Shown here in pieces: positions 1 to 55,380 of a stretch of DNA of 55,380 nucleotides (position 1 is its first letter; each line of letters opens with the position of its first letter). This stretch comes from Bacteroidales bacterium (GTDB lineage Bacteria > Bacteroidota > Bacteroidia > Bacteroidales > JAADJA01). The stretch lies in NCBI GenBank assembly GCA_020438135.1, contig JAGQVF010000003.1:14545-69924 (forward strand), given 5' to 3'. Made by a program: the position numbers and the translations under genes. A model generated the notes under the pieces. That model was not told the origin of the DNA and did not search any database. It was given only the letters and a program-made list of their open reading frames with translations.

Positions 1-834
1 TACATCCTAACCGAAGAACAGAGGCTTGAAGGCGATAGTTTGTTTTACGATCGAAATATAAACCTGGGTAAGGCATTCGAGAATGTCCGGCTGATCGATA
101 CGGTGCAAAATATGCTCATCACCGGAGAGGTAGGGGAGTTCTACAAAAATGATGGTTTTGCTTACGTAACCGATAGCGCCACAGCCGTGATGATCGAAAA
201 GGAGGATTCATTGTTTATGCACGCCGACACCTTATGGATCCGTTTCGACGATGATGATAAGATCGAGTTTATGTTTGCCTATCACAAAACCAAATTTTTC
301 AGAAAAGATATGCAGGGAATGTGTGATTCGCTGGTTTATAAATTTAATGATTCAACTATTTATCTCTATAAACAACCTTTTCTGTGGTCGGATGAAAGTC
401 AGTTATCTGCTGATTCGATCCGTATTACCCTGAAAGATAACAACATTGATACGCTTTCACTTATTAACTCGGCATTTATTATTTCGATGGATGATACCAT
501 TAGCCGGAATACTTTTAACCAGATCAAAGGCAAATCGATGGTGGGCCATTTTAAGGACAATAAAATGGTGAAAGTTAATATTTTCGGCAATGCCGAGTCT
601 GTGTTTTATGTGAGGGAAGAAAAAGGACCTTTGATCGGGGTGAATACCACCACCTCCAGCGATATGAACATTTATCTTGAAAACAACGAAGTGAAGGTTA
701 TATCTCCCATTCGCAGCGTTGAAGCCAATATGTATCCAGTTTCCGAACTCCCTGAAGAAAAGAGACGACTGAAGAACTTTACATGGAATGAAGATCGGCG
801 TCCGCGCAAAAAAACAGATATCTATATCTGGTAA
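1..834 (+). CDS. OstA/LptA-like LPS-transport protein, 3' end only
   Basis: The reading frame is open from base 1, so the gene starts upstream and only its last 277 codons are here; the first in-frame TTG (base 40) is not a real start. The protein has many short beta-strand-like repeats of the type 'EGDSLFYD', 'ADSIRITL', 'IKGKSMVGHF', 'VFGNAESVFY', typical of OstA/LptA beta-jellyroll proteins that carry or assemble lipopolysaccharide across the periplasm. Bacteroidota have long OstA-like proteins of this style, ending in a basic, proline-containing tail like the one here (RRPRKKTDIYIW). The signal peptide and N-terminal half lie outside the window. It is followed by 310 bp without a gene and is probably the last gene of its operon. 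Family placement is fairly secure; the exact role is inferred from the family. Confidence 0.75.
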   Translation, partial: YILTEEQRLEGDSLFYDRNINLGKAFENVRLIDTVQNMLITGEVGEFYKNDGFAYVTDSATAVMIEKEDSLFMHADTLWIRFDDDDKIEFMFAYHKTKFFRKDMQGMCDSLVYKFNDSTIYLYKQPFLWSDESQLSADSIRITLKDNNIDTLSLINSAFIISMDDTISRNTFNQIKGKSMVGHFKDNKMVKVNIFGNAESVFYVREEKGPLIGVNTTTSSDMNIYLENNEVKVISPIRSVEANMYPVSELPEEKRRLKNFTWNEDRRPRKKTDIYIW

Positions 835-893
835 TCAAATTAAGCCGGCACATCTTAACCTCAGTTTATTTACCTATTTCCAAATCCAGGTTG

Positions 894-999
894 TGTTAAT
901 ATTTTAAACATCTGTTTATAATTTAAACAATTCCTTGTGTTGTACACTATATCTGATGTTCAGAGCAAACATTCTATAGGACTGTTTATATTTTAAACA
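894..999. promoter_or_regulatory. three 17-bp palindromic sites (TGTTTA-N5-TAAACA) upstream of the redox operon
   Basis: Three near-identical inverted repeats lie in the 310-bp gap before the gene at 1145. They are at 894-910 (first arm TGTTAA, one mismatch), 913-929 and 983-999 (both with perfect arms TGTTTA and TAAACA around five A/T bases). Centres are 19 and 70 bp apart. They sit about 65-170 bp upstream of a sigma54-like site, the usual place for enhancer sites of NtrC-type activators, and such an activator is encoded at 7545-8885. The repeats are seen; that this protein binds them is inferred. The rest of the gap (835-893, 1000-1062, 1079-1144) is AT-rich with no gene. Confidence 0.6.
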
Positions 1000-1062
1000 C
1001 TTTCCTACGTTTTATTTCAGTGGTTTTTTTTGTAAGTGTCTAAAAAACAAATAGTTGTTCAG

Positions 1063-1078
1063 TTGGTATCAATGTTGA
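1063..1078 (+). promoter_or_regulatory. candidate sigma54 (-24/-12) promoter
   Basis: TTGGTATCAATGTTGA resembles the sigma54 consensus TTGGCACG-N4-TTGC: the -24 GG and the -12 TTG are correctly spaced, but the last C of the -12 element is A. It lies 67 bp before the start codon at 1145. No good TAnnTTTG element was found in this gap. The call leans on the NtrC-type regulator encoded in the same locus. Confidence 0.4.
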
Positions 1079-1144
1079 ATAATACAATACCCGTTACGAA
1101 AAAGCTAACGTAAGTCATTTATAAACAGTTAATTAAAAAGTATT

Positions 1145-2806
1145 ATGAAAACAGCAATGTCAACCCTGGTAAGTGTGATGATCGCGATTGCAGGAATTAT
1201 TTTGCTTCAAACGCCATCATTTGCGCAGAATGATGCCACAGTAAAAGTGATTTGTTCAGCAGAGACGGCTGATCTGGCAAATTCTCTTGCAGGCATTTAC
1301 AAACAATCAAATTCAGATGTACAACTTAAAGTTGCTCAGGTAGCTTCCGGTGAAATTGATAAAAATGTACCGGATAATCAATGTATTGCCCTCTTGCACG
1401 AAAATCCTGTTTCGGAGAAAATGCCTAAAGGATTTAAAAACATTGTAATAGGCCGTAATATTTATGTTTGGGTGATCAATTCAGAAAGCAAGTATGTTGA
1501 AATGATCTGTGAAAAGGGGGTTCTTTTGGATGACCTGATGGCTTCAATGAAAACCGGGCAAATCTCTTACCCGCAGGTAAATGATGTTTCCGAAAATTCA
1601 AAAGTGTTTGTTTCGAAAACGGCTACATCTGAAGCTATTTTTTCACCTATGTTTAAATCATCCGAATTAATCAGTAATGATCAGATTGAAATTGCAGATC
1701 GCATAACTGATGCGGTTCAGCAAAATCCTGATGCCATCGGGTTTTGCCGTTTAAATGAAGTGATTGATCCACAATCCGGAGAACTGGCACAAGGTATTAC
1801 ATTAATGCCGATTGATAAAAATAAAAATGGCAATCTGGATGATTTTGAAAACATTTATCAATCAATTGATGATTTTACCCGGGGCGTATGGATGGGTAAA
1901 TATCCAGGTGCGCTGGTTAGCGAACTATATGCTGTTGTGCCGGGCCAACCCTCCGCGGCCACCAGAGATTTTACCAGTTGGTTGATAACCTCCGGTCAGC
2001 AGATCGTGGCATCGATGGGTTATAACGAGCTTGTGTTCGGAGAAAAACAATTCAGGCTTGCCGCGTTAAATGACCTGAATGCAACAGAAAAGCAGTCAGG
2101 TAATTCCTTTGCCACGATCAGAGCCATATTCATTGTAATTTCTGTACTGATCATTTTGGCCATTATCGTTGGTTTGATCTGGGGTTCGGCAAGCCGTCGT
2201 AAAGAAATTTCCCTGGCAGGTAAAACTCATCCCGGAGTTCCTCTTTCGGGCAATAGCTTCGATCTGCCTAAAGGTCTTTATTTCGACAGCTCACATACCT
2301 GGATCTACATGCAAAAAGACGGTCGTGTGAAAGTGGGAATTGATGACTTCATCTCTCATGTAACGGGGCCTTTTACCAAAATCGATATGCGTGAACCGGG
2401 TGATAAAATTAAGAAGAATGAAAAAGTTCTGTCGCTCTTTCAAAATGGTAAACAACTTGATATTTATGCCCCTGTATCAGGCAGGATCGTAAATATCAAC
2501 GAGGATCTTGTTACGGATCCATCGCTGGTAAATGATTCGGTTTATGAAAATGGATGGATTTACGAAATAGAACCATCGAATTGGATGCGGGAAATTCAGT
2601 TTTTTAGAATGGCAGAAAATTATCGCGATTGGCTGAAATACGAATTGCACCGCTTCAAGGATTTTCTGGCAGCACATGTTTATAAACAGGGATCTCTTGT
2701 TTTCCAGGATGGCGGTGAGATCTCCGATCAGGTGATGCGAAATCTCGACCCAAAAATATGGGAAGATTTTCAGAAAAAGTTTATGGATACATCAGGTTTA
2801 AAATGA
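1145..2806 (+). CDS. exported substrate-binding-like domain fused through a membrane helix to a GcvH-like domain
   Basis: The 553-residue protein has three parts. Residues 1-28 are a signal peptide ending TPSFAQ. Residues about 30-320 resemble PstS-type periplasmic binding proteins (early strand VKVICSAETADLAN, late motif YAVVPGQPSAATRDFTSWL). A membrane helix at about 324-347 is followed by SRRK, which puts the C-terminus in the cytoplasm. Residues about 372-553 resemble glycine cleavage H protein, with DIYAPVSGRIVNIN after the hairpin. The lipoyl-lysine motif (ESVKAAS in GcvH) is replaced by QNGKQL: K436 is one residue nearer to DIY than the lipoyl lysine, and G435 takes its place. The gene opens a cluster with a Tat ferredoxin (36-bp gap), an NrfD-type subunit and a second GcvH-like protein. 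It may be a scaffold or sensor subunit. Neither ligand nor function is known. Confidence 0.75.
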   Translation: MKTAMSTLVSVMIAIAGIILLQTPSFAQNDATVKVICSAETADLANSLAGIYKQSNSDVQLKVAQVASGEIDKNVPDNQCIALLHENPVSEKMPKGFKNIVIGRNIYVWVINSESKYVEMICEKGVLLDDLMASMKTGQISYPQVNDVSENSKVFVSKTATSEAIFSPMFKSSELISNDQIEIADRITDAVQQNPDAIGFCRLNEVIDPQSGELAQGITLMPIDKNKNGNLDDFENIYQSIDDFTRGVWMGKYPGALVSELYAVVPGQPSAATRDFTSWLITSGQQIVASMGYNELVFGEKQFRLAALNDLNATEKQSGNSFATIRAIFIVISVLIILAIIVGLIWGSASRRKEISLAGKTHPGVPLSGNSFDLPKGLYFDSSHTWIYMQKDGRVKVGIDDFISHVTGPFTKIDMREPGDKIKKNEKVLSLFQNGKQLDIYAPVSGRIVNINEDLVTDPSLVNDSVYENGWIYEIEPSNWMREIQFFRMAENYRDWLKYELHRFKDFLAAHVYKQGSLVFQDGGEISDQVMRNLDPKIWEDFQKKFMDTSGLK

Positions 2807-2842
2807 GGTTGTTAACCGATCTCTGACAAAAATGTAGAAGTT

Positions 2843-3718
2843 ATGAATTTAGATCGACGAAATTTTTTCAGGGTGCTGGGCCTCACAGGGGCTACCCTGA
2901 CGATTGGAACTGATTTGAAAGCAAATCAGGAACAAGACGAAAATCACGAACCGGTAGAGTTTTATGGAATTCTGTATGACAGCACTATGTGCGTTGGTTG
3001 CCAAACCTGCGAGTTTATTTGTGCAGAAACTCATGAACTCCCTGAACCAACCGATATTCCGCGTATCGGAGAAGTAAGAAAAACAGATGAAACATGCCGA
3101 ACGGTTGTCAATGCATTTGATTCCCCGATTGGAGAAGTGGATATTAAAACACAGTGCATGCATTGTAATGAGCCGGCCTGTGTTTCTGCTTGTTTAACGC
3201 AGGCCATGTACAAAACGAAAGAAGGACCCGTAATCTGGCGAGGAGACAAATGTATGGGATGCCGCTATTGTATGGTCTCCTGTCCGTTTGATGTTCCGAA
3301 ATTCGAATATCACAGCCCGAATCCGAAAATTACAAAATGCGATATGTGTTACGATCGTCTGCAGGAAGGGCAATTACCGGCCTGTGTTGAGAACTGTCCT
3401 GCCGAAGCGCTGATGTTCGGTAAAAGAAGTGACCTTATCAAAGAAGCACGCAAAAGGATAGTCGAAAACCCTGATACCTATTACGATCACATATTCGGTG
3501 AAAAAGAAGCGGGTGGAACCGGGTTTATGTATCTGGCACCGGTATCGTTCGACAAACTTGGTTTCAAAACCAACCTTCAAAATAAATCTTATCCCGAACT
3601 GTCGAAAGGATTTTTGTACAGTGTTCCCTCTATATTTGTCCTGTGGCCTGCTATGCTGCTGGGATTACATGAAGCAACAAAGAATAAACAAATCAAAAAC
3701 GAAGAAGAAAATGAATAA
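2843..3718 (+). CDS. Tat-exported four-cluster ferredoxin subunit (HybA/DmsB type)
   Basis: This 291-residue electron-transfer subunit starts with a twin-arginine signal (DRRNFFRVLGL), so it should act in the periplasm. It has sixteen cluster-ligand cysteines in four groups: C50/53/56/60, C105/108/113/117, C137/140/143/147 and C166/169/181/185, the pattern of HybA/PsrB/NrfC proteins that hold four [4Fe-4S] clusters. A hydrophobic stretch near the C-terminus (YSVPSIFVLWPAMLLGL) is a membrane anchor, as in HybA. Such proteins pass electrons between a periplasmic catalytic subunit and an NrfD/HybB quinone subunit. That partner is encoded next, overlapping by 8 bases, but no hydrogenase or molybdopterin subunit is nearby, so the electron donor or acceptor is unknown. 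Confidence 0.88.
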   Translation: MNLDRRNFFRVLGLTGATLTIGTDLKANQEQDENHEPVEFYGILYDSTMCVGCQTCEFICAETHELPEPTDIPRIGEVRKTDETCRTVVNAFDSPIGEVDIKTQCMHCNEPACVSACLTQAMYKTKEGPVIWRGDKCMGCRYCMVSCPFDVPKFEYHSPNPKITKCDMCYDRLQEGQLPACVENCPAEALMFGKRSDLIKEARKRIVENPDTYYDHIFGEKEAGGTGFMYLAPVSFDKLGFKTNLQNKSYPELSKGFLYSVPSIFVLWPAMLLGLHEATKNKQIKNEEENE

Positions 3719-4946
3719 TACAGCCACAATTTCTTTGCAGGAAGAACAAAAGACAAAAAATACCTGGAAATTCCTTTTAAGTGAACTCAAGCCCAAAGGT
3801 AAATTCTTTACACCTTTCAACATCATTTCACTTCCGATCATGCTGCTGGGAGCTGTTTTGATTGTAATCCGTTTCTGGAAAGGGATCGGATCGGTTACTA
3901 ACCTCACACAGGATGTTCCCTGGGGGCTTTGGATCGGATTTGATGTGGTAACCGGAGTAGCTTTTGCCGGTGGTGCTTATGTGATCACTTTTATGGTTTA
4001 CATTCTCAATATGCGTAAATATCATTCCATTGTAAGGGTTACAGTGCTTAACGGTTTCCTTGCTTATGTATTTTATGCAGGCGCCTTGCTGCTCGATCTG
4101 GGACGCCCCTGGAACGTGATCAACCCGATCATCGGGAATAGCTTCGGGACAAGTTCAGTATTGTTCCTGGTGGCCTGGCATTTCCTGTTATATATGATTG
4201 CACAATTGATTGAGTTTTCGCCGGCCATTGCTGAATGGCTTGGTGCCAAACGAGCCAGGAAAATACTGTCGGGAATGACCCTCGGTGCCGTAATTTTCGG
4301 GATCACCTTGTCGACGCTTCATCAATCGGGTTTGGGAGCTCTGTACCTGATGGCCAAAGAGAAAATCCATCCGCTTTGGTATTCTGAATTTATCCCGATC
4401 CTGTTTTTTGTCTCCAGTATTTTTGCCGGTTTATCGATGGTGATTTTCGAAGGTTCGATCAGTCACAAGGTTTTTTCAGATCAGATCAGTGAAAAAAACC
4501 ATAAATCCCATAACAAGATCATACATGGTTTGGCAAGGATTTGTGCCGGTGCTATGTTTGCCTACCTGTTTCTGCATATTGTCAATTTTGTGCACGGACA
4601 ACACTGGAACCTGATCAATTCTCCGATGGGATATTGGTACCTTACAGAGATGCTGGGTTTTGTGGTACTACCACTTGTTTTATATGTATACAGTTATCGA
4701 AAAATGAACATCCTGCTGATTAAAATTGCCTCAGTCATTACCATGCTTGGAATTATTATAAACCGATTGAACATCACGGTTATCGGGTTTAAATGGGATG
4801 CCGCTTCACACTATTATCCTTCTTGGATGGAGATTGTGGTTACCCTCGCGGTTATTTTTACAGAAATATGGATATTCCGGTGGATCATTAATCGTATGCC
4901 CGTGCTCCGTGAATCACCTGCATGGGCCAAATCACAAAGTAGTTAA
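3711..4946 (+). CDS. NrfD/HybB-family integral membrane quinone-interacting subunit
   Basis: The protein has 411 residues and about ten membrane helices. It contains the HybB-like segment PWGLWIGFDVVTGVAFAGGA and, in the next helices, GALLLDLGRPWNVINPI. NrfD-type proteins bind quinone and exchange electrons with a periplasmic four-cluster ferredoxin. The start at 3711 (MNNTATISLQEE) is preferred: the longer reading frame upstream lies inside the ferredoxin gene and would add a non-matching 71-residue tail. The 8-base overlap with the preceding stop suggests translational coupling. The 18-bp gap to the next gene keeps it in the same operon. The HybA/HybB resemblance is clear; with no catalytic subunit here the reaction is inferred only as quinone oxidation or reduction. 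Confidence 0.87.
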   Translation: MNNTATISLQEEQKTKNTWKFLLSELKPKGKFFTPFNIISLPIMLLGAVLIVIRFWKGIGSVTNLTQDVPWGLWIGFDVVTGVAFAGGAYVITFMVYILNMRKYHSIVRVTVLNGFLAYVFYAGALLLDLGRPWNVINPIIGNSFGTSSVLFLVAWHFLLYMIAQLIEFSPAIAEWLGAKRARKILSGMTLGAVIFGITLSTLHQSGLGALYLMAKEKIHPLWYSEFIPILFFVSSIFAGLSMVIFEGSISHKVFSDQISEKNHKSHNKIIHGLARICAGAMFAYLFLHIVNFVHGQHWNLINSPMGYWYLTEMLGFVVLPLVLYVYSYRKMNILLIKIASVITMLGIIINRLNITVIGFKWDAASHYYPSWMEIVVTLAVIFTEIWIFRWIINRMPVLRESPAWAKSQSS

Positions 4947-4964
4947 CCTTAAAAAATTACAACA

Positions 4965-5675
4965 ATGGAAGGATTTACATATCATAATATATTTGAAACC
5001 AAAGGGATAGAATATATCGTTATCATTGGTTTCCTGATACTGATCATACCTTTCTGGTTTATCATCAACAAAAAGAACCCAGTTGTTAAGCGTATTCAAA
5101 ATACCATTTCTTCTATTTCGGCTCGCTTACTCCGAATCCCTGCCGGATTACTATTTGGCAAAAACCATATGTGGGCATTTATGGGTAGCGATGGAAAAGC
5201 AAAAATAGGGGTTGATGATTTTCTGGTACAGGTGGTCGGTGAGTTCGATATTGTTCCACTCAAGTCAATTGGTGAACATGTTAAAGCCGGTGAAAAGCTG
5301 GCAATAGTGAAACGGAAAGGCAAACAGCTAAACCTCACTTCCCCTGTTTCGGGCGAAATTTTAGATGTAAATGCCTCGGTTTTTGAATCTTCAGAAATGA
5401 TAAGCGACGATCCGTTTAAGACAGGTTGGTTATTCAGTGTTAAACCCAACAACTGGAAGATAGAGATGAACAGAGGAATGATAGGTGATGAAGCCGTTTC
5501 ATGGTTCGGTCAGGAGGTTGATCGATTCAAGGATTTTTTGGCAGTTTCACTCAAAAAAAATACACCTGACGCATCGCTTGTCGCTTTGCAGGAAGGTGGT
5601 GAAATCAGGAGTAAAGTGCTGGCTGAACTTGATAATGATATTTGGAGAGATTTTGAAAATGAGTTTCTGCAATAA
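4965..5675 (+). CDS. membrane-anchored GcvH-like protein, paralogue of the C-terminal half of the 1145-2806 product
   Basis: The 236-residue protein has one N-terminal membrane helix (about 16-36), then basic residues (NKKNPVVKR), which puts the rest in the cytoplasm. Residues about 60-180 are GcvH-like (LLFGKNHMWAFMGSDGKAK; LTSPVSGEILDVN). As in the first protein, the lipoyl-lysine loop reads KGKQL (G119, K120), so the modified lysine is missing or shifted by one. A C-terminal part shared by both (RFKDFLA; EGGEI; DIWRDFENEF against KIWEDFQKKF) is not part of ordinary GcvH and marks a distinct subfamily. It closes the four-gene set. A role as a cytoplasmic adaptor of the NrfD complex is inference. 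Annotating it as a glycine cleavage H protein would be wrong: no gcvT or gcvP is nearby. Confidence 0.75.
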   Translation: MEGFTYHNIFETKGIEYIVIIGFLILIIPFWFIINKKNPVVKRIQNTISSISARLLRIPAGLLFGKNHMWAFMGSDGKAKIGVDDFLVQVVGEFDIVPLKSIGEHVKAGEKLAIVKRKGKQLNLTSPVSGEILDVNASVFESSEMISDDPFKTGWLFSVKPNNWKIEMNRGMIGDEAVSWFGQEVDRFKDFLAVSLKKNTPDASLVALQEGGEIRSKVLAELDNDIWRDFENEFLQ

Positions 5676-5689
5676 TCAATATTGCCAGG

Positions 5690-5827
5690 ACACCTGCCTG
5701 TTTTGTAGAAATTTTAAGCATTCAGTAGCTGTAAATATGGAAACGTTCTAAATTAAACAGTTTGTTTAAAAAATATGCTGAAAAGTTTTACATATTGAAT
5801 TAATTTTTATATTTTGCAGGCAGGTGT
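5690..5827. promoter_or_regulatory. nested inverted repeats in the gap before the sensor kinase
   Basis: ACACCTGCCTG (5690-5700) and CAGGCAGGTGT (5817-5827) form a perfect 11-bp inverted repeat across the 194-bp gap. Almost centred between them is a second one, TTAAACA-GTT-TGTTTAA (5753-5769), using the same half-site as the palindromes at 894-999 but in reversed order. A TATATTTTG sequence (about 5808-5816), one base longer than the Bacteroidota -7 consensus, abuts the right outer arm. This looks like an operator region for the regulatory genes; the binding protein is not known. Confidence 0.45.
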
Positions 5828-5869
5828 TTAAATTTTTTCAGAGAGGTTTATACAAAAACAAGAGTTAAA

Positions 5870-7576
5870 ATGGCTTTTCTTGCAGAAAAAACACTTCAAA
5901 AATTTCGTATCAGGTTATTGTACGAAAAATATCTCAGGTTTCATTCATCGCTTTACGGTAGGGTTATCTACATCATCATCCTGCTTTCGCTGATCCTGTT
6001 TTTTTCGTTCGGGATCATTTTCAGATCGGTGTATGAGGATTATCTGAATACTGTAATTCGTCAGTGCGGAAACAATGTTGTATCCATTGTTGAAGGGGCC
6101 CTGTATCATTCCATGCTGAAGAATGATAAAGGCGCCCTGCAGAGTACGTTGGATGTAATCCATACCCTGCCCGGCGTAGATGATGTTAATATGTACAATA
6201 AGGATGATGAACTTGTATATTCCTCCTATGCAGAAAATGAGGATCACAGTGATCCCAATTGTTTAAATTGTCATGCCGGGATAAGATCCATGTTCGGTGG
6301 TGCAGGCACGTCGTATAAGATTATCGACGAAATGACTGCCTGTAGTATGACTGCGAGTGGTAACGGACACAGGCAATTGATGATCCGAGCACCAATCTAC
6401 AATCAGCGATCATGTTATGTAAGCGCCTGCCATGCACATAACCAATCCGAAACAGAATTGGGTTCATTAATTGTTAAGGTTCCCCTCCAAAATATCGACA
6501 GGGCTGTTCAGGAGTCTTCCAGGAATTATTTTATACTGGCGGCCATCACCACTATTCTTTTGGGTGCCTTTTTGATCGTTTTTACCCAAACCAATATTAA
6601 AAACCCTTTAAAGGAAATTTTAGGTGCCAGTGAGGCTGTAGCCCGGGGAGATAAAAGCACAAGATTGGATATAAAACGCGGTCAGCCTGAAGATCTGAAG
6701 ACCGTTTCCAAAGCTTTTAACAATATGTTAGACAACCTTGACAAGGCCAATAAAGAACTCGAAAACTGGTCGCACCAACTTGAATACAAAGTTCAGAAAA
6801 AGTCGGAAGAGCTTTCAGAAATGCAAAACGAACTGATACATGTGGAACGCATCGCTTCCATTGGAAAACTATCTTCATCGGTGGCACATGAAATCAATAA
6901 TCCGCTATCGGGTGTGTTAACCTATACCAAACTGGTCCAGAAACAGCTAAATAAAATGAACCTCAGCGAAACCGAACCGATTATAAAATATTTAAAGATC
7001 ATCGAAACAGAAACCAAAAGATGTGGTGACATCGTAAGGGGCTTGCTTGATTTTTCACGAAAGGACCGTAAAAATTTTGAGGCCAGGTCCATTCACCGGA
7101 TTCTCAAGGATACATATAACCTAATGGCTCACCAAATGAAAATCGCAGATATTTATTTTTATACCGATTTCCAGGCTAAAGAAGATGAAGTTGTTTGCAG
7201 CGAAAACCAGATTAAACAGGCCTGTGTTGCTATTTTGGTGAATGCTCTCGAAGCGGTATCTGAACATGGTGAGGTGCTCATCAAAACTACAAATCCCGAT
7301 GAAAGTCACATCCGGATTGATATTTCGGACAATGGAGTCGGAATTGCACAACAGGACCTGGCCCATATATTTGAACCCTTTTTCTCTGCCAAACACAAAA
7401 CAAGTGGAATCGGACTTGGGTTAGCTATTGTGCATGGTATTGTTGAGAATCATAAAGGTAAAATAGATATAAAAAGTGCACCGGGTGAAGGAACCACCCT
7501 GTCGATCAATCTTTCATTATCAAAAATCACAGCAATAGAAAACCATGAAGAAGAACATTTCGCTATTAATAGTTGA
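5870..7576 (+). CDS. membrane sensor histidine kinase with heme-c-type motifs in the periplasmic sensor
   Basis: The 568-residue kinase has membrane helices at about 31-53 and 220-240 around a 165-residue periplasmic sensor. The sensor carries a classic heme-c motif CLNCH (C131, C134, H135) and a second motif CYVSACH (C182, C187, H188, a CX4CH form). Then come a HAMP domain (about 240-295), a coiled coil, an H-box with phosphoacceptor H340 (SSVAHEINNPLSG), and an ATPase domain with DNGVGIAQQDLAHIFEPFF and GIGLGLAIVHG. Covalent heme would let it sense redox state or a gas ligand such as NO, CO or O2; this is inferred. Its gene overlaps the response-regulator gene by 32 bases, so the two are a cognate pair, and it follows the NrfD-type operon that the pair probably controls. 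Confidence 0.87.
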   Translation: MAFLAEKTLQKFRIRLLYEKYLRFHSSLYGRVIYIIILLSLILFFSFGIIFRSVYEDYLNTVIRQCGNNVVSIVEGALYHSMLKNDKGALQSTLDVIHTLPGVDDVNMYNKDDELVYSSYAENEDHSDPNCLNCHAGIRSMFGGAGTSYKIIDEMTACSMTASGNGHRQLMIRAPIYNQRSCYVSACHAHNQSETELGSLIVKVPLQNIDRAVQESSRNYFILAAITTILLGAFLIVFTQTNIKNPLKEILGASEAVARGDKSTRLDIKRGQPEDLKTVSKAFNNMLDNLDKANKELENWSHQLEYKVQKKSEELSEMQNELIHVERIASIGKLSSSVAHEINNPLSGVLTYTKLVQKQLNKMNLSETEPIIKYLKIIETETKRCGDIVRGLLDFSRKDRKNFEARSIHRILKDTYNLMAHQMKIADIYFYTDFQAKEDEVVCSENQIKQACVAILVNALEAVSEHGEVLIKTTNPDESHIRIDISDNGVGIAQQDLAHIFEPFFSAKHKTSGIGLGLAIVHGIVENHKGKIDIKSAPGEGTTLSINLSLSKITAIENHEEEHFAINS

Positions 7577-8885
7577 TGACGAAGAATCGGTTCGTGATTC
7601 GTTGCAAAACTGGTTTATCGAAGACGGGTACGTGGTTGATTGTGCTGAAAATGCCAAGACTGCCCTGTCTATGCTCGAACGAAGGGAATACGATATCATC
7701 CTTGCTGATATTAAAATGCCCGGTATGGATGGAATGGAGATGCACCGCCGCATTAAATCCCTTAACCAAAGTTCAATCGTAATTATCATGACTGCCTTCG
7801 CTTCTGTTGAAACCGCTGTGCAGGCTTTAAAAGACGGTGCTTATGATTACATTACGAAACCTTTTGACCCCGATGATCTTTCCCATCTGATCAGAAATGC
7901 ATCCCGGCAAATCACTTTGAGTGCTGAAAATGAAGCGTTGAAAAAGAAATTGATCTCATTGGAAAATATTGAGGATATTATTGGGAACAGCGAACCCATG
8001 ATCAGGGTATTAAAAGAAGTTGAAAGTGTGGCGCAGTCAAATTCATCCGTTATTGTTACAGGCGAAAGTGGCACTGGTAAAGAGCTGATAGCAAGAGCAA
8101 TTCACTCCAATTCACCCCGAAAGTATTTCCCATTGGTGTCGGTACATTGTGGAGCGCTCACCGAATCATTGCTCGAGAGTGAATTGTTCGGACACGAAAA
8201 AGGCGCTTTTACCGGTGCCATGTTCAACAGGAAAGGTCGGTTCGAAATGGCTGATGGTGGAACCATTTTTCTGGATGAAATAGCTACCATTTCCGGGAAA
8301 ATGCAAATAGAGCTGTTACGGGTCCTCGAAACCAAATCATTTATGAGGGTAGGAGGTAACAAAGAGATCAAATCTGATTTCAGAGTGATCTGTGCTACCA
8401 ATCGCGACCTGAAATCCCTGGTTGATAACGGAACCTTCAGGGAAGATTTGTATTACCGCCTGAACGTTGTGAACATACATGTACCTCCCCTGCGTGAAAG
8501 GGCTGATGATATCCCCATGTTGGTTGATCATTTCATTCAAAAATATTGTACTTCGATGAGTCGAAATATGATCAGTATTGATCAGGCAGCGTTGAAGAAG
8601 TTGAGCAGTTATGATTTTCCAGGGAATGTGCGTGAACTTGAAAACATTATCGAAAGGGCGATTGTTGTAGGAAACGGTAAGGAGATAACCGTAAAGGATC
8701 TTCCTCTGGCCAGTGAGTCGATCGGTACTTCATATGAAAGTCTTGAAGACCTCGAACGTAAATATATCAATGAAGTGCTTGACCGAAACAACTGGAATAT
8801 TTCCAGGTCAGCCCGTTCGCTTAAGGTTGACAGGGTTACGCTTTATAATAAGATTAAAAAGTATGGCCTCAGAACTGATAAATAA
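7545..8885 (+). CDS. NtrC-family sigma54-dependent response regulator
   Basis: The 446-residue protein has the three domains of a sigma54 enhancer-binding regulator. The receiver (1-120) has acidic residues D11-D12, phosphoacceptor D55 (ILADIKMPG) and the lysine in ITKPFD. The AAA+ domain (about 145-380) has Walker A GESGTGKE (about 172-179), the GAFTGA loop that contacts sigma54 (about 220-225), and GGTIFLDEIA as Walker B. The C-terminal Fis-type helix-turn-helix includes NISRSARSLKVDRVTLYNKI. Every motif needed for ATP hydrolysis and sigma54 contact is present. It overlaps the kinase gene by 32 bases. Its likely targets are the palindromes at 894-999, by position and because no other sigma54 activator is in the window; this is inferred. 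Confidence 0.93.
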   Translation: MKKNISLLIVDDEESVRDSLQNWFIEDGYVVDCAENAKTALSMLERREYDIILADIKMPGMDGMEMHRRIKSLNQSSIVIIMTAFASVETAVQALKDGAYDYITKPFDPDDLSHLIRNASRQITLSAENEALKKKLISLENIEDIIGNSEPMIRVLKEVESVAQSNSSVIVTGESGTGKELIARAIHSNSPRKYFPLVSVHCGALTESLLESELFGHEKGAFTGAMFNRKGRFEMADGGTIFLDEIATISGKMQIELLRVLETKSFMRVGGNKEIKSDFRVICATNRDLKSLVDNGTFREDLYYRLNVVNIHVPPLRERADDIPMLVDHFIQKYCTSMSRNMISIDQAALKKLSSYDFPGNVRELENIIERAIVVGNGKEITVKDLPLASESIGTSYESLEDLERKYINEVLDRNNWNISRSARSLKVDRVTLYNKIKKYGLRTDK

Positions 8886-8939
8886 ATCGTTGTTTAACCA
8901 GGAATCATATGATTGTGATTTCAATCCCCTGAAATTTCT

Positions 8940-9470
8940 TTGAGCCTTTTTGATATAACATTGATTTCTTTTGGGCATTTTGATGAAAAATGCATTGAGC
9001 AGATCAGCAAAACTGTTCGTCAAGTATATGGATATCCAGTGGTTATGGAAGAAAACTTGCCTGAAATGAATCTTTTTTATAATGGCGAACGCAGGCAGTA
9101 TGATGCCAATAAAATTCTTGAATATCTTCACGAAAATCATTTGAATGAAAGATTCAGGATCATTGGATTGTTTCGCGTTGATCTCTATATACCTATCCTT
9201 ACCTACATCTTTGGACAGGCTTATTTTAAAGGCAGGGCAGGAGTAGCTTCTATCTATCGACTGAGAAACGAACAATATGGTATGCCCAAAGACGATGATT
9301 TGTTACTGCAACGATTTATCAAGGTTATTATCCACGAACTGGGCCATACATTTGGCCTGGTTCATTGTCATAATCCCGGGTGTGTGATGCGAACGAGCAC
9401 GTATGTTGAAGATATCGATCAGAAAAGTACCTATTTATGCAATCATTGTAAACCGCAGCTAAAACTATAG
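8940..9470 (+). CDS. archaemetzincin-type zinc protease
   Basis: The 176-residue protein carries the archaemetzincin signature HELGHTFGLVHC (H132, H136 and H142 as zinc ligands, E133 catalytic), then C143, C148, M150 of the met-turn, and C167/C170, which with C143/C148 form the second, structural zinc site. Archaemetzincins are small cytoplasmic metalloproteases, common in archaea and scattered in bacteria; substrates are mostly unknown. The start is taken as TTG at 8940 because the conserved first strand (DITLISFGHFDEK) lies before any in-frame ATG, and an in-frame stop lies 24 bases upstream. No Shine-Dalgarno sequence is visible. It lies 54 bp after the response-regulator gene and may be co-transcribed with it. 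Confidence 0.88.
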   Translation: MSLFDITLISFGHFDEKCIEQISKTVRQVYGYPVVMEENLPEMNLFYNGERRQYDANKILEYLHENHLNERFRIIGLFRVDLYIPILTYIFGQAYFKGRAGVASIYRLRNEQYGMPKDDDLLLQRFIKVIIHELGHTFGLVHCHNPGCVMRTSTYVEDIDQKSTYLCNHCKPQLKL

Positions 9471-9620
9471 TTTCCTTAACGATTATTAGCTGCATTTAAT
9501 CGGATATTGCAATAGTTATCCTCATTTCAGATTTACTGAAACTGTTTCACACGACTTTCAAACAACAGGCTGAGTCTTAAATCAACGCAGCAATTGCTTC
9601 CTGATTTCCTTAAAAACACC

Positions 9621-9628
9621 TACCTTTG
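9621..9628 (+). promoter_or_regulatory. -7 promoter element of aconitase
   Basis: TACCTTTG matches the Bacteroidota -7 consensus TAnnTTTG and gives a leader of about 35-40 bases before the aconitase start. No well-spaced TTTG -33 box is visible. The rest of the 200-bp gap holds no gene. Confidence 0.55.
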
Positions 9629-9669
9629 CACCCGCAAAAATTCAGTTTAAATTTAATACATTCGTTCCT

Positions 9670-11934
9670 ATGGTTTTCGATCTTGATATGATAAAAAATG
9701 TGTATGCTGTTATGGCTGAACGCATTGAAGCTGCCAGAAAAGTTACAGGCAAACCACTTACCCTTTCAGAAAAAATTCTGTATGCACACCTCGATGAGGG
9801 AAAAGCTACCCAAGCCTTCGAACGGGGCAGGTCATATGTAGATTTTCGTCCTGATAGGGTTGCTATGCAGGATGCTACAGCACAAATGGCTTTGCTGCAA
9901 TTTATGCAAGCGGGTAAAGACAAAGTTGCCGTGCCGTCAACTGTTCATTGTGATCACCTGATACAGGCTAAGGTTGGAGCCGATAAAGATTTGCAAACAG
10001 CCATCAGCAACAACAAGGAAGTGTATGACTTTCTTTCTTCTGTGTCGAATAAATACGGGATCGGATTCTGGAAACCGGGAGCCGGGATCATTCACCAGGT
10101 CGTGCTCGAAAATTATGCTTTTCCTGGTGGAATGATGATCGGAACCGACAGCCATACAGTTAATGCGGGTGGGCTGGGAATGGTAGCCATTGGCGTAGGA
10201 GGTGCAGATGCTGTTGATGTGATGGCTGGCATGCCATGGGAATTGAAATTCCCGAAACTGATCGGCGTAAAACTGACCGGTAAACTCAGTGGTTGGGCTT
10301 CAGCAAAAGATGTGATCCTGAAAGTGGCAGGGATCCTTACGGTTAAAGGTGGTACCGGTTGTATTGTTGAATACTTTGGAGAAGGTGCCAACAACATCAG
10401 TTGCACTGGTAAAGGAACTATTTGTAATATGGGTGCTGAGATCGGAGCAACAACTTCCATTTTTGGATATGACGAAAAGATGGCTGCATATCTTCGTGGA
10501 ACTAAAAGAGCGGAAGTTGCCGATGAAGCTGATAAAATAAAACAATACCTGACGGGTGATCCGGAAGTGTATTCCAATCCTGATAAATACTTTGACCAGG
10601 TGATTGAAATCAATCTTTCTGAACTTGAACCACATATCAACGGACCGTTTACACCGGATCTGGCACACCCGCTTTCAAAATTTGCCGAAGCAGTAAAGAA
10701 AAACGACTGGCCGCAGGAACTGGAAGTTGGACTGATCGGGTCTTGCACAAATTCCTCATATGAAGATATTACCAGAGCTGCATCCGTAGCACAGCAGGCA
10801 CTTGACAAAAAGCTGAAAGTAAAGGCAGAATTTACTGTTACTCCCGGTTCGGAGCAGGTTCGGTATACGGTTGAAAGGGACGGTTATTTGAATGTTTTTG
10901 AAAAAATTGGTGGGGTCGTGCTTGCAAATGCATGCGGACCGTGTATAGGGCAATGGGCGCGACACAATGCTGATAAGGGGCGGAAAAATTCTATCATGAC
11001 TTCGTTTAACCGAAATTTTGCTAAACGAAATGATGGCAATCCCAATACCCATGGATTCGTTGCTTCTCCTGAAATTACTACTGCATTTGCCATTGCAGGT
11101 GATCTCGGGTTTAATCCCATAACTGATTTCCTGACCAACGAAAATGGTGAAAAGGTGAAACTGGAAGAGCCAAAGGGTATCGATTTTCCACCCCAGGGTT
11201 TTGATGTTGAAGATAATGGTTACCAGGCCCCCGCTGAAGATGGAAGCCATGTTGAGGTGATCGTTAAACCGGATTCGGAGAGGCTGCAATTATTAACACC
11301 TTTTGAACCCTGGAATGGGAAAGACTTCAAAGGTCTTCGTTTACTGATTAAAGCCAAAGGTAAATGTACGACAGACCATATTTCAATGGCAGGCCCGTGG
11401 TTGCGTTACCGTGGCCATCTCGATAACATATCCAATAACATGCTGATCGGTGCAGTTAACTATTTTAATGGAGAGACAAATGCCGTTAAAAACCAGATTA
11501 CGAATAGCTATGAGCCTGTTCCTGATACTGCCCGTGCCTACAAAGCTGAGGGATTTCCGACCATCGTGGTGGGAGATGAAAACTATGGTGAAGGCTCATC
11601 GCGTGAACATGCCGCCATGGAGCCACGGCATATGGGTGTTTTGGTGGTGCTTGTTAAATCATTTGCCAGAATCCATGAAACCAACCTGAAAAAACAGGGT
11701 ATGTTAGCGCTCACTTTTGACGATACGGCTGATTATGAAAAAATTCGTGAGGATGATATTATCGATGTTATCGGTTTAACAGAATTCGCTGAAAATAAGC
11801 CGCTGACCATCAGGCTCAGGCATGCAGACGGTACGGTCGATGAATTTCCTGCCAACCATTCATATAATTCGAATCAGATTGAGTGGTTTAAGGCCGGAAG
11901 TGCATTAAATTTGATCAAGAAACTGAATGCTTAG
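9670..11934 (+). CDS. acn: aconitate hydratase (mitochondrial-type aconitase)
   Basis: The 754-residue enzyme interconverts citrate and isocitrate in the TCA cycle. The sequence shows the hallmarks of the family: [30 protein letters not shown] with the first [4Fe-4S] cysteine; [11 protein letters not shown] with the other two; and a C-terminal swivel domain with [19 protein letters not shown]. The length fits the mitochondrial-type aconitases found in Bacteroidota rather than the roughly 890-residue AcnA. It stands alone: a promoter element lies about 40 bases upstream and a 420-bp gap follows. The open [4Fe-4S] cluster would make the enzyme oxygen- and iron-sensitive. No citrate synthase or isocitrate dehydrogenase gene is next to it. 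Confidence 0.96.
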
Positions 11935-12380
11935 CAGTTTGAAAAATTGCCTTCTTTACCTCTAAAAATGCATGTAGGTTTTGTTTTCTGAATCTTTCCC
12001 GGTTTTAAAGTGAAATCGCGATGTATCTCGTGTTGCTTAAGATACTAATTCCTGCGTTGCTTACTATATTTGGGTCGTATCAGTAGTAAACTGACCTGAT
12101 AGTGTCTCGGTGAGGGCTTTTTGTCCGCCTGATATTTCATGAAAACCGAACTTCTGCTTTGTTTTACATAAATGGTCAACCAAGTTACGCTGATTTTGTT
12201 AGTTAGAATATGTTCAGCCTCAGTTTTTAAATTGGTTTATCATAGCAAAATAATGAGTACATTATAAATGGAAATGTCAATAAAATCATTAAAAACGAGG
12301 CCGGCCATCACGGTTCGTCTGATCGGAAAAAGAAAGGCGATCAGGCTCATTGGCCATTGGGTGAAAATGCTTACCCTTTA
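11935..12380. other. intergenic region between aconitase and hybrid kinase
   Basis: No convincing gene or RNA was seen here. TATATTTG at 12065-12072 fits the Bacteroidota -7 element on the plus strand and may be the kinase promoter, giving a leader of about 310 bases. No clear terminator hairpin follows aconitase. Confidence 0.5.
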
Positions 12381-14690
12381 ATGAAAAACCTTATGGAACG
12401 ATCATACATGGAGCAGGAAATAATTAGTGATGAACTTTACAAATCCTTATTTGATCAGTTAGTTAGCGGATTTTTTATTATCCGTTTCGTAATAGATGGT
12501 AATAATGAAACCGATGCCATTATCCTGAAAGCTAATCAGGCCTACTGCAATCAGGTGGGCATGAAAAAAGATGAACTGGAAGGAAGGATGTATAAAAAAG
12601 TGTTTAAGAAACACAGAAACGATTTATTTGAGCAGTTTGTAAAAGTAGAAAAATCCGGTAAGCCTTTTATTGCAAAGGAATACAGCAGGCAGATTGATAA
12701 AATGATAAAGCTGTCGGTGTATCGTTTTGGATCAGGTATGGTTGCAGTGATCACCGACGATATTTCGCAACAGGAAAAGGCAGAAAGTGCACTAATGCAA
12801 AATGAAAAAAGATTCAGGAATCTTTACAACCATATGATTGCAGGTGTTACGATCAACAGGATTATCAGACATACTCCGTCGGAAACAACTGCAATTGTGA
12901 GAGATGTAAATCCTGCGTTTGAAAAAATTATGGCAAAAAGTGCCTCAGAAATAATTCAAAATGAACTGTCGGTGGTTTACCCGGTTTGTGATTCAAAGCT
13001 GGTAAAGCAAATGATCAGGTCGACAAGCAGAGGAGAGAATTACGAAACAGAAGTTTATGCAAAAGATGATGATAAATATTTCCAGCTTACAGCTTTTCCT
13101 TTAGATAAAAATCATTTTGTGATGACCACCCAGGATATTTCTTTCGTAAGGAAGGAGTCACTTGCCAGCCGTCACTTAGCCAGTATCGTTGAGTCTTCTG
13201 AGGATGCTATTTACAGTGTGTCTCTCAACGGTACAATTGAAACCTGGAATAATGCCAGCGAACGTTTTTACGGATACAAGGAAAAGGAAATTGTTGGAAA
13301 AGACGTTTCCATTTTGTCTCATGATTTCAACCATGATAAGCACATGGCTTTGATAGGTGAGGTGATGAAAGGTAAAAAACTTACAAATCTTGAGTTGATT
13401 CAACTAACGAAGAAAGGGAAAAAGGTTCCGGTTTATTTATCAAAATCACCTATTTATGATGAAAGGGGCAAAATTACAGGCGTTTCGGATATCGTTAAAG
13501 ATATCTCAGGAATAAAAAAACGGGAAATGGAATTGATCAGGGCAAGGGATAAAAGTGAAAAAGCTGCTCAGCTTAAAACAGCATTTTTGCAAAATGTTTC
13601 ACATGAGATTCGCACCCCAATGAACTCTATACTTGGTTTTGCCGATATTCTGAAAAACCGGATAAACGATGAACAACATTTGAAATATTTGCAAACAATC
13701 GAACAGAGTGGTAAATTGCTCATCGATCTCATCGACGATATTCTGGATATTTCCAGAATAGATACCGGAGACCTGACTATCGAAAAATCCGTATTTAATT
13801 TAAATGATTTATTGGTTGAAATAAAATCGAGATTTGTGGGCATTAAAGACAAGAATGGTAAAGCGTTTATTGAATTTGATCTGATTTTACCAGATTCCAA
13901 ACAAAAATCTTTTATCAAGACTGACAGGCAGCGTTTGCAGCAAATTCTTGACAATTTGGTAAGTAATGCTTTCAAATATACCATTAAGGGCTCTGTTCAA
14001 TTCGGATACCGGCAATACAAAGATGAACTGATGTTTTTTGTGAAGGACACAGGTATTGGAATTGAGAAAAAACATCTGGGAAAAATTTTCGAACGATTTA
14101 TGCGTGTGCAGGAAGAAAATCAGGAGGTTTTCCGGGGAACGGGACTGGGGCTGTCGATCACAAAAGGGTTGGTTGAAAAGCTGGGAGGTAAAATATGGTG
14201 TGATTCATGGCTGGGCGAGGGAAGTACTTTTTACTTTACACTACCTTTCGATACCAACGTAAGGCCGGAAACTGACAACAGTACTCAAATTCAAGTTGAG
14301 GATAATGTGCCGGATCTTTCGGGAAAAACGATACTGATAGCCGAGGATGATTCATATAGCTTTATGATGATGAAGGTAATGCTGGAACCCACAGGTGCAA
14401 AGATTGTTCATGCCGCAGATGGTGAGACTGCTATTCAGATTTATACCAATGAGCCTATACATCTGGCAATGCTTGATATCCGGCTTCCTAAAAAAGATGG
14501 GTACGAGATCATAAAATACATTCGCAAAAAAAATAAAAGTTTGCCCGTTATAGCGCAAACTGCCTATGCCCTGCAGGAAGAAAAACAAAAAAGTCTGGAT
14601 GCGGGTTTTAATGCACATTTAGCTAAACCTGTCACTTCTTCTACACTTTATAGTACGATAAATAAGGTGTTAAAAAATAAGCTAGATTGA
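12381..14690 (+). CDS. PAS-domain hybrid histidine kinase with receiver
   Basis: This is a soluble sensor kinase of about 769 residues with no membrane helix. It has three successive PAS-like domains (about 15-130, 135-255 and 260-385 from this start; the third has SLNGTIETWNNASERFYGYK). The kinase core has phosphoacceptor NVSHEIRTPMNS and ATPase motifs DTGIGIEKKHLGKIFERF and GTGLGLSITKG. The C-terminal receiver has AEDD, phosphoacceptor MLDIRLPKKDG and the lysine in LAKPV. The start is uncertain among ATGs at 12381, 12393 and 12408; the first is given. There is no DNA-binding output domain, so phosphate must pass to another protein. The receiver resembles that of the kinase at 36837-38702 (shared VIAQTA). 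No partner gene lies beside it. Confidence 0.88.
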   Translation: MKNLMERSYMEQEIISDELYKSLFDQLVSGFFIIRFVIDGNNETDAIILKANQAYCNQVGMKKDELEGRMYKKVFKKHRNDLFEQFVKVEKSGKPFIAKEYSRQIDKMIKLSVYRFGSGMVAVITDDISQQEKAESALMQNEKRFRNLYNHMIAGVTINRIIRHTPSETTAIVRDVNPAFEKIMAKSASEIIQNELSVVYPVCDSKLVKQMIRSTSRGENYETEVYAKDDDKYFQLTAFPLDKNHFVMTTQDISFVRKESLASRHLASIVESSEDAIYSVSLNGTIETWNNASERFYGYKEKEIVGKDVSILSHDFNHDKHMALIGEVMKGKKLTNLELIQLTKKGKKVPVYLSKSPIYDERGKITGVSDIVKDISGIKKREMELIRARDKSEKAAQLKTAFLQNVSHEIRTPMNSILGFADILKNRINDEQHLKYLQTIEQSGKLLIDLIDDILDISRIDTGDLTIEKSVFNLNDLLVEIKSRFVGIKDKNGKAFIEFDLILPDSKQKSFIKTDRQRLQQILDNLVSNAFKYTIKGSVQFGYRQYKDELMFFVKDTGIGIEKKHLGKIFERFMRVQEENQEVFRGTGLGLSITKGLVEKLGGKIWCDSWLGEGSTFYFTLPFDTNVRPETDNSTQIQVEDNVPDLSGKTILIAEDDSYSFMMMKVMLEPTGAKIVHAADGETAIQIYTNEPIHLAMLDIRLPKKDGYEIIKYIRKKNKSLPVIAQTAYALQEEKQKSLDAGFNAHLAKPVTSSTLYSTINKVLKNKLD

Positions 14691-14717
14691 TTCGGGAATA
14701 AGGATATGGTATACCCT

Positions 14718-15674
14718 TTAGAGGTTTAATTCTTTTTCAACATCGGAAATCTCGGGAAAGATCCTGGCAGCATACTCACGCAATTTTTGGTTAGAAACAA
14801 CCTTTCTGAACACCGGATCATCTTTGTAAGCTTTCCATCGTCCCATTGTATCCAGCTGAATTTTATTACCCATTCCGTCGAATGAACTGCCTCCACCGTA
14901 TGAAGTTACTTCATCAAAGCCAGCATCCGTAAAATTAATTTTGAGTTTTGATGCAAGTTCTTTGCGGTAGTTCTCATTTTTTGACCACTGGTTGTAATTG
15001 ATCAGCACCTTGTTGTTTTTCATGAAGTTAGTTTCACCCAGGTATTCTTTTGCGTATTCGACCCAAACCTCTGCAAACGATTTCACATAACTCCTTGTTT
15101 TTAGACCAATCCTTTCGTTTTTAAGCCGGCTTGCCAGCAGGTTGTAGGGGTCGCGCAGGATGAGAATATCTATCTTTTCACCGCTTCCACCAAAATACAA
15201 AAGATGCCGTTTTTGAAATCGTTTTACGTCCATCAGCTTCAGGCGATAATCCTCGAGGCTGAATATAAGCAGGTCTTTAGGGATAAAGTCACGGCTGGCT
15301 TCTTTTTTCAAATTGTCGAGGTAGTCGTCACCAGCATAAAGCGGATTGCTTTTAATCCTGTGGGCCCTCCAGTAGAAGTCGGGATCACGTGACTCAAAAG
15401 CTTCTACAACAGTTCTGAAAGGATTTTCGTTGATAAAGATGTCATTTACCAAAACTACCGTTCCTTTTACCTGCTGCATGATCCAGTTGATGATGGCATG
15501 ATTTCCGGTCCTTCGAAGGCCCACCACCCTGAATTCCCTTTGATTTACAATATTATTATTTGCCTGACCGGTAGCAAGCAGATAGTAATCCTGAGCGCTA
15601 TAACGGATTTTTTGATTAAGCCGTTTGGCAAAATAGAGTGGATTTTTTTTAACCAGTTTAAAAATCTCTTTCAT
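14718..15674 (-). CDS. sulfotransferase-like P-loop protein
   Basis: The 318-residue protein has the PAPS-type nucleotide-binding loop variant GLRRTGNHAIINWIMQQ near residue 52 and a second motif, LILRDPYNLLASRLKN, like the 3'-phosphate-binding segment of sulfotransferases. These enzymes move a sulfonate group from PAPS to sugars, lipids or proteins. It has no signal peptide or membrane helix. It is flanked by a convergent kinase gene and an unrelated secreted protein, with no sulfate-activation or polysaccharide genes near, so the substrate cannot be guessed. Stem and motif order fit the family, but catalytic residues cannot be proved by eye. A non-sulfotransferase P-loop role is possible. 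Confidence 0.65.
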   Translation of the reverse strand: MKEIFKLVKKNPLYFAKRLNQKIRYSAQDYYLLATGQANNNIVNQREFRVVGLRRTGNHAIINWIMQQVKGTVVLVNDIFINENPFRTVVEAFESRDPDFYWRAHRIKSNPLYAGDDYLDNLKKEASRDFIPKDLLIFSLEDYRLKLMDVKRFQKRHLLYFGGSGEKIDILILRDPYNLLASRLKNERIGLKTRSYVKSFAEVWVEYAKEYLGETNFMKNNKVLINYNQWSKNENYRKELASKLKINFTDAGFDEVTSYGGGSSFDGMGNKIQLDTMGRWKAYKDDPVFRKVVSNQKLREYAARIFPEISDVEKELNL

Positions 15675-15759
15675 TATCTACAGCCTGAATAACGTGCAAA
15701 AATAAAATGAATCAGATAAACGAACAGGATTAAAATTTGTTCGGGATAATTTTGCTAAA

Positions 15760-17019
15760 TCAGGTTTTCTGCTTTTTCTTTTTGGCAGCAGGAAAAAGAA
15801 CGTTGTTGAGAATTAACCGGTATCCGGGAGAGTTGGGATGAAGGTTGAGGTCAGTAGGCGGGTCGCCAACAAAGTGCTGGTAATCCTCCGGATCATGGCC
15901 GGCAAAAAATGTCCACATTCCCTTTCCATATTCACCGTGAATGTATCTCGCTTCATCCAGAGATTTATTTTCTCCCATGATAAGCACGTTGGGTTTTACA
16001 AATTGTTTGCGGAATGCGGTGGTTTGTCCCATAAAACCTTTGATTACCTGAGTATGATCCTGGCAAAGCATAGTCGGGACCGGATCCCATTTGGCCGAAA
16101 ATTCAAACAGGGTAAAATAATCACTATCCGGAGAAATCCGCCTTTGGCCCGGATTGATATCTATCGAAGATATTTCATATTCAAAAGGATTGGTGCTGAT
16201 GGTGAAATCGGTAAAAGCAAAACATTTGGAATAATCGAGTTTTTGCTGAGCATTCGGATCAGCCGGATCTCCATCGAACATCACATCACAAATGTCAACA
16301 CCTTCTGCAGCCAGCGCCACGTCATAACTGTCGGGTGCCGAGCACATCGAAAACAAATAACCACCTCCTGCGGTAAAGTCACGGATCTGTTTAGCTACCG
16401 CGAGTTTGCATTCCGATACTTTATTGAATCCAAGCTTCCTGGCAATGGCTTCATTGGCTTTTACATCCTCCTTGTACCATTCTGCATTTCGATACCTGGC
16501 CCAGAACTTACCAAACTGCCCGGTAAAATCTTCATGATGCAGGTGAAGCCAATCGTAAAGGGGAAGCTTCATCTCCATCACCTCTTCATCGTACACTACA
16601 TCATAGGGAATTTCAGCATATGTGAGAACCAGTGTAACTGCATCGTCCCAGGGTTGTTTGTTTTTTGGTGAATATACTGCAATTTTGGGAGCTTTGTGAA
16701 GCTTAACTGCGTCCATATTTACCTGTGGATCACTTATCTCGAGTAAAATAGCCGTCGATTGAGCATCGGCAATAATTTCGTATCCAACACCCCTGATCAC
16801 ACATTCCTGTTCGATCAAATCGTGATATTTGCACATAAAACTTCCTCCCCGGTAATTGAGTAACCAGTCAACTTCTACTTCTTGTTGCAATATCCAATAA
16901 GCTATTCCGTAGGCTTTCAGATGGTCGGGCTGGCCCTGGTCCATTGGAATCAACAAATAGGCAGCCCTGATTTGAAAGGACACTGAAAGAACAACTATAA
17001 GAAGGAGAATTTTTCTCAT
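15760..17019 (-). CDS. secreted protein of the family usually labelled 'asparagine synthetase B' in Bacteroidota
   Basis: The 419-residue protein has a signal peptide (MRKILLLIVVLSVSFQIRA) and should be exported. The rest is one large domain without membrane helices. A class-I amidotransferase-like elbow is suggested by GGGYLFSMCSAPDSYDVALA, and the C-terminal part has GKGMWTFFAGHDPEDYQH. The family is conserved in Bacteroidota under the name asparagine synthetase B, but none of AsnB's features (N-terminal catalytic Cys2, ATP-pyrophosphatase SGGxDS loop) is present and AsnB is cytoplasmic. I treat the name as a propagated error and the function as unknown. A basic tail (KKKKQK) ends the protein. 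It lies about 100 bp downstream of dnaB on the same strand. Confidence 0.6.
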   Translation of the reverse strand: MRKILLLIVVLSVSFQIRAAYLLIPMDQGQPDHLKAYGIAYWILQQEVEVDWLLNYRGGSFMCKYHDLIEQECVIRGVGYEIIADAQSTAILLEISDPQVNMDAVKLHKAPKIAVYSPKNKQPWDDAVTLVLTYAEIPYDVVYDEEVMEMKLPLYDWLHLHHEDFTGQFGKFWARYRNAEWYKEDVKANEAIARKLGFNKVSECKLAVAKQIRDFTAGGGYLFSMCSAPDSYDVALAAEGVDICDVMFDGDPADPNAQQKLDYSKCFAFTDFTISTNPFEYEISSIDINPGQRRISPDSDYFTLFEFSAKWDPVPTMLCQDHTQVIKGFMGQTTAFRKQFVKPNVLIMGENKSLDEARYIHGEYGKGMWTFFAGHDPEDYQHFVGDPPTDLNLHPNSPGYRLILNNVLFPAAKKKKQKT

Positions 17020-17122
17020 TTTTTCAGCAAATTTTTATTTCAAACGCTTTAAAGCACCGGTTATTATTTATTATCCGGTTTGTAAAATTACCAGTAAAAT
17101 CAAGTGTTAGCTAACTTGTGGG

Positions 17123-18670
17123 TTAAAAAGGTTGATCGTCTTCCGGCATTTCATTCATGCGCGAAGGCATGGTAATAGAGTTTTCTCCCGGATAATCGTA
17201 TTCCGATGGTATGTCGCCACTATAACCAAAATCGCTGCTTCCTTCATAATCAGAAAAACGCGCATATTTGTCGGTGAACTGTAATTTTACATCTGCCAGT
17301 GCTCCGTTACGGTGTTTTGCAATGATCAGTTCAGCCATTCCACGGGTGCTGTTGCCTTCTTCGTCGGCATCAATTTTATAATACTCAGGACGGTAAATAA
17401 AAGTCACCAGGTCGGCATCCTGTTCAATAGCACCTGACTCACGAAGGTCGGAAAGGATTGGACGTTTGCTACCTCCACGGGTCTCTACCGAACGATTTAA
17501 CTGCGACAGGGTTATCACCGGAACATTCAGCTCTTTTGCGAGCGCTTTGAGCGATCTTGAAATGGTACTGATCTCTTGTTCACGGTTGCCTTTGTTGTCT
17601 CCACCGGCTGACATGAGCTGGATGTAGTCGATAATAATCATTTGAATGCCGTACTGCGCTTTGAGTCTTCTGCACTTGGCACGAAGTTCAAAAATTGAAA
17701 GCGCAGGTGTATCGTCGATATATAAAGGTGCATCAACCAGTTTGCCAATTTTGGCGTTCAGTTGCTCCCATTCGTAGTTCTCGAGGTTGCCTTTTTTTAG
17801 TTTATCTGCTGATAATTGAGTTTCACTTGAAATCAACCTTGTGACTAACTGAATGGAAGACATTTCGAGTGAAAATAGCGCCACCGGAATATTAAAATCG
17901 ACTGTAATATTCCTTGCCATTGAGAGTACAAAAGCTGTTTTACCCATCCCGGGGCGGGCAGCGAGAATAACAAGATCGGATTTTTGCCATCCGGCTGTGA
18001 TGCGGTCAACATCCGTGAACCCGGAAGGTATCCCCCGTAGGTTCCCTTCATGGTCGCGGGCAGCTTCAATGTCTTTTATTGCTTCACGTACAAGTGATTG
18101 CATACTTTCGTAATCGCGCCGGAAGTTGTTTTCGCTCACCGAAAAGAGGTTACTTTCTGCTTTGTCCAGCAGATCGAAAACATCCGTTGTATCTTCGAAG
18201 GCATCTTTGATGATATCCGACGATATCCGGATCAGTTCGCGCTGAATGTATTTTTGGGATAAAATACGTGCATGATATTCGATGTTGGCGGTAGAAGCAA
18301 CCCGGTTTGTTAATTGTGTGATATAATAGGCTCCTCCGATCAGTTCGAGTTCACCACTCGATTTCAATTCATTGGTTACCGTAAGAATATCTACAGGGTC
18401 AGATTTGGCAAAAAGCCTGTGAATGGCAGAATAGATGGTTTGATGTGCTTCTTTATAAAAGATCTCGGGTTTTAATATGTCAATCACTGCTGTCAGGGCA
18501 TTTTGTTCCAACATCAAAGCACCTAAAACCGCTTCTTCAAGATCAATTGCCTGCGGAGGAATTCGCCCGTGTTCAGAAAAGGCAGTAGTCAGCGGGTTTT
18601 TTTGTAACCTCTTTGGTTTATTTGTCTGATTTACTGTTGATTTTGTTGATTTGTTACCATTCTCTTGCAT
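17123..18670 (-). CDS. dnaB: replicative DNA helicase DnaB
   Basis: The 515-residue hexameric helicase unwinds DNA ahead of the replication fork. An N-terminal domain (RIPPQAIDLEEAVLGALML) is followed by a RecA-type motor with Walker A AARPGMGKTAFVLSMA, Walker B MIIIDYIQLM, and the C-terminal DLRESGAIEQDADLVTFIYR and AKHRNGALADVKLQF that typify DnaB. No intein is present. The ATG at 18670 (MQENGNKST) is chosen over an upstream start: a TAnnTTTG promoter element ends only about five bases before it, so the longer form could not be transcribed from that promoter. The mRNA leader would therefore be nearly absent. Confidence 0.95.
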   Translation of the reverse strand: MQENGNKSTKSTVNQTNKPKRLQKNPLTTAFSEHGRIPPQAIDLEEAVLGALMLEQNALTAVIDILKPEIFYKEAHQTIYSAIHRLFAKSDPVDILTVTNELKSSGELELIGGAYYITQLTNRVASTANIEYHARILSQKYIQRELIRISSDIIKDAFEDTTDVFDLLDKAESNLFSVSENNFRRDYESMQSLVREAIKDIEAARDHEGNLRGIPSGFTDVDRITAGWQKSDLVILAARPGMGKTAFVLSMARNITVDFNIPVALFSLEMSSIQLVTRLISSETQLSADKLKKGNLENYEWEQLNAKIGKLVDAPLYIDDTPALSIFELRAKCRRLKAQYGIQMIIIDYIQLMSAGGDNKGNREQEISTISRSLKALAKELNVPVITLSQLNRSVETRGGSKRPILSDLRESGAIEQDADLVTFIYRPEYYKIDADEEGNSTRGMAELIIAKHRNGALADVKLQFTDKYARFSDYEGSSDFGYSGDIPSEYDYPGENSITMPSRMNEMPEDDQPF

Positions 18671-18674
18671 GGGC

Positions 18675-18682
18675 CAAAAGTA
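18675..18682 (-). promoter_or_regulatory. -7 promoter element of dnaB
   Basis: On the minus strand this reads TACTTTTG, a match to TAnnTTTG. It ends five bases before the dnaB ATG, so transcription should begin at or within a few bases of the start codon (leaderless or nearly so), unless another promoter exists upstream. Confidence 0.5.
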
Positions 18683-18810
18683 GAATTTAATTGTGCTGTT
18701 TTCACATGAACAAAACGGTTTTTTTATCAACAGAAATTTTATTTTTTCTCAGAGGTTATTAACCGGCTGATGTTGAAAAGTTGCCATAATATATAGCCAC
18801 TGAAAATCAA

Positions 18811-18818
18811 TACTTTTG
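18811..18818 (+). promoter_or_regulatory. -7 promoter element of the FAH-family gene
   Basis: TACTTTTG matches the Bacteroidota -7 consensus, with a leader of roughly 30 bases to the ATG at 18853. It is divergent from the dnaB promoter. Confidence 0.5.
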
Positions 18819-18852
18819 CAAAAACGAAATCTGCTGATAAAATAGAAACGAC

Positions 18853-19464
18853 ATGAAAATTATCTGTATTGGAAGAAATTACGCTGAACATGCCAAAGAA
18901 TTAGGTAATCCATTACCAAAAAAGCCTGTTTTTTTTATGAAACCCGATACAAGTTTGCAAATTCGGAACCGTCCGTTTTTTTATCCTTCATTCTCGAATG
19001 ATATCCATTACGAAACTGAACTTGTTGTCAAGATCAATAAGAACGGGCGTCATATCCAGGAGAAATATGCAAACACGTATTACGATAAAATTGCTCTTGG
19101 CATTGATTTTACTGCCCGCGACCTGCAACAGCAATGTAAGGAGAAAGGATTGCCCTGGGAGGTTGCAAAGGCTTTTGATTTTTCTGCTCCAATCAGTAAA
19201 TTCATTTCACTGGATACCCTGCCGGATAAAAACCATATCCATTTTCAACTCGAACTAAATGGGCAAATAGTGCAGAAAAGCAGTTCGGAACATATGATCT
19301 TTACATTTGATAAGTTGATCTCTTATGTTTCACAATTTATTACCCTTAAAATGGGCGATATGATCTTCACAGGTACCCCGGAAGGTGTAGGGCCGGTTAA
19401 AATTAATGACCGGTTGACCGGTTATCTTGAAGGGGAAAAAATGCTTGATTTTTTAGTGAAGTGA
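18853..19464 (+). CDS. fumarylacetoacetate hydrolase (FAH)-family protein, FAHD1-like
   Basis: The 203-residue compact protein is close to the short FAHD1/YcgM type. It begins MKIICIGRNYAEHAKELGN and contains the metal-binding acidic set: HYETELVV with two glutamates, and GIDFTARDLQ with the aspartate. KGLPWEVAKAFD holds the active-site lysine, and FTGTPEGVGPV closes the fold. Members hydrolyse acylpyruvates or decarboxylate oxaloacetate in the cytoplasm with Mg2+ or Mn2+. The match is good along the whole length. The substrate cannot be fixed by sequence alone: oxaloacetate decarboxylase and acylpyruvase are both known in this subfamily. It is a single gene with its own promoter. Confidence 0.9.
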   Translation: MKIICIGRNYAEHAKELGNPLPKKPVFFMKPDTSLQIRNRPFFYPSFSNDIHYETELVVKINKNGRHIQEKYANTYYDKIALGIDFTARDLQQQCKEKGLPWEVAKAFDFSAPISKFISLDTLPDKNHIHFQLELNGQIVQKSSSEHMIFTFDKLISYVSQFITLKMGDMIFTGTPEGVGPVKINDRLTGYLEGEKMLDFLVK

Positions 19465-19528
19465 TGTTCATTTAAAAATTTAATTTGATTATCCGCTTAT
19501 CTGCCAGATAATACCTTCCAGGATATTT

Positions 19529-19599
19529 TTCTCGCAGATTTCGCAGAAAGCGCTGATATATACTGCCTTTCTGCGAAAACCAGTGGGATCAGCGAGAAA
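19529..19599. repeat. imperfect hairpin-forming inverted repeat
   Basis: In the 318-bp gap before the next gene, the arm built of CTCGC and TTTCGCAGAAAG (19531-19550) pairs with CTTTCTGCGAAAA and GCGAGAAA (19567-19599). It gives a long interrupted stem rich in GCG motifs against an AT-rich background, of the kind seen in dispersed REP-like elements. It may also end transcription of the FAH-family gene. Only one copy was noticed in this window. TATATTTG at 19749-19756 is a likely -7 element for the next gene; nothing else is evident in the gap. Confidence 0.5.
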
Positions 19600-19782
19600 T
19601 TTTGTTTAGTGGTATTATAGCGGATTAGCATTAAATTTAATCACGCAAGTTAGAAAGTTTCATCTGCAACTTTTTATTGACCTCCTGGCAAATATTCGAA
19701 TATAGGTAAATATGGATAATTGCGGTTAGAAAAATTGCTCTGTTTTTTTATATTTGCTGATTGCTACAAGCGGTTATTGATC

Positions 19783-21126
19783 ATGAAAAACAAAAAATTG
19801 TCAATCTTTTTATATCTAGTTTTGACTGCGGTATTTTCTTACTCCCAGGAGTTGAAAGAGCTTTATATTGTAGGACAAGCACAGAAATTAAATGATAGCC
19901 AGACGTGGCGAATCGATCAGAATGGGAATTTCTGTGCTGCCATCCAGGTTATTTCTGATTTGGATGGTTTTACATACGATTCGAATGATGGAATTGTTAA
20001 AGATGTTGATAATAAACCCGGAAAAGATGTTGTTTATTTAACTTCCACAGAACGGGTTCTTGAAATTTTTAAAGCTGGTTATGAAAGGAAAAAATTGATT
20101 TTATCCAGCATTGGTATTGTTTTGCAACCCCAGGATGTATGGCAGATAACCATAACAGGAGATAAGGAAATAGAAAGCTATCCTGTAACGTTCCGGTTCA
20201 CTCCAAATGATGCTACGTTAACAATTGATAGCATAGAATTAGCCGGATTAACACATATTTTAACAGCTGGTGAACATCACATTGTTATTGAAAAACCAGG
20301 CTTTTATCCATTAATTGAAACAATTCAGGTTGACCAGTCGCATGTGTTTTTTGAATGGAAACTGTATGAAATACCAAAAGCTTATTTGCCTTCAGATTCG
20401 CTGACCCTTAAAAAGAAAGAAGTCGATCCATTTGTTTTTGAAATGGTATTGGTTGAAGGAGGTTCTTTTTATATGGGTTGTACGAACGAACAGGTAGATT
20501 GTAACTCAAATGAGAAACCTGCACATAAGGTCAAGTTGTATGATTATTATATCGGGAAGTATGAAATTACCCAGAGGCAGTGGCAAGCTGTTATGGATGA
20601 AAATAAATATTCAGACTGTCTCGACTGTCCGGTTACAAATGTCAGTTGGAGGGATATCAGGATTTTTTTAAAAAAACTTAAAAAGATTACCGGAGTCAGG
20701 TACCGACTTCCAACAGAAGCCGAATGGGAATATGCTGCCAGGGGACGAAATATGTTAGCAGAAATCGACACATTGAATTATGTTTATCTGTTTTCAGGAA
20801 GTAATACCATTGAAAATGTTGCCTGGTATAGTGAAAATGCTGGCATATCAACCCATCCGGTTGGACAAAAAGAGCCTAATCAACTGGGTATTTATGACAT
20901 GACAGGGAATGCATGGGAATGGTGCAGTGATTGGTATGATAGTGAGTATTATGAGCGTAGCCCTGTTATTTATCCCAGGGGAGGTCGATCAGGTCAGCAT
21001 AGAGTGCTGAGGGGAGGTGGTCGCGATAGTAGTGCCTGGATTTGCCGGATTTCTTTTCGTGGGCATGAAATCCCTGAATTCAGAAATGAAAAGACAGGGT
21101 TTCGGTTAGCTAAATTTCCTGATTGA
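19783..21126 (+). CDS. exported PEGA/FGE-sulfatase-domain protein (paralogue 1)
   Basis: The 447-residue protein has a signal peptide (MKNKKLSIFLYLVLTAVFSYSQ). Residues about 23-125 form an N-terminal domain shared with the next two genes (WRIDQNGNFCAAIQVISD; STERVLEIFKAGYE). One PEGA-like repeat (TLTIDSIELAG; GEHHIVIEKPGFYP) follows, then a C-terminal FGE-sulfatase domain (about 215-447) with VEGGSFYMGC, YEITQRQWQAVM, LPTEAEWEYAARG and GNAWEWCSDW. True formylglycine-generating enzyme uses two cysteines; here only the downstream one (RGGGRDSSAWIC) is kept, so catalysis is unlikely and a binding or structural role is more probable. The ATG at 19783 is chosen because the signal peptide starts there. 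It converges with paralogue 2, with 32 bp between. Confidence 0.82.
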   Translation: MKNKKLSIFLYLVLTAVFSYSQELKELYIVGQAQKLNDSQTWRIDQNGNFCAAIQVISDLDGFTYDSNDGIVKDVDNKPGKDVVYLTSTERVLEIFKAGYERKKLILSSIGIVLQPQDVWQITITGDKEIESYPVTFRFTPNDATLTIDSIELAGLTHILTAGEHHIVIEKPGFYPLIETIQVDQSHVFFEWKLYEIPKAYLPSDSLTLKKKEVDPFVFEMVLVEGGSFYMGCTNEQVDCNSNEKPAHKVKLYDYYIGKYEITQRQWQAVMDENKYSDCLDCPVTNVSWRDIRIFLKKLKKITGVRYRLPTEAEWEYAARGRNMLAEIDTLNYVYLFSGSNTIENVAWYSENAGISTHPVGQKEPNQLGIYDMTGNAWEWCSDWYDSEYYERSPVIYPRGGRSGQHRVLRGGGRDSSAWICRISFRGHEIPEFRNEKTGFRLAKFPD

Positions 21127-21158
21127 ATCTGGTTTATTACGAATTAAATACTATGTGA

Positions 21159-23081
21159 TTACCTTGTTAATACAATGCGAAAACCAAAATCCTTGTAAGA
21201 TTTGTCAGGTGTGCATTTGTTCCGGTTTGATAGTGTACAATACCTCTCCTTACTTAAGTATGATCCACCTCTTAATAATTTATATTCTCCGGTTTCGGGG
21301 CCGCCAGGATTTATGTTTGTTCCATAATTATAATAATCTGCCTGATACCAATCACTGCACCATTCCCAAACATTTCCACTTAAATCGAACAACCCAATTT
21401 CGTTTGGTTCTTTTTGCCCGACGGGATGCGATTCATTTTTGGCGTTATCATCGTACCAACCGGCTTTATCAATTTCGAATGCACCAGAGTATGTTTGGCT
21501 CCGGCTTTTATTGCCCCCCCGCGCAGCATATTCCCATTCAGCTTCCGTTGGTAATCTGAAGTTGTGTCCTGTTTTTTCTTTCAGTTTTGCCAGAAATTCC
21601 TGGATTTCGACCCAGGTAACATTATCGACCGGACAATCATTGCATTTGCGATTCTTTGAAGGTTTTTCACCCATTACAACAAACCATTGATTTTGTGTTA
21701 TCTCATATTTACTCATAAAGTAATCATTAACAGTTATATCACGTACCGGCAATTCATCACTTTCACAAATGCCGGCTTCAGAGGTACAACCCATTTTAAA
21801 TTTCCCCCCATCAACAAAAACCATATGGATCCCTGCATAGGTAGTGAAGGGTTCCGCCCCTGCCATTTTCAACTCCATTTGGTGTTTTGTGGTGATATCT
21901 TTTTTGATAATAATCGTGTCAGTGCGTTCATGATATCCGCTTGCAGTTGCAATAATTTTGTAGGTTCCAACTGAAATTTCTTTTAAATTGAAATTTCCAT
22001 CAGAACTATAGGATTCTCCAAAATCACCCAAAACCTCAATGTGGGCATTAAAAGGAATAGCAGCAATTTGTAAAAATCCTGTTTCTACCACCGGAAACAT
22101 ATCAAGCGTAATATCATCATAACGTTTAATGATTATTTGTTCTCTTAGCGTATCGGCTTTGGGTTTTACAACTTCAACATTGACTACCTGTGGAGATAGC
22201 TGGACTTGTTTAGGATTATGTGTAAGCACGCCATTCAAAAATACGGATGAACCCTCATCGGTGTTTACAGTCAAAAGCCCCATGTTGGCTTCAAGGATAA
22301 AATAACGCCTTGCTTCAGGATGTTTTACTTCAAAACTATCGACTGTTATGGGCAGATATCCTTCTTTTCTCAGCTCAAGTGGAAAAATCCCTGTGGGGAA
22401 AAATACGGTAAGAGGGGTGTTGCCAAGTTTTACATTATCAAGATATACCGAAGCTCCAACGGGTTGACTTTCGATATTAACTATCGATTCTTCAATGGGC
22501 TTCAAATCGAATGTCAAATTTTGATTATCGCTATCGATCACAATTGATTGTTCTATTGTTTCATATCCTTCCCGCATCATTCTTAACCTATGCAGACCCG
22601 GACTTAAGAGTATTGTTTCGGAATTGGGCATTTCTATGTCATCAACAATCAGATATGCATCATTTGGCCTTAGGTTGATGTTGACAGGAAGTTTTATGTC
22701 ATTTTTCGCGGAAACCGTTATTTCCCATACTTCGCCTGGTTTTAAAACAATTCCATAATCAGAAAGAATCATCTTCAAAGGTTTATATCCCTTTTTATGA
22801 ATTTCCAAAACCCTTTCAGTTGATGTGAGGTGAACAATATCTTTTCCCACACCGTCAATTACATCCTTCACAATTCCATCAAATGAATCGTATTGAAATC
22901 CTTCCATATCAGATAGTACCTGGATGGCTGCGCTAACGTAGCCGTTTTGATCAATCCTGCTTGAAAATTCGTTTTCAAGTTTTTTTGGATTTCCAATCAA
23001 ATCAAGCTGATTAATATATTGGCTGAATGCACAAAAAGTAAAATGGCACAGCAAAATAGCGAAAAAGATAATTTTCTTCAT
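21159..23081 (-). CDS. exported PEGA-repeat/FGE-sulfatase-domain protein (paralogue 2)
   Basis: The 640-residue protein has a signal peptide (MKKIIFFAILLCHFTFCAFSQ), the shared N-terminal domain (SRIDQNGYVSAAIQVLSD; STERVLEIHKKGYKP) and four PEGA or PEGA-like repeats between about residues 128 and 405 (for example SQPVGASVYLDNVKLGNTPL). The C-terminal FGE-sulfatase domain (about 415-640) has VDGGKFKMGC, YEITQNQWFVVMG, LPTEAEWEYAARGG, GNVWEWCSDW and LLRGGSYLSKERYC. The second catalytic cysteine of FGE is serine here. PEGA repeats are surface or wall-associated spacers. It probably forms an operon with paralogue 3, which lies 38 bp upstream on the same strand. Function unknown. Confidence 0.82.
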   Translation of the reverse strand: MKKIIFFAILLCHFTFCAFSQYINQLDLIGNPKKLENEFSSRIDQNGYVSAAIQVLSDMEGFQYDSFDGIVKDVIDGVGKDIVHLTSTERVLEIHKKGYKPLKMILSDYGIVLKPGEVWEITVSAKNDIKLPVNINLRPNDAYLIVDDIEMPNSETILLSPGLHRLRMMREGYETIEQSIVIDSDNQNLTFDLKPIEESIVNIESQPVGASVYLDNVKLGNTPLTVFFPTGIFPLELRKEGYLPITVDSFEVKHPEARRYFILEANMGLLTVNTDEGSSVFLNGVLTHNPKQVQLSPQVVNVEVVKPKADTLREQIIIKRYDDITLDMFPVVETGFLQIAAIPFNAHIEVLGDFGESYSSDGNFNLKEISVGTYKIIATASGYHERTDTIIIKKDITTKHQMELKMAGAEPFTTYAGIHMVFVDGGKFKMGCTSEAGICESDELPVRDITVNDYFMSKYEITQNQWFVVMGEKPSKNRKCNDCPVDNVTWVEIQEFLAKLKEKTGHNFRLPTEAEWEYAARGGNKSRSQTYSGAFEIDKAGWYDDNAKNESHPVGQKEPNEIGLFDLSGNVWEWCSDWYQADYYNYGTNINPGGPETGEYKLLRGGSYLSKERYCTLSNRNKCTPDKSYKDFGFRIVLTR

Positions 23082-23119
23082 ATCAGCAATTGTATTTTGA
23101 GTTGGTTAAAGGTTTTAAG

Positions 23120-25003
23120 CTATGGATCCCGTACCAACCTGAAACCCACATTGAAATCTTTGGCTAATGGGTCTGTTCTAAATCTGGAACTGTTGCGGCA
23201 AAAGTATTCGGTATAAAACCACGAACCACCTTTGGCCATTTTAAATTTACTGTTTATGGGATTAGTTTTTTCTTTATACCAATCCTGGCACACCTCCAAT
23301 ATATTTCCGGACATATCAAACAATCCAAGGGCATTGGGGCTTTTTAATCCAACCATGTGGCTTCTGTTATCTGCATTGCCGGAATGCCAGGCAACACTGT
23401 CGATGCTATTGCTTCCACTAAACAAAAATGAATTACCGGAATTTCCTGCCCTGGCGGCAAATTCCCATTCAGCTTCTGTGGGTAATCTGAAACTTAGGCT
23501 TGTGATTCTGTTGAGCCTTCTGATGAATTCTTTTATTTCAAAGAAAGTAATGTTGTTAACCGGAAGATAATCACTTTGTTTTCCAAATGAAGGATTATTA
23601 CCCATGATGTATTCCCAAAGTTTCTGTGTTACTTCATATCGACACATGTAAAAATCATCAATACATTCTTCATGGACAGGTTTTTCATCCTCCGGTCCAC
23701 TTTCATTTCCCATCAAAAAGCATCCTCCTTTCACCAAAATAAAATCATCGATTTGCGGTATTTCATCATTCATTGATACAGATTCTTCGAGTCTGACCAT
23801 TCTGACTATTTCTTCGTCAGGCTTGATATGTATGTTCTCTGTATGTGTTTTGAATCCTTTGGCTGCGATTTCAATTTTATATATACCGGATACAAGTTTT
23901 TCAAATATCCTGGCACCAGAAGCTTCATAAATTTTACAGGAGTCACTGAAAAGCCTGATCCGGGCGTCAAAAGGAACAGCCGATATTCTAAAAGAACCGT
24001 AAAGAATATCAGGATAGAATTCGACGGTTACATGTTGGTCTCTTTTAATATTAACAGTTTGGACCTGAGGTTCATGGTTTACAAACTCAACCCTGATGAG
24101 ATGGTTGCCGGGTTTAACTTTAATTTTTTCTATATTTAAAATAAGATCATCATTAATAAAAACCTTGGCGTTTTGGATGGTTTTTATGGTGATGTATGAA
24201 ACGACCTCTTCAATATTAAAAGATATTCTGGTCAATGGATCATTTATAATAAATGGTTCTCTTGTAAGTGTATCGTACCCTTCTTTATAGATTTTAAGTT
24301 GGTAGCTACCTACAGGGTAAAAAACAGATAAAGGTGTTTTACCCAGAATAGAATCATTAAGTAATACGATGGCATCAGAAGGAGCACTTTCAATTTGTAA
24401 TACAGCATCAGGTATTTTTTCGAGTATTTCGGTAAAGTAGATATTATTAAAATCAACTTCTATTTCCCTATTGATCGGTTTATAACCCTCTTTTTCAATA
24501 GTAAGTAAATGCTTCCCCGGACTTAAATAACCACTGTTTTCAAATGGGAGATTATCCACAAAAATTCCAGCATCTGGAGGTGTAACCTCAATCGAAACAA
24601 GTACTTCGTTCCCCTCTTTTTCACCTGTAAGATAAATTTGCCATATCCTCTGTGGTTCAAGTTTTATCCCATATTCCGAGAATACAAGCGACATAGGGTT
24701 GTAGCCCTTTTTATAAATTTCCAGAACCCTTTCAGAAGCGGTTAGATATATGAGATCCATTCCAGGCTTCCTTTCAATTTTACCCACCATTCCATCGTTA
24801 GAGTCGTATTGAAATCCATCCATATCAGAAATTATCTGCACAGCAGCACAATAATTACCATTGGCGTCATGCCGCAAGACAAGCTTTTCTGTATCGAGCA
24901 GTTTTGGCGTACCCTGAATCCTTAGTGCCTTGTAATCCTGGGCCGATGTTAAAACAGATACATTCAATAAAGACATCAGTAAAATCTGATATAGATATTT
25001 CAT
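23120..25003 (-). CDS. exported PEGA-repeat/FGE-sulfatase-domain protein (paralogue 3)
   Basis: The 627-residue protein has the same plan as paralogue 2: signal peptide (MKYLYQILLMSLLNVSVLTSAQ), shared N-terminal domain (LRHDANGNYCAAVQIISD; SERVLEIYKKGYNP), about four PEGA-type repeats (SAPSDAIVLLNDSILGKTPL among them) and an FGE-sulfatase domain with VKGGCFLMGN, YEVTQKLWEYIMG, LPTEAEWEFAARAG and KGGSWFYTEYFC. The upstream FGE cysteine is tyrosine here. The start at 25003 is preferred to one 24 bases upstream because the -7 element TATTTTTG (25025-25032, minus strand) overlaps the longer start. It is transcribed away from the LPP20-like gene. Confidence 0.82.
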   Translation of the reverse strand: MKYLYQILLMSLLNVSVLTSAQDYKALRIQGTPKLLDTEKLVLRHDANGNYCAAVQIISDMDGFQYDSNDGMVGKIERKPGMDLIYLTASERVLEIYKKGYNPMSLVFSEYGIKLEPQRIWQIYLTGEKEGNEVLVSIEVTPPDAGIFVDNLPFENSGYLSPGKHLLTIEKEGYKPINREIEVDFNNIYFTEILEKIPDAVLQIESAPSDAIVLLNDSILGKTPLSVFYPVGSYQLKIYKEGYDTLTREPFIINDPLTRISFNIEEVVSYITIKTIQNAKVFINDDLILNIEKIKVKPGNHLIRVEFVNHEPQVQTVNIKRDQHVTVEFYPDILYGSFRISAVPFDARIRLFSDSCKIYEASGARIFEKLVSGIYKIEIAAKGFKTHTENIHIKPDEEIVRMVRLEESVSMNDEIPQIDDFILVKGGCFLMGNESGPEDEKPVHEECIDDFYMCRYEVTQKLWEYIMGNNPSFGKQSDYLPVNNITFFEIKEFIRRLNRITSLSFRLPTEAEWEFAARAGNSGNSFLFSGSNSIDSVAWHSGNADNRSHMVGLKSPNALGLFDMSGNILEVCQDWYKEKTNPINSKFKMAKGGSWFYTEYFCRNSSRFRTDPLAKDFNVGFRLVRDP

Positions 25004-25024
25004 GTAATACGAATTGGTGTTTGA

Positions 25025-25032
25025 CAAAAATA
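25025..25032 (-). promoter_or_regulatory. -7 promoter element of the paralogue 3-2 operon
   Basis: It reads TATTTTTG on the minus strand, a TAnnTTTG match about 20 bases before the chosen ATG. It faces away from the promoter at 25117, so this 130-bp gap holds a divergent promoter pair. Confidence 0.5.
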
Positions 25033-25116
25033 TAGAATTCTGGTTTTTATCAAAGAAAAGAGAATATAAATTTTATCAATTTTGAACTTAATGTTCTTTA
25101 CAGCAAGTAATTTATT

Positions 25117-25124
25117 TATATTTG
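25117..25124 (+). promoter_or_regulatory. -7 promoter element of the LPP20-like gene
   Basis: TATATTTG is an exact TAnnTTTG match ending nine bases before the ATG at 25134. The mRNA leader would be only a few bases long. This also argues against a start codon upstream of 25134. Confidence 0.5.
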
Positions 25125-25133
25125 GCCACCAAA

Positions 25134-26957
25134 ATGAAAAAAATGATCAGGACCCTACCTTTGTTAGTTTATCTGCTATGTATAGTTTCTTTTGCATTTA
25201 CGCAGCAATTTAAAAAAGAGGAAATTGTTGGTTCAGGTAAATATTATTACGGAACCGGCATATCCCAGGATGAAAATCAGGCTCGTGAAGAGGCGCTCAC
25301 TGAAATATGTGAGATGATAGCGGTAAACGTACATAGTAAATTTGAGCTTGCAGTTTCTGAAGAAAATGACGATTATAACGAAAAAGCGACCTCTTTGATT
25401 CAAACATATGCAAGCGGTTCTATCAGAGATGTTGAAAGTATATGGTCTCCCTTACCCGATGGAAACATTGAGATATTTTCCTATATCTCGAAAACAGAGG
25501 TAAATGCAATATTTGCGGAACGAATTAAACTGGTAAGACGATTGAAGGCAAACGCAGATGATAACAGGGAAAAAGGAAACCTTTCGATTGCTATTCAAAA
25601 TTACTATTTTGGTTTGATTTTGATGAAGTCGGTGCCTGCGGAAAGAGTGTCCTCGGAAAACAGTGACTTGCTCGTGGATATTCCAGAATCCATCACTGAA
25701 ATTTTAAATAATATTCACTTTAGTGTCTTGTCAGACCAGATCGTTTCTGAAAATGAACGAGCTATCGAACTTTATGCAGATTATCATGATAAACCGGTAT
25801 CATCTCTGGATTTTAGGTTTTGGGATGGCAATCAGTTTATGGGAAATCGAAAGGTGAGAGATGGAGTGGCTGTAATAAAGTTTTTTGGCTCAAGTTTGGA
25901 TTTTGATGATTTAAAGATTCACATTCAATACCAAAATTATAATGCACGAAAACAGAACCCGGCTGTTGAAAATCTTTGGGATCTGGTAAGTCATCCTCAA
26001 TTCGACAATTTTAAAATTATTGAACTAAAAGAGGTTAAAAAGATCACATATAATACACCATGTTCAGAGAATATAATATTCAATTCCTCTGCTAACGTTC
26101 CCGTACAACAAAAAATCAGAGAAAACTCGCTTGTGTTTATCGACTTTCTGGAGAATGGGAACCCAAATGAAATTCTCAATGTGTTCGGTAACGATGAGTT
26201 CCTGAATTCTAAAATAGCTGCATATATGAAATTTAATATGCCAATACCGATATGTTTCGGTGGGGATGCAGAAATCAATGAAACCAGATATGGATATGAG
26301 GTGCGCAAAATTCCCGTACTTCATGATTACAAAAGTATTCATAAACAAACTACAGAATTCCTGGTTCTTGATTTTGATAAAGAAGGCTGGTTGGTTGATT
26401 TTAACCTATGTTTAACGGATGATTTGTACAAAAAATTTGTAAAACAGGCTGAATATGGAAATGATTGGGGTAACAGGCAGGAAATAATTAAATTCATTGA
26501 AAAATACCGCACTGCATTTTTTACCAGAGACATTAAAACAATTGACCTGATGTTTGCAGACGAAGCTTTAATTCTGATTGGTCGTAAGATACAACCCAGA
26601 AAACAAGGAATGAACGAAATTAACTATGCACCGTTTCCAGGTCAGCCGGGATATGAACAAATACAACTGACCAAACAAGAATACCTCACACGGCAGAAAC
26701 AGGTATTTGAAAGGCAAAAAGATATTGCTGTCGACTTCAGCTCTTTTGAAATTAAAAAGAAAAACAATGCACCAGGGGTTTATGGGGTTGAAATGAGACA
26801 AAACTATTCTTCTACGACTTATGCCGATGAAGGGTATTTATTTCTGCTGATAGATTTTCGGGATGAAAATCCTTTAATATACATCCGTGCCTGGCAGCCC
26901 AATGAATGGGATACCAATAACCTAATTAATACTTCAAATTTCAGGATTTATAAATAA
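25134..26957 (+). CDS. exported LPP20-like protein of unknown function
   Basis: The 607-residue protein has a signal peptide (MKKMIRTLPLLVYLLCIVSFAFTQ). Residues about 30-130 resemble the LPP20/FlgT-type domain (YYYGTGISQDENQAREEALTEICEMI), found in surface lipoproteins. A helical stretch (about 140-170) and a long central region without recognised motifs follow. Around residues 450-480 a segment (FIEKYRTAFFTRDIKTIDLMFADEA) resembles an NTF2/SnoaL-like fold. No lipobox is seen, so it is periplasmic or secreted rather than lipid-anchored. It is divergent from the PEGA/FGE operon, and its position and exported nature suggest a shared process. No catalytic residues could be named. Confidence 0.7.
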   Translation: MKKMIRTLPLLVYLLCIVSFAFTQQFKKEEIVGSGKYYYGTGISQDENQAREEALTEICEMIAVNVHSKFELAVSEENDDYNEKATSLIQTYASGSIRDVESIWSPLPDGNIEIFSYISKTEVNAIFAERIKLVRRLKANADDNREKGNLSIAIQNYYFGLILMKSVPAERVSSENSDLLVDIPESITEILNNIHFSVLSDQIVSENERAIELYADYHDKPVSSLDFRFWDGNQFMGNRKVRDGVAVIKFFGSSLDFDDLKIHIQYQNYNARKQNPAVENLWDLVSHPQFDNFKIIELKEVKKITYNTPCSENIIFNSSANVPVQQKIRENSLVFIDFLENGNPNEILNVFGNDEFLNSKIAAYMKFNMPIPICFGGDAEINETRYGYEVRKIPVLHDYKSIHKQTTEFLVLDFDKEGWLVDFNLCLTDDLYKKFVKQAEYGNDWGNRQEIIKFIEKYRTAFFTRDIKTIDLMFADEALILIGRKIQPRKQGMNEINYAPFPGQPGYEQIQLTKQEYLTRQKQVFERQKDIAVDFSSFEIKKKNNAPGVYGVEMRQNYSSTTYADEGYLFLLIDFRDENPLIYIRAWQPNEWDTNNLINTSNFRIYK

Positions 26958-26988
26958 ATCTTTCCTAAACAAAAAATTAACAGAAGGC

Positions 26989-27792
26989 TTATAGCTTTAG
27001 TAATTTTATTCCCCTTCCTGCCAGATACAGCAATACCAGCAAAAAAATGATGGCGGCTCCTGAGGGAATATCCATAGCGTAGGCAAAAAATAAGCCTCCT
27101 ATGGTTCCTGTAACGGCAATTATTACTGAAATTAAAAGAATTGATTTAAAATTTTTTACAAAAATTCCTGCAGTCGTTTGCGGAAGGGTAAGCAGTGAAA
27201 TGATCAGGATAATACCGGAAACCTTTATACTGAGCACAATGGTTAAAGCTATGATGGAAATCAATAAATAATTAAATGTGTCGACAGGAAGATTCCGGGT
27301 TTTTGCAAATTCAGGATCAAAGGTGATATAAAGAATGGGCTTGTAAAAAATTATGAAAAACATTGAAATGATAAAGGAAAGAACAGCTATCAGGATTATC
27401 TCAGTCTGCGATACTGTAAGTATACTGCCGAACAGGTAGCTCATCAGGTTGGGTGCATAACCTGGTGTTAAATAAATAAAAATGATACCGATGGCCATTC
27501 CAAAGGACCACATTATTGCAATGGCGCTATCTTCTCTAATTTCTGATTTTTTCGACATATATTCGATCCCTAAAGCGGATAGTAAACTGAAAACCGCAGC
27601 CCCGATCAATGGATTGATCCCCAGAAAATACCCGATCCCAATTCCTCCAAAAGAAGTATGAGTGATCCCTCCGCTGATAAATACGATCCTTTTACTTACA
27701 ATGTAGGTGCCTGCAATTCCACACGTAACTCCGGTAAAGATCGCCGCCAAAATGGCGTTCTGGAAAAAACTGTATTGTAAAAGTTCCAGCAT
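26989..27792 (-). CDS. znuB: metal (Zn/Mn) ABC transporter permease, ZnuB type
   Basis: The 267-residue permease of the ABC-3 family has eight to nine hydrophobic helices and the family segments GGITHTSFGGIGIGYFLG and ILIISLLTLPQTTAGIF. It moves divalent metal across the inner membrane with the ATPase encoded just upstream. The ATG at 27792 (MLELLQYSFFQNA) is chosen because it leaves one base after the ATPase stop at 27794; a longer frame would overlap that gene. It is the last gene of the operon fur-znuA-znuC-znuB. The metal could be zinc, manganese or iron; zinc is favoured by the His-rich loop of the binding protein. Confidence 0.88.
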   Translation of the reverse strand: MLELLQYSFFQNAILAAIFTGVTCGIAGTYIVSKRIVFISGGITHTSFGGIGIGYFLGINPLIGAAVFSLLSALGIEYMSKKSEIREDSAIAIMWSFGMAIGIIFIYLTPGYAPNLMSYLFGSILTVSQTEIILIAVLSFIISMFFIIFYKPILYITFDPEFAKTRNLPVDTFNYLLISIIALTIVLSIKVSGIILIISLLTLPQTTAGIFVKNFKSILLISVIIAVTGTIGGLFFAYAMDIPSGAAIIFLLVLLYLAGRGIKLLKL

Positions 27793-27793
27793 C

Positions 27794-28558
27794 TCAGTGT
27801 TCGTGTTTGTGAAGAACAGTATGAGGAACATCACCGTGGGTGATCAGTTGAATCGGACAATTGTAGGCCAGGAGCTGCTCCTGACTGATGATGTTTGATT
27901 CGTGATAATGGAGTTCTCTGTTTACACAGGCTATGGTTTTTACATAAGCGGATATCATACCTACATCATGGCTTACAATCAGTATGGCCATGCGATCATT
28001 GAGTTTTCGAAGCGTTTCATACAGCTCTCCTTCAAATTTATTATCCACATAGGTATTTGGTTCGTCAAGGATTAGGATATCCGGGTTTGAAATGATGGCC
28101 CGGCATAAAAAAACCCTTTGAAGCTGACCTCCCGATAATTCCCCAACCGGTTTGTTGGAAAGTGTCCCTATGCCAAGTTCCGCCATTAAATTGGCAGCTT
28201 TGTTTTGGTTTTCTTTCGGAAAATTTCCTACCAATCGTTTATCACTGATCAATCCGGAAAGAACCGTATCCCAAACTGTTATTGGAAATTTATAATCTAT
28301 TTTATGAATTTGAGGTAAGTAGCCAATTGAAATTTTGCCAGGATCAGGGTCTCCCTTATAATGTACTTTACCCCTGAGAGGTTTTAAAAGACCTAAAATC
28401 ACTTTAACGAGGGTAGTTTTGCCTCCTCCGTTTGGACCGATGATGCCGATAAAGTCGTTGGAACGGACAGTTAAATTAACGTTTTCCAAAACTACCTTTC
28501 CGTTGTAGGCTGCAGTGATCTTATTAAGTGCGATCAATATTTGCGTAGCATGCTCCAT
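27794..28558 (-). CDS. znuC: metal (Zn/Mn) ABC transporter ATP-binding protein, ZnuC type
   Basis: The 254-residue ATPase has Walker A GPNGGGKTTLVK, signature LSGGQLQRVFLCRAI, Walker B ILILDEP and switch histidine in LIVSHD. The C-terminus is rich in histidine (HTVLHKHEH), which may bind metal. It powers the ZnuB-type permease encoded immediately downstream and follows the binding-protein gene by six bases, so translation is probably coupled. Other family members serve manganese or iron. Confidence 0.93.
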   Translation of the reverse strand: MEHATQILIALNKITAAYNGKVVLENVNLTVRSNDFIGIIGPNGGGKTTLVKVILGLLKPLRGKVHYKGDPDPGKISIGYLPQIHKIDYKFPITVWDTVLSGLISDKRLVGNFPKENQNKAANLMAELGIGTLSNKPVGELSGGQLQRVFLCRAIISNPDILILDEPNTYVDNKFEGELYETLRKLNDRMAILIVSHDVGMISAYVKTIACVNRELHYHESNIISQEQLLAYNCPIQLITHGDVPHTVLHKHEH

Positions 28559-28564
28559 AGGTGT

Positions 28565-29440
28565 TTATCTTAGGATTTCAGCCAATGCATTAGTAATGTG
28601 TTCCAATTCTTTATCCCATTCATAGCTGAGTGGATCAATTTCGATTAACCTGGCATCGGTTTCTTTTCCAAGGGTTTCAGCTTCACTTTTGTTAAACTGT
28701 TTTTGAATGAAGATCGTCCGGATATCATGCTGTTGCGCGTATTGAATCAGCTGTCCAAGATAGGCAGGTGAAGGCTCTTTTCCTTCATATTCTATCGGGA
28801 TTTGTTCAAGACCATATGTGTTCGCGTAATAGGTTAATGCAGGGTGGTAAATAATAAACTGATGCTTGCTAAGGTGTTCAAGTTTTAAGCGAATCCATGC
28901 ATCAAGTGTGTCGAGTTGTTTTTCAAAAAGGTAAAGGTTACTCTCGAAAAAATCTTCTTTTTCGGGATATTCTTCAGATAAAACAACTGCCATGTTTTTT
29001 GCAATTATTTTAACATTTTCGGGTGTCATCCATGTATGCGGATCAATCAGGTGTCCATGTCCATGTCCATCATGCTCTTCTGAATCAATCATATCGATGT
29101 TTTCCGAAACGTTTGCAAACCTAACGTTTTTCAAATCTTTTCTTCTGCTCAAAATGCTGTTTTCTTCCATTGCCAGATGTCCGATTAGAAAATAAATTCC
29201 GGATTCTGAAAGTTGGAGAATTTGTTTTGGGGTAGGATCAAAAGTTGCAGGACTCGCCCCGGGAGGCAAAAGCACATTGATCTCAAATTTTTTACCGGCA
29301 ATTTTTTCAAGGAAATATTTTTGTGGTAAAATACTTACAGAAATTACCGGCTTTTTTTCTATAGTTTTCTGTGGTTTATTCTTACAACCGATAGAAAGGA
29401 GGATGATCGGTAATAATAGTAACCAAAATCTGAATTTCAT
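28565..29440 (-). CDS. znuA: metal ABC transporter substrate-binding lipoprotein, ZnuA type
   Basis: The 291-residue lipoprotein has lipobox LSIGC (C19). It belongs to the cluster A-1 metal-binding proteins: VSILPQKYFLEKIAG, PPGASPATFDPTPKQ and IIYHPALTYYA, the last with a metal-ligand histidine. A histidine-rich loop (EEHDGHGHGHLIDPHTW) lies where ZnuA proteins carry one, favouring zinc over manganese. It captures the metal outside the inner membrane and hands it to ZnuB. It follows the Fur-family gene by 16 bases and precedes the ATPase by six, in one operon. Confidence 0.92.
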   Translation of the reverse strand: MKFRFWLLLLPIILLSIGCKNKPQKTIEKKPVISVSILPQKYFLEKIAGKKFEINVLLPPGASPATFDPTPKQILQLSESGIYFLIGHLAMEENSILSRRKDLKNVRFANVSENIDMIDSEEHDGHGHGHLIDPHTWMTPENVKIIAKNMAVVLSEEYPEKEDFFESNLYLFEKQLDTLDAWIRLKLEHLSKHQFIIYHPALTYYANTYGLEQIPIEYEGKEPSPAYLGQLIQYAQQHDIRTIFIQKQFNKSEAETLGKETDARLIEIDPLSYEWDKELEHITNALAEILR

Positions 29441-29456
29441 AGGTTTATTCTTTTAT

Positions 29457-29846
29457 TTAGTTACATCCGGGGCACATTCCTGAGATCAGAAAATTCGCCT
29501 CTTTTTTAATAAAGCCTTTTGGAAGTTTTATTCCGGAAATATTAACCTCAGTTAAACAAAATACGTTTCCGCATAATTCACACTTAAAATGAATGTGTTC
29601 AACTGGATCCTTTTTTAGCACATAACGGGTCATTTCATTTTCAGCAATTATGGGATGAATAATTCCCTTTTCCCGAAATATTTTCAGCGTCCGGTAAACC
29701 GTTGCACGATCATATTTACTGTCTATTCGTTCATCGATCTCTTTTTCGGTAAGACCAGTATCTGATTCGAGGAAAACCTCCAGTATGTCAATCCTTGATG
29801 ACGTTTGACTTAGCTTGTTGGATTTTAACAAAGCAAGTGAATTCAT
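29457..29846 (-). CDS. Fur-family metalloregulator (Zur-like)
   Basis: The 129-residue repressor has a winged helix (YDRATVYRTLKIFREKGII) and a dimerisation half with HIHFKCELCG and a C-terminal CPGC, giving two CxxC pairs (C89/C92 and C125/C128) for the structural zinc. It should bind DNA when metal-loaded and repress uptake. Being the first gene of the metal-importer operon, it is most likely the zinc regulator of that operon; Fur (iron) or PerR are less likely alternatives. The ATG at 29846 is preferred to a TTG 21 bases upstream because the TATTTTTG promoter element (29865-29872, minus strand) overlaps the longer start. Confidence 0.85.
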   Translation of the reverse strand: MNSLALLKSNKLSQTSSRIDILEVFLESDTGLTEKEIDERIDSKYDRATVYRTLKIFREKGIIHPIIAENEMTRYVLKKDPVEHIHFKCELCGNVFCLTEVNISGIKLPKGFIKKEANFLISGMCPGCN

Positions 29847-29864
29847 GTTTTTGCGACTTTGTTG

Positions 29865-29872
29865 CAAAAATA
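29865..29872 (-). promoter_or_regulatory. -7 promoter element of the fur-znuACB operon
   Basis: It reads TATTTTTG on the minus strand, a TAnnTTTG match about 18 bases before the regulator start. A Zur operator would be expected to overlap it, but no clear palindrome was recognised. Confidence 0.5.
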
Positions 29873-29897
29873 GTGAAAAAAGGTTTTCAATAGCTGA

Positions 29898-32723
29898 TTA
29901 ATTCAATTTTGGTTTGAGGAATTTTCCGGTATAAGAATTTTTTTCAAGTATCAGATTTTCAGGAGTGCCTTCAAAAACTATATTTCCGCCTTTATCTCCA
30001 CCTTCAGGGCCCAGATCAATGATCCAGTCTGCATATTTGATCACATCCATATTGTGTTCAATAACAATAACAGAATGACCTTTTTCAATGAGGGCATCAA
30101 AGGCGGTAAGTAGTTTATTGATATCATGAAAATGGAGACCTGTTGTTGGTTCGTCGAAAATGAACAGCGTTGGGCTATCGGAGCTACCCTTTGAAAGAAA
30201 AAGAGCCAGCTTTACTCGTTGAGCCTCACCTCCGGATAATGTACTTGAGGATTGCCCGAGCCCAAGATATCCCAAGCCAACATCTTTCAGGGGGTGTAGT
30301 TTTTCAACGATTTTGTTTTCACTATTTGAATGGTTAGGAGCTGACCCAAAAAAATTTATAGCCTCGTTGATGGTCATATTGAGGATGTCGTTAATATCTT
30401 TTCCACGATACTTCACATCAAGGACTTCATCTTTAAATCGTTTGCCATTGCAGCTTTCACAAGTCAGGTAGATATCGGCCATAAATTGCATTTCAATTTT
30501 TACAACCCCTTCACCTTCACATTCTTCACAGCGTCCCCCCTCAATATTGAATGAAAAGTAGCCGGGCTTGTATCCCCTGATCTTCGACAATTGCTGGTTT
30601 GCGAATAAATTCCTTATGTCGTCATATGCTTTTACATAGGTGGCTGGATTTGACCTTGATGACCGCCCGATTGGGTTTTGATCAACCAATTCTACAGCAG
30701 TAATTTTATTGTAATCACCTTCCAGTTTATTGTATTTCCCGGTTTTTTCACCATACCCTCCTGTAAGTTTTTTCAAAACAGGATAAAGAGTTTGTTTTAC
30801 CAAAGTAGTTTTACCCGAGCCACTCACTCCTGTCAGCACGGTAAGTGTATTCAAAGGAAATTTTACATCCAAACCTTTCAGGTTATGCTCGCGTGCGCCG
30901 GTTAGCTCAATGAAGTTTTTCCAGTTTCTTCTTCTTCCAGGAATGTTTATTTCCAATTTCCCGGTCATATATTTTGCTGTAAGGCTTTCCTGTGATTTGG
31001 ACAGTGCTCCAAAATCACCCTGAAATATTAGTTTTCCGCCATTTACACCGGCTTCAGGTCCAATATCAATGATTTCATCGGCTTCTTTAATGATCTCCTC
31101 GTCATGTTCTACAACTATCACTGTATTGCCTGTATCTCTTAGCTGCTTTAACACTTTTATCAAAAGGTGTGTATCACGCGGATGAAGCCCGATGCTGGGT
31201 TCATCCAGAATATAAATTGACCCAACCAGGCTACTCCCAAGGGAAGTGGCTAAATTGATTCTTTGTGACTCACCTCCGGAAAGCGTATTTGAAAGCCGGT
31301 TCAGGGTAAGGTATCCAAGCCCAACGTCAATAAGGAATTGAAGACGGTTTTGGATTTCAATTAGCAACCTACGGGAGACTTTCAATTCAAAATCAGATAG
31401 TTTGATATGATTGAAAAAGTCTGCCAGTTTTACAACAGGCAACAATACCAATTCGTTGATCGATTTTCCGCTGACTTTAACGTAACCTGCATCTTTTCTG
31501 AGCCGTGTCCCCTGACAATCAGGACATATGGTTTTCCCCCGGTAACGTGATAACATCACACGATATTGGATCTTATATGTTTGCTCTTCAACATATTTAA
31601 AAAAATCATTAAGCCCATAGAAATGCTCATTTCCGGTCCAAAGTAACTGGTATTGTTGTGGGGTAAGATCATACACCGGTTTGTGGATTGGGAAATCAAA
31701 TTTATAGGCGTTTTTTATCAGTACATCCTTCCACTCACTCATTTTCTCACCTTTCCAACAGGCAATAGCATCTTCATATACTGAAAGACTTTTATTCGGT
31801 ATAACCAAATCGGGATCAATTCCAATAACACTCCCAAAGCCCTCACAAGTTTTACAGGCACCGTATGGATTATTAAAACTGAAAAAATTTACATTTGGTT
31901 CTTCAAAGCTAATTCCGTCCGCCTCAAATTTGCTGGAAAATGATTCGGTAGTTGTTTGTTTTCCAATGGTTATATCAACAAGACATGTTCCATGTCCTTC
32001 AAAAAATGCCGTTTGCACCGAATCCGACACCCTGGATCGCAGGTCTTCATCTTCTTTTCGAATAATGACCCTATCTATAATGATGTAAATTTCTTCCTTC
32101 TTTCTAAATTTGTTTTTCAAAATTTCTTCAATCCTTACAATTTTGCCATCATAGATCACCCGGCTAAATCCCTGCTGAAGAAGAACTGACAAATAGTCGT
32201 TTATTGACCGTTTTGGCTGTGTGATTTCCAATGGCACATAGATCAAAACCTGGCTATCGGCTTTTTGTCCGAGAATAAAATCGGTCACCTGGGTAACGGT
32301 ATTTCTTTCCACCAACTTTCCTGAAACAGGAGAATAGGTAGCACCAATACGTGCAAACAACAGTTTCAGATATTCATAAATTTCAGTAGAAGTCCCTACA
32401 GTTGATCTCGGATTACGCGTATTTACTTTTTGTTCGATGGCAATGGCCGGAGCAATTCCCTTGATGAAGTCTACATCCGGTTTGCTCATCCTTCCCAGAA
32501 ACTGTCTTGCATAAGCGCTTAAACTTTCTACATACCTTCGCTGTCCGTCAGCAAACAAAGTATCAAAAGCAAGCGAAGATTTACCTGAGCCAGACAATCC
32601 GGTGATCACAACAAGTTTGTTTTTTGGAATGGCAAGGTCGATGTTTTTCAGGTTATGCATCCTTGCTCCCTTGATCAGAATGTATTTCTTTGTATCCAGA
32701 TTACTGATATCAGCTTTTAACAT
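29898..32723 (-). CDS. uvrA: excinuclease ABC subunit A
   Basis: The 941-residue damage-recognition ATPase of nucleotide excision repair has two ABC modules: Walker A GLSGSGKSSLAFDTL near residue 42 and GVSGSGKTTLVKQTL near 640, with signatures LSGGESQRINLA and LSGGEAQRVKLA. Two of the expected zinc-cysteine clusters are visible: CKTCEGFG/CPDCQGTR in the first half and CEECEGEG/CESCNGKR in the second. It is complete. A -7 element (TAATTTTG on the minus strand, 32743-32750) lies 20 bases upstream. The metal-regulator operon follows downstream with its own promoter. It works with UvrB and UvrC, which are not in this window. Confidence 0.97.
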   Translation of the reverse strand: MLKADISNLDTKKYILIKGARMHNLKNIDLAIPKNKLVVITGLSGSGKSSLAFDTLFADGQRRYVESLSAYARQFLGRMSKPDVDFIKGIAPAIAIEQKVNTRNPRSTVGTSTEIYEYLKLLFARIGATYSPVSGKLVERNTVTQVTDFILGQKADSQVLIYVPLEITQPKRSINDYLSVLLQQGFSRVIYDGKIVRIEEILKNKFRKKEEIYIIIDRVIIRKEDEDLRSRVSDSVQTAFFEGHGTCLVDITIGKQTTTESFSSKFEADGISFEEPNVNFFSFNNPYGACKTCEGFGSVIGIDPDLVIPNKSLSVYEDAIACWKGEKMSEWKDVLIKNAYKFDFPIHKPVYDLTPQQYQLLWTGNEHFYGLNDFFKYVEEQTYKIQYRVMLSRYRGKTICPDCQGTRLRKDAGYVKVSGKSINELVLLPVVKLADFFNHIKLSDFELKVSRRLLIEIQNRLQFLIDVGLGYLTLNRLSNTLSGGESQRINLATSLGSSLVGSIYILDEPSIGLHPRDTHLLIKVLKQLRDTGNTVIVVEHDEEIIKEADEIIDIGPEAGVNGGKLIFQGDFGALSKSQESLTAKYMTGKLEINIPGRRRNWKNFIELTGAREHNLKGLDVKFPLNTLTVLTGVSGSGKTTLVKQTLYPVLKKLTGGYGEKTGKYNKLEGDYNKITAVELVDQNPIGRSSRSNPATYVKAYDDIRNLFANQQLSKIRGYKPGYFSFNIEGGRCEECEGEGVVKIEMQFMADIYLTCESCNGKRFKDEVLDVKYRGKDINDILNMTINEAINFFGSAPNHSNSENKIVEKLHPLKDVGLGYLGLGQSSSTLSGGEAQRVKLALFLSKGSSDSPTLFIFDEPTTGLHFHDINKLLTAFDALIEKGHSVIVIEHNMDVIKYADWIIDLGPEGGDKGGNIVFEGTPENLILEKNSYTGKFLKPKLN

Positions 32724-32742
32724 AAATTAAAATTGTAGCGGC

Positions 32743-32750
32743 CAAAATTA
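32743..32750 (-). promoter_or_regulatory. -7 promoter element of uvrA
   Basis: It reads TAATTTTG on the minus strand (TAnnTTTG match), 20 bases before the uvrA ATG. It is back-to-back with the promoters of the ECF sigma gene. Confidence 0.45.
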
Positions 32751-32759
32751 TTAATTATA

Positions 32760-32791
32760 TTTGCATATGTGAATATTTAATACTACATTTG
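32760..32791 (+). promoter_or_regulatory. complete Bacteroidota promoter of the ECF sigma gene
   Basis: TTTG (32760-32763), 20 bases, then TACATTTG (32784-32791) fit the Bacteroidota housekeeping promoter (TTTG, 19-21 bases, TAnnTTTG) in sequence and spacing. The first TTTG is also the end of another TATATTTG, so two overlapping promoters are possible. The leader to the ATG at 32905 is about 105 bases. Confidence 0.65.
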
Positions 32792-32892
32792 CACAATAAT
32801 TGTAAGAAATCAAATCATTCATCGTCTAACTTAAAAATACAGGAGGTACGCCTATAGCAAGTAAATATCTACCCTAAATGTTGAATTAATAA

Positions 32893-32900
32893 AAAGGAGG
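32893..32900 (+). promoter_or_regulatory. strong Shine-Dalgarno sequence of the ECF sigma gene
   Basis: AAAGGAGG ends four bases before the ATG at 32905. It is the clearest Shine-Dalgarno in the window; most genes here have none, as is usual in Bacteroidota. A second AGGAGG (32841-32846) lies in the same leader with no ATG close behind it. Confidence 0.65.
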
Positions 32901-32904
32901 AAAC

Positions 32905-33495
32905 ATGAAAGCTCAACCCGTAACTGATAGAGAGCTGATAGGTAGATATTTGAAAGGTGATCATCTCAGCCTCGAAAAAATAATCCACCGTCATCAAAAT
33001 CGTGTATATGCTTACATTCTTATGATTGTAAAAGATAAGGATCTGGCAGACGATTTATTCCAGGATACATTCATTAAAGTCATCAATACAATCAGGGCAG
33101 GATCCTATAACGAGGAAGGAAAATTCTTGCAATGGGTCATGCGGATTGCTCATAATTTAATTATTGATCACTTCAGAAAATCGAACAGAATTCCAGTGAT
33201 CGACAACAGTAAAAATGAAGATTTCAATATTTTCGATACGCTCAATATTACTGATAAGTCAATCGAGGAACAGATGATTACTGATCAAATTCATAGAGAC
33301 ATCCGTAGACTTATAGAATTGTTGCCACCCGAGCAAAAAGAAGTACTATATATGCGACATTATGCTGAAATGAGTTTTAAAGACATTGCTGAAGTGACAG
33401 ATGTTAGCATTAATACCGCTTTGGGCAGGATGCGATATGCCCTGATCAATCTCAGGAAATTAATTGCTGAAAAGAATATTGTTCTAACTCAATAA
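32905..33495 (+). CDS. ECF-type RNA polymerase sigma factor
   Basis: The 196-residue sigma70-family factor has regions 2 and 4 only. Region 2 includes HQNRVYAYILMIVKDKDLADDLFQDTFIKV and FLQWVMRIAHNLIIDHFRKS (-10 recognition). Region 4 includes LPPEQKEVLYMRHYAEMSFKDIAEV and the helix-turn-helix SINTALGRMRYALINLRK. It directs RNA polymerase to a special set of promoters. No anti-sigma gene with a membrane helix follows; a small conserved-looking protein at 33622 is the next gene. Start and ribosome site are unambiguous. Confidence 0.92.
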   Translation: MKAQPVTDRELIGRYLKGDHLSLEKIIHRHQNRVYAYILMIVKDKDLADDLFQDTFIKVINTIRAGSYNEEGKFLQWVMRIAHNLIIDHFRKSNRIPVIDNSKNEDFNIFDTLNITDKSIEEQMITDQIHRDIRRLIELLPPEQKEVLYMRHYAEMSFKDIAEVTDVSINTALGRMRYALINLRKLIAEKNIVLTQ

Positions 33496-33621
33496 CAAGT
33501 TAAGGATCCCGAATTTGATAAAATGTACGGATTAAATTAAATATTTTGTTGATTACAAAATAATTCGCAGGCAGACATCGTTTCAAGAAACATTAAACGA
33601 AATAATGAATCAAGTTTGCCT

Positions 33622-33843
33622 ATGAAAGATTCCTTTACTTTTTTTAATGATCAAATTCTTTTTACTGGTAATGAAAACACTGAATCGCATGATGACATGA
33701 AAGAGGATGGTGATAATACCGACTGGTGTAGCGAAAACGCGAAACCCGATAAAAGAATAATCAACAACATTATCAGTTATTCGCGGGCTTTGTCAGTCAT
33801 GCGAACCAAAAGAGCGGGAACCATCAATCTTTTGATGAATTAA
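33622..33843 (+). CDS. small hypothetical protein downstream of the sigma factor
   Basis: This 73-residue protein (MKDSFTFFNDQILF...) is acidic in its first half and basic in its second (KRIINNIISYSRALSVMRTK), ending in GTINLLMN. It has no signal, membrane helix or recognised domain. The basic segment PDKRIINNIISYSRALSV resembles short tails I recall from small proteins beside sigma factors in other Bacteroidota; that is memory, not a search. A rho-independent terminator follows 15 bases after the stop, which supports a real transcript. It may modulate the sigma factor, but this is a guess from position. Confidence 0.6.
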   Translation: MKDSFTFFNDQILFTGNENTESHDDMKEDGDNTDWCSENAKPDKRIINNIISYSRALSVMRTKRAGTINLLMN

Positions 33844-33857
33844 AGCTCAACGATCAA

Positions 33858-33883
33858 AACCTCCGCAAGACGGGGGTTTTTTT
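33858..33883 (+). terminator. rho-independent terminator after the sigma-factor operon
   Basis: AACCTCCG, loop CAAGA, CGGGGGTT forms an 8-bp stem (one G-T pair) followed by a run of seven T residues. It ends the transcript of the small protein gene. Confidence 0.85.
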
Positions 33884-33963
33884 ATGATTGTTTGAAAAAT
33901 GACTTTTCATCTCAAACTTCCGATAAAAATTGTAGATTTTATTCGCTTTTGATCAAAGATTCC

Positions 33964-33971
33964 TATTTTTG
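33964..33971 (+). promoter_or_regulatory. -7 promoter element of the flavoredoxin-rubredoxin gene
   Basis: TATTTTTG matches TAnnTTTG. The leader to the ATG at 34016 is about 40 bases. No correctly spaced TTTG box was found. Confidence 0.45.
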
Positions 33972-34015
33972 AAAAATTCAGAATCAAAATTGTTGAATTC
34001 ATAAAACATGAAATA

Positions 34016-34804
34016 ATGAATTTAGAAGCTTTCTTTAAAATGTCGTACGGCATTTATATGATTGGAACGAAACATGGAGATCAGATAAGCGGATATATTG
34101 CAAATACGGCATTTCAGGTTACTGCAGAACCTCCAAAAATTGCAATCAGTTGCCATAAAGAAAATGCCTCGGCTGGAATAATTGATGAGAGCGGTGTATT
34201 TTCATTAAGTGTTCTTGAACAAGAAACCGATGCGGGTTTGATTGGTCTCTTTGGATATCAAAGCGGAAACGAGAAAGAAAAATTTGAAAGAGTGAATTAT
34301 ACTTTCGGAGAAACCGGGGCTCCTATCATTATCAGCCATGCTGTTGCCTATTTTGAATGCAAAGTTGAAGATAAATTTGATGTCGGAAGCCATTTCCTTT
34401 TTATCGGGACTGTAGTTGATGCGGTATTATTGAATCCGGCCGGTCAACCTTTAACTTATTCCTATTTCAGGGAAGAGATGAAATTACTTGCACCTGAGAG
34501 GGCTCCAACCTATGTAGATAAAAACAAATTAAGTGAAAAAAGACAAAAGGAGTTATCAGCCAACATTACCAGTGATCAAATTGAAGAACAACAGCAAGCA
34601 CCAACATCAGAACAATCAGCAGAAGGCTCAATAAAAGAACCGGGGCCCAGAATGGTTTGTACCATTTGTGCTTATGTTTATGATCCGGAGGTAGGTGATG
34701 AAGCACAGGGAATACCCCCGGGTACTCCATTCGAAGATTTGCCTGATGATTGGGAGTGTCCTGTTTGTGCCGCTGCAAAATCAGCTTTTATCAGTGAAAA
34801 TTAG
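34016..34804 (+). CDS. flavin reductase-like/rubredoxin fusion (high-molecular-weight rubredoxin type)
   Basis: The 262-residue protein joins two redox domains. Residues 1-160 are an FMN-binding split barrel of the flavoredoxin family ([27 protein letters not shown]). A Gln/Glu-rich linker (about 165-210) follows. Residues 212-258 are rubredoxin with iron ligands C215/C218 ([14 protein letters not shown]) and C248/C251 (DDWECPVC). This order matches Hrb of Moorella, known to pass electrons from NADH to a flavodiiron protein for NO or O2 reduction. The partner FprA is not in the window. An oxygen- or NO-detoxifying role fits a strict or near-strict anaerobe and is inferred. Confidence 0.9.
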
Positions 34805-34815
34805 CAGTCACGAAA

Positions 34816-35274
34816 CTAAATTACATCAAGGATCTGTATTTGCCGCCCTCTGAATGTGAATGTGTCTCCTTTTTTCAAACCTTTCATGGCATCATAAAAT
34901 GGAACCTGGGTTGAGATAGCGTAGAACAGATCTCCTTCAAGATCAATTTTACCCATTCCAATGGAAACGAAAATATTTTGCATATCGGTTATCACGACAC
35001 TTCCAAACTGTATGCTATCATGATGAATTAAGGGATCTACTTTGTACAGAGTTTCAAGTAGGGTGGATTCTTTCTGTAATTGGGATGCAAACATATCGCG
35101 TTTGGCTATCAACTGCATTTTATGTGTATCAAAAATATCGCTTTCTTCACTTTCATTTGCACCTCTCTCAGCCTCTTCAATTTCTTTTTCAAGGCTGCGA
35201 ATTTTATTAAGGTGCAATGTTTTGCATTTTTCATGCAAACTCCTTTTCAGAATTTTTGAGTCCATTTTAAACAT
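34816..35274 (-). CDS. GreA/GreB-like protein
   Basis: The 152-residue protein has an N-terminal coiled coil (about 1-75: LNKIRSLEKEIEEAERG) and a C-terminal FKBP-like half (about 85-152: SIQFGSVVITDMQNIFVSIG ... ALKKGDTFTFRGRQIQILDV-like ending), the layout of transcript-cleavage factors GreA/GreB. The acidic tip between the coils contains EESDIFD, which could supply the metal-binding residues needed for cleavage. It is more divergent than a housekeeping GreA, and relatives in Bacteroidota are often mislabelled 3-oxoacyl-ACP synthase. The start may be either of two ATGs (35274 or 35265). It is divergent from the DUF5063 gene. Confidence 0.6.
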   Translation of the reverse strand: MFKMDSKILKRSLHEKCKTLHLNKIRSLEKEIEEAERGANESEESDIFDTHKMQLIAKRDMFASQLQKESTLLETLYKVDPLIHHDSIQFGSVVITDMQNIFVSIGMGKIDLEGDLFYAISTQVPFYDAMKGLKKGDTFTFRGRQIQILDVI

Positions 35275-35370
35275 AGGCGAATTTGAGAAACAGCAATTTT
35301 CAATTCAACTTAAACCGACATATAAAACAATTTTTCTCAAATTTGTATTTTAAAACAGTAAAATATTTTT

Positions 35371-35919
35371 ATGAATGATATTCCAGACCATCCGGTTTAT
35401 TCGAAAAATGTTCTCGAATTTATTACAGTCGCATACGACTACAGCGTAACGCTGAAGAAAAAGGAGAAGTTTAAAAAAAACGAATTGATCCATTATCTTA
35501 GAAAAGTGCTACCATTGTTGTATGTAAAAGCCGACTTAATACCTGACACTGAAGTCCGTAATCCTGATGCTAATGAGCGGTTTGTAACTGAAGAAGAATG
35601 GGAGGCATTGTTTAATCAATTACGTAATTTGTTTGGTGCTGATGACGAGTTTTGGCTGACAGACCCATCAGGAAATGAATCTGAAATGGTAAAAGGTTCG
35701 ATGGCTGAACACTTAACGGACATATGGCAGGATTTGCAGGATTTTCTTGTATTGTATCAAAAGAATTCAATCATGGCAAAAGAAAACGCTGTTTTTGAAG
35801 TTAAAAGACTATTTAATGAAAGTTGGGGAATTCGGTTGGTCAACGCACTAAAACAGTTACATTTTTTAGGGATGAAACCTGTTATAGATACAGATCATGA
35901 AATGCCAGATTTTTTCTAA
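35371..35919 (+). CDS. DUF5063-family protein
   Basis: The 182-residue soluble acidic protein belongs to a helical family found in Bacteroidota (DUF5063): VLEFITVAYDYSVTL, LPLLYVKADLIPD and HLTDIWQDLQDFLVLYQ are typical segments. It has no signal peptide or catalytic motif. In other genomes the family often lies beside DNA or RNA metabolism genes; here its convergent neighbour is an EEP-family nuclease/phosphatase, three bases beyond its stop. Function unknown. Confidence 0.7.
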   Translation: MNDIPDHPVYSKNVLEFITVAYDYSVTLKKKEKFKKNELIHYLRKVLPLLYVKADLIPDTEVRNPDANERFVTEEEWEALFNQLRNLFGADDEFWLTDPSGNESEMVKGSMAEHLTDIWQDLQDFLVLYQKNSIMAKENAVFEVKRLFNESWGIRLVNALKQLHFLGMKPVIDTDHEMPDFF

Positions 35920-35922
35920 AAA

Positions 35923-36786
35923 TCAAAAGTTCTGATCGAGAATTTCGAAGTAAAGAAATCCATGGTCAGAATAACGTTTTGTCCAGTTTTTTTGCTCCGC
36001 CGACCTGTAAGGAAAGTCAGTTAATCCGCAAACCTTTACTTCGCTACCCTCAAAATCTCTGAATACCAAATGATCAGAAGCAACAACGTGGTCGAGGTTG
36101 CCGGTAAGGCCGGGCTCTCCTCCATTGTAATAGGTATATGAATGCGATTTAGCAGGCAACCTCATCCTATAGCTACTTCCATGTACCAGCTTCTTCATCC
36201 TTGTGATTTCCTGTTCAGGGCTTACATCGTGATCCCCATAGGTGTAATTCATGCCCATGGTATTAAAATCACCGGCAACAATAAAATTTGCATTATCCGG
36301 GCTACCGGCCATGGTGTTGATCGCTTTCTTTAAACTTCTCATCTTATCAAACATTTGATCGCGAAGTCCCCAGCCCGAAGGATCGTTCATACTTTTAAAA
36401 TGTACAAACAAAAGAGTATAGTGTATTCCGTTTATGATAAGTGTTAATAACACACCTGGTCGCAAAACGCTGTTTCCGGTTTTGAACTCAAGTTTTTGCG
36501 TGATAAATGAGTTGAATTTCCCTTTAACCCCAACCAGGGTTTCCTGGGTTTGCGGTCCTTCCGTAATTTGAAAGGTGTATCCCTCAAAATGGTTCATGAA
36601 TTCATAAAATACATCCGTACTTCTCACCTCAAATATAGCGAACACATCAGGATCATAATTTTTGATGGTTTGAGTGATGTCAGATACTTTGTTTTTAAAT
36701 GCCGGTTTTAGTTTGCCGTCACTATCACGGCTGTTGGTGCCGAAATTTTCTACATTCCAGGTTAAACATGAGAACAGTGATTCCAT
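35923..36786 (-). CDS. endonuclease/exonuclease/phosphatase (EEP) family protein
   Basis: The 287-residue protein has the EEP fold motifs: LTWNVENFGT (metal-binding Asn), IFEVRSTD (Glu), VAGDFNTMG (Asp and Asn), NLDHVVASD (Asp-His) and the catalytic SDHGFL near the end. These residues bind Mg2+ and cut a phosphodiester or phosphomonoester. It lacks a signal peptide, so it is cytoplasmic. The family includes exonuclease III, DNase I and inositol phosphatases; this member is not close to ExoA, and the substrate is open. Confidence 0.82.
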   Translation of the reverse strand: MESLFSCLTWNVENFGTNSRDSDGKLKPAFKNKVSDITQTIKNYDPDVFAIFEVRSTDVFYEFMNHFEGYTFQITEGPQTQETLVGVKGKFNSFITQKLEFKTGNSVLRPGVLLTLIINGIHYTLLFVHFKSMNDPSGWGLRDQMFDKMRSLKKAINTMAGSPDNANFIVAGDFNTMGMNYTYGDHDVSPEQEITRMKKLVHGSSYRMRLPAKSHSYTYYNGGEPGLTGNLDHVVASDHLVFRDFEGSEVKVCGLTDFPYRSAEQKNWTKRYSDHGFLYFEILDQNF

Positions 36787-36836
36787 CGCAGTGGTGTTTT
36801 GATTTGAGAATAAAGGTAGTAAAAAGTTATTAGAAG

Positions 36837-38702
36837 TTAATTGAGAAATGCGTCTTTGTTTTTGTGAAACTGAATGGCAATGGATTGTAATAGTTTTTTC
36901 CGGTTAATCGGTTTACTCAAATAATCATCGCAACCCACTTCGATACATTTCTTATGATCATCGGCCATGGCAAATGCGGTTTGAGCGATGACCGGAATAT
37001 CCCTGCTTTTTTTGATCAGGCTTGTAACTTCATAACCACTGATGTCCGGTAGTTTTATATCCATCAGCACAAGATCGATCTGCTGATTGGTATTGGCTAA
37101 CTCCAGTGCCTTATTGCCGGTTTTGGCATGCAGCAGGTTCGCCCTGGTTCCTTTCAGTATTTCCTTGAGGAAAATATAACTCATCTCATCATCTTCAACA
37201 ATTAAGATGGTTTTATCTACCCAGTTTTCCTCTTCTTTATTGTCCGGATAGATTATAATATTATCAGCCTTTTCTGTAACAAGAATTTCCTGAGGAAAAG
37301 CAATGAAGAACTCAGTTCCTTTGTTGGGTTCCGATTCAAACCAAATTTTACCTCCCAATCGTTCGGTTAACTCTTTGGTTATCGAAAGCCCCAATCCCAT
37401 GCCCCCGTATAATTTGGATATCTCGTGTTCAACCTTAAAAAACGGATCGAAAATTTTCGGTTTATATTCTTCACTTATACCTAGTCCTGTGTCTTTTACA
37501 AAAAATACCAATTCTTTGTTGTTGCTTTTATCCAAACGGATGAAACATCCCATTTCGATTACCCCGGTGGAAGTAAATTTGATTGCATTGCCAACGATGT
37601 TGGATAAAATCTGGTCGAGGGCAGATTGGTCAGTATAAATTGAAATGTTGCTGTTGATATTGATATTAAGCTTAATTTCAAGGAATTCCCGTTGCTTATA
37701 CAAATCGTTCTTTTTAAAAAGGTCATATAGCGACGAGAGAAAAGAAGTAAGATTGAATGTTTCCTTTTTCAGTTTAAAGTTTTTAGAAAGTAGCTGGTTG
37801 AATTTTGAGCTATCCTCAACAATTTTTAAAAGCGAGGATGCACATGATTTTACAATATCTATGTAATTGCTTCTTTCAGCATCCGGTAGGGCAGGGTCGC
37901 GTAAAATCTCTGCAAATCCAAGTATTCCATTCATGGGTGTTCTGATCTCTACCTGCAGATCGTCCAAAATAGACTTTGTATGAAAGCCATTGTAAAGGCT
38001 TGTTTCAGAAGCTGGTTTTGCGATGGAATCTGCTGTATTTGCTCTTGAAGGTATTTTCATGGGTTGATCTGTCTTTGCCGGGATTACTTCTGTTTTTGTT
38101 TTTGCTAACCTCGTATTTAAATCCTTTAATTCTTCTCGTAAGAATAGCTTCTCAAGCTTTTCAGTTGCCATCAGAATTAGCCTGTGGATCACGAGCTGTA
38201 GTTGCTTTACTTTGTTACTGTTTTCTTTCGAAACAAAAAAAACAAATACACCAAAAGGGATATACAAACTTTCGAAAGGAAATATACCGATTAAATCTAT
38301 TTTATTCTGAAATTCATCGGGGATAATGATGTTTTGTGAGCTAAATGAAAACTTTTCAATCATGATTGGGCTTTCCCCTAAATTATTGAAAATGTCAGCT
38401 TTTGCGATCCACCTGCAATAGTCATTGGAGTCGTTCTGATCCATTTTAAAATGGACGATGGATTGTACCTTTTCTTGTTGAAATTTACAGCAGGATGCAA
38501 ATGATATATCCATAATTACCGATAACCGTTCCAATAAATTATGAATGAGTTCAGCGCTCTCATCTGATTGAAGGATGGTTTCAGTAGATAACCACAGCAA
38601 CAGTTTCTCTTCCAGTAAAACGGAAGATCGGCTATCCTGGTTCTCAAGGAGTTTCATTCTCAGCTTGAGCTCATTTATCATGGAATCCTGCACGGGTTTC
38701 AT
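36837..38702 (-). CDS. hybrid histidine kinase lacking the phosphoacceptor histidine
   Basis: The 621-residue soluble protein has an N-terminal GAF-like sensor (about 40-185), a coiled coil, a dimerisation domain, an ATPase domain and a C-terminal receiver. The H-box, normally SHEIRTPMN, reads QVEIRTPMN here: V251 (codon GTA at 37950-37952, minus strand) stands in place of the histidine. The ATPase part looks intact (NIVGNAIKF, VKDTGLGISEE, GMGLGLSITKE), and the receiver has VEDDEMS, phosphoacceptor LMDIKLPDISG and LSKPI. It cannot autophosphorylate in the usual way, and may be a pseudokinase that binds another kinase or a receiver fed from outside. A minus-strand TAAATTTG (38835-38842) is a weak promoter candidate. 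Confidence 0.85.
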   Translation of the reverse strand: MKPVQDSMINELKLRMKLLENQDSRSSVLLEEKLLLWLSTETILQSDESAELIHNLLERLSVIMDISFASCCKFQQEKVQSIVHFKMDQNDSNDYCRWIAKADIFNNLGESPIMIEKFSFSSQNIIIPDEFQNKIDLIGIFPFESLYIPFGVFVFFVSKENSNKVKQLQLVIHRLILMATEKLEKLFLREELKDLNTRLAKTKTEVIPAKTDQPMKIPSRANTADSIAKPASETSLYNGFHTKSILDDLQVEIRTPMNGILGFAEILRDPALPDAERSNYIDIVKSCASSLLKIVEDSSKFNQLLSKNFKLKKETFNLTSFLSSLYDLFKKNDLYKQREFLEIKLNININSNISIYTDQSALDQILSNIVGNAIKFTSTGVIEMGCFIRLDKSNNKELVFFVKDTGLGISEEYKPKIFDPFFKVEHEISKLYGGMGLGLSITKELTERLGGKIWFESEPNKGTEFFIAFPQEILVTEKADNIIIYPDNKEEENWVDKTILIVEDDEMSYIFLKEILKGTRANLLHAKTGNKALELANTNQQIDLVLMDIKLPDISGYEVTSLIKKSRDIPVIAQTAFAMADDHKKCIEVGCDDYLSKPINRKKLLQSIAIQFHKNKDAFLN

Positions 38703-39173
38703 CCGTATTTCACCTCGTGTATAGTGTTTTGTTTTGTAAAATCTGATTTTATATTTTATCCCGAATTACTCTGCGTTTCGATTCTGTAGGTTTTCACCTT
38801 TCAATTGTATCGGATTTAAAGCGTCACCAAATGACAAATTTAATTCCACAAAAACTGTGATATTAACAACACTTCAATATAAAACAGGTTAATTGGGTGT
38901 AATTTACTCAATTCCAGATGACTGTTTGTTGATAAATAAGAAGACAGAAGTTTTATTATTTTGCAACTATTTCCCTAATTTGGAAAAACTTCTAAATGTT
39001 GGAAAACCGAAGGCGGCTGATTTTGTTCAAATTCACTCACTATTTCATAAAATTTTTGTTTCAGAAAATGGTTTGAATGAAAGATATTGATCGAAGTGAA
39101 ATAAGAATAGGAATATTTATATACGCATATTATTTTAGATATCTTTGCTATTTTTATTTGTTCTAAATAAAGG
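38703..39173. other. intergenic region with the feoAB promoter
   Basis: This 471-bp divergent gap has no gene that I can support. TATCTTTG (39140-39147) is a TAnnTTTG element giving feoAB a leader of about 22 bases. I did not find a Fur-type palindrome of convincing quality. The remainder is AT-rich. Confidence 0.5.
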
Positions 39174-41702
39174 ATGAAATTAAACGATCTCGAACAGGGG
39201 GAAAGAGGGATAATTACCCGTGTACATGGAAGGGGTGCCTTCAGAAAGCGAATTACCGAAATGGGCTTTGTGAAGGGCAAAACAGTTACGGTTGTCAAAA
39301 AGGCTCCATTGCGTGATCCGGTTGAGTACAACGTAATGGGTTATGAGGTTTCTCTGCGGCATTCTGAAGCGGGTCTTGTGGAGGTTCTGACAGCATCTGA
39401 GGGGATGGATGTCGGAGAACTCAATGGCGGATATAAGGGTGTGATCGATAATAAATTGCGTAAACGCTCAAATCCAAAGAAGGGAAATGTTATCGATGTT
39501 GCATTGGTTGGCAATCCGAATTCAGGGAAAACTACCCTCTTTAATTTTGCAAGTGGATCAAAGGAGCACGTTGGCAATTATAGCGGTGTTACAGTTGACT
39601 CCAAGCAGGCAAAATGTAAAATAGATGATTACATCATCAACATTATCGATTTGCCGGGAACTTATTCTCTAACGGCATATTCTCCGGAAGAGCTCTACGT
39701 AAGGAAATATATACTTGGTTTCCATCCCGATATTGTTATCAATGTTCTTGATGCCTCCAACATCGAGCGGAACCTTTACCTCACAACCCAGCTTATCGAC
39801 ATGGATGTTAAGGTTGTTGTTGCCCTGAATATGTATGATGAACTGCAGCATAAGGGTGATAAATTCAATTTCGATCACCTGGGTAAAATGATCGGGATAC
39901 CTTTTATTCCGACTGTAGGATCGCGGGGGAAAGGTATCGATGAGTTGTTCCGCAAGGTTATTGAAGTGTATGAAGATCGCGATGAGAACGTCCGTCAGGT
40001 ACACATCAATTATGGAAGTCATGTTGAAGACTCCATAGGTGTTATCCAGAGGATGATAAGGAAAAACAAGGGTCTTAAAGATAAAGTTTCGTCCAGGTTT
40101 TATGCCATTAAATTGCTGGAGAAGGACCAGGGTGCCCACTTCAGTTTGAGCCGGTCAGCTAATTATAACGAGATCAAAGAGGTAACTGAAAACGAAATAT
40201 CGAAGCTGGAAACCACCTTTAACGAGGATAGTGAAACCCTTATCACAGATGCAAAATATGGGTTTATTGCCGGTGCTCTCAAGGAAACTTATCAACCCAA
40301 TAAATTTAAACGGAAAGTAAAAACCGAAACCGAAATTATCGACACATTTATTACCCATAAAATTTTCGGATTTCCAATCTTTATATTTTTCCTTTGGGTT
40401 ATGTTTCAGGCTACTTTCCGGCTTGGGGAGTATCCACAGGCCTGGATCGAAAGCCTGGTTGGTTATACCGGTTCGGTGCTTGATGGCTTGCTGCCAAATA
40501 GCTTTTTTAAGGATCTTTTAATTAACGGTATAGTCGACGGGGTTGGTGGCGTAATCGTGTTTTTACCGAATATAGTCATTTTGTTTTTCTTCATTTCTTT
40601 TATGGAGGATACAGGTTATATGGCACGCGCAGCATTTATTATGGATAAAATTATGCATAAAATCGGTCTTCACGGAAAATCGTTTATTCCGCTGATTATG
40701 GGATTTGGTTGCAATGTTCCGGCAATTATGGCTACACGTACTCTCGAAAATAAAAATGAGAGATTGCTTACCATGCTGATCAATCCTTTTATGTCGTGCA
40801 GTGCCAGATTGCCTGTCTATATTTTGATCATAACTGCCTTTTTTCCTAAAAATGAGGTTGCAGTGTTATTTACCGTTTATGGCATCGGAATATTTTTCGC
40901 AGTCCTGTTTGCCATCCTGTTCAAAAAAACTATTTTTAAGTCAAAGGAAATTCCGTTTGTTATGGAACTTCCGCCTTACCGGATGCCAACCTTTAAAACC
41001 ACGTTGCGACATATGTGGATTAAATCCTCCCAATATCTGAAAAAAATGGGTGGAATTATCCTTGTTGCGTCTATTATTATATGGGCATTAGGCTATTTCC
41101 CGAGGAATTCGGAAATGGAAGCTTCATATGACGCAAGCCTTAAAAATGCAAGGGTGGGTTATCTGGATTTGCTCGAAAATACATCCCCGGGTTCTTCAGA
41201 ATCACTACAATTGAAAAAGGAGATGAGTCAGACCTTGCAACAGATCGAACTTGAAAAAGCCAACTATTTACAGGAAAATTCACTCATTGGTAAATTGGGA
41301 AATATGATTCAACCTGTTATGGCTCCTCTTGGATTTGACTGGAAAATGACTGTCAGTGTATTGGCAGGTGTGGCTGCAAAAGAAGTAGTAGTCAGCACGA
41401 TGGGTGTACTTTATCAAACAGGCGACGATGCTGATAATATCTCTGAATCTCTGGTAGGAAAACTTCGAAATGCCCAACATAAAACCGGTCAACATGCAGG
41501 TGAAAAAGTGTTTACACCGGCCGCAGCATTTGCTTTTTTAATGTTCATTTTGCTTTATTTCCCTTGTGTGGCTGTTGTAGCTGCCGTAAAACGTGAATCA
41601 GGGAAGTGGAAATGGGCTTTGTTTATGGTAACCTACACTACTGCGATTGCATGGATCGTGGCTTTTTTGGTTTATCAGACAGGGACCATGCTGTTTTCGT
41701 AA
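39174..41702 (+). CDS. feoB: FeoA-FeoB fusion ferrous iron transporter
   Basis: The 842-residue protein imports Fe2+ through the inner membrane. Residues 1-75 are a FeoA SH3-like domain (GERGIITRVHGRGAFRKRI). A linker leads to the FeoB G domain (G1 GNPNSGKT at 113-120, G3 DLPGTYSL, G4 NMYD) and then the polytopic core with two gate regions (IMGFGCNVPAIMATRTLENK and AAKEVVVSTMGVLY). FeoA-FeoB fusions are usual in Bacteroidota. No feoC or separate feoA is nearby. Ferrous uptake fits an anoxic habitat, where it would supply the iron-sulfur proteins encoded in this window. Confidence 0.96.
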   Translation: MKLNDLEQGERGIITRVHGRGAFRKRITEMGFVKGKTVTVVKKAPLRDPVEYNVMGYEVSLRHSEAGLVEVLTASEGMDVGELNGGYKGVIDNKLRKRSNPKKGNVIDVALVGNPNSGKTTLFNFASGSKEHVGNYSGVTVDSKQAKCKIDDYIINIIDLPGTYSLTAYSPEELYVRKYILGFHPDIVINVLDASNIERNLYLTTQLIDMDVKVVVALNMYDELQHKGDKFNFDHLGKMIGIPFIPTVGSRGKGIDELFRKVIEVYEDRDENVRQVHINYGSHVEDSIGVIQRMIRKNKGLKDKVSSRFYAIKLLEKDQGAHFSLSRSANYNEIKEVTENEISKLETTFNEDSETLITDAKYGFIAGALKETYQPNKFKRKVKTETEIIDTFITHKIFGFPIFIFFLWVMFQATFRLGEYPQAWIESLVGYTGSVLDGLLPNSFFKDLLINGIVDGVGGVIVFLPNIVILFFFISFMEDTGYMARAAFIMDKIMHKIGLHGKSFIPLIMGFGCNVPAIMATRTLENKNERLLTMLINPFMSCSARLPVYILIITAFFPKNEVAVLFTVYGIGIFFAVLFAILFKKTIFKSKEIPFVMELPPYRMPTFKTTLRHMWIKSSQYLKKMGGIILVASIIIWALGYFPRNSEMEASYDASLKNARVGYLDLLENTSPGSSESLQLKKEMSQTLQQIELEKANYLQENSLIGKLGNMIQPVMAPLGFDWKMTVSVLAGVAAKEVVVSTMGVLYQTGDDADNISESLVGKLRNAQHKTGQHAGEKVFTPAAAFAFLMFILLYFPCVAVVAAVKRESGKWKWALFMVTYTTAIAWIVAFLVYQTGTMLFS

Positions 41703-41712
41703 AGGAAAACTT

Positions 41713-42768
41713 TTATGGATTTTGTTGACGAGAGATAAATTCGTCAATCCTGTTCAGTCCTTCTATTGCCTTTTCATAATTGGGCTTATACTCCAGGCTT
41801 TTTTGATAGTTTTCTCTTGATTTTTCTACATTTTTTTTGAGTTCCCAGGCAAATCCCCGGTTGTAATAAGCTTCAGCATAATCATCCTTGATTTCGATGG
41901 CATCTGTGAAATACTCAATAGCCGCATCATAGTCGCTGAGGTACACGAGGTTAATGTATCCAATATTGTAAAAAGCAAGAAAAAAGGATGGATCTATCTC
42001 AATAATCGATTTGTAATTGCTGATTGCTTTCTCAAATTCTCCGTAATCCTGATAAAACATCGCAAGGTTATACAAGGCATCGATGTTGTCGGGCTGAATA
42101 TTCAGTGCATTTTTAAAGTAGTCAATAGCAAGGGAATTTTTTTTGCCGGCATAAAGAACGCCCAATTGCATGTATGCTTCAAAGTAATCCTGGTTCATAT
42201 CAATTGCACGCTGAAAATTCCTGATTCCCTTCAGTGTGTCACCGGTTTCGAGCATAACGATCCCCCTGAGCAAATATCCTTTGGAAGCCAGTTCATCTAT
42301 TCTAAGCGCCATATCAATATTTTGCAGCGCCTTTTTATAATCACGAATGGCGATATTGATTTCTGCCAGCTTAAGATACGCGGTTGGATTGCTCTTATCA
42401 AGCTCAAGGGATCTTTCAAGTGATTGAACTGTTTTTTTGAGTTTGCCCATGCCCAGGTAAACATCGGCCAAAGTAATGTGATAACCTGCATAATTGCTAT
42501 CGATATCCAATGCCGATGAAATATCTTTAAACGCTTCATTATAATTTCCCCGATCAATAAAATATAGGGCTCTTTCTTCATAAAGGTCAGGATCGGAGGG
42601 TGATTCCTTAATATCCTGATTGATTCGGTTAAGTTTTGCTTGTTCCGGATTTGCAAGATTTACACTATCCTTTTGATTTTCGGATGATTGATTTCCCGGA
42701 TTACAAGCCGGCAGGATAGCCAATGCCAGCCCTATTAGCATAATGATATTAAAAGATAAAAATTTCAT
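41713..42768 (-). CDS. TPR-repeat lipoprotein
   Basis: The 351-residue protein has a lipoprotein signal (MKFLSFNIIMLIGLALAILPAC), with the cysteine as lipidation site, followed by about eight tetratricopeptide repeats (DPDLYEERALYFIDRGNYNEAFKDIS-type units of 34 residues). TPR arrays bind partner proteins, so an envelope scaffold role is likely; the partner is unknown. The start at 42768 is chosen since the signal begins there; a longer frame adds eight residues before it. It lies downstream of recA on the same strand, but a strong hairpin between them suggests separate transcripts. Confidence 0.85.
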   Translation of the reverse strand: MKFLSFNIIMLIGLALAILPACNPGNQSSENQKDSVNLANPEQAKLNRINQDIKESPSDPDLYEERALYFIDRGNYNEAFKDISSALDIDSNYAGYHITLADVYLGMGKLKKTVQSLERSLELDKSNPTAYLKLAEINIAIRDYKKALQNIDMALRIDELASKGYLLRGIVMLETGDTLKGIRNFQRAIDMNQDYFEAYMQLGVLYAGKKNSLAIDYFKNALNIQPDNIDALYNLAMFYQDYGEFEKAISNYKSIIEIDPSFFLAFYNIGYINLVYLSDYDAAIEYFTDAIEIKDDYAEAYYNRGFAWELKKNVEKSRENYQKSLEYKPNYEKAIEGLNRIDEFISRQQNP

Positions 42769-42783
42769 TCGTGTAAAAAGATA

Positions 42784-42809
42784 AACGTTCATTAAAAGTA
42801 ATGAACGTT
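42784..42809 (-). terminator. perfect hairpin between recA and the TPR gene
   Basis: AACGTTCATTA, loop of four, TAATGAACGTT is a perfect 11-bp stem. On the minus strand it is followed by a T-rich TATCTTTTTAC, as expected for a recA terminator. It lies 37 bases after the recA stop. Confidence 0.65.
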
Positions 42810-42845
42810 CGTGATTTGTTTTTGTGATATTTCATTTCCAAATGA

Positions 42846-43856
42846 TCAGGATGCAGCGATTTTTTCTCTGATCGATTTTTCAATTTCTTCAGCCAGTTCC
42901 GGATTGTCACCAAGCAGTGCTTTAACGGCATCGCGACCCTGTCCGAGTTTGGTTTCGCCGTAGCTATACCATGAACCGCTTTTATTCAAAAAACCGTAGT
43001 CAACACCAAGGTCTATTAATTCACCCATCTTCGAAAACCCTTCTCCGTAAACTATATCAAATTCTGCTTGCCTGAATGGCGGTGCTACCTTGTTTTTAAC
43101 AACTTTTACCCGAACCCGGTTACCGGTAACTTTATCTCCGTCTTTTATCTGACTGATGCGCCTGATATCCAGCCTCACCGAAGCATAGAATTTAAGGGCA
43201 TTGCCCCCAGTAGTTGTTTCCGGATTTCCGAACATAACACCGATCTTTTCGCGAAGCTGGTTGATAAAAATACAACAAGCACCGGTTTTACTGATTGTGG
43301 ATGTAAGTTTTCGAAGTGCTTGCGACATAAGCCTTGCCTGCAAACCCATCTTGCTGTCACCCATCTCACCCTCAATCTCACTTTTAGGTGTGAGTGCTGC
43401 AACGGAATCGATGACAATCATATCAATTGCCCCGGAGCGGATCAGATTATCAGCAATTTCCAGCGCTTGTTCACCATTATCGGGTTGACTAACCAGCAGA
43501 TTCTCAATATCCACTCCAAGACTTTTTGCATAATACCGGTCGAATGCATGTTCAGCATCGATAAATGCTGCAATTCCGCCGATTTTCTGTGCTTCAGCAA
43601 TGGCATGAAGTGCAAGTGTAGTTTTTCCGGATGCTTCCGGACCGTAAATTTCAACCACCCTGCCTTTGGGTAATCCCCCAATACCGAGAGCTGCATCCAG
43701 ACCGATTGATCCGGTTGAAATTGCCGGAACCCTTTCAACAGCTGAATCTCCAAGTTTCATGATGGTACCTTTGCCGTAAGAACGTTCAATTTTGTCCATC
43801 GTAAGCTGAAGTGCTTTCAGCTTCTCTTTGTTTTTGTCTTGATTTTCTTTTGCCAT
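42846..43856 (-). CDS. recA: recombinase RecA
   Basis: The 336-residue RecA forms filaments on single-stranded DNA for homologous recombination and triggers SOS cleavage. It shows Walker [14 protein letters not shown], Walker [11 protein letters not shown], the MAW loop [20 protein letters not shown] and the L2 loop ([18 protein letters not shown]). It is complete, with a slightly short acidic tail. It starts 15 bases after bcp and is probably cotranscribed with it from the promoter at 44351. Confidence 0.97.
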
Positions 43857-43871
43857 GGTTTACTCGATTAT

Positions 43872-44330
43872 TTAGTATTCGTTTAAAATCTGTTCAGCAT
43901 GTTCTTTGGTCTTCACTTGAGTGAAAATTTTTTCAATGTTGCCTTCTTCCGAAATTACAAAGGTTGTTCTGTGAATACCATCGTAGGTTTTACCCATAAA
44001 TTTTTTGGGTCCCCAAACACCATAATCATTGATGACTTTTTTGTCAGTATCAGGAATAAGGGGATAGGGAAAGTTGAACTTCTCAGCGAAATTTTTTTGT
44101 TTTTTCTCGTCATCGGCACTTACACCGATAATCTTAAATCCCTTTTCGCTCAATTCTTTATAGTTATCACGAAGATTGCATGCCTCTGCTGTGCAACCCG
44201 GTGTATTGGCTTTGGGATAAAAAAACAAAATTACTTTTCTCCCTTTGTAATCGCTCAGCTTCACCGGGTTTCCCTCATGGTCCTTTGCCTGAATGTCCGG
44301 TGCTTTAGCTCCTTCTGTAAGTGTTGTCAT
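43872..44330 (-). CDS. bcp: peroxiredoxin Bcp (thioredoxin-dependent thiol peroxidase)
   Basis: The 152-residue peroxiredoxin of the Bcp/PrxQ group reduces hydrogen and organic peroxides with thioredoxin. It has the peroxidatic C46 in YPKANTPGCTAEAC and a resolving C51 five residues later, the mark of the PrxQ subgroup. The protein is soluble and complete. It is the first gene of a two-gene unit with recA, a pairing that would join oxidant defence to DNA repair. Confidence 0.93.
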   Translation of the reverse strand: MTTLTEGAKAPDIQAKDHEGNPVKLSDYKGRKVILFFYPKANTPGCTAEACNLRDNYKELSEKGFKIIGVSADDEKKQKNFAEKFNFPYPLIPDTDKKVINDYGVWGPKKFMGKTYDGIHRTTFVISEEGNIEKIFTQVKTKEHAEQILNEY

Positions 44331-44350
44331 AAATGTATTTTTTAGACTAA

Positions 44351-44358
44351 CAAAAATA
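44351..44358 (-). promoter_or_regulatory. -7 promoter element of bcp-recA
   Basis: It reads TATTTTTG on the minus strand (TAnnTTTG match), 20 bases before the bcp ATG. No LexA-like palindrome was recognised nearby. Confidence 0.5.
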
Positions 44359-44427
44359 CAATTTTAAGAGGTTTAACTTAAAATACTTTTTAACAATGAT
44401 GCCCGAAGGAATGGGCAAAGACTGGTT

Positions 44428-44772
44428 TTAAACTTCATCCAATTCTTTTCGCAATTCAAGAAGGAGCTTTTTTACATCACTGAGGGTTTTTACTACTTCG
44501 ATATTGTTAATTGTATCTTCTTTGTTTTCCTTCAGTTTTTTTCTGGCGCCTTCAAGTGTAAATCCCCGCTCTTTAACGAGATGATAGATCACATGAAAGT
44601 TTTTTACATCATCCGGAGTGAAAAGACGGTTTCCTTTTTTATTTTTTTTTGGCTTTATAATGTCGAATTCTTTATCCCAATAGCGTATCAGTGATGTATT
44701 TACCTGAAACATATCAGCAACTTCACCAATACTATAAAAAAGTTTTCCGGTTTGCAATTCTCCGGTATTCAT
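44428..44772 (-). CDS. MerR-family transcriptional regulator
   Basis: The 114-residue protein has an N-terminal MerR helix-turn-helix (YSIGEVADMFQVNTSLIRYWDKEF) and the wing (NRLFTPDDVKNFHVIYHLV), then a coiled coil (about 75-112). It has no cysteine or obvious ligand-binding domain, so it belongs to the short MerR-like group common in Bacteroidota. It starts four bases after the M23 peptidase gene and is cotranscribed with it, so it may respond to envelope state; the targets are unknown. Confidence 0.88.
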   Translation of the reverse strand: MNTGELQTGKLFYSIGEVADMFQVNTSLIRYWDKEFDIIKPKKNKKGNRLFTPDDVKNFHVIYHLVKERGFTLEGARKKLKENKEDTINNIEVVKTLSDVKKLLLELRKELDEV

Positions 44773-44776
44773 ATAT

Positions 44777-45748
44777 TTAATCGAGGGATTGTGTCGGTCT
44801 TGTGGATAGTTCGAGTACCTTGTCGTATTCTTCCGGAGTAAGGTCGTTGAAAAAGTAGTAAATGGGATTTACTCTTTTACCATCTTTATAAATTTCATAG
44901 TGAAGGTGCGGTGCGGTTGATTTTCCTGTATTTCCAACGGAAGCAATAAGTTGTCCGCGTTTCACTTTTTCACCTTTTCGTACCTTAAAATCATGCAGGT
45001 GTGCATACATGGTCTCGTATCCAAATCCATGGTCGATTACCAACCTGTTGCCATAACCACTTCTTGAGCGTATAATCTTGGTAACAACGCCATCGCCGGT
45101 AGCATAAATCTCCGTTCCTGTAGGAGCTGAAAAATCTATTCCCGGGTGAAATTTCCTGACTTTGTAAATGGGATCGGTTCGATAGCCATAATAAGACGAT
45201 AGCCTTTTCAGATCCTTATTTGCCACGGGTTGAATGGCAGGAATGCAAGCCAGCATTTTGGCTTTGTTCACAGCCATGTCATAAACCTCATCGAACGATT
45301 TGGACTGAACCACAAGCTGACTTTGAATTTTATCAAGCCTTTTGGTGGTTTCAATAATGATATCTGAGTTTTTATAACCTTCCAGTTTGTTGTACCGGTC
45401 GGCTCCTCCAAAACCGGCTTTCCTGACTTCCGACGGATACGGCTCGGCCTCGAATATTACCCTGTATATGTTATCATCACGATCAGCCAGATCGGTCAGA
45501 ACTGCATCGTATTTATCAAGTCGTTCGTTCAGTAATTTATACTGGAGATCGTATTGGGCAATCTCCCTTTTCAGCATTTTTTCTTTGGGAGAATCGATAA
45601 AGGTGAATGCCAGGAATATCACCACCGCAGCGAATACCATGCCCGAAGCAAGAATGCTCAGGAACTTGAGAATCCGTGTTTTTAAAGAAACCTTTACAAT
45701 TTCAAACTGCAACGATTTCTTGTTAAACTTGTAGTTTTTATTCGGCAT
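44777..45748 (-). CDS. membrane-anchored M23 (LytM) family peptidase
   Basis: The 323-residue protein has one membrane helix (about 28-50), a coiled coil (about 55-160) and a C-terminal LytM zinc endopeptidase domain (about 180-300). The zinc ligands are present: H201 and D205 in FHPGIDFSAP, and H283 in PHLHYE, with a second histidine pair in YAHLHDF. Such enzymes cut peptidoglycan cross-bridges or activate other cell-wall hydrolases. The catalytic set is complete, so it should be active in the periplasm. The MerR-type gene follows directly. Confidence 0.92.
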   Translation of the reverse strand: MPNKNYKFNKKSLQFEIVKVSLKTRILKFLSILASGMVFAAVVIFLAFTFIDSPKEKMLKREIAQYDLQYKLLNERLDKYDAVLTDLADRDDNIYRVIFEAEPYPSEVRKAGFGGADRYNKLEGYKNSDIIIETTKRLDKIQSQLVVQSKSFDEVYDMAVNKAKMLACIPAIQPVANKDLKRLSSYYGYRTDPIYKVRKFHPGIDFSAPTGTEIYATGDGVVTKIIRSRSGYGNRLVIDHGFGYETMYAHLHDFKVRKGEKVKRGQLIASVGNTGKSTAPHLHYEIYKDGKRVNPIYYFFNDLTPEEYDKVLELSTRPTQSLD

Positions 45749-45815
45749 AACTTAATGTTATATTTATGTTCCCTTCAGAATGTTACATCGGGGAATATAT
45801 TTCTTTATTCCGCCG

Positions 45816-45842
45816 CAAAATTACTTAAATAAATTAATTTTG
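45816..45842. promoter_or_regulatory. divergent promoter pair for the M23 operon and alaS
   Basis: CAAAATTA (45816-45823), read on the minus strand, is TAATTTTG, and TAATTTTG (45835-45842) lies on the plus strand. Both match TAnnTTTG, 11 bases apart and pointing away from each other. Leaders are about 62 and 48 bases. Confidence 0.5.
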
Positions 45843-45894
45843 CACGCTATTGCAAAGCGAGTAATTAACGCTATTATGTTAATATTTATTAATT

Positions 45895-48522
45895 ATGAAT
45901 TCAATTCAGGTACGACAATCTTTTTTCGACTTTTTTAGCTCAAAGCAACATAAAATCGTTCCATCAGCACCGATGGTGGTTAAAAACGATCCCACTCTGA
46001 TGTTCACAAATGCAGGGATGAACCAGTTTAAGGATATTTTTCTCGGCAATACAGAACCAAAGGAGAAACGGGTGGCCAATACGCAAAAATGTTTGCGGGT
46101 TTCGGGTAAGCACAACGATTTGGAAGAAGTTGGACACGACACTTATCACCATACCATGTTCGAAATGCTGGGTAATTGGTCATTTGGCGATTATTTTAAA
46201 AAAGAAGCGATAGCCTGGGCCTGGGAGTTTCTGACGAAAACACTTGGAATCGATGAAAAGGTCTTGTATATAACAGTATTCGGTGGAGATGCTGAAGACG
46301 GCCTGGATAAAGATCTCGATGCATATAATTTCTGGAAAGAGATCGTAGCCGAGAACAGAATTATTTTCGGATCGAAAAAGGATAACTTTTGGGAAATGGG
46401 CGATACCGGCCCTTGTGGACCTTGTTCTGAAATTCATATCGATCTTCGAAGTGATGATGAAAAATCAAAAACCATGGGTCGCGACCTGGTTAATGCCGAT
46501 CATCCTGAAGTAATTGAAATCTGGAACCTCGTTTTCATAGAGTTTAACCGGAATTCGAATGGGTCGTTGCAAAATTTGCCCGCCAAACACGTTGATACCG
46601 GTATGGGTTTCGAAAGGTTATGTATGGCTCTACAGGGTAAAAAGTCGAATTATGATACCGATATTTTTCAGCCTATCATTCAGGAAATATCGGCCATTTC
46701 GCATTTTGAATATGGCACTGACAAGCAAAAAGATATTGCCATGCGTGTTGTAGCTGATCATCTGAGAGCAGTCAGTTTTTCCATTGCCGACGGCCAATTG
46801 CCGTCCAACGTAAAAGCCGGTTACGTTATTCGCAGGATACTCAGAAGGGCAATCCGCTATGGATTTACCTATCTCGATCTGCAGGAACCCTTTATCCATA
46901 AACTTGTTGGGGTACTTGCTGGCCAAATGGGCAAGCATTTTCCTGAAATTGAAAAACAACAGGAACTGATCACCAGGGTGATCCACGAGGAGGAAGCAAC
47001 TTTTTTGCGGACCCTTTCACTGGGGATTAAAAAATTCGAGCAATATGTTGAACAGGAACATCCGGATAAATTGATTGAAGGGAAATTTGCTTTTGAATTA
47101 TTCGATACTTACGGATTTCCGGTTGATCTTACCAGGTTAATGGCATCCGAGATCGGTTGGAAGGTAGATATGGAAGGATTCAATCATGGACTCGAAGAAC
47201 AAAAAAACCGGTCGCGGCAAGCAGCCGAAAAAGAACAGGAAGACTGGGTAGTTGTTCACGATGCAGACGAATCGCCTGAATTTATAGGTTATGATTCACT
47301 TTCGTGCGATGTTAAAATTCTGCGATACCGGAAAGTTTCTGAAAAGAAAAAAACTTTTTACCAGGTGGTTTTTGATAAAACTCCTTTTTATGCTGAATCA
47401 GGCGGACAGGTCGGTGATCGGGGTATACTTACCGGTGAAAATAATACATATGAAATTGAGGATACGATTAAAGAAAATGACCTGATCATCCATATCATGA
47501 ATGAGATGCCGGCAGATCCTCAACAAACTTTCACAACCAAAGTGGATCATGAAAAAAGGTTGGCCACAGCCAATAATCACAGCGCTACGCACCTGATGCA
47601 TGCCGCCCTCAGAAAAGTGCTGGGAAATCATGTAGAACAAAAGGGCTCCCTGGTGGATGAATACCGTCTCCGGTTTGACTTCTCTCATTTTTCAAAACTT
47701 AGTGAGGAAGAAAAAAAGGCAATTGAGCATTTGGTCAATGCGAAGATCCGAGAGAATATCCCGATTGGTGAACACCGGCAAATTCCAATCGATAAAGCAA
47801 AAGAAATGGGTGCCATGGCACTCTTTGGTGAAAAATACGGCGACGAAGTGAGGGTGATCACATTTGACGAGAACTACTCCGTTGAATTATGTGGAGGAAC
47901 CCATGTGCCGGCCACAGGTCAGATCGGTATGTTTAAGATCATTTCCGAATCTGCTATTGCTGCAGGCATTCGAAGAATTGAAGCCATTACAGCTTACGAA
48001 ACTGAAAAATATGTTGACGAACAGGAAGCCCTGTTGGATGAGTTGAAAGAAGTTTTTAAAAATCAAAAAGACCTTGTGAAGGGTGCACGGACCCTGCTGG
48101 AACAAAACAATGAACTCCGTAAAACAATTGAGGTCTTAAATCGTGAAAAAGCCAGAAATGTAAGCGAAGAATTAAAACAAAGAGCTGAAATCGTAAACGG
48201 ATTACAATTTATTGCTGCAAAAGTAGACCTGGATATGGCAGCCATGCGCGATCTTGCTTTTCAGTTAAATCGTGAAATCGATAATCTTTTTCTGATTCTT
48301 GGTGCAGATAGTGATGGCAAGGCCAATCTTTCGATCATTATTTCTGAAGATATTGCAAAACAAAAGAATCTTCATGCAGGGAATATGATCCGTGAGATTG
48401 CAAAAGAGATCAGAGGAGGTGGAGGAGGACAACCTCATTTTGCAACGGCCGGAGGTAAATTCCCCGAAGGAATTCAAAATGCCTTTAACAAAGCCAGGGA
48501 AATGCTTGCCGAAAAAGTTTGA
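45895..48522 (+). CDS. alaS: alanyl-tRNA synthetase
   Basis: The 875-residue class II synthetase charges tRNA-Ala and clears mis-charged Ser and Gly. The N-terminal catalytic core has motif-2-type FEMLGNWSFGDYF and GPCGPCSEIH. The editing domain carries the zinc-binding HSATH (H562, H566) and CGGTH (C666, H670). The C-terminal C-Ala domain ends in a glycine-rich GGGGGQPHFATAGG. The gene is complete and has a terminator just after the stop. Confidence 0.97.
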   Translation: MNSIQVRQSFFDFFSSKQHKIVPSAPMVVKNDPTLMFTNAGMNQFKDIFLGNTEPKEKRVANTQKCLRVSGKHNDLEEVGHDTYHHTMFEMLGNWSFGDYFKKEAIAWAWEFLTKTLGIDEKVLYITVFGGDAEDGLDKDLDAYNFWKEIVAENRIIFGSKKDNFWEMGDTGPCGPCSEIHIDLRSDDEKSKTMGRDLVNADHPEVIEIWNLVFIEFNRNSNGSLQNLPAKHVDTGMGFERLCMALQGKKSNYDTDIFQPIIQEISAISHFEYGTDKQKDIAMRVVADHLRAVSFSIADGQLPSNVKAGYVIRRILRRAIRYGFTYLDLQEPFIHKLVGVLAGQMGKHFPEIEKQQELITRVIHEEEATFLRTLSLGIKKFEQYVEQEHPDKLIEGKFAFELFDTYGFPVDLTRLMASEIGWKVDMEGFNHGLEEQKNRSRQAAEKEQEDWVVVHDADESPEFIGYDSLSCDVKILRYRKVSEKKKTFYQVVFDKTPFYAESGGQVGDRGILTGENNTYEIEDTIKENDLIIHIMNEMPADPQQTFTTKVDHEKRLATANNHSATHLMHAALRKVLGNHVEQKGSLVDEYRLRFDFSHFSKLSEEEKKAIEHLVNAKIRENIPIGEHRQIPIDKAKEMGAMALFGEKYGDEVRVITFDENYSVELCGGTHVPATGQIGMFKIISESAIAAGIRRIEAITAYETEKYVDEQEALLDELKEVFKNQKDLVKGARTLLEQNNELRKTIEVLNREKARNVSEELKQRAEIVNGLQFIAAKVDLDMAAMRDLAFQLNREIDNLFLILGADSDGKANLSIIISEDIAKQKNLHAGNMIREIAKEIRGGGGGQPHFATAGGKFPEGIQNAFNKAREMLAEKV

Positions 48523-48527
48523 TGAGC

Positions 48528-48556
48528 GGTTAAACCCATTTAACCTTTATTTTTTA
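48528..48556. terminator. bidirectional terminator between alaS and nhaA
   Basis: GGTTAAA, loop CCCA, TTTAACC, then TTTATTTTTT lies between the convergent stops of alaS (48522) and nhaA (48547). It is a short, AT-rich stem but well placed with a T-run on the alaS strand. Confidence 0.65.
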
Positions 48557-49872
48557 CTCTTATCGGCACGTGACAGGATAATAAATCCCACGATAGCAGA
48601 AAACAATGAAGCGGTGATAATACCCACTTTTGCGATTTCGACAAATTCATCGGGAACAAATGCAAGCACCGAAATGAAGATTGACATGGTAAATCCAATT
48701 CCGGCAAAAAAACTGGCGCCGTAAATATGCGACCATTTTACCCCTTCCGGTAGGTCAGCCAACTTGAGCATCACCATAAATTTACTGAAAAGGCTAATCC
48801 CGATTGATTTGCCAAGAAGCAAGCCCGCAATTATTCCCAGTGCAATCGGATGGCTCAGGAGATTAAAAATATTCCCGTCGATTTTTACACCCGCATTGCT
48901 GAGTGCAAACAGGGGCAAGATGATAAACGCTGTGATCGGATGAAGTGCATGTTCCAGCTTTTGAAGGGGAGTGTGGGCATCGTCGCTCAACTTATCGATA
49001 TCGTTTATCAGTTTTGCTTCTCTGTCAGTTCTTAACGAACTGTTATTAGGTCTTGCATTGATGAATTTGGTTGTTAGGTCGGTGATGGAAGAAATAAATT
49101 TTTCATCTGAAATTTTTGGTCGAACAGGAATTGTTAATGCAATCAGCACCCCTGCAATGGTAGCATGAACACCCGAAAACAGAAACGACATCCACACACC
49201 GAGAAATCCCACCAGGGCATAAAAAGATGTTCGCCTCACACCAAGACGGTTGGCAATCATAAGTACCCCTAAAAAGCCGCCAGCCTGCAGCAATTCATTG
49301 ATGTGAATGGTGTCGGTGTAGAAAATAGCAATGATAAGTATCGCACCCAGGTCGTCAGCAATGGCAAGCGCTGTCAGGAAAACTTTTAAATTAACCGGGA
49401 TCTTAGGTCCAAGGATCGACATTAGTCCAAGTGCAAAAGCAATATCGGTGGCCATCGGTATTCCCCAGCCATGGATATATTCGGGGTTGTTGAAATTAAT
49501 AATTGCATAAAATGCCGCCGGCACAACCATTCCACCGACTGCAGCACCCAGTGGAAGACTTGCCTTTTTGATGGATGATAATTCACCCGCCAAAACTTCC
49601 CGTTTAATTTCAAGACCGATCATAAAAAAGAAAATCGCCATCAGTCCATCGTTAATCCACAGATGGATCGACTTTTTCAGTTCAAAATCACCAAATGTTA
49701 TCCCGAATTTCAGTTCGTGCCACAGGTAATGGTAAGAATCATAAAAGCCCGAATTTGCCCAGATTAATGCCACAATAGTTACCAGTATCAAAATAATACC
49801 TCCCAGACTTTCCTGCCTGATATAGGCGCCTATATTGAAAAGGGATTGAGTCCTCCTGTTGTCTTTTTTCAT
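48547..49872 (-). CDS. nhaA: Na+/H+ antiporter NhaA
   Basis: The 441-residue antiporter exports Na+ for H+ and controls pH and sodium. It has about 12 membrane helices. The ion-binding aspartates D173 and D174 (IADDLGAI, equivalent to E. coli D163/D164) and D143 in ATDIAFALG (equivalent to D133) are present. A soluble loop between helices (about 230-285: FISSITDLTTKF...) is longer than in E. coli NhaA. Sodium management suggests a marine or brackish habitat, though NhaA is widespread. Confidence 0.95.
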   Translation of the reverse strand: MKKDNRRTQSLFNIGAYIRQESLGGIILILVTIVALIWANSGFYDSYHYLWHELKFGITFGDFELKKSIHLWINDGLMAIFFFMIGLEIKREVLAGELSSIKKASLPLGAAVGGMVVPAAFYAIINFNNPEYIHGWGIPMATDIAFALGLMSILGPKIPVNLKVFLTALAIADDLGAILIIAIFYTDTIHINELLQAGGFLGVLMIANRLGVRRTSFYALVGFLGVWMSFLFSGVHATIAGVLIALTIPVRPKISDEKFISSITDLTTKFINARPNNSSLRTDREAKLINDIDKLSDDAHTPLQKLEHALHPITAFIILPLFALSNAGVKIDGNIFNLLSHPIALGIIAGLLLGKSIGISLFSKFMVMLKLADLPEGVKWSHIYGASFFAGIGFTMSIFISVLAFVPDEFVEIAKVGIITASLFSAIVGFIILSRADKSKK

Positions 49873-49959
49873 CGTATTTTTCCGTATTGAATCTTTGTAA
49901 GCTTTGATGCCTCACTAACATTTTTTGGAATCATATGTTCAAAGTCGACATGCAGAATT

Positions 49960-50724
49960 CTATTCTTCGAAAGCTGCTTCCTGATCGTTTATATATCCCT
50001 GAAATACTGTATTGTTTGGATATTCACCGGCCAGAAAATCTGCATGTCTCAGCGATTTATCCTTGTCGGAATCAACCTCTGAATAAAACTTATAAAGGAA
50101 ATAATGACCCAATGTACGGTAGATGATATTGCCGGAATCGACCTGTGTTTCAATTTCAGCAATTTTAAGTGCTGCTGTGAAGGTGGCTTTTTTGCTGTAT
50201 AAACTTCTGTAATAATAATTTTCAAGTATTTCGAGGTAATCCAGGTAAACCTGAAACAAACCTGCAAATTCATCCAGTTCCGGGTTCGAAATGCCTTTTC
50301 CCTCTTTTAGCAGGCGTTTGAGGGTCATGTATTCCTTAAACGCTTTCAGATAATTTCTTTCAACGAGGTTGTACCTGATATAATAACTTTGTTGTGCAAC
50401 CTGCCCTTCAAAGGTCAGCCAAAAATCCGATGTTTCTGTTTGCGCAACAAATTGTTTGATGAAGGCTGTAAATTTTTCCCTGTTGTTCGAGGATATAGTC
50501 TTCCACCACAACAAATCAGCTTGTAGCAATTGTTTAACAGGATCACTAACATTGGTTGCAGCGATCATCGAATCTGCTTCCCGAAACCGGAAATCATAGA
50601 CCGACCTGAAAATATTTTCAGCATTTGTATGTTCATTTCCTGCATCCTGTGCGACTAAAAAACAAACATTGGATAAGCTGATAACAGCAAGAAAAAGATA
50701 GTATTTAAAAACTGATTGCAGCAT
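49960..50724 (-). CDS. exported helical-repeat protein of unknown function
   Basis: The 254-residue protein has a signal peptide (MLQSVFKYYLFLAVISLSNVCFLVAQ) and a helix-rich body resembling TPR-like repeats (NAENIFRSVYDFRFREADSMI; YFLYKFYSEVDSDKDKSLRHA). There is no lipobox and no catalytic motif. It stands apart from its neighbours, with a promoter element TACTTTTG (minus strand, 50741-50748) 17 bases upstream. A role in the periplasm or outer membrane is likely; no family name is given. Confidence 0.7.
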   Translation of the reverse strand: MLQSVFKYYLFLAVISLSNVCFLVAQDAGNEHTNAENIFRSVYDFRFREADSMIAATNVSDPVKQLLQADLLWWKTISSNNREKFTAFIKQFVAQTETSDFWLTFEGQVAQQSYYIRYNLVERNYLKAFKEYMTLKRLLKEGKGISNPELDEFAGLFQVYLDYLEILENYYYRSLYSKKATFTAALKIAEIETQVDSGNIIYRTLGHYFLYKFYSEVDSDKDKSLRHADFLAGEYPNNTVFQGYINDQEAAFEE

Positions 50725-50740
50725 ACATCTAAACAGGAGT

Positions 50741-50748
50741 CAAAAGTA
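50741..50748 (-). promoter_or_regulatory. -7 promoter element of the exported helical protein gene
   Basis: It reads TACTTTTG on the minus strand, a TAnnTTTG match, giving a leader of about 12 bases. Confidence 0.5.
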
Positions 50749-50786
50749 TTGAATTTAGCTGTTAAATATTTGTTAATGCAGGCAAT

Positions 50787-50966
50787 AAAACCGGAATCTG
50801 TTAAATATTCGAATAAATTAGATGTTTGAAAAATTGATGAGAATGATAAGTGAGATGAAAGATCAAACCCCGCTAACCCTGATAATGAAAATGATTACGG
50901 TGTTTTAAATCAAAACCGGAACCTGTATTTGCGATATTTTACTATCTGCTGCAGATTCCGGTTTTT
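50787..50966. repeat. repeated AAAACCGGAATCTG motif with hairpin potential
   Basis: AAAACCGGAATCTG (50787-50800) recurs as AAAACCGGAACCTG (50912-50925) and as the perfect reverse complement CAGATTCCGGTTTT (50952-50965). The last two can form a 14-bp stem (one mismatch, 26-base loop) followed by T residues, likely the terminator of rocD or of a transcript from either side. A direct repeat CTGTTAAATATT lies beside the first copy. No gene is visible in 50749-51017. Confidence 0.55.
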
Positions 50967-51017
50967 ATATTGGTCATTGATGAAAATATCCCGGTCAGGA
51001 AATCCCATCAACAATTT

Positions 51018-52244
51018 TTAATTTTCGAAAGCCAAAATCGATTTTTTGATCAGGCTGATCGCTTCGCGCAACTGATCTTCACTGATCGTGAGCGGAGGAG
51101 CAAACCGGATGATGTCGCCATGTGTTGGCTTGGCAAGTACGCCGTTTTTGGCCATTTCGAGGCAAACATCCCATGCTTCTTTCCCGTTTTTAGGTTTTAT
51201 AACCACTGCATTCAGCAATCCTTTTCCCCGAACCAGCTCAATCATCGGTGAGTCGATATTTTCCATTTCTTCCCTGAAGATTTTTCCAAGGTTTTCGGCT
51301 CTGTCGGCAAGTTCTTCATCGCGAACCACCTCAAGCGCGGCAACAGCCACTTTTGCAGCTACAGGGTTCCCCCCAAATGTTGAACCATGTTCCCCGGGTT
51401 TGATACAGAGCATGATCTCATCATCGGCCAGCACTGCTGAAACCGGATAAACACCTCCTGATAAAGCTTTACCAAGAATTACGATATCAGGTCTCACATT
51501 TTCATGATCGCAAGCCAGCAGTTTACCTGTTCTTGCAATCCCTGTCTGCACTTCATCTGCAATAAAAAGCACATTATTTGCCCTGCACATCTCATAGGCT
51601 TTGGTAAGGTATCCCTCATCCGGAACAAATACACCGGCTTCACCCTGAATCGGTTCTACTAAGAATCCTGCAACATTCGGGTCTTCAAGTGCTTTTGCCA
51701 GCGCTGAAAGATCGTTGTAAGGAATGGTAATGAAGCCCGGGGTGAACGGACCGAAATTGTTTCTTGCATCGGGGTCGGTCGACATGGAGATGACCGTAAT
51801 GGTACGTCCGTGGAAATTGTTTTCACAAACGATGATCTTTGCTTCGTTTTCAGCAATACCCTTTTTCTCATATGCCCATTTCCGGCAAAGTTTAAGCGCC
51901 GTTTCATCGCCCTCGGCACCTGTGTTCATGGGCAATATTTTATCATAACCGAAAAATTCGGTAACAAATTTTTCATACGGGCCCAATGCATCGTTGTAAA
52001 ATGCGCGGGAGGTAAGTGTCAGAGTATTGGCCTGATCGGTCAGTGCCTGCACAATTTTGGGATGGCAATGGCCCTGGTTCACTGCTGAATACGCCGAAAG
52101 AAAATCAAAATATTTTTTTCCTTCCACATCCCACATAAAGGCACCTTCGCCGCGGGCCAACACAACGGGCAACGGGTGATAATTGTGTGCACCGTATTTC
52201 GATTCAAGATCCATGAGATCTTTTGAAGTGATTGTATCTTGCAT
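51018..52244 (-). CDS. rocD: ornithine-oxo-acid aminotransferase
   Basis: The 408-residue PLP enzyme moves the delta-amino group of ornithine to 2-oxoglutarate, giving glutamate semialdehyde for proline and arginine turnover. It has family signatures [52 protein letters not shown] and the PLP-lysine segment [15 protein letters not shown]. The start ATG at 52244 is preferred; a longer frame would span the promoter element TAATTTTG (minus strand, 52272-52279). Other arg or pro genes are absent here. 4-Aminobutyrate and acetylornithine aminotransferases are relatives, but the N-terminus fits ornithine aminotransferase. Confidence 0.9.
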
Positions 52245-52271
52245 AACTTGATGTATTTTTTCTGTTCCGGG

Positions 52272-52279
52272 CAAAATTA
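52272..52279 (-). promoter_or_regulatory. -7 promoter element of rocD
   Basis: It reads TAATTTTG on the minus strand, a TAnnTTTG match 28 bases before the ATG. Confidence 0.5.
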
Positions 52280-52467
52280 AGTGATATAAAATTCCTGCAA
52301 AAGAATTCATACAAAATAATTTGCCACCCTTTTCATATAGCGTTTTCTCATGCTGAATATTATTTAGAATGCGAACATATAATCAATTTAAGTTATTTAT
52401 TTTAAGTTGAATAGATGGTGTTGGCTAAAAAAAATATTTTTAGAATGTATAAAGAATCAAATATTTA

Positions 52468-52490
52468 TACATTTGCAATGTTTATAAACA
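52468..52490 (+). promoter_or_regulatory. ferredoxin promoter with an overlapping palindrome
   Basis: TACATTTG (52468-52475) fits the -7 element. Four bases later a perfect 12-bp palindrome TGTTTATAAACA (52479-52490) covers the expected transcription start. Its half-sites are those of the palindromes at 894-999, here without a spacer. It is a plausible operator for a common regulator; the link is inferred. Confidence 0.45.
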
Positions 52491-52505
52491 AAAAACAATA
52501 GAATT

Positions 52506-52676
52506 ATGGCTTACATAATAACAGATGATTGTACTGCATGTGGTACTTGTATCGATGAATGTCCGGTAGAAGCGATTTCCGAAGGCGATATCTATGTTAT
52601 TGACCCCGATATTTGCACAGATTGTGGATCATGCGCTGATGTTTGCCCGGTTGAAGCCATTCACCCGGAAGAATAA
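52506..52676 (+). CDS. 2[4Fe-4S] ferredoxin (clostridial type)
   Basis: This 56-residue ferredoxin has two cluster motifs, CTACGTCIDECP and CTDCGSCADVCP: eight cysteines, each set as CxxCxxCxxxCP. It is a low-potential cytoplasmic electron carrier for pyruvate:ferredoxin oxidoreductase and similar enzymes. The short length and internal two-fold repeat are typical of clostridial-type ferredoxins. A terminator follows the stop by about 25 bases, so it is transcribed alone. Flavodoxin, its usual substitute in iron limitation, is encoded 265 bp downstream on the other strand. Confidence 0.96.
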   Translation: MAYIITDDCTACGTCIDECPVEAISEGDIYVIDPDICTDCGSCADVCPVEAIHPEE

Positions 52677-52700
52677 AACATTCTTTTAAAACGACATTTT

Positions 52701-52727
52701 AAAAAGCTCCATACGGGGCTTTTTTTG
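52701..52727 (+). terminator. rho-independent terminator of the ferredoxin gene
   Basis: AAAAAGCTCC, loop ATAC, GGGGCTTTTT forms a 10-bp stem with one G-T pair, and seven T residues follow the CG core. Confidence 0.88.
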
Positions 52728-52792
52728 TTTCTGTTATTTCAATTTTGATGAGCAGAACTTCGTTTCGCTCAGCCCAATTCAAAACCCTCACC

Positions 52793-52880
52793 CGGTTCAC
52801 CCGATTCAACAACTTCAACTGATTCAACTGATTCAACCACCCGATAACTATCGGGTTCAACCGATTCAACCAGTTTAACT
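52793..52880. repeat. degenerate tandem repeats of GATTCAAC
   Basis: About nine copies of an 8-9 base unit related to TTCAACTGA or GGTTCAACC lie between ferredoxin and flavodoxin. In their middle is the perfect stem CCCGATA-AC-TATCGGG (52840-52855). The minus-strand reading frame across it is a low-complexity Leu/Asn chain with no sign of being a protein. The array may be a variable-length spacer or part of a hairpin. Confidence 0.6.
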
Positions 52881-52940
52881 GCAATTAAGTGGAAGGTCGC
52901 TTTGAATTGTCGGGCGTCTGCTCAGAAAGTACCTCAGAGT

Positions 52941-53444
52941 TTAATTAAACTCCTTTTTCAATTGTGCTGCCCATTTTTTTACCCGTTCAGGTGTTTTATC
53001 GGCTTGTGAATCATGGTCGATCGCCAGGCCTACAAATTTTCCATCTTTTTCTGCGGAGGAGAAATAATATTTATATCCCCTTGTGGAGGTGAATCCGACG
53101 ATCTGATCTTTTACCGGCAACCGGCAATAAATGGTTCCCATCCCATCGGCAAAACTGCCCGGATAGTTTTCCTGGTCGCCCAATCCGAAAAGGGCAATTT
53201 TTTTCCCGGTAAAATCGAGATCAACAATGTCGTCGATCAGCAATTCCCAGTCGTCCTGCATATCCCCGATACCCCAGGCTGACGTACCGAAAATGAGGTT
53301 TTCATATTGTAAGATATCCTCCGGTTTTGTGTTTTTTATATCATAAATATCCACTGAATCCGCACCCATTTCCTTTTTGATCAATTCAGCGACTTTTTTT
53401 GTGCTTCCTGATGTTGTTCCGTAAAATAATCCTGTTTTTTTCAT
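52941..53444 (-). CDS. fldA: flavodoxin (long-chain)
   Basis: The 167-residue FMN protein has the phosphate-binding loop YGTTSGSTKKVAELI near the N-terminus, the FGTSAWGIGDMQDDW loop (aromatic W that stacks on the flavin) and the GLGDQENYPGSFADGMG segment of long-chain flavodoxins. It carries low-potential electrons and commonly replaces ferredoxin when iron is scarce. It lies close to the ferredoxin gene, on the opposite strand. A TATCTTTG element (minus strand, 53495-53502) about 50 bases upstream is the likely promoter. Confidence 0.95.
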   Translation of the reverse strand: MKKTGLFYGTTSGSTKKVAELIKKEMGADSVDIYDIKNTKPEDILQYENLIFGTSAWGIGDMQDDWELLIDDIVDLDFTGKKIALFGLGDQENYPGSFADGMGTIYCRLPVKDQIVGFTSTRGYKYYFSSAEKDGKFVGLAIDHDSQADKTPERVKKWAAQLKKEFN

Positions 53445-53494
53445 TTGTTCCCGTCAATTTTTCTAAATGAACATTTCACTTTTATTTATGTTTG

Positions 53495-53502
53495 CAAAGA
53501 TA
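53495..53502 (-). promoter_or_regulatory. -7 promoter element of flavodoxin
   Basis: It reads TATCTTTG on the minus strand, a TAnnTTTG match, with a leader of about 45 bases to the flavodoxin start. Confidence 0.5.
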
Positions 53503-53538
53503 CATTATTCAGAATTGATATAAATAAACAGAATAACA

Positions 53539-53916
53539 TTGCAGGCCTTTCAAAGGAAATATAAATGGATGATGCTGGCTTTTATACTGAGCCTGGTGCA
53601 TTCGTTTTTTCCTCACCATCATGGTGATCATCATTACTCAACTCCTGTTTTTTCGGAGTATGAAAATGATGACCCGGCATGGCTGCTCCGCGGTGTTTTT
53701 AGTTTCGATCTGGGTGAGGATCACCTCGAACATTACATCGCATCACAAACCCTTACGAATAGCACTGTTAATTTATTTATCGACTTTGTTCTCATTGATT
53801 TTTCTTTAAAGAAAACTGAAAAGAAAGACTATCCAATTGCTCAGGTCAGAGATTATCTTCCTCTATCCGGTAACCCATCCACACCGATCACCCGTGGACC
53901 TCCCACCACGGCATAA
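53539..53916 (+). CDS. small His-rich exported protein upstream of a heavy-metal RND pump
   Basis: This protein of up to 125 residues has an N-terminal hydrophobic stretch (WMMLAFILSLVHSFFP) and just after it a histidine cluster (PHHHGDHH) likely to bind metal. The rest has no recognised domain and ends proline-rich (TPITRGPPTTA). The start is either TTG (53539) or ATG (53569); a stop 18 bases upstream of the TTG excludes anything longer. It precedes the RND pump gene by 55 bases on the same strand, so it is probably a metal-binding accessory to copper, silver or zinc efflux. That is inferred from position and the histidines. Confidence 0.6.
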   Translation: MQAFQRKYKWMMLAFILSLVHSFFPHHHGDHHYSTPVFSEYENDDPAWLLRGVFSFDLGEDHLEHYIASQTLTNSTVNLFIDFVLIDFSLKKTEKKDYPIAQVRDYLPLSGNPSTPITRGPPTTA

Positions 53917-53971
53917 CTTCCGTTCAACCCATCGGCCATCTTAACTTTTTCCCATAATTAACATACTTTTT

Positions 53972-55380
53972 ATGATTGAGAAAATTATTGAATTTTCAGT
54001 CAGGAATAAGCTGATCGTAGGATTGTTGACGCTGGCCATGATCGCCTGGGGTGTTTACAATTTCACCGTATTGCCGATCGATGCCGTGCCCGACATCACC
54101 AATAACCAGGTGCAGGTGATCACCAGTTCGTCATCGCTTGCCCCACAGGAAGTTGAGCAGTTTATTACCTTTCCCGTCGAGATTGCCATGGCCAACATAC
54201 AGGACGTTACCGAGATCCGTTCGGTCTCCAGGTCGGGCCTCTCCGTGGTCACCATTGTTTTTAAGGATAACGTAAGTCCTTACCTGGCCCGCCAGTTGGT
54301 GAGCGAACAGATAAAAATTGCTGAAGGAAATATCCCCGAAGGTTATGGAACTCCTGAAATGATGCCCATCACCACTGGTTTGGGCGAGATCTACCAATAT
54401 GTGATCGAACCCGAGCCGGGCTATGAAAAGGTGTTTGGCCCGATGGAGATCCGTACGGTTCAGGATTGGATCGTGAAACGCCACCTGTCAGGAATTCCAG
54501 GAATTGTTGAGATCAGTAGTTTTGGCGGATTCTTAAAACAATACGAGGTTTCCATCCGGCCTCGTACGCTTGTCGAAATGGATCTTTCCATTCTGGAGGT
54601 TTTCGATGCCCTCGAAAAGAACAATCAAAATACCGGCGGAAGTTACATCGAAAAAGGCCCCAATGCCTATTACATCAGGGCTGAAGGAATGATCCATGAA
54701 ATGGATGACATCCGCAACATTGTGATCAAAAACCGGGGCGGAATACCCATCCTTATCGGTGATGTAGCCGATGTGAAAATTTCTTCACCACCACGATTCG
54801 GTGCCATGACCAAAGATGGAAAAGGGGAAGCAGTGGGCGGAATAACCCTCATGCTAAAAGGAGCCAATACGGCGCAGGTGATCCGAAATGTGAAAGAACG
54901 GATGGAAGAGGTCAGAAAAACCCTTCCGGAAGGACTTACCGTTCATGCCTATCTCGACCGTGCAACATTGATCAGCAAAACAATCCGAACCGTTTCTAAA
55001 AACCTGATCGAAGGAGGCTTGATTGTGATTTTTGTGTTGATCCTTTTGCTCGGGAATTACAGGGCCGGGCTGATCGTTGCTTCCGTAATTCCGATGTCGA
55101 TGCTGTTTGCCTTTTCGATGATGAACCTGTTTGGTGTTTCCGCCAACCTGATGAGCCTCGGTGCCATCGACTTCGGGTTGATCGTGGATGGTTCTGTCAT
55201 CGTGGTTGAAGGGATCATTTACCAGATCCATAAACGGGTTCATGAAAAAAGGCTCACCCAGGCCCAGCTCGAGGAGAGCATTGTTGTTGCCGGGAAAAAG
55301 GTGAGCCGTTCGGCGGTATTTGGCGTGTTGATCATTCTTATTGTGTATATTCCGATTCTTGCATTCACCGGCATCGAAGG
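53972..55380 (+). CDS. heavy-metal RND efflux pump, CusA/CzcA family, 5' part only
   Basis: The frame runs from ATG 53972 to the end of the window (469 complete codons) and continues beyond it; the full protein should be about 1030 residues or more. It shows the HME-RND N-terminus (RNKLIVGLLTLAMIAWGVY, first membrane helix), DAVPDITNNQVQV and the helix-4 motif GAIDFGLIVDGSVIVVEG, whose charged residues carry protons. It exports monovalent (Cu/Ag) or divalent (Zn/Co/Cd) metal from periplasm or cytoplasm with a membrane-fusion protein and outer-membrane channel that must lie further on. The metal cannot be decided: the diagnostic central Met or acidic residues are outside the window or untested. 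Codon use looks more GC-rich than in neighbouring genes. Confidence 0.92.
   Translation, partial: MIEKIIEFSVRNKLIVGLLTLAMIAWGVYNFTVLPIDAVPDITNNQVQVITSSSSLAPQEVEQFITFPVEIAMANIQDVTEIRSVSRSGLSVVTIVFKDNVSPYLARQLVSEQIKIAEGNIPEGYGTPEMMPITTGLGEIYQYVIEPEPGYEKVFGPMEIRTVQDWIVKRHLSGIPGIVEISSFGGFLKQYEVSIRPRTLVEMDLSILEVFDALEKNNQNTGGSYIEKGPNAYYIRAEGMIHEMDDIRNIVIKNRGGIPILIGDVADVKISSPPRFGAMTKDGKGEAVGGITLMLKGANTAQVIRNVKERMEEVRKTLPEGLTVHAYLDRATLISKTIRTVSKNLIEGGLIVIFVLILLLGNYRAGLIVASVIPMSMLFAFSMMNLFGVSANLMSLGAIDFGLIVDGSVIVVEGIIYQIHKRVHEKRLTQAQLEESIVVAGKKVSRSAVFGVLIILIVYIPILAFTGIE

Follow-up and report, generated by a model that had tools for sequence, protein, structure and literature searches.

The locus examined here raises the question of why two relatives of the H-protein of glycine cleavage (GcvH), neither with a lipoyl lysine, should be encoded beside a membrane electron-transfer unit and a sensor kinase. 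In the window, by which we mean the whole 55,380-nucleotide stretch of Bacteroidales DNA that was analysed, seven genes lie on the forward strand between 1145 and 9470, separated by short gaps. The upstream GcvH-like protein (1145–2806; 553 aa) comprises a signal or first transmembrane (TM) segment, a PstS-like periplasmic domain (aa 30–316), a TM segment (aa 321–347), the GcvH-like domain (aa 372–500) and a C-terminal extension (aa 501–553). It is followed by an HmcB/HybA-like FeS protein (2843–3718) whose N-terminus is Tat-like (RRNFF) and which contains 4Fe-4S dicluster domains, an HmcC/HybB-like membrane subunit of the NrfD family (3711–4946) and the downstream GcvH-like protein (4965–5675; 236 aa), which has a TM segment (aa 9–35), a GcvH-like domain (aa 56–184) and its own C-terminal extension (aa 185–236). 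A HAMP histidine kinase with two heme-c motifs in its periplasmic domain (5870–7576), an NtrC-type sigma-54 response regulator with the GAFTGA motif (7545–8885) and an archaemetzincin (M54) with an intact HELGHTFGLVH zinc motif (8940–9470), the last conserved gene of the module, complete the set. A scan of named genomes yielded 80 Bacteroidota loci and 207 relatives in all, the loci coming from Bacteroidales metagenome-assembled genomes (MAGs) and the cultured Sunxiuqinia elliptica, S. dokdonensis and S. indica. The seven-gene order is exact in 53 of these 80 loci, and most of the others are cut by contig ends. Recurring flanking genes, as possible regulon members, were sought around the 80 loci and none was conserved (maximum 6/80); the operon is sharply bounded. 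The order is also kept in more distant families of the phylum, in which the upstream GcvH is unfused and the downstream one is usually a Cys-rich form. Searches of plasmids returned partial matches, most of which are labelled as ordinary GcvH, and nothing that matched the kinase.

Structural comparison delimits the two GcvH-like domains at 2258–2644 and 5130–5516 and confirms that both retain the GcvH fold and have lost the canonical lipoylation site. Pfam GCV_H (PF01597) matches the upstream protein with 86 bits and the downstream protein with 67.9 bits, both above the gathering score of 22.2, and the GcvH equivalog TIGR00527 gives 80 and 63.3 bits, both below its curated cut-off of 115.85. 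In the predicted models (mean pLDDT 78 for the larger protein and 82 for the TM form), domain 1 superimposes on the E. coli H-protein 3a8j_E with Z 19.6 (rmsd 1.2 Å over 127 residues, 31% identity) and domain 2 (model residues 56–188) on the H-protein 1htp with Z 16.7 (1.9 Å over 129 residues), which bears out an initial sequence-only reading that the fold around the site is kept. That reading had also held that the lipoyl site is replaced by (Q/R)xGKQL, with glycine in place of the lysine and a lysine one residue later. This proved correct: a gap-free alignment of the TM-form profile with the solved GcvHs 1onl and 3a8i puts G119 on the lipoyl lysine, and G435 of the larger protein is likewise aligned with it. 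The site motifs are QNGKQL in the upstream protein (aa 433–438, 2441–2458; preceded by F, with the G435–K436 codons at 2447–2452) and RKGKQL in the downstream protein (aa 117–122, 5313–5330; G119–K120 codons at 5319–5324), so that K436 and K120 stand at +1, and the −3 glutamate of ExxK is absent from both. On the question of whether K120 sits at the hairpin tip, the intact hairpin of the TM-form model has strands 111–117 and 120–125, which makes K118–G119 the turn and has K120 open the return strand. Both proteins do carry, as had been claimed, a C-terminal extension absent from GcvH (aa 501–553, at 2645–2803, with QDGGE ... P-x2-W-x-D-F-Q, and about aa 185–236), in which Q-x-G-G, a W and F positions do not vary; because the C-terminal helix of GcvH itself is matched too, to model residue 184–188, the start of the real extension had to be corrected to about residue 185 onward. 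The further strong GCV_H match in this genome is a true GcvH (L001) with the site E-A-V-K, and the organism is thus not missing a GcvH of the lipoyl type.

The PstS-like part of the larger protein (aa 28–313 of the model) matches the phosphate-binding protein 4jwo with Z 21.6, has a profile match to 4gd5 and contains an EF-hand-like loop, DKNKNGNLDDFE, with several invariant positions. Mean net charge over 55 sequences is −1.9 before the TM segment and +3.5 after it, and by the positive-inside rule this bias places both GcvH-like domains in the cytoplasm; they are predicted to be cytoplasmic and tethered to the membrane.

A normal ExxK motif in close homologues would speak against the loss of the site, and was looked for in the 155 GcvH-like domains of the 80 Bacteroidota loci; it is present in none. 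The lysine column of these domains reads G in 142, D in 6, N in 3, S in 2 and K in 2, with glycine in 66/66 copies fused to the periplasmic binding protein (PBP), 8/9 unfused upstream copies and 68/80 downstream copies, and the true GcvHs of the phylum, taken as a control, read E[AV]VK in 18/18 cases. On a FastTree tree of 158 domains, the deeper forks of which are soft, the true GcvHs lie on one side of a branch marked 100 and loss of the lysine needs one change; it maps to a single event. A site change fixed family-wide in intact, syntenic genes is far beyond chance and, together with the one origin, supports selection rather than decay, as the sequence-only reading had argued. That the proteins are decaying, functionless duplicates of GcvH, as the lost lipoyl site might by itself suggest, has next to no probability given intact frames, gene order conserved in about 80 loci, a single origin and invariant residues across copies of only about 30–53% identity. 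The same early reading had left two outcomes for the domain, a lipoate-free one, which is supported, and modification of the displaced lysine as a new site, which is not. A relocated lipoylation site or other covalent modification at K436 and K120 would fit the position of K120 next to the hairpin turn, the invariant G-K of the PBP-fused copies (+1 lysine in 66/66) and the presence of lysine at +1 in 73 of the 80 downstream copies. However, R, N, G or I replaces this lysine in orthologues from the same operon (among the downstream copies G in 3, R in 2, and I and N in one each), and other branches have R or G as a rule. Over the phylum, TM forms have K, R, N or H at +1, with 13 of 62 TM-type members showing R and 5 showing N, while receiver fusions have R and the Cys-rich form G. 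With the −3 glutamate also gone, and with a study of a lipoyl domain showing that the lysine has to lie at the very tip of the hairpin turn, with no lipoylation of lysines placed beside it (PMC6270654), modification at +1 is very unlikely.

The sequence-only reading did not extend to the setting of these domains, which includes an obligate partner, the histidine kinase with heme motifs, and, in relatives, fusions to cytochrome b561 and to receiver domains. In the periplasmic part of the kinase, between the N-terminal TM segment and HAMP, a CxxCH motif (aa 131–135, 6260–6274) is conserved in 130/132 aligned homologues and the columns of a CxxxxCH heme-c-type motif (aa 182–188, 6413–6433) in 132/132; a search of this sensor part against Pfam found no match. 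These motifs are those of a periplasmic c-type heme sensor kinase, and binding of heme is predicted. Sensors of this general sort are known from Geobacter (GSU0582 and GSU0935) and Desulfovibrio (DcrA), in which a periplasmic part with heme-c motifs likewise feeds a cytoplasmic signalling unit (PMC8396549); the protein here differs in being a histidine kinase, in its pairing of CxxCH with CxxxxCH, in its Pfam-less sensor part and in its obligate GcvH-like partners. The regulator has the receiver, sigma-54 AAA+ and Fis-type HTH domains of the NtrC family, all three present, and RpoN is encoded in the same genome. No match to a strict −24/−12 sigma-54 promoter pattern lay near the operon when the window and the 80 loci were scanned.

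Across 247 genomes of the order, the GcvH-like protein and the kinase sensor region occur together in 34, the GcvH-like protein alone in one and the kinase alone in none (Fisher p 5e-41); these counts cover one order, and as its genomes are mostly MAGs, absences may be assembly gaps. The single genome with a GcvH-like protein and no intact kinase sensor (G517) has a fused FeS–kinase fragment. An FeS–kinase fusion at locus L116 was left out of account, being probably a deletion or an artefact of assembly. The gene for the upstream GcvH-like protein is an obligate partner of the heme-motif kinase, and that for the downstream one accompanies the NrfD/FeS cassette or, in a single genome, forms a fusion with cytochrome b561. 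Six genomes with a GcvH-like protein have no NrfD match when the whole genome is checked. Five of these have lost the downstream GcvH and retain the upstream GcvH-like gene, kinase, regulator and archaemetzincin; they have no close FeS homologue either, and their single GcvH-like protein falls in the upstream clade of the tree. Since four of the six (G496, G526, G399 and G598) each have a relative of the same family with a full operon, the cassette of FeS protein, NrfD and downstream GcvH seems to have been lost as one unit several times. In the sixth (L112) a cytochrome b561, beside a 7-heme cytochrome, carries a downstream-type GcvH as a fusion; here the electron-transfer unit has changed, with b561 standing in for NrfD/FeS, and the GcvH tag has stayed. 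In another branch two receiver–GcvH proteins follow a kinase, beside FeS and NrfD genes and a 13-heme cytochrome, the GcvH-like domain being the C-terminal module of the receiver fusions found in other lineages. In genome G078 GcvH-like genes flank QrcABCD (QrcA 231.8 against a cut-off of 180, QrcD 589 against 570), with the kinase, archaemetzincin and regulator genes adjoining, and G228 looks to have the same arrangement.

The upstream GcvH accompanies the kinase, and the downstream GcvH accompanies the electron-transfer unit or forms one protein with it; most simply, the two related domains would form a bridge between these halves. We propose, with a probability of about one half for the reading as a whole, that both domains are lipoate-free descendants of GcvH that serve as membrane-tethered cytoplasmic adaptors between a quinone-linked electron-transfer unit and a redox two-component system, the contacts being those we infer. 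The NrfD/FeS unit, or its Qrc or b561/multiheme counterpart, would connect the quinone pool with the periplasm by exchanging electrons, and the heme motifs of the kinase would read redox state. On the cytoplasmic side the electron-transfer unit would have the downstream domain as its handle. This would meet the upstream domain, which may dock on the kinase and has the PstS-like domain as its periplasmic part; contact would be made through the tip of the hairpin and the QxGG/FxxxF extension, neither of them a cofactor site. In this way the kinase might be informed of, or be placed adjacent to, one particular quinone-linked electron-transfer unit, and would give its output by way of sigma-54 and the regulator of NtrC type. 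We infer the bridge itself, which way electrons flow and which genes respond. Genes may occur together in an operon because they were transferred together, with no direct interaction of their products, and this counts against the adaptor reading. We also suggest, tentatively, that the GcvH fold stripped of its cofactor site may be a dedicated signalling domain, paired copies of which connect swappable NrfD/FeS, Qrc and b561/multiheme units to a heme-c histidine kinase and which is the direct target of the phosphosignal in the receiver–GcvH fusions.

The main rival to the adaptor reading is that the GcvH-like proteins belong, as structural subunits, to a respiratory quinone oxidoreductase of the NrfD/Qrc type, the kinase and regulator merely controlling expression of the enzyme. 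The HmcB/HmcC-like neighbours and the b561 fusion would be expected of such subunits, and the domains that flank a complete QrcABCD set in G078 and G228 fit a plain enzyme role as well, which also tells against adaptors. This leaves the five genomes that keep the upstream GcvH-like protein with the kinase, regulator and archaemetzincin in the absence of NrfD or a close FeS homologue, and the receiver fusions, which put the domain within the signalling chain. A role as enzyme subunits accounts for the genomes with Qrc or b561 but fails for those that lack NrfD or have receiver fusions, and we regard it as possible though doubtful. Another explanation would have the system respond mainly to a ligand, possibly phosphate or calcium, at the PstS-like domain, with the redox genes as its targets or passengers. 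The PstS-like fold and the partly invariant EF-hand-like loop are in keeping with this; however, upstream copies that lack the domain exist within the order (L089, L095, L099, L100, L102, L117 and L118) and outside it with their partner genes unchanged, and the two heme motifs of the kinase scarcely vary, so that we consider a primary role for this domain improbable.

None of the known systems to which the cluster can be likened accounts for the whole. GcvH shares the entire fold, including the C-terminal helix, and the SPVSG context of the hairpin; the family described here differs in the missing lipoyl lysine, in its TM anchors, in its fusions to PstS-like, b561 and receiver domains, in its C-terminal extension and in having FeS, NrfD and kinase genes as neighbours here instead of the other glycine-cleavage genes. 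The GcvH-L protein of Streptococcus (5a35; Z 11.9 and 13.2) is likewise a diverged relative outside glycine cleavage, a soluble protein encoded in a macrodomain/sirtuin operon, but is not known to be linked to NrfD or a kinase. LbpA of sHdr sulfur oxidation is also a GcvH-like paralogue recruited into a redox system, but has a strictly conserved lysine, in most cases two strictly conserved cysteines, and adjacent hdr-like genes (PMC6067878); the domains in the window have no lipoyl lysine, no cysteine at all and no hdr-like neighbours, and LbpA, because it keeps the lysine, fails as a match for the pair. HmcB/HmcC, HybA/HybB and the menaquinone reductase QrcABCD, of which some relatives have the full set, share the combination of an FeS protein with an NrfD membrane subunit; in the window the scores are below the NCBIfam cut-offs (HmcB 325 against 420 bits, HmcC 411 against 550) and two GcvH-like proteins, a kinase and a regulator are attached. 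No description of the cluster (GcvH-like with NrfD, archaemetzincin with NrfD, or GcvH with a receiver) was found in the open literature, a scope that excludes most subscription papers and makes this weak evidence of novelty.

GcvH and its relatives are regarded as lipoate carriers, and annotation based on families would label these proteins as such. The present family is a large and anciently fixed branch, tied to signalling, whose canonical site cannot bear lipoate, which suggests that an old metabolic fold has been re-used as a signalling adaptor in a cluster that apparently links electron transfer at the membrane to a sensor kinase with heme motifs. A function is thereby proposed for a gene set of many uncultured Bacteroidales and of the cultured Sunxiuqinia. 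If the adaptor reading is true, bacteria would have a means of reporting the state of a specific quinone-linked electron-transfer complex, beyond ambient redox, to a transcription factor; and if the GcvH-like fold is a dedicated signalling domain, the cluster would represent a new class of bacterial redox-signalling complex.

Within the PstS-like domain of the upstream GcvH-like protein (ORF 1145-2806), an EF-hand-like calcium loop, DKNKNGNLDDFE, occupies amino acids 224-235 (1814-1849), and D224, N226 and E235 of this loop were invariant in an alignment of 37 sequences. The constant last gene of the signalling operon encodes an archaemetzincin, the zinc motif of which is intact (8940-9470).

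In relatives, the GcvH-like domain is also found in receiver-GcvH proteins, which are encoded in tandem after a kinase gene accompanied by genes for a 13-heme cytochrome, FeS and NrfD (loci L054:7038-9045, L235:12629-14653 and L237:5075-7058), and as a fusion to cytochrome b561 (Ni_hydr_CYTB; L112:5281-6687). The Bacteroidota genome G517 carries a single ORF that joins the start of the FeS protein to the end of the kinase (L116:5323-6546), probably the result of a deletion or an assembly join.

In other families the second GcvH-like protein has a Cys-rich N-terminal stretch, for example CIWMEAGVVSYKLCDRNFECEDCPFD (L038:5553-6404, L055:11084-11833 and L036:6076-6828). GcvH-like proteins with Cys-rich N-termini of the CPFLREAQVKxC type are encoded at L239, L240 and L241 (genomes G228, G078 and G014, respectively), adjoining QrcA/QrcB-like menaquinone reductase genes. 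The stretch in L038, L055 and L036 had no Pfam match and may bind a metal or cluster.
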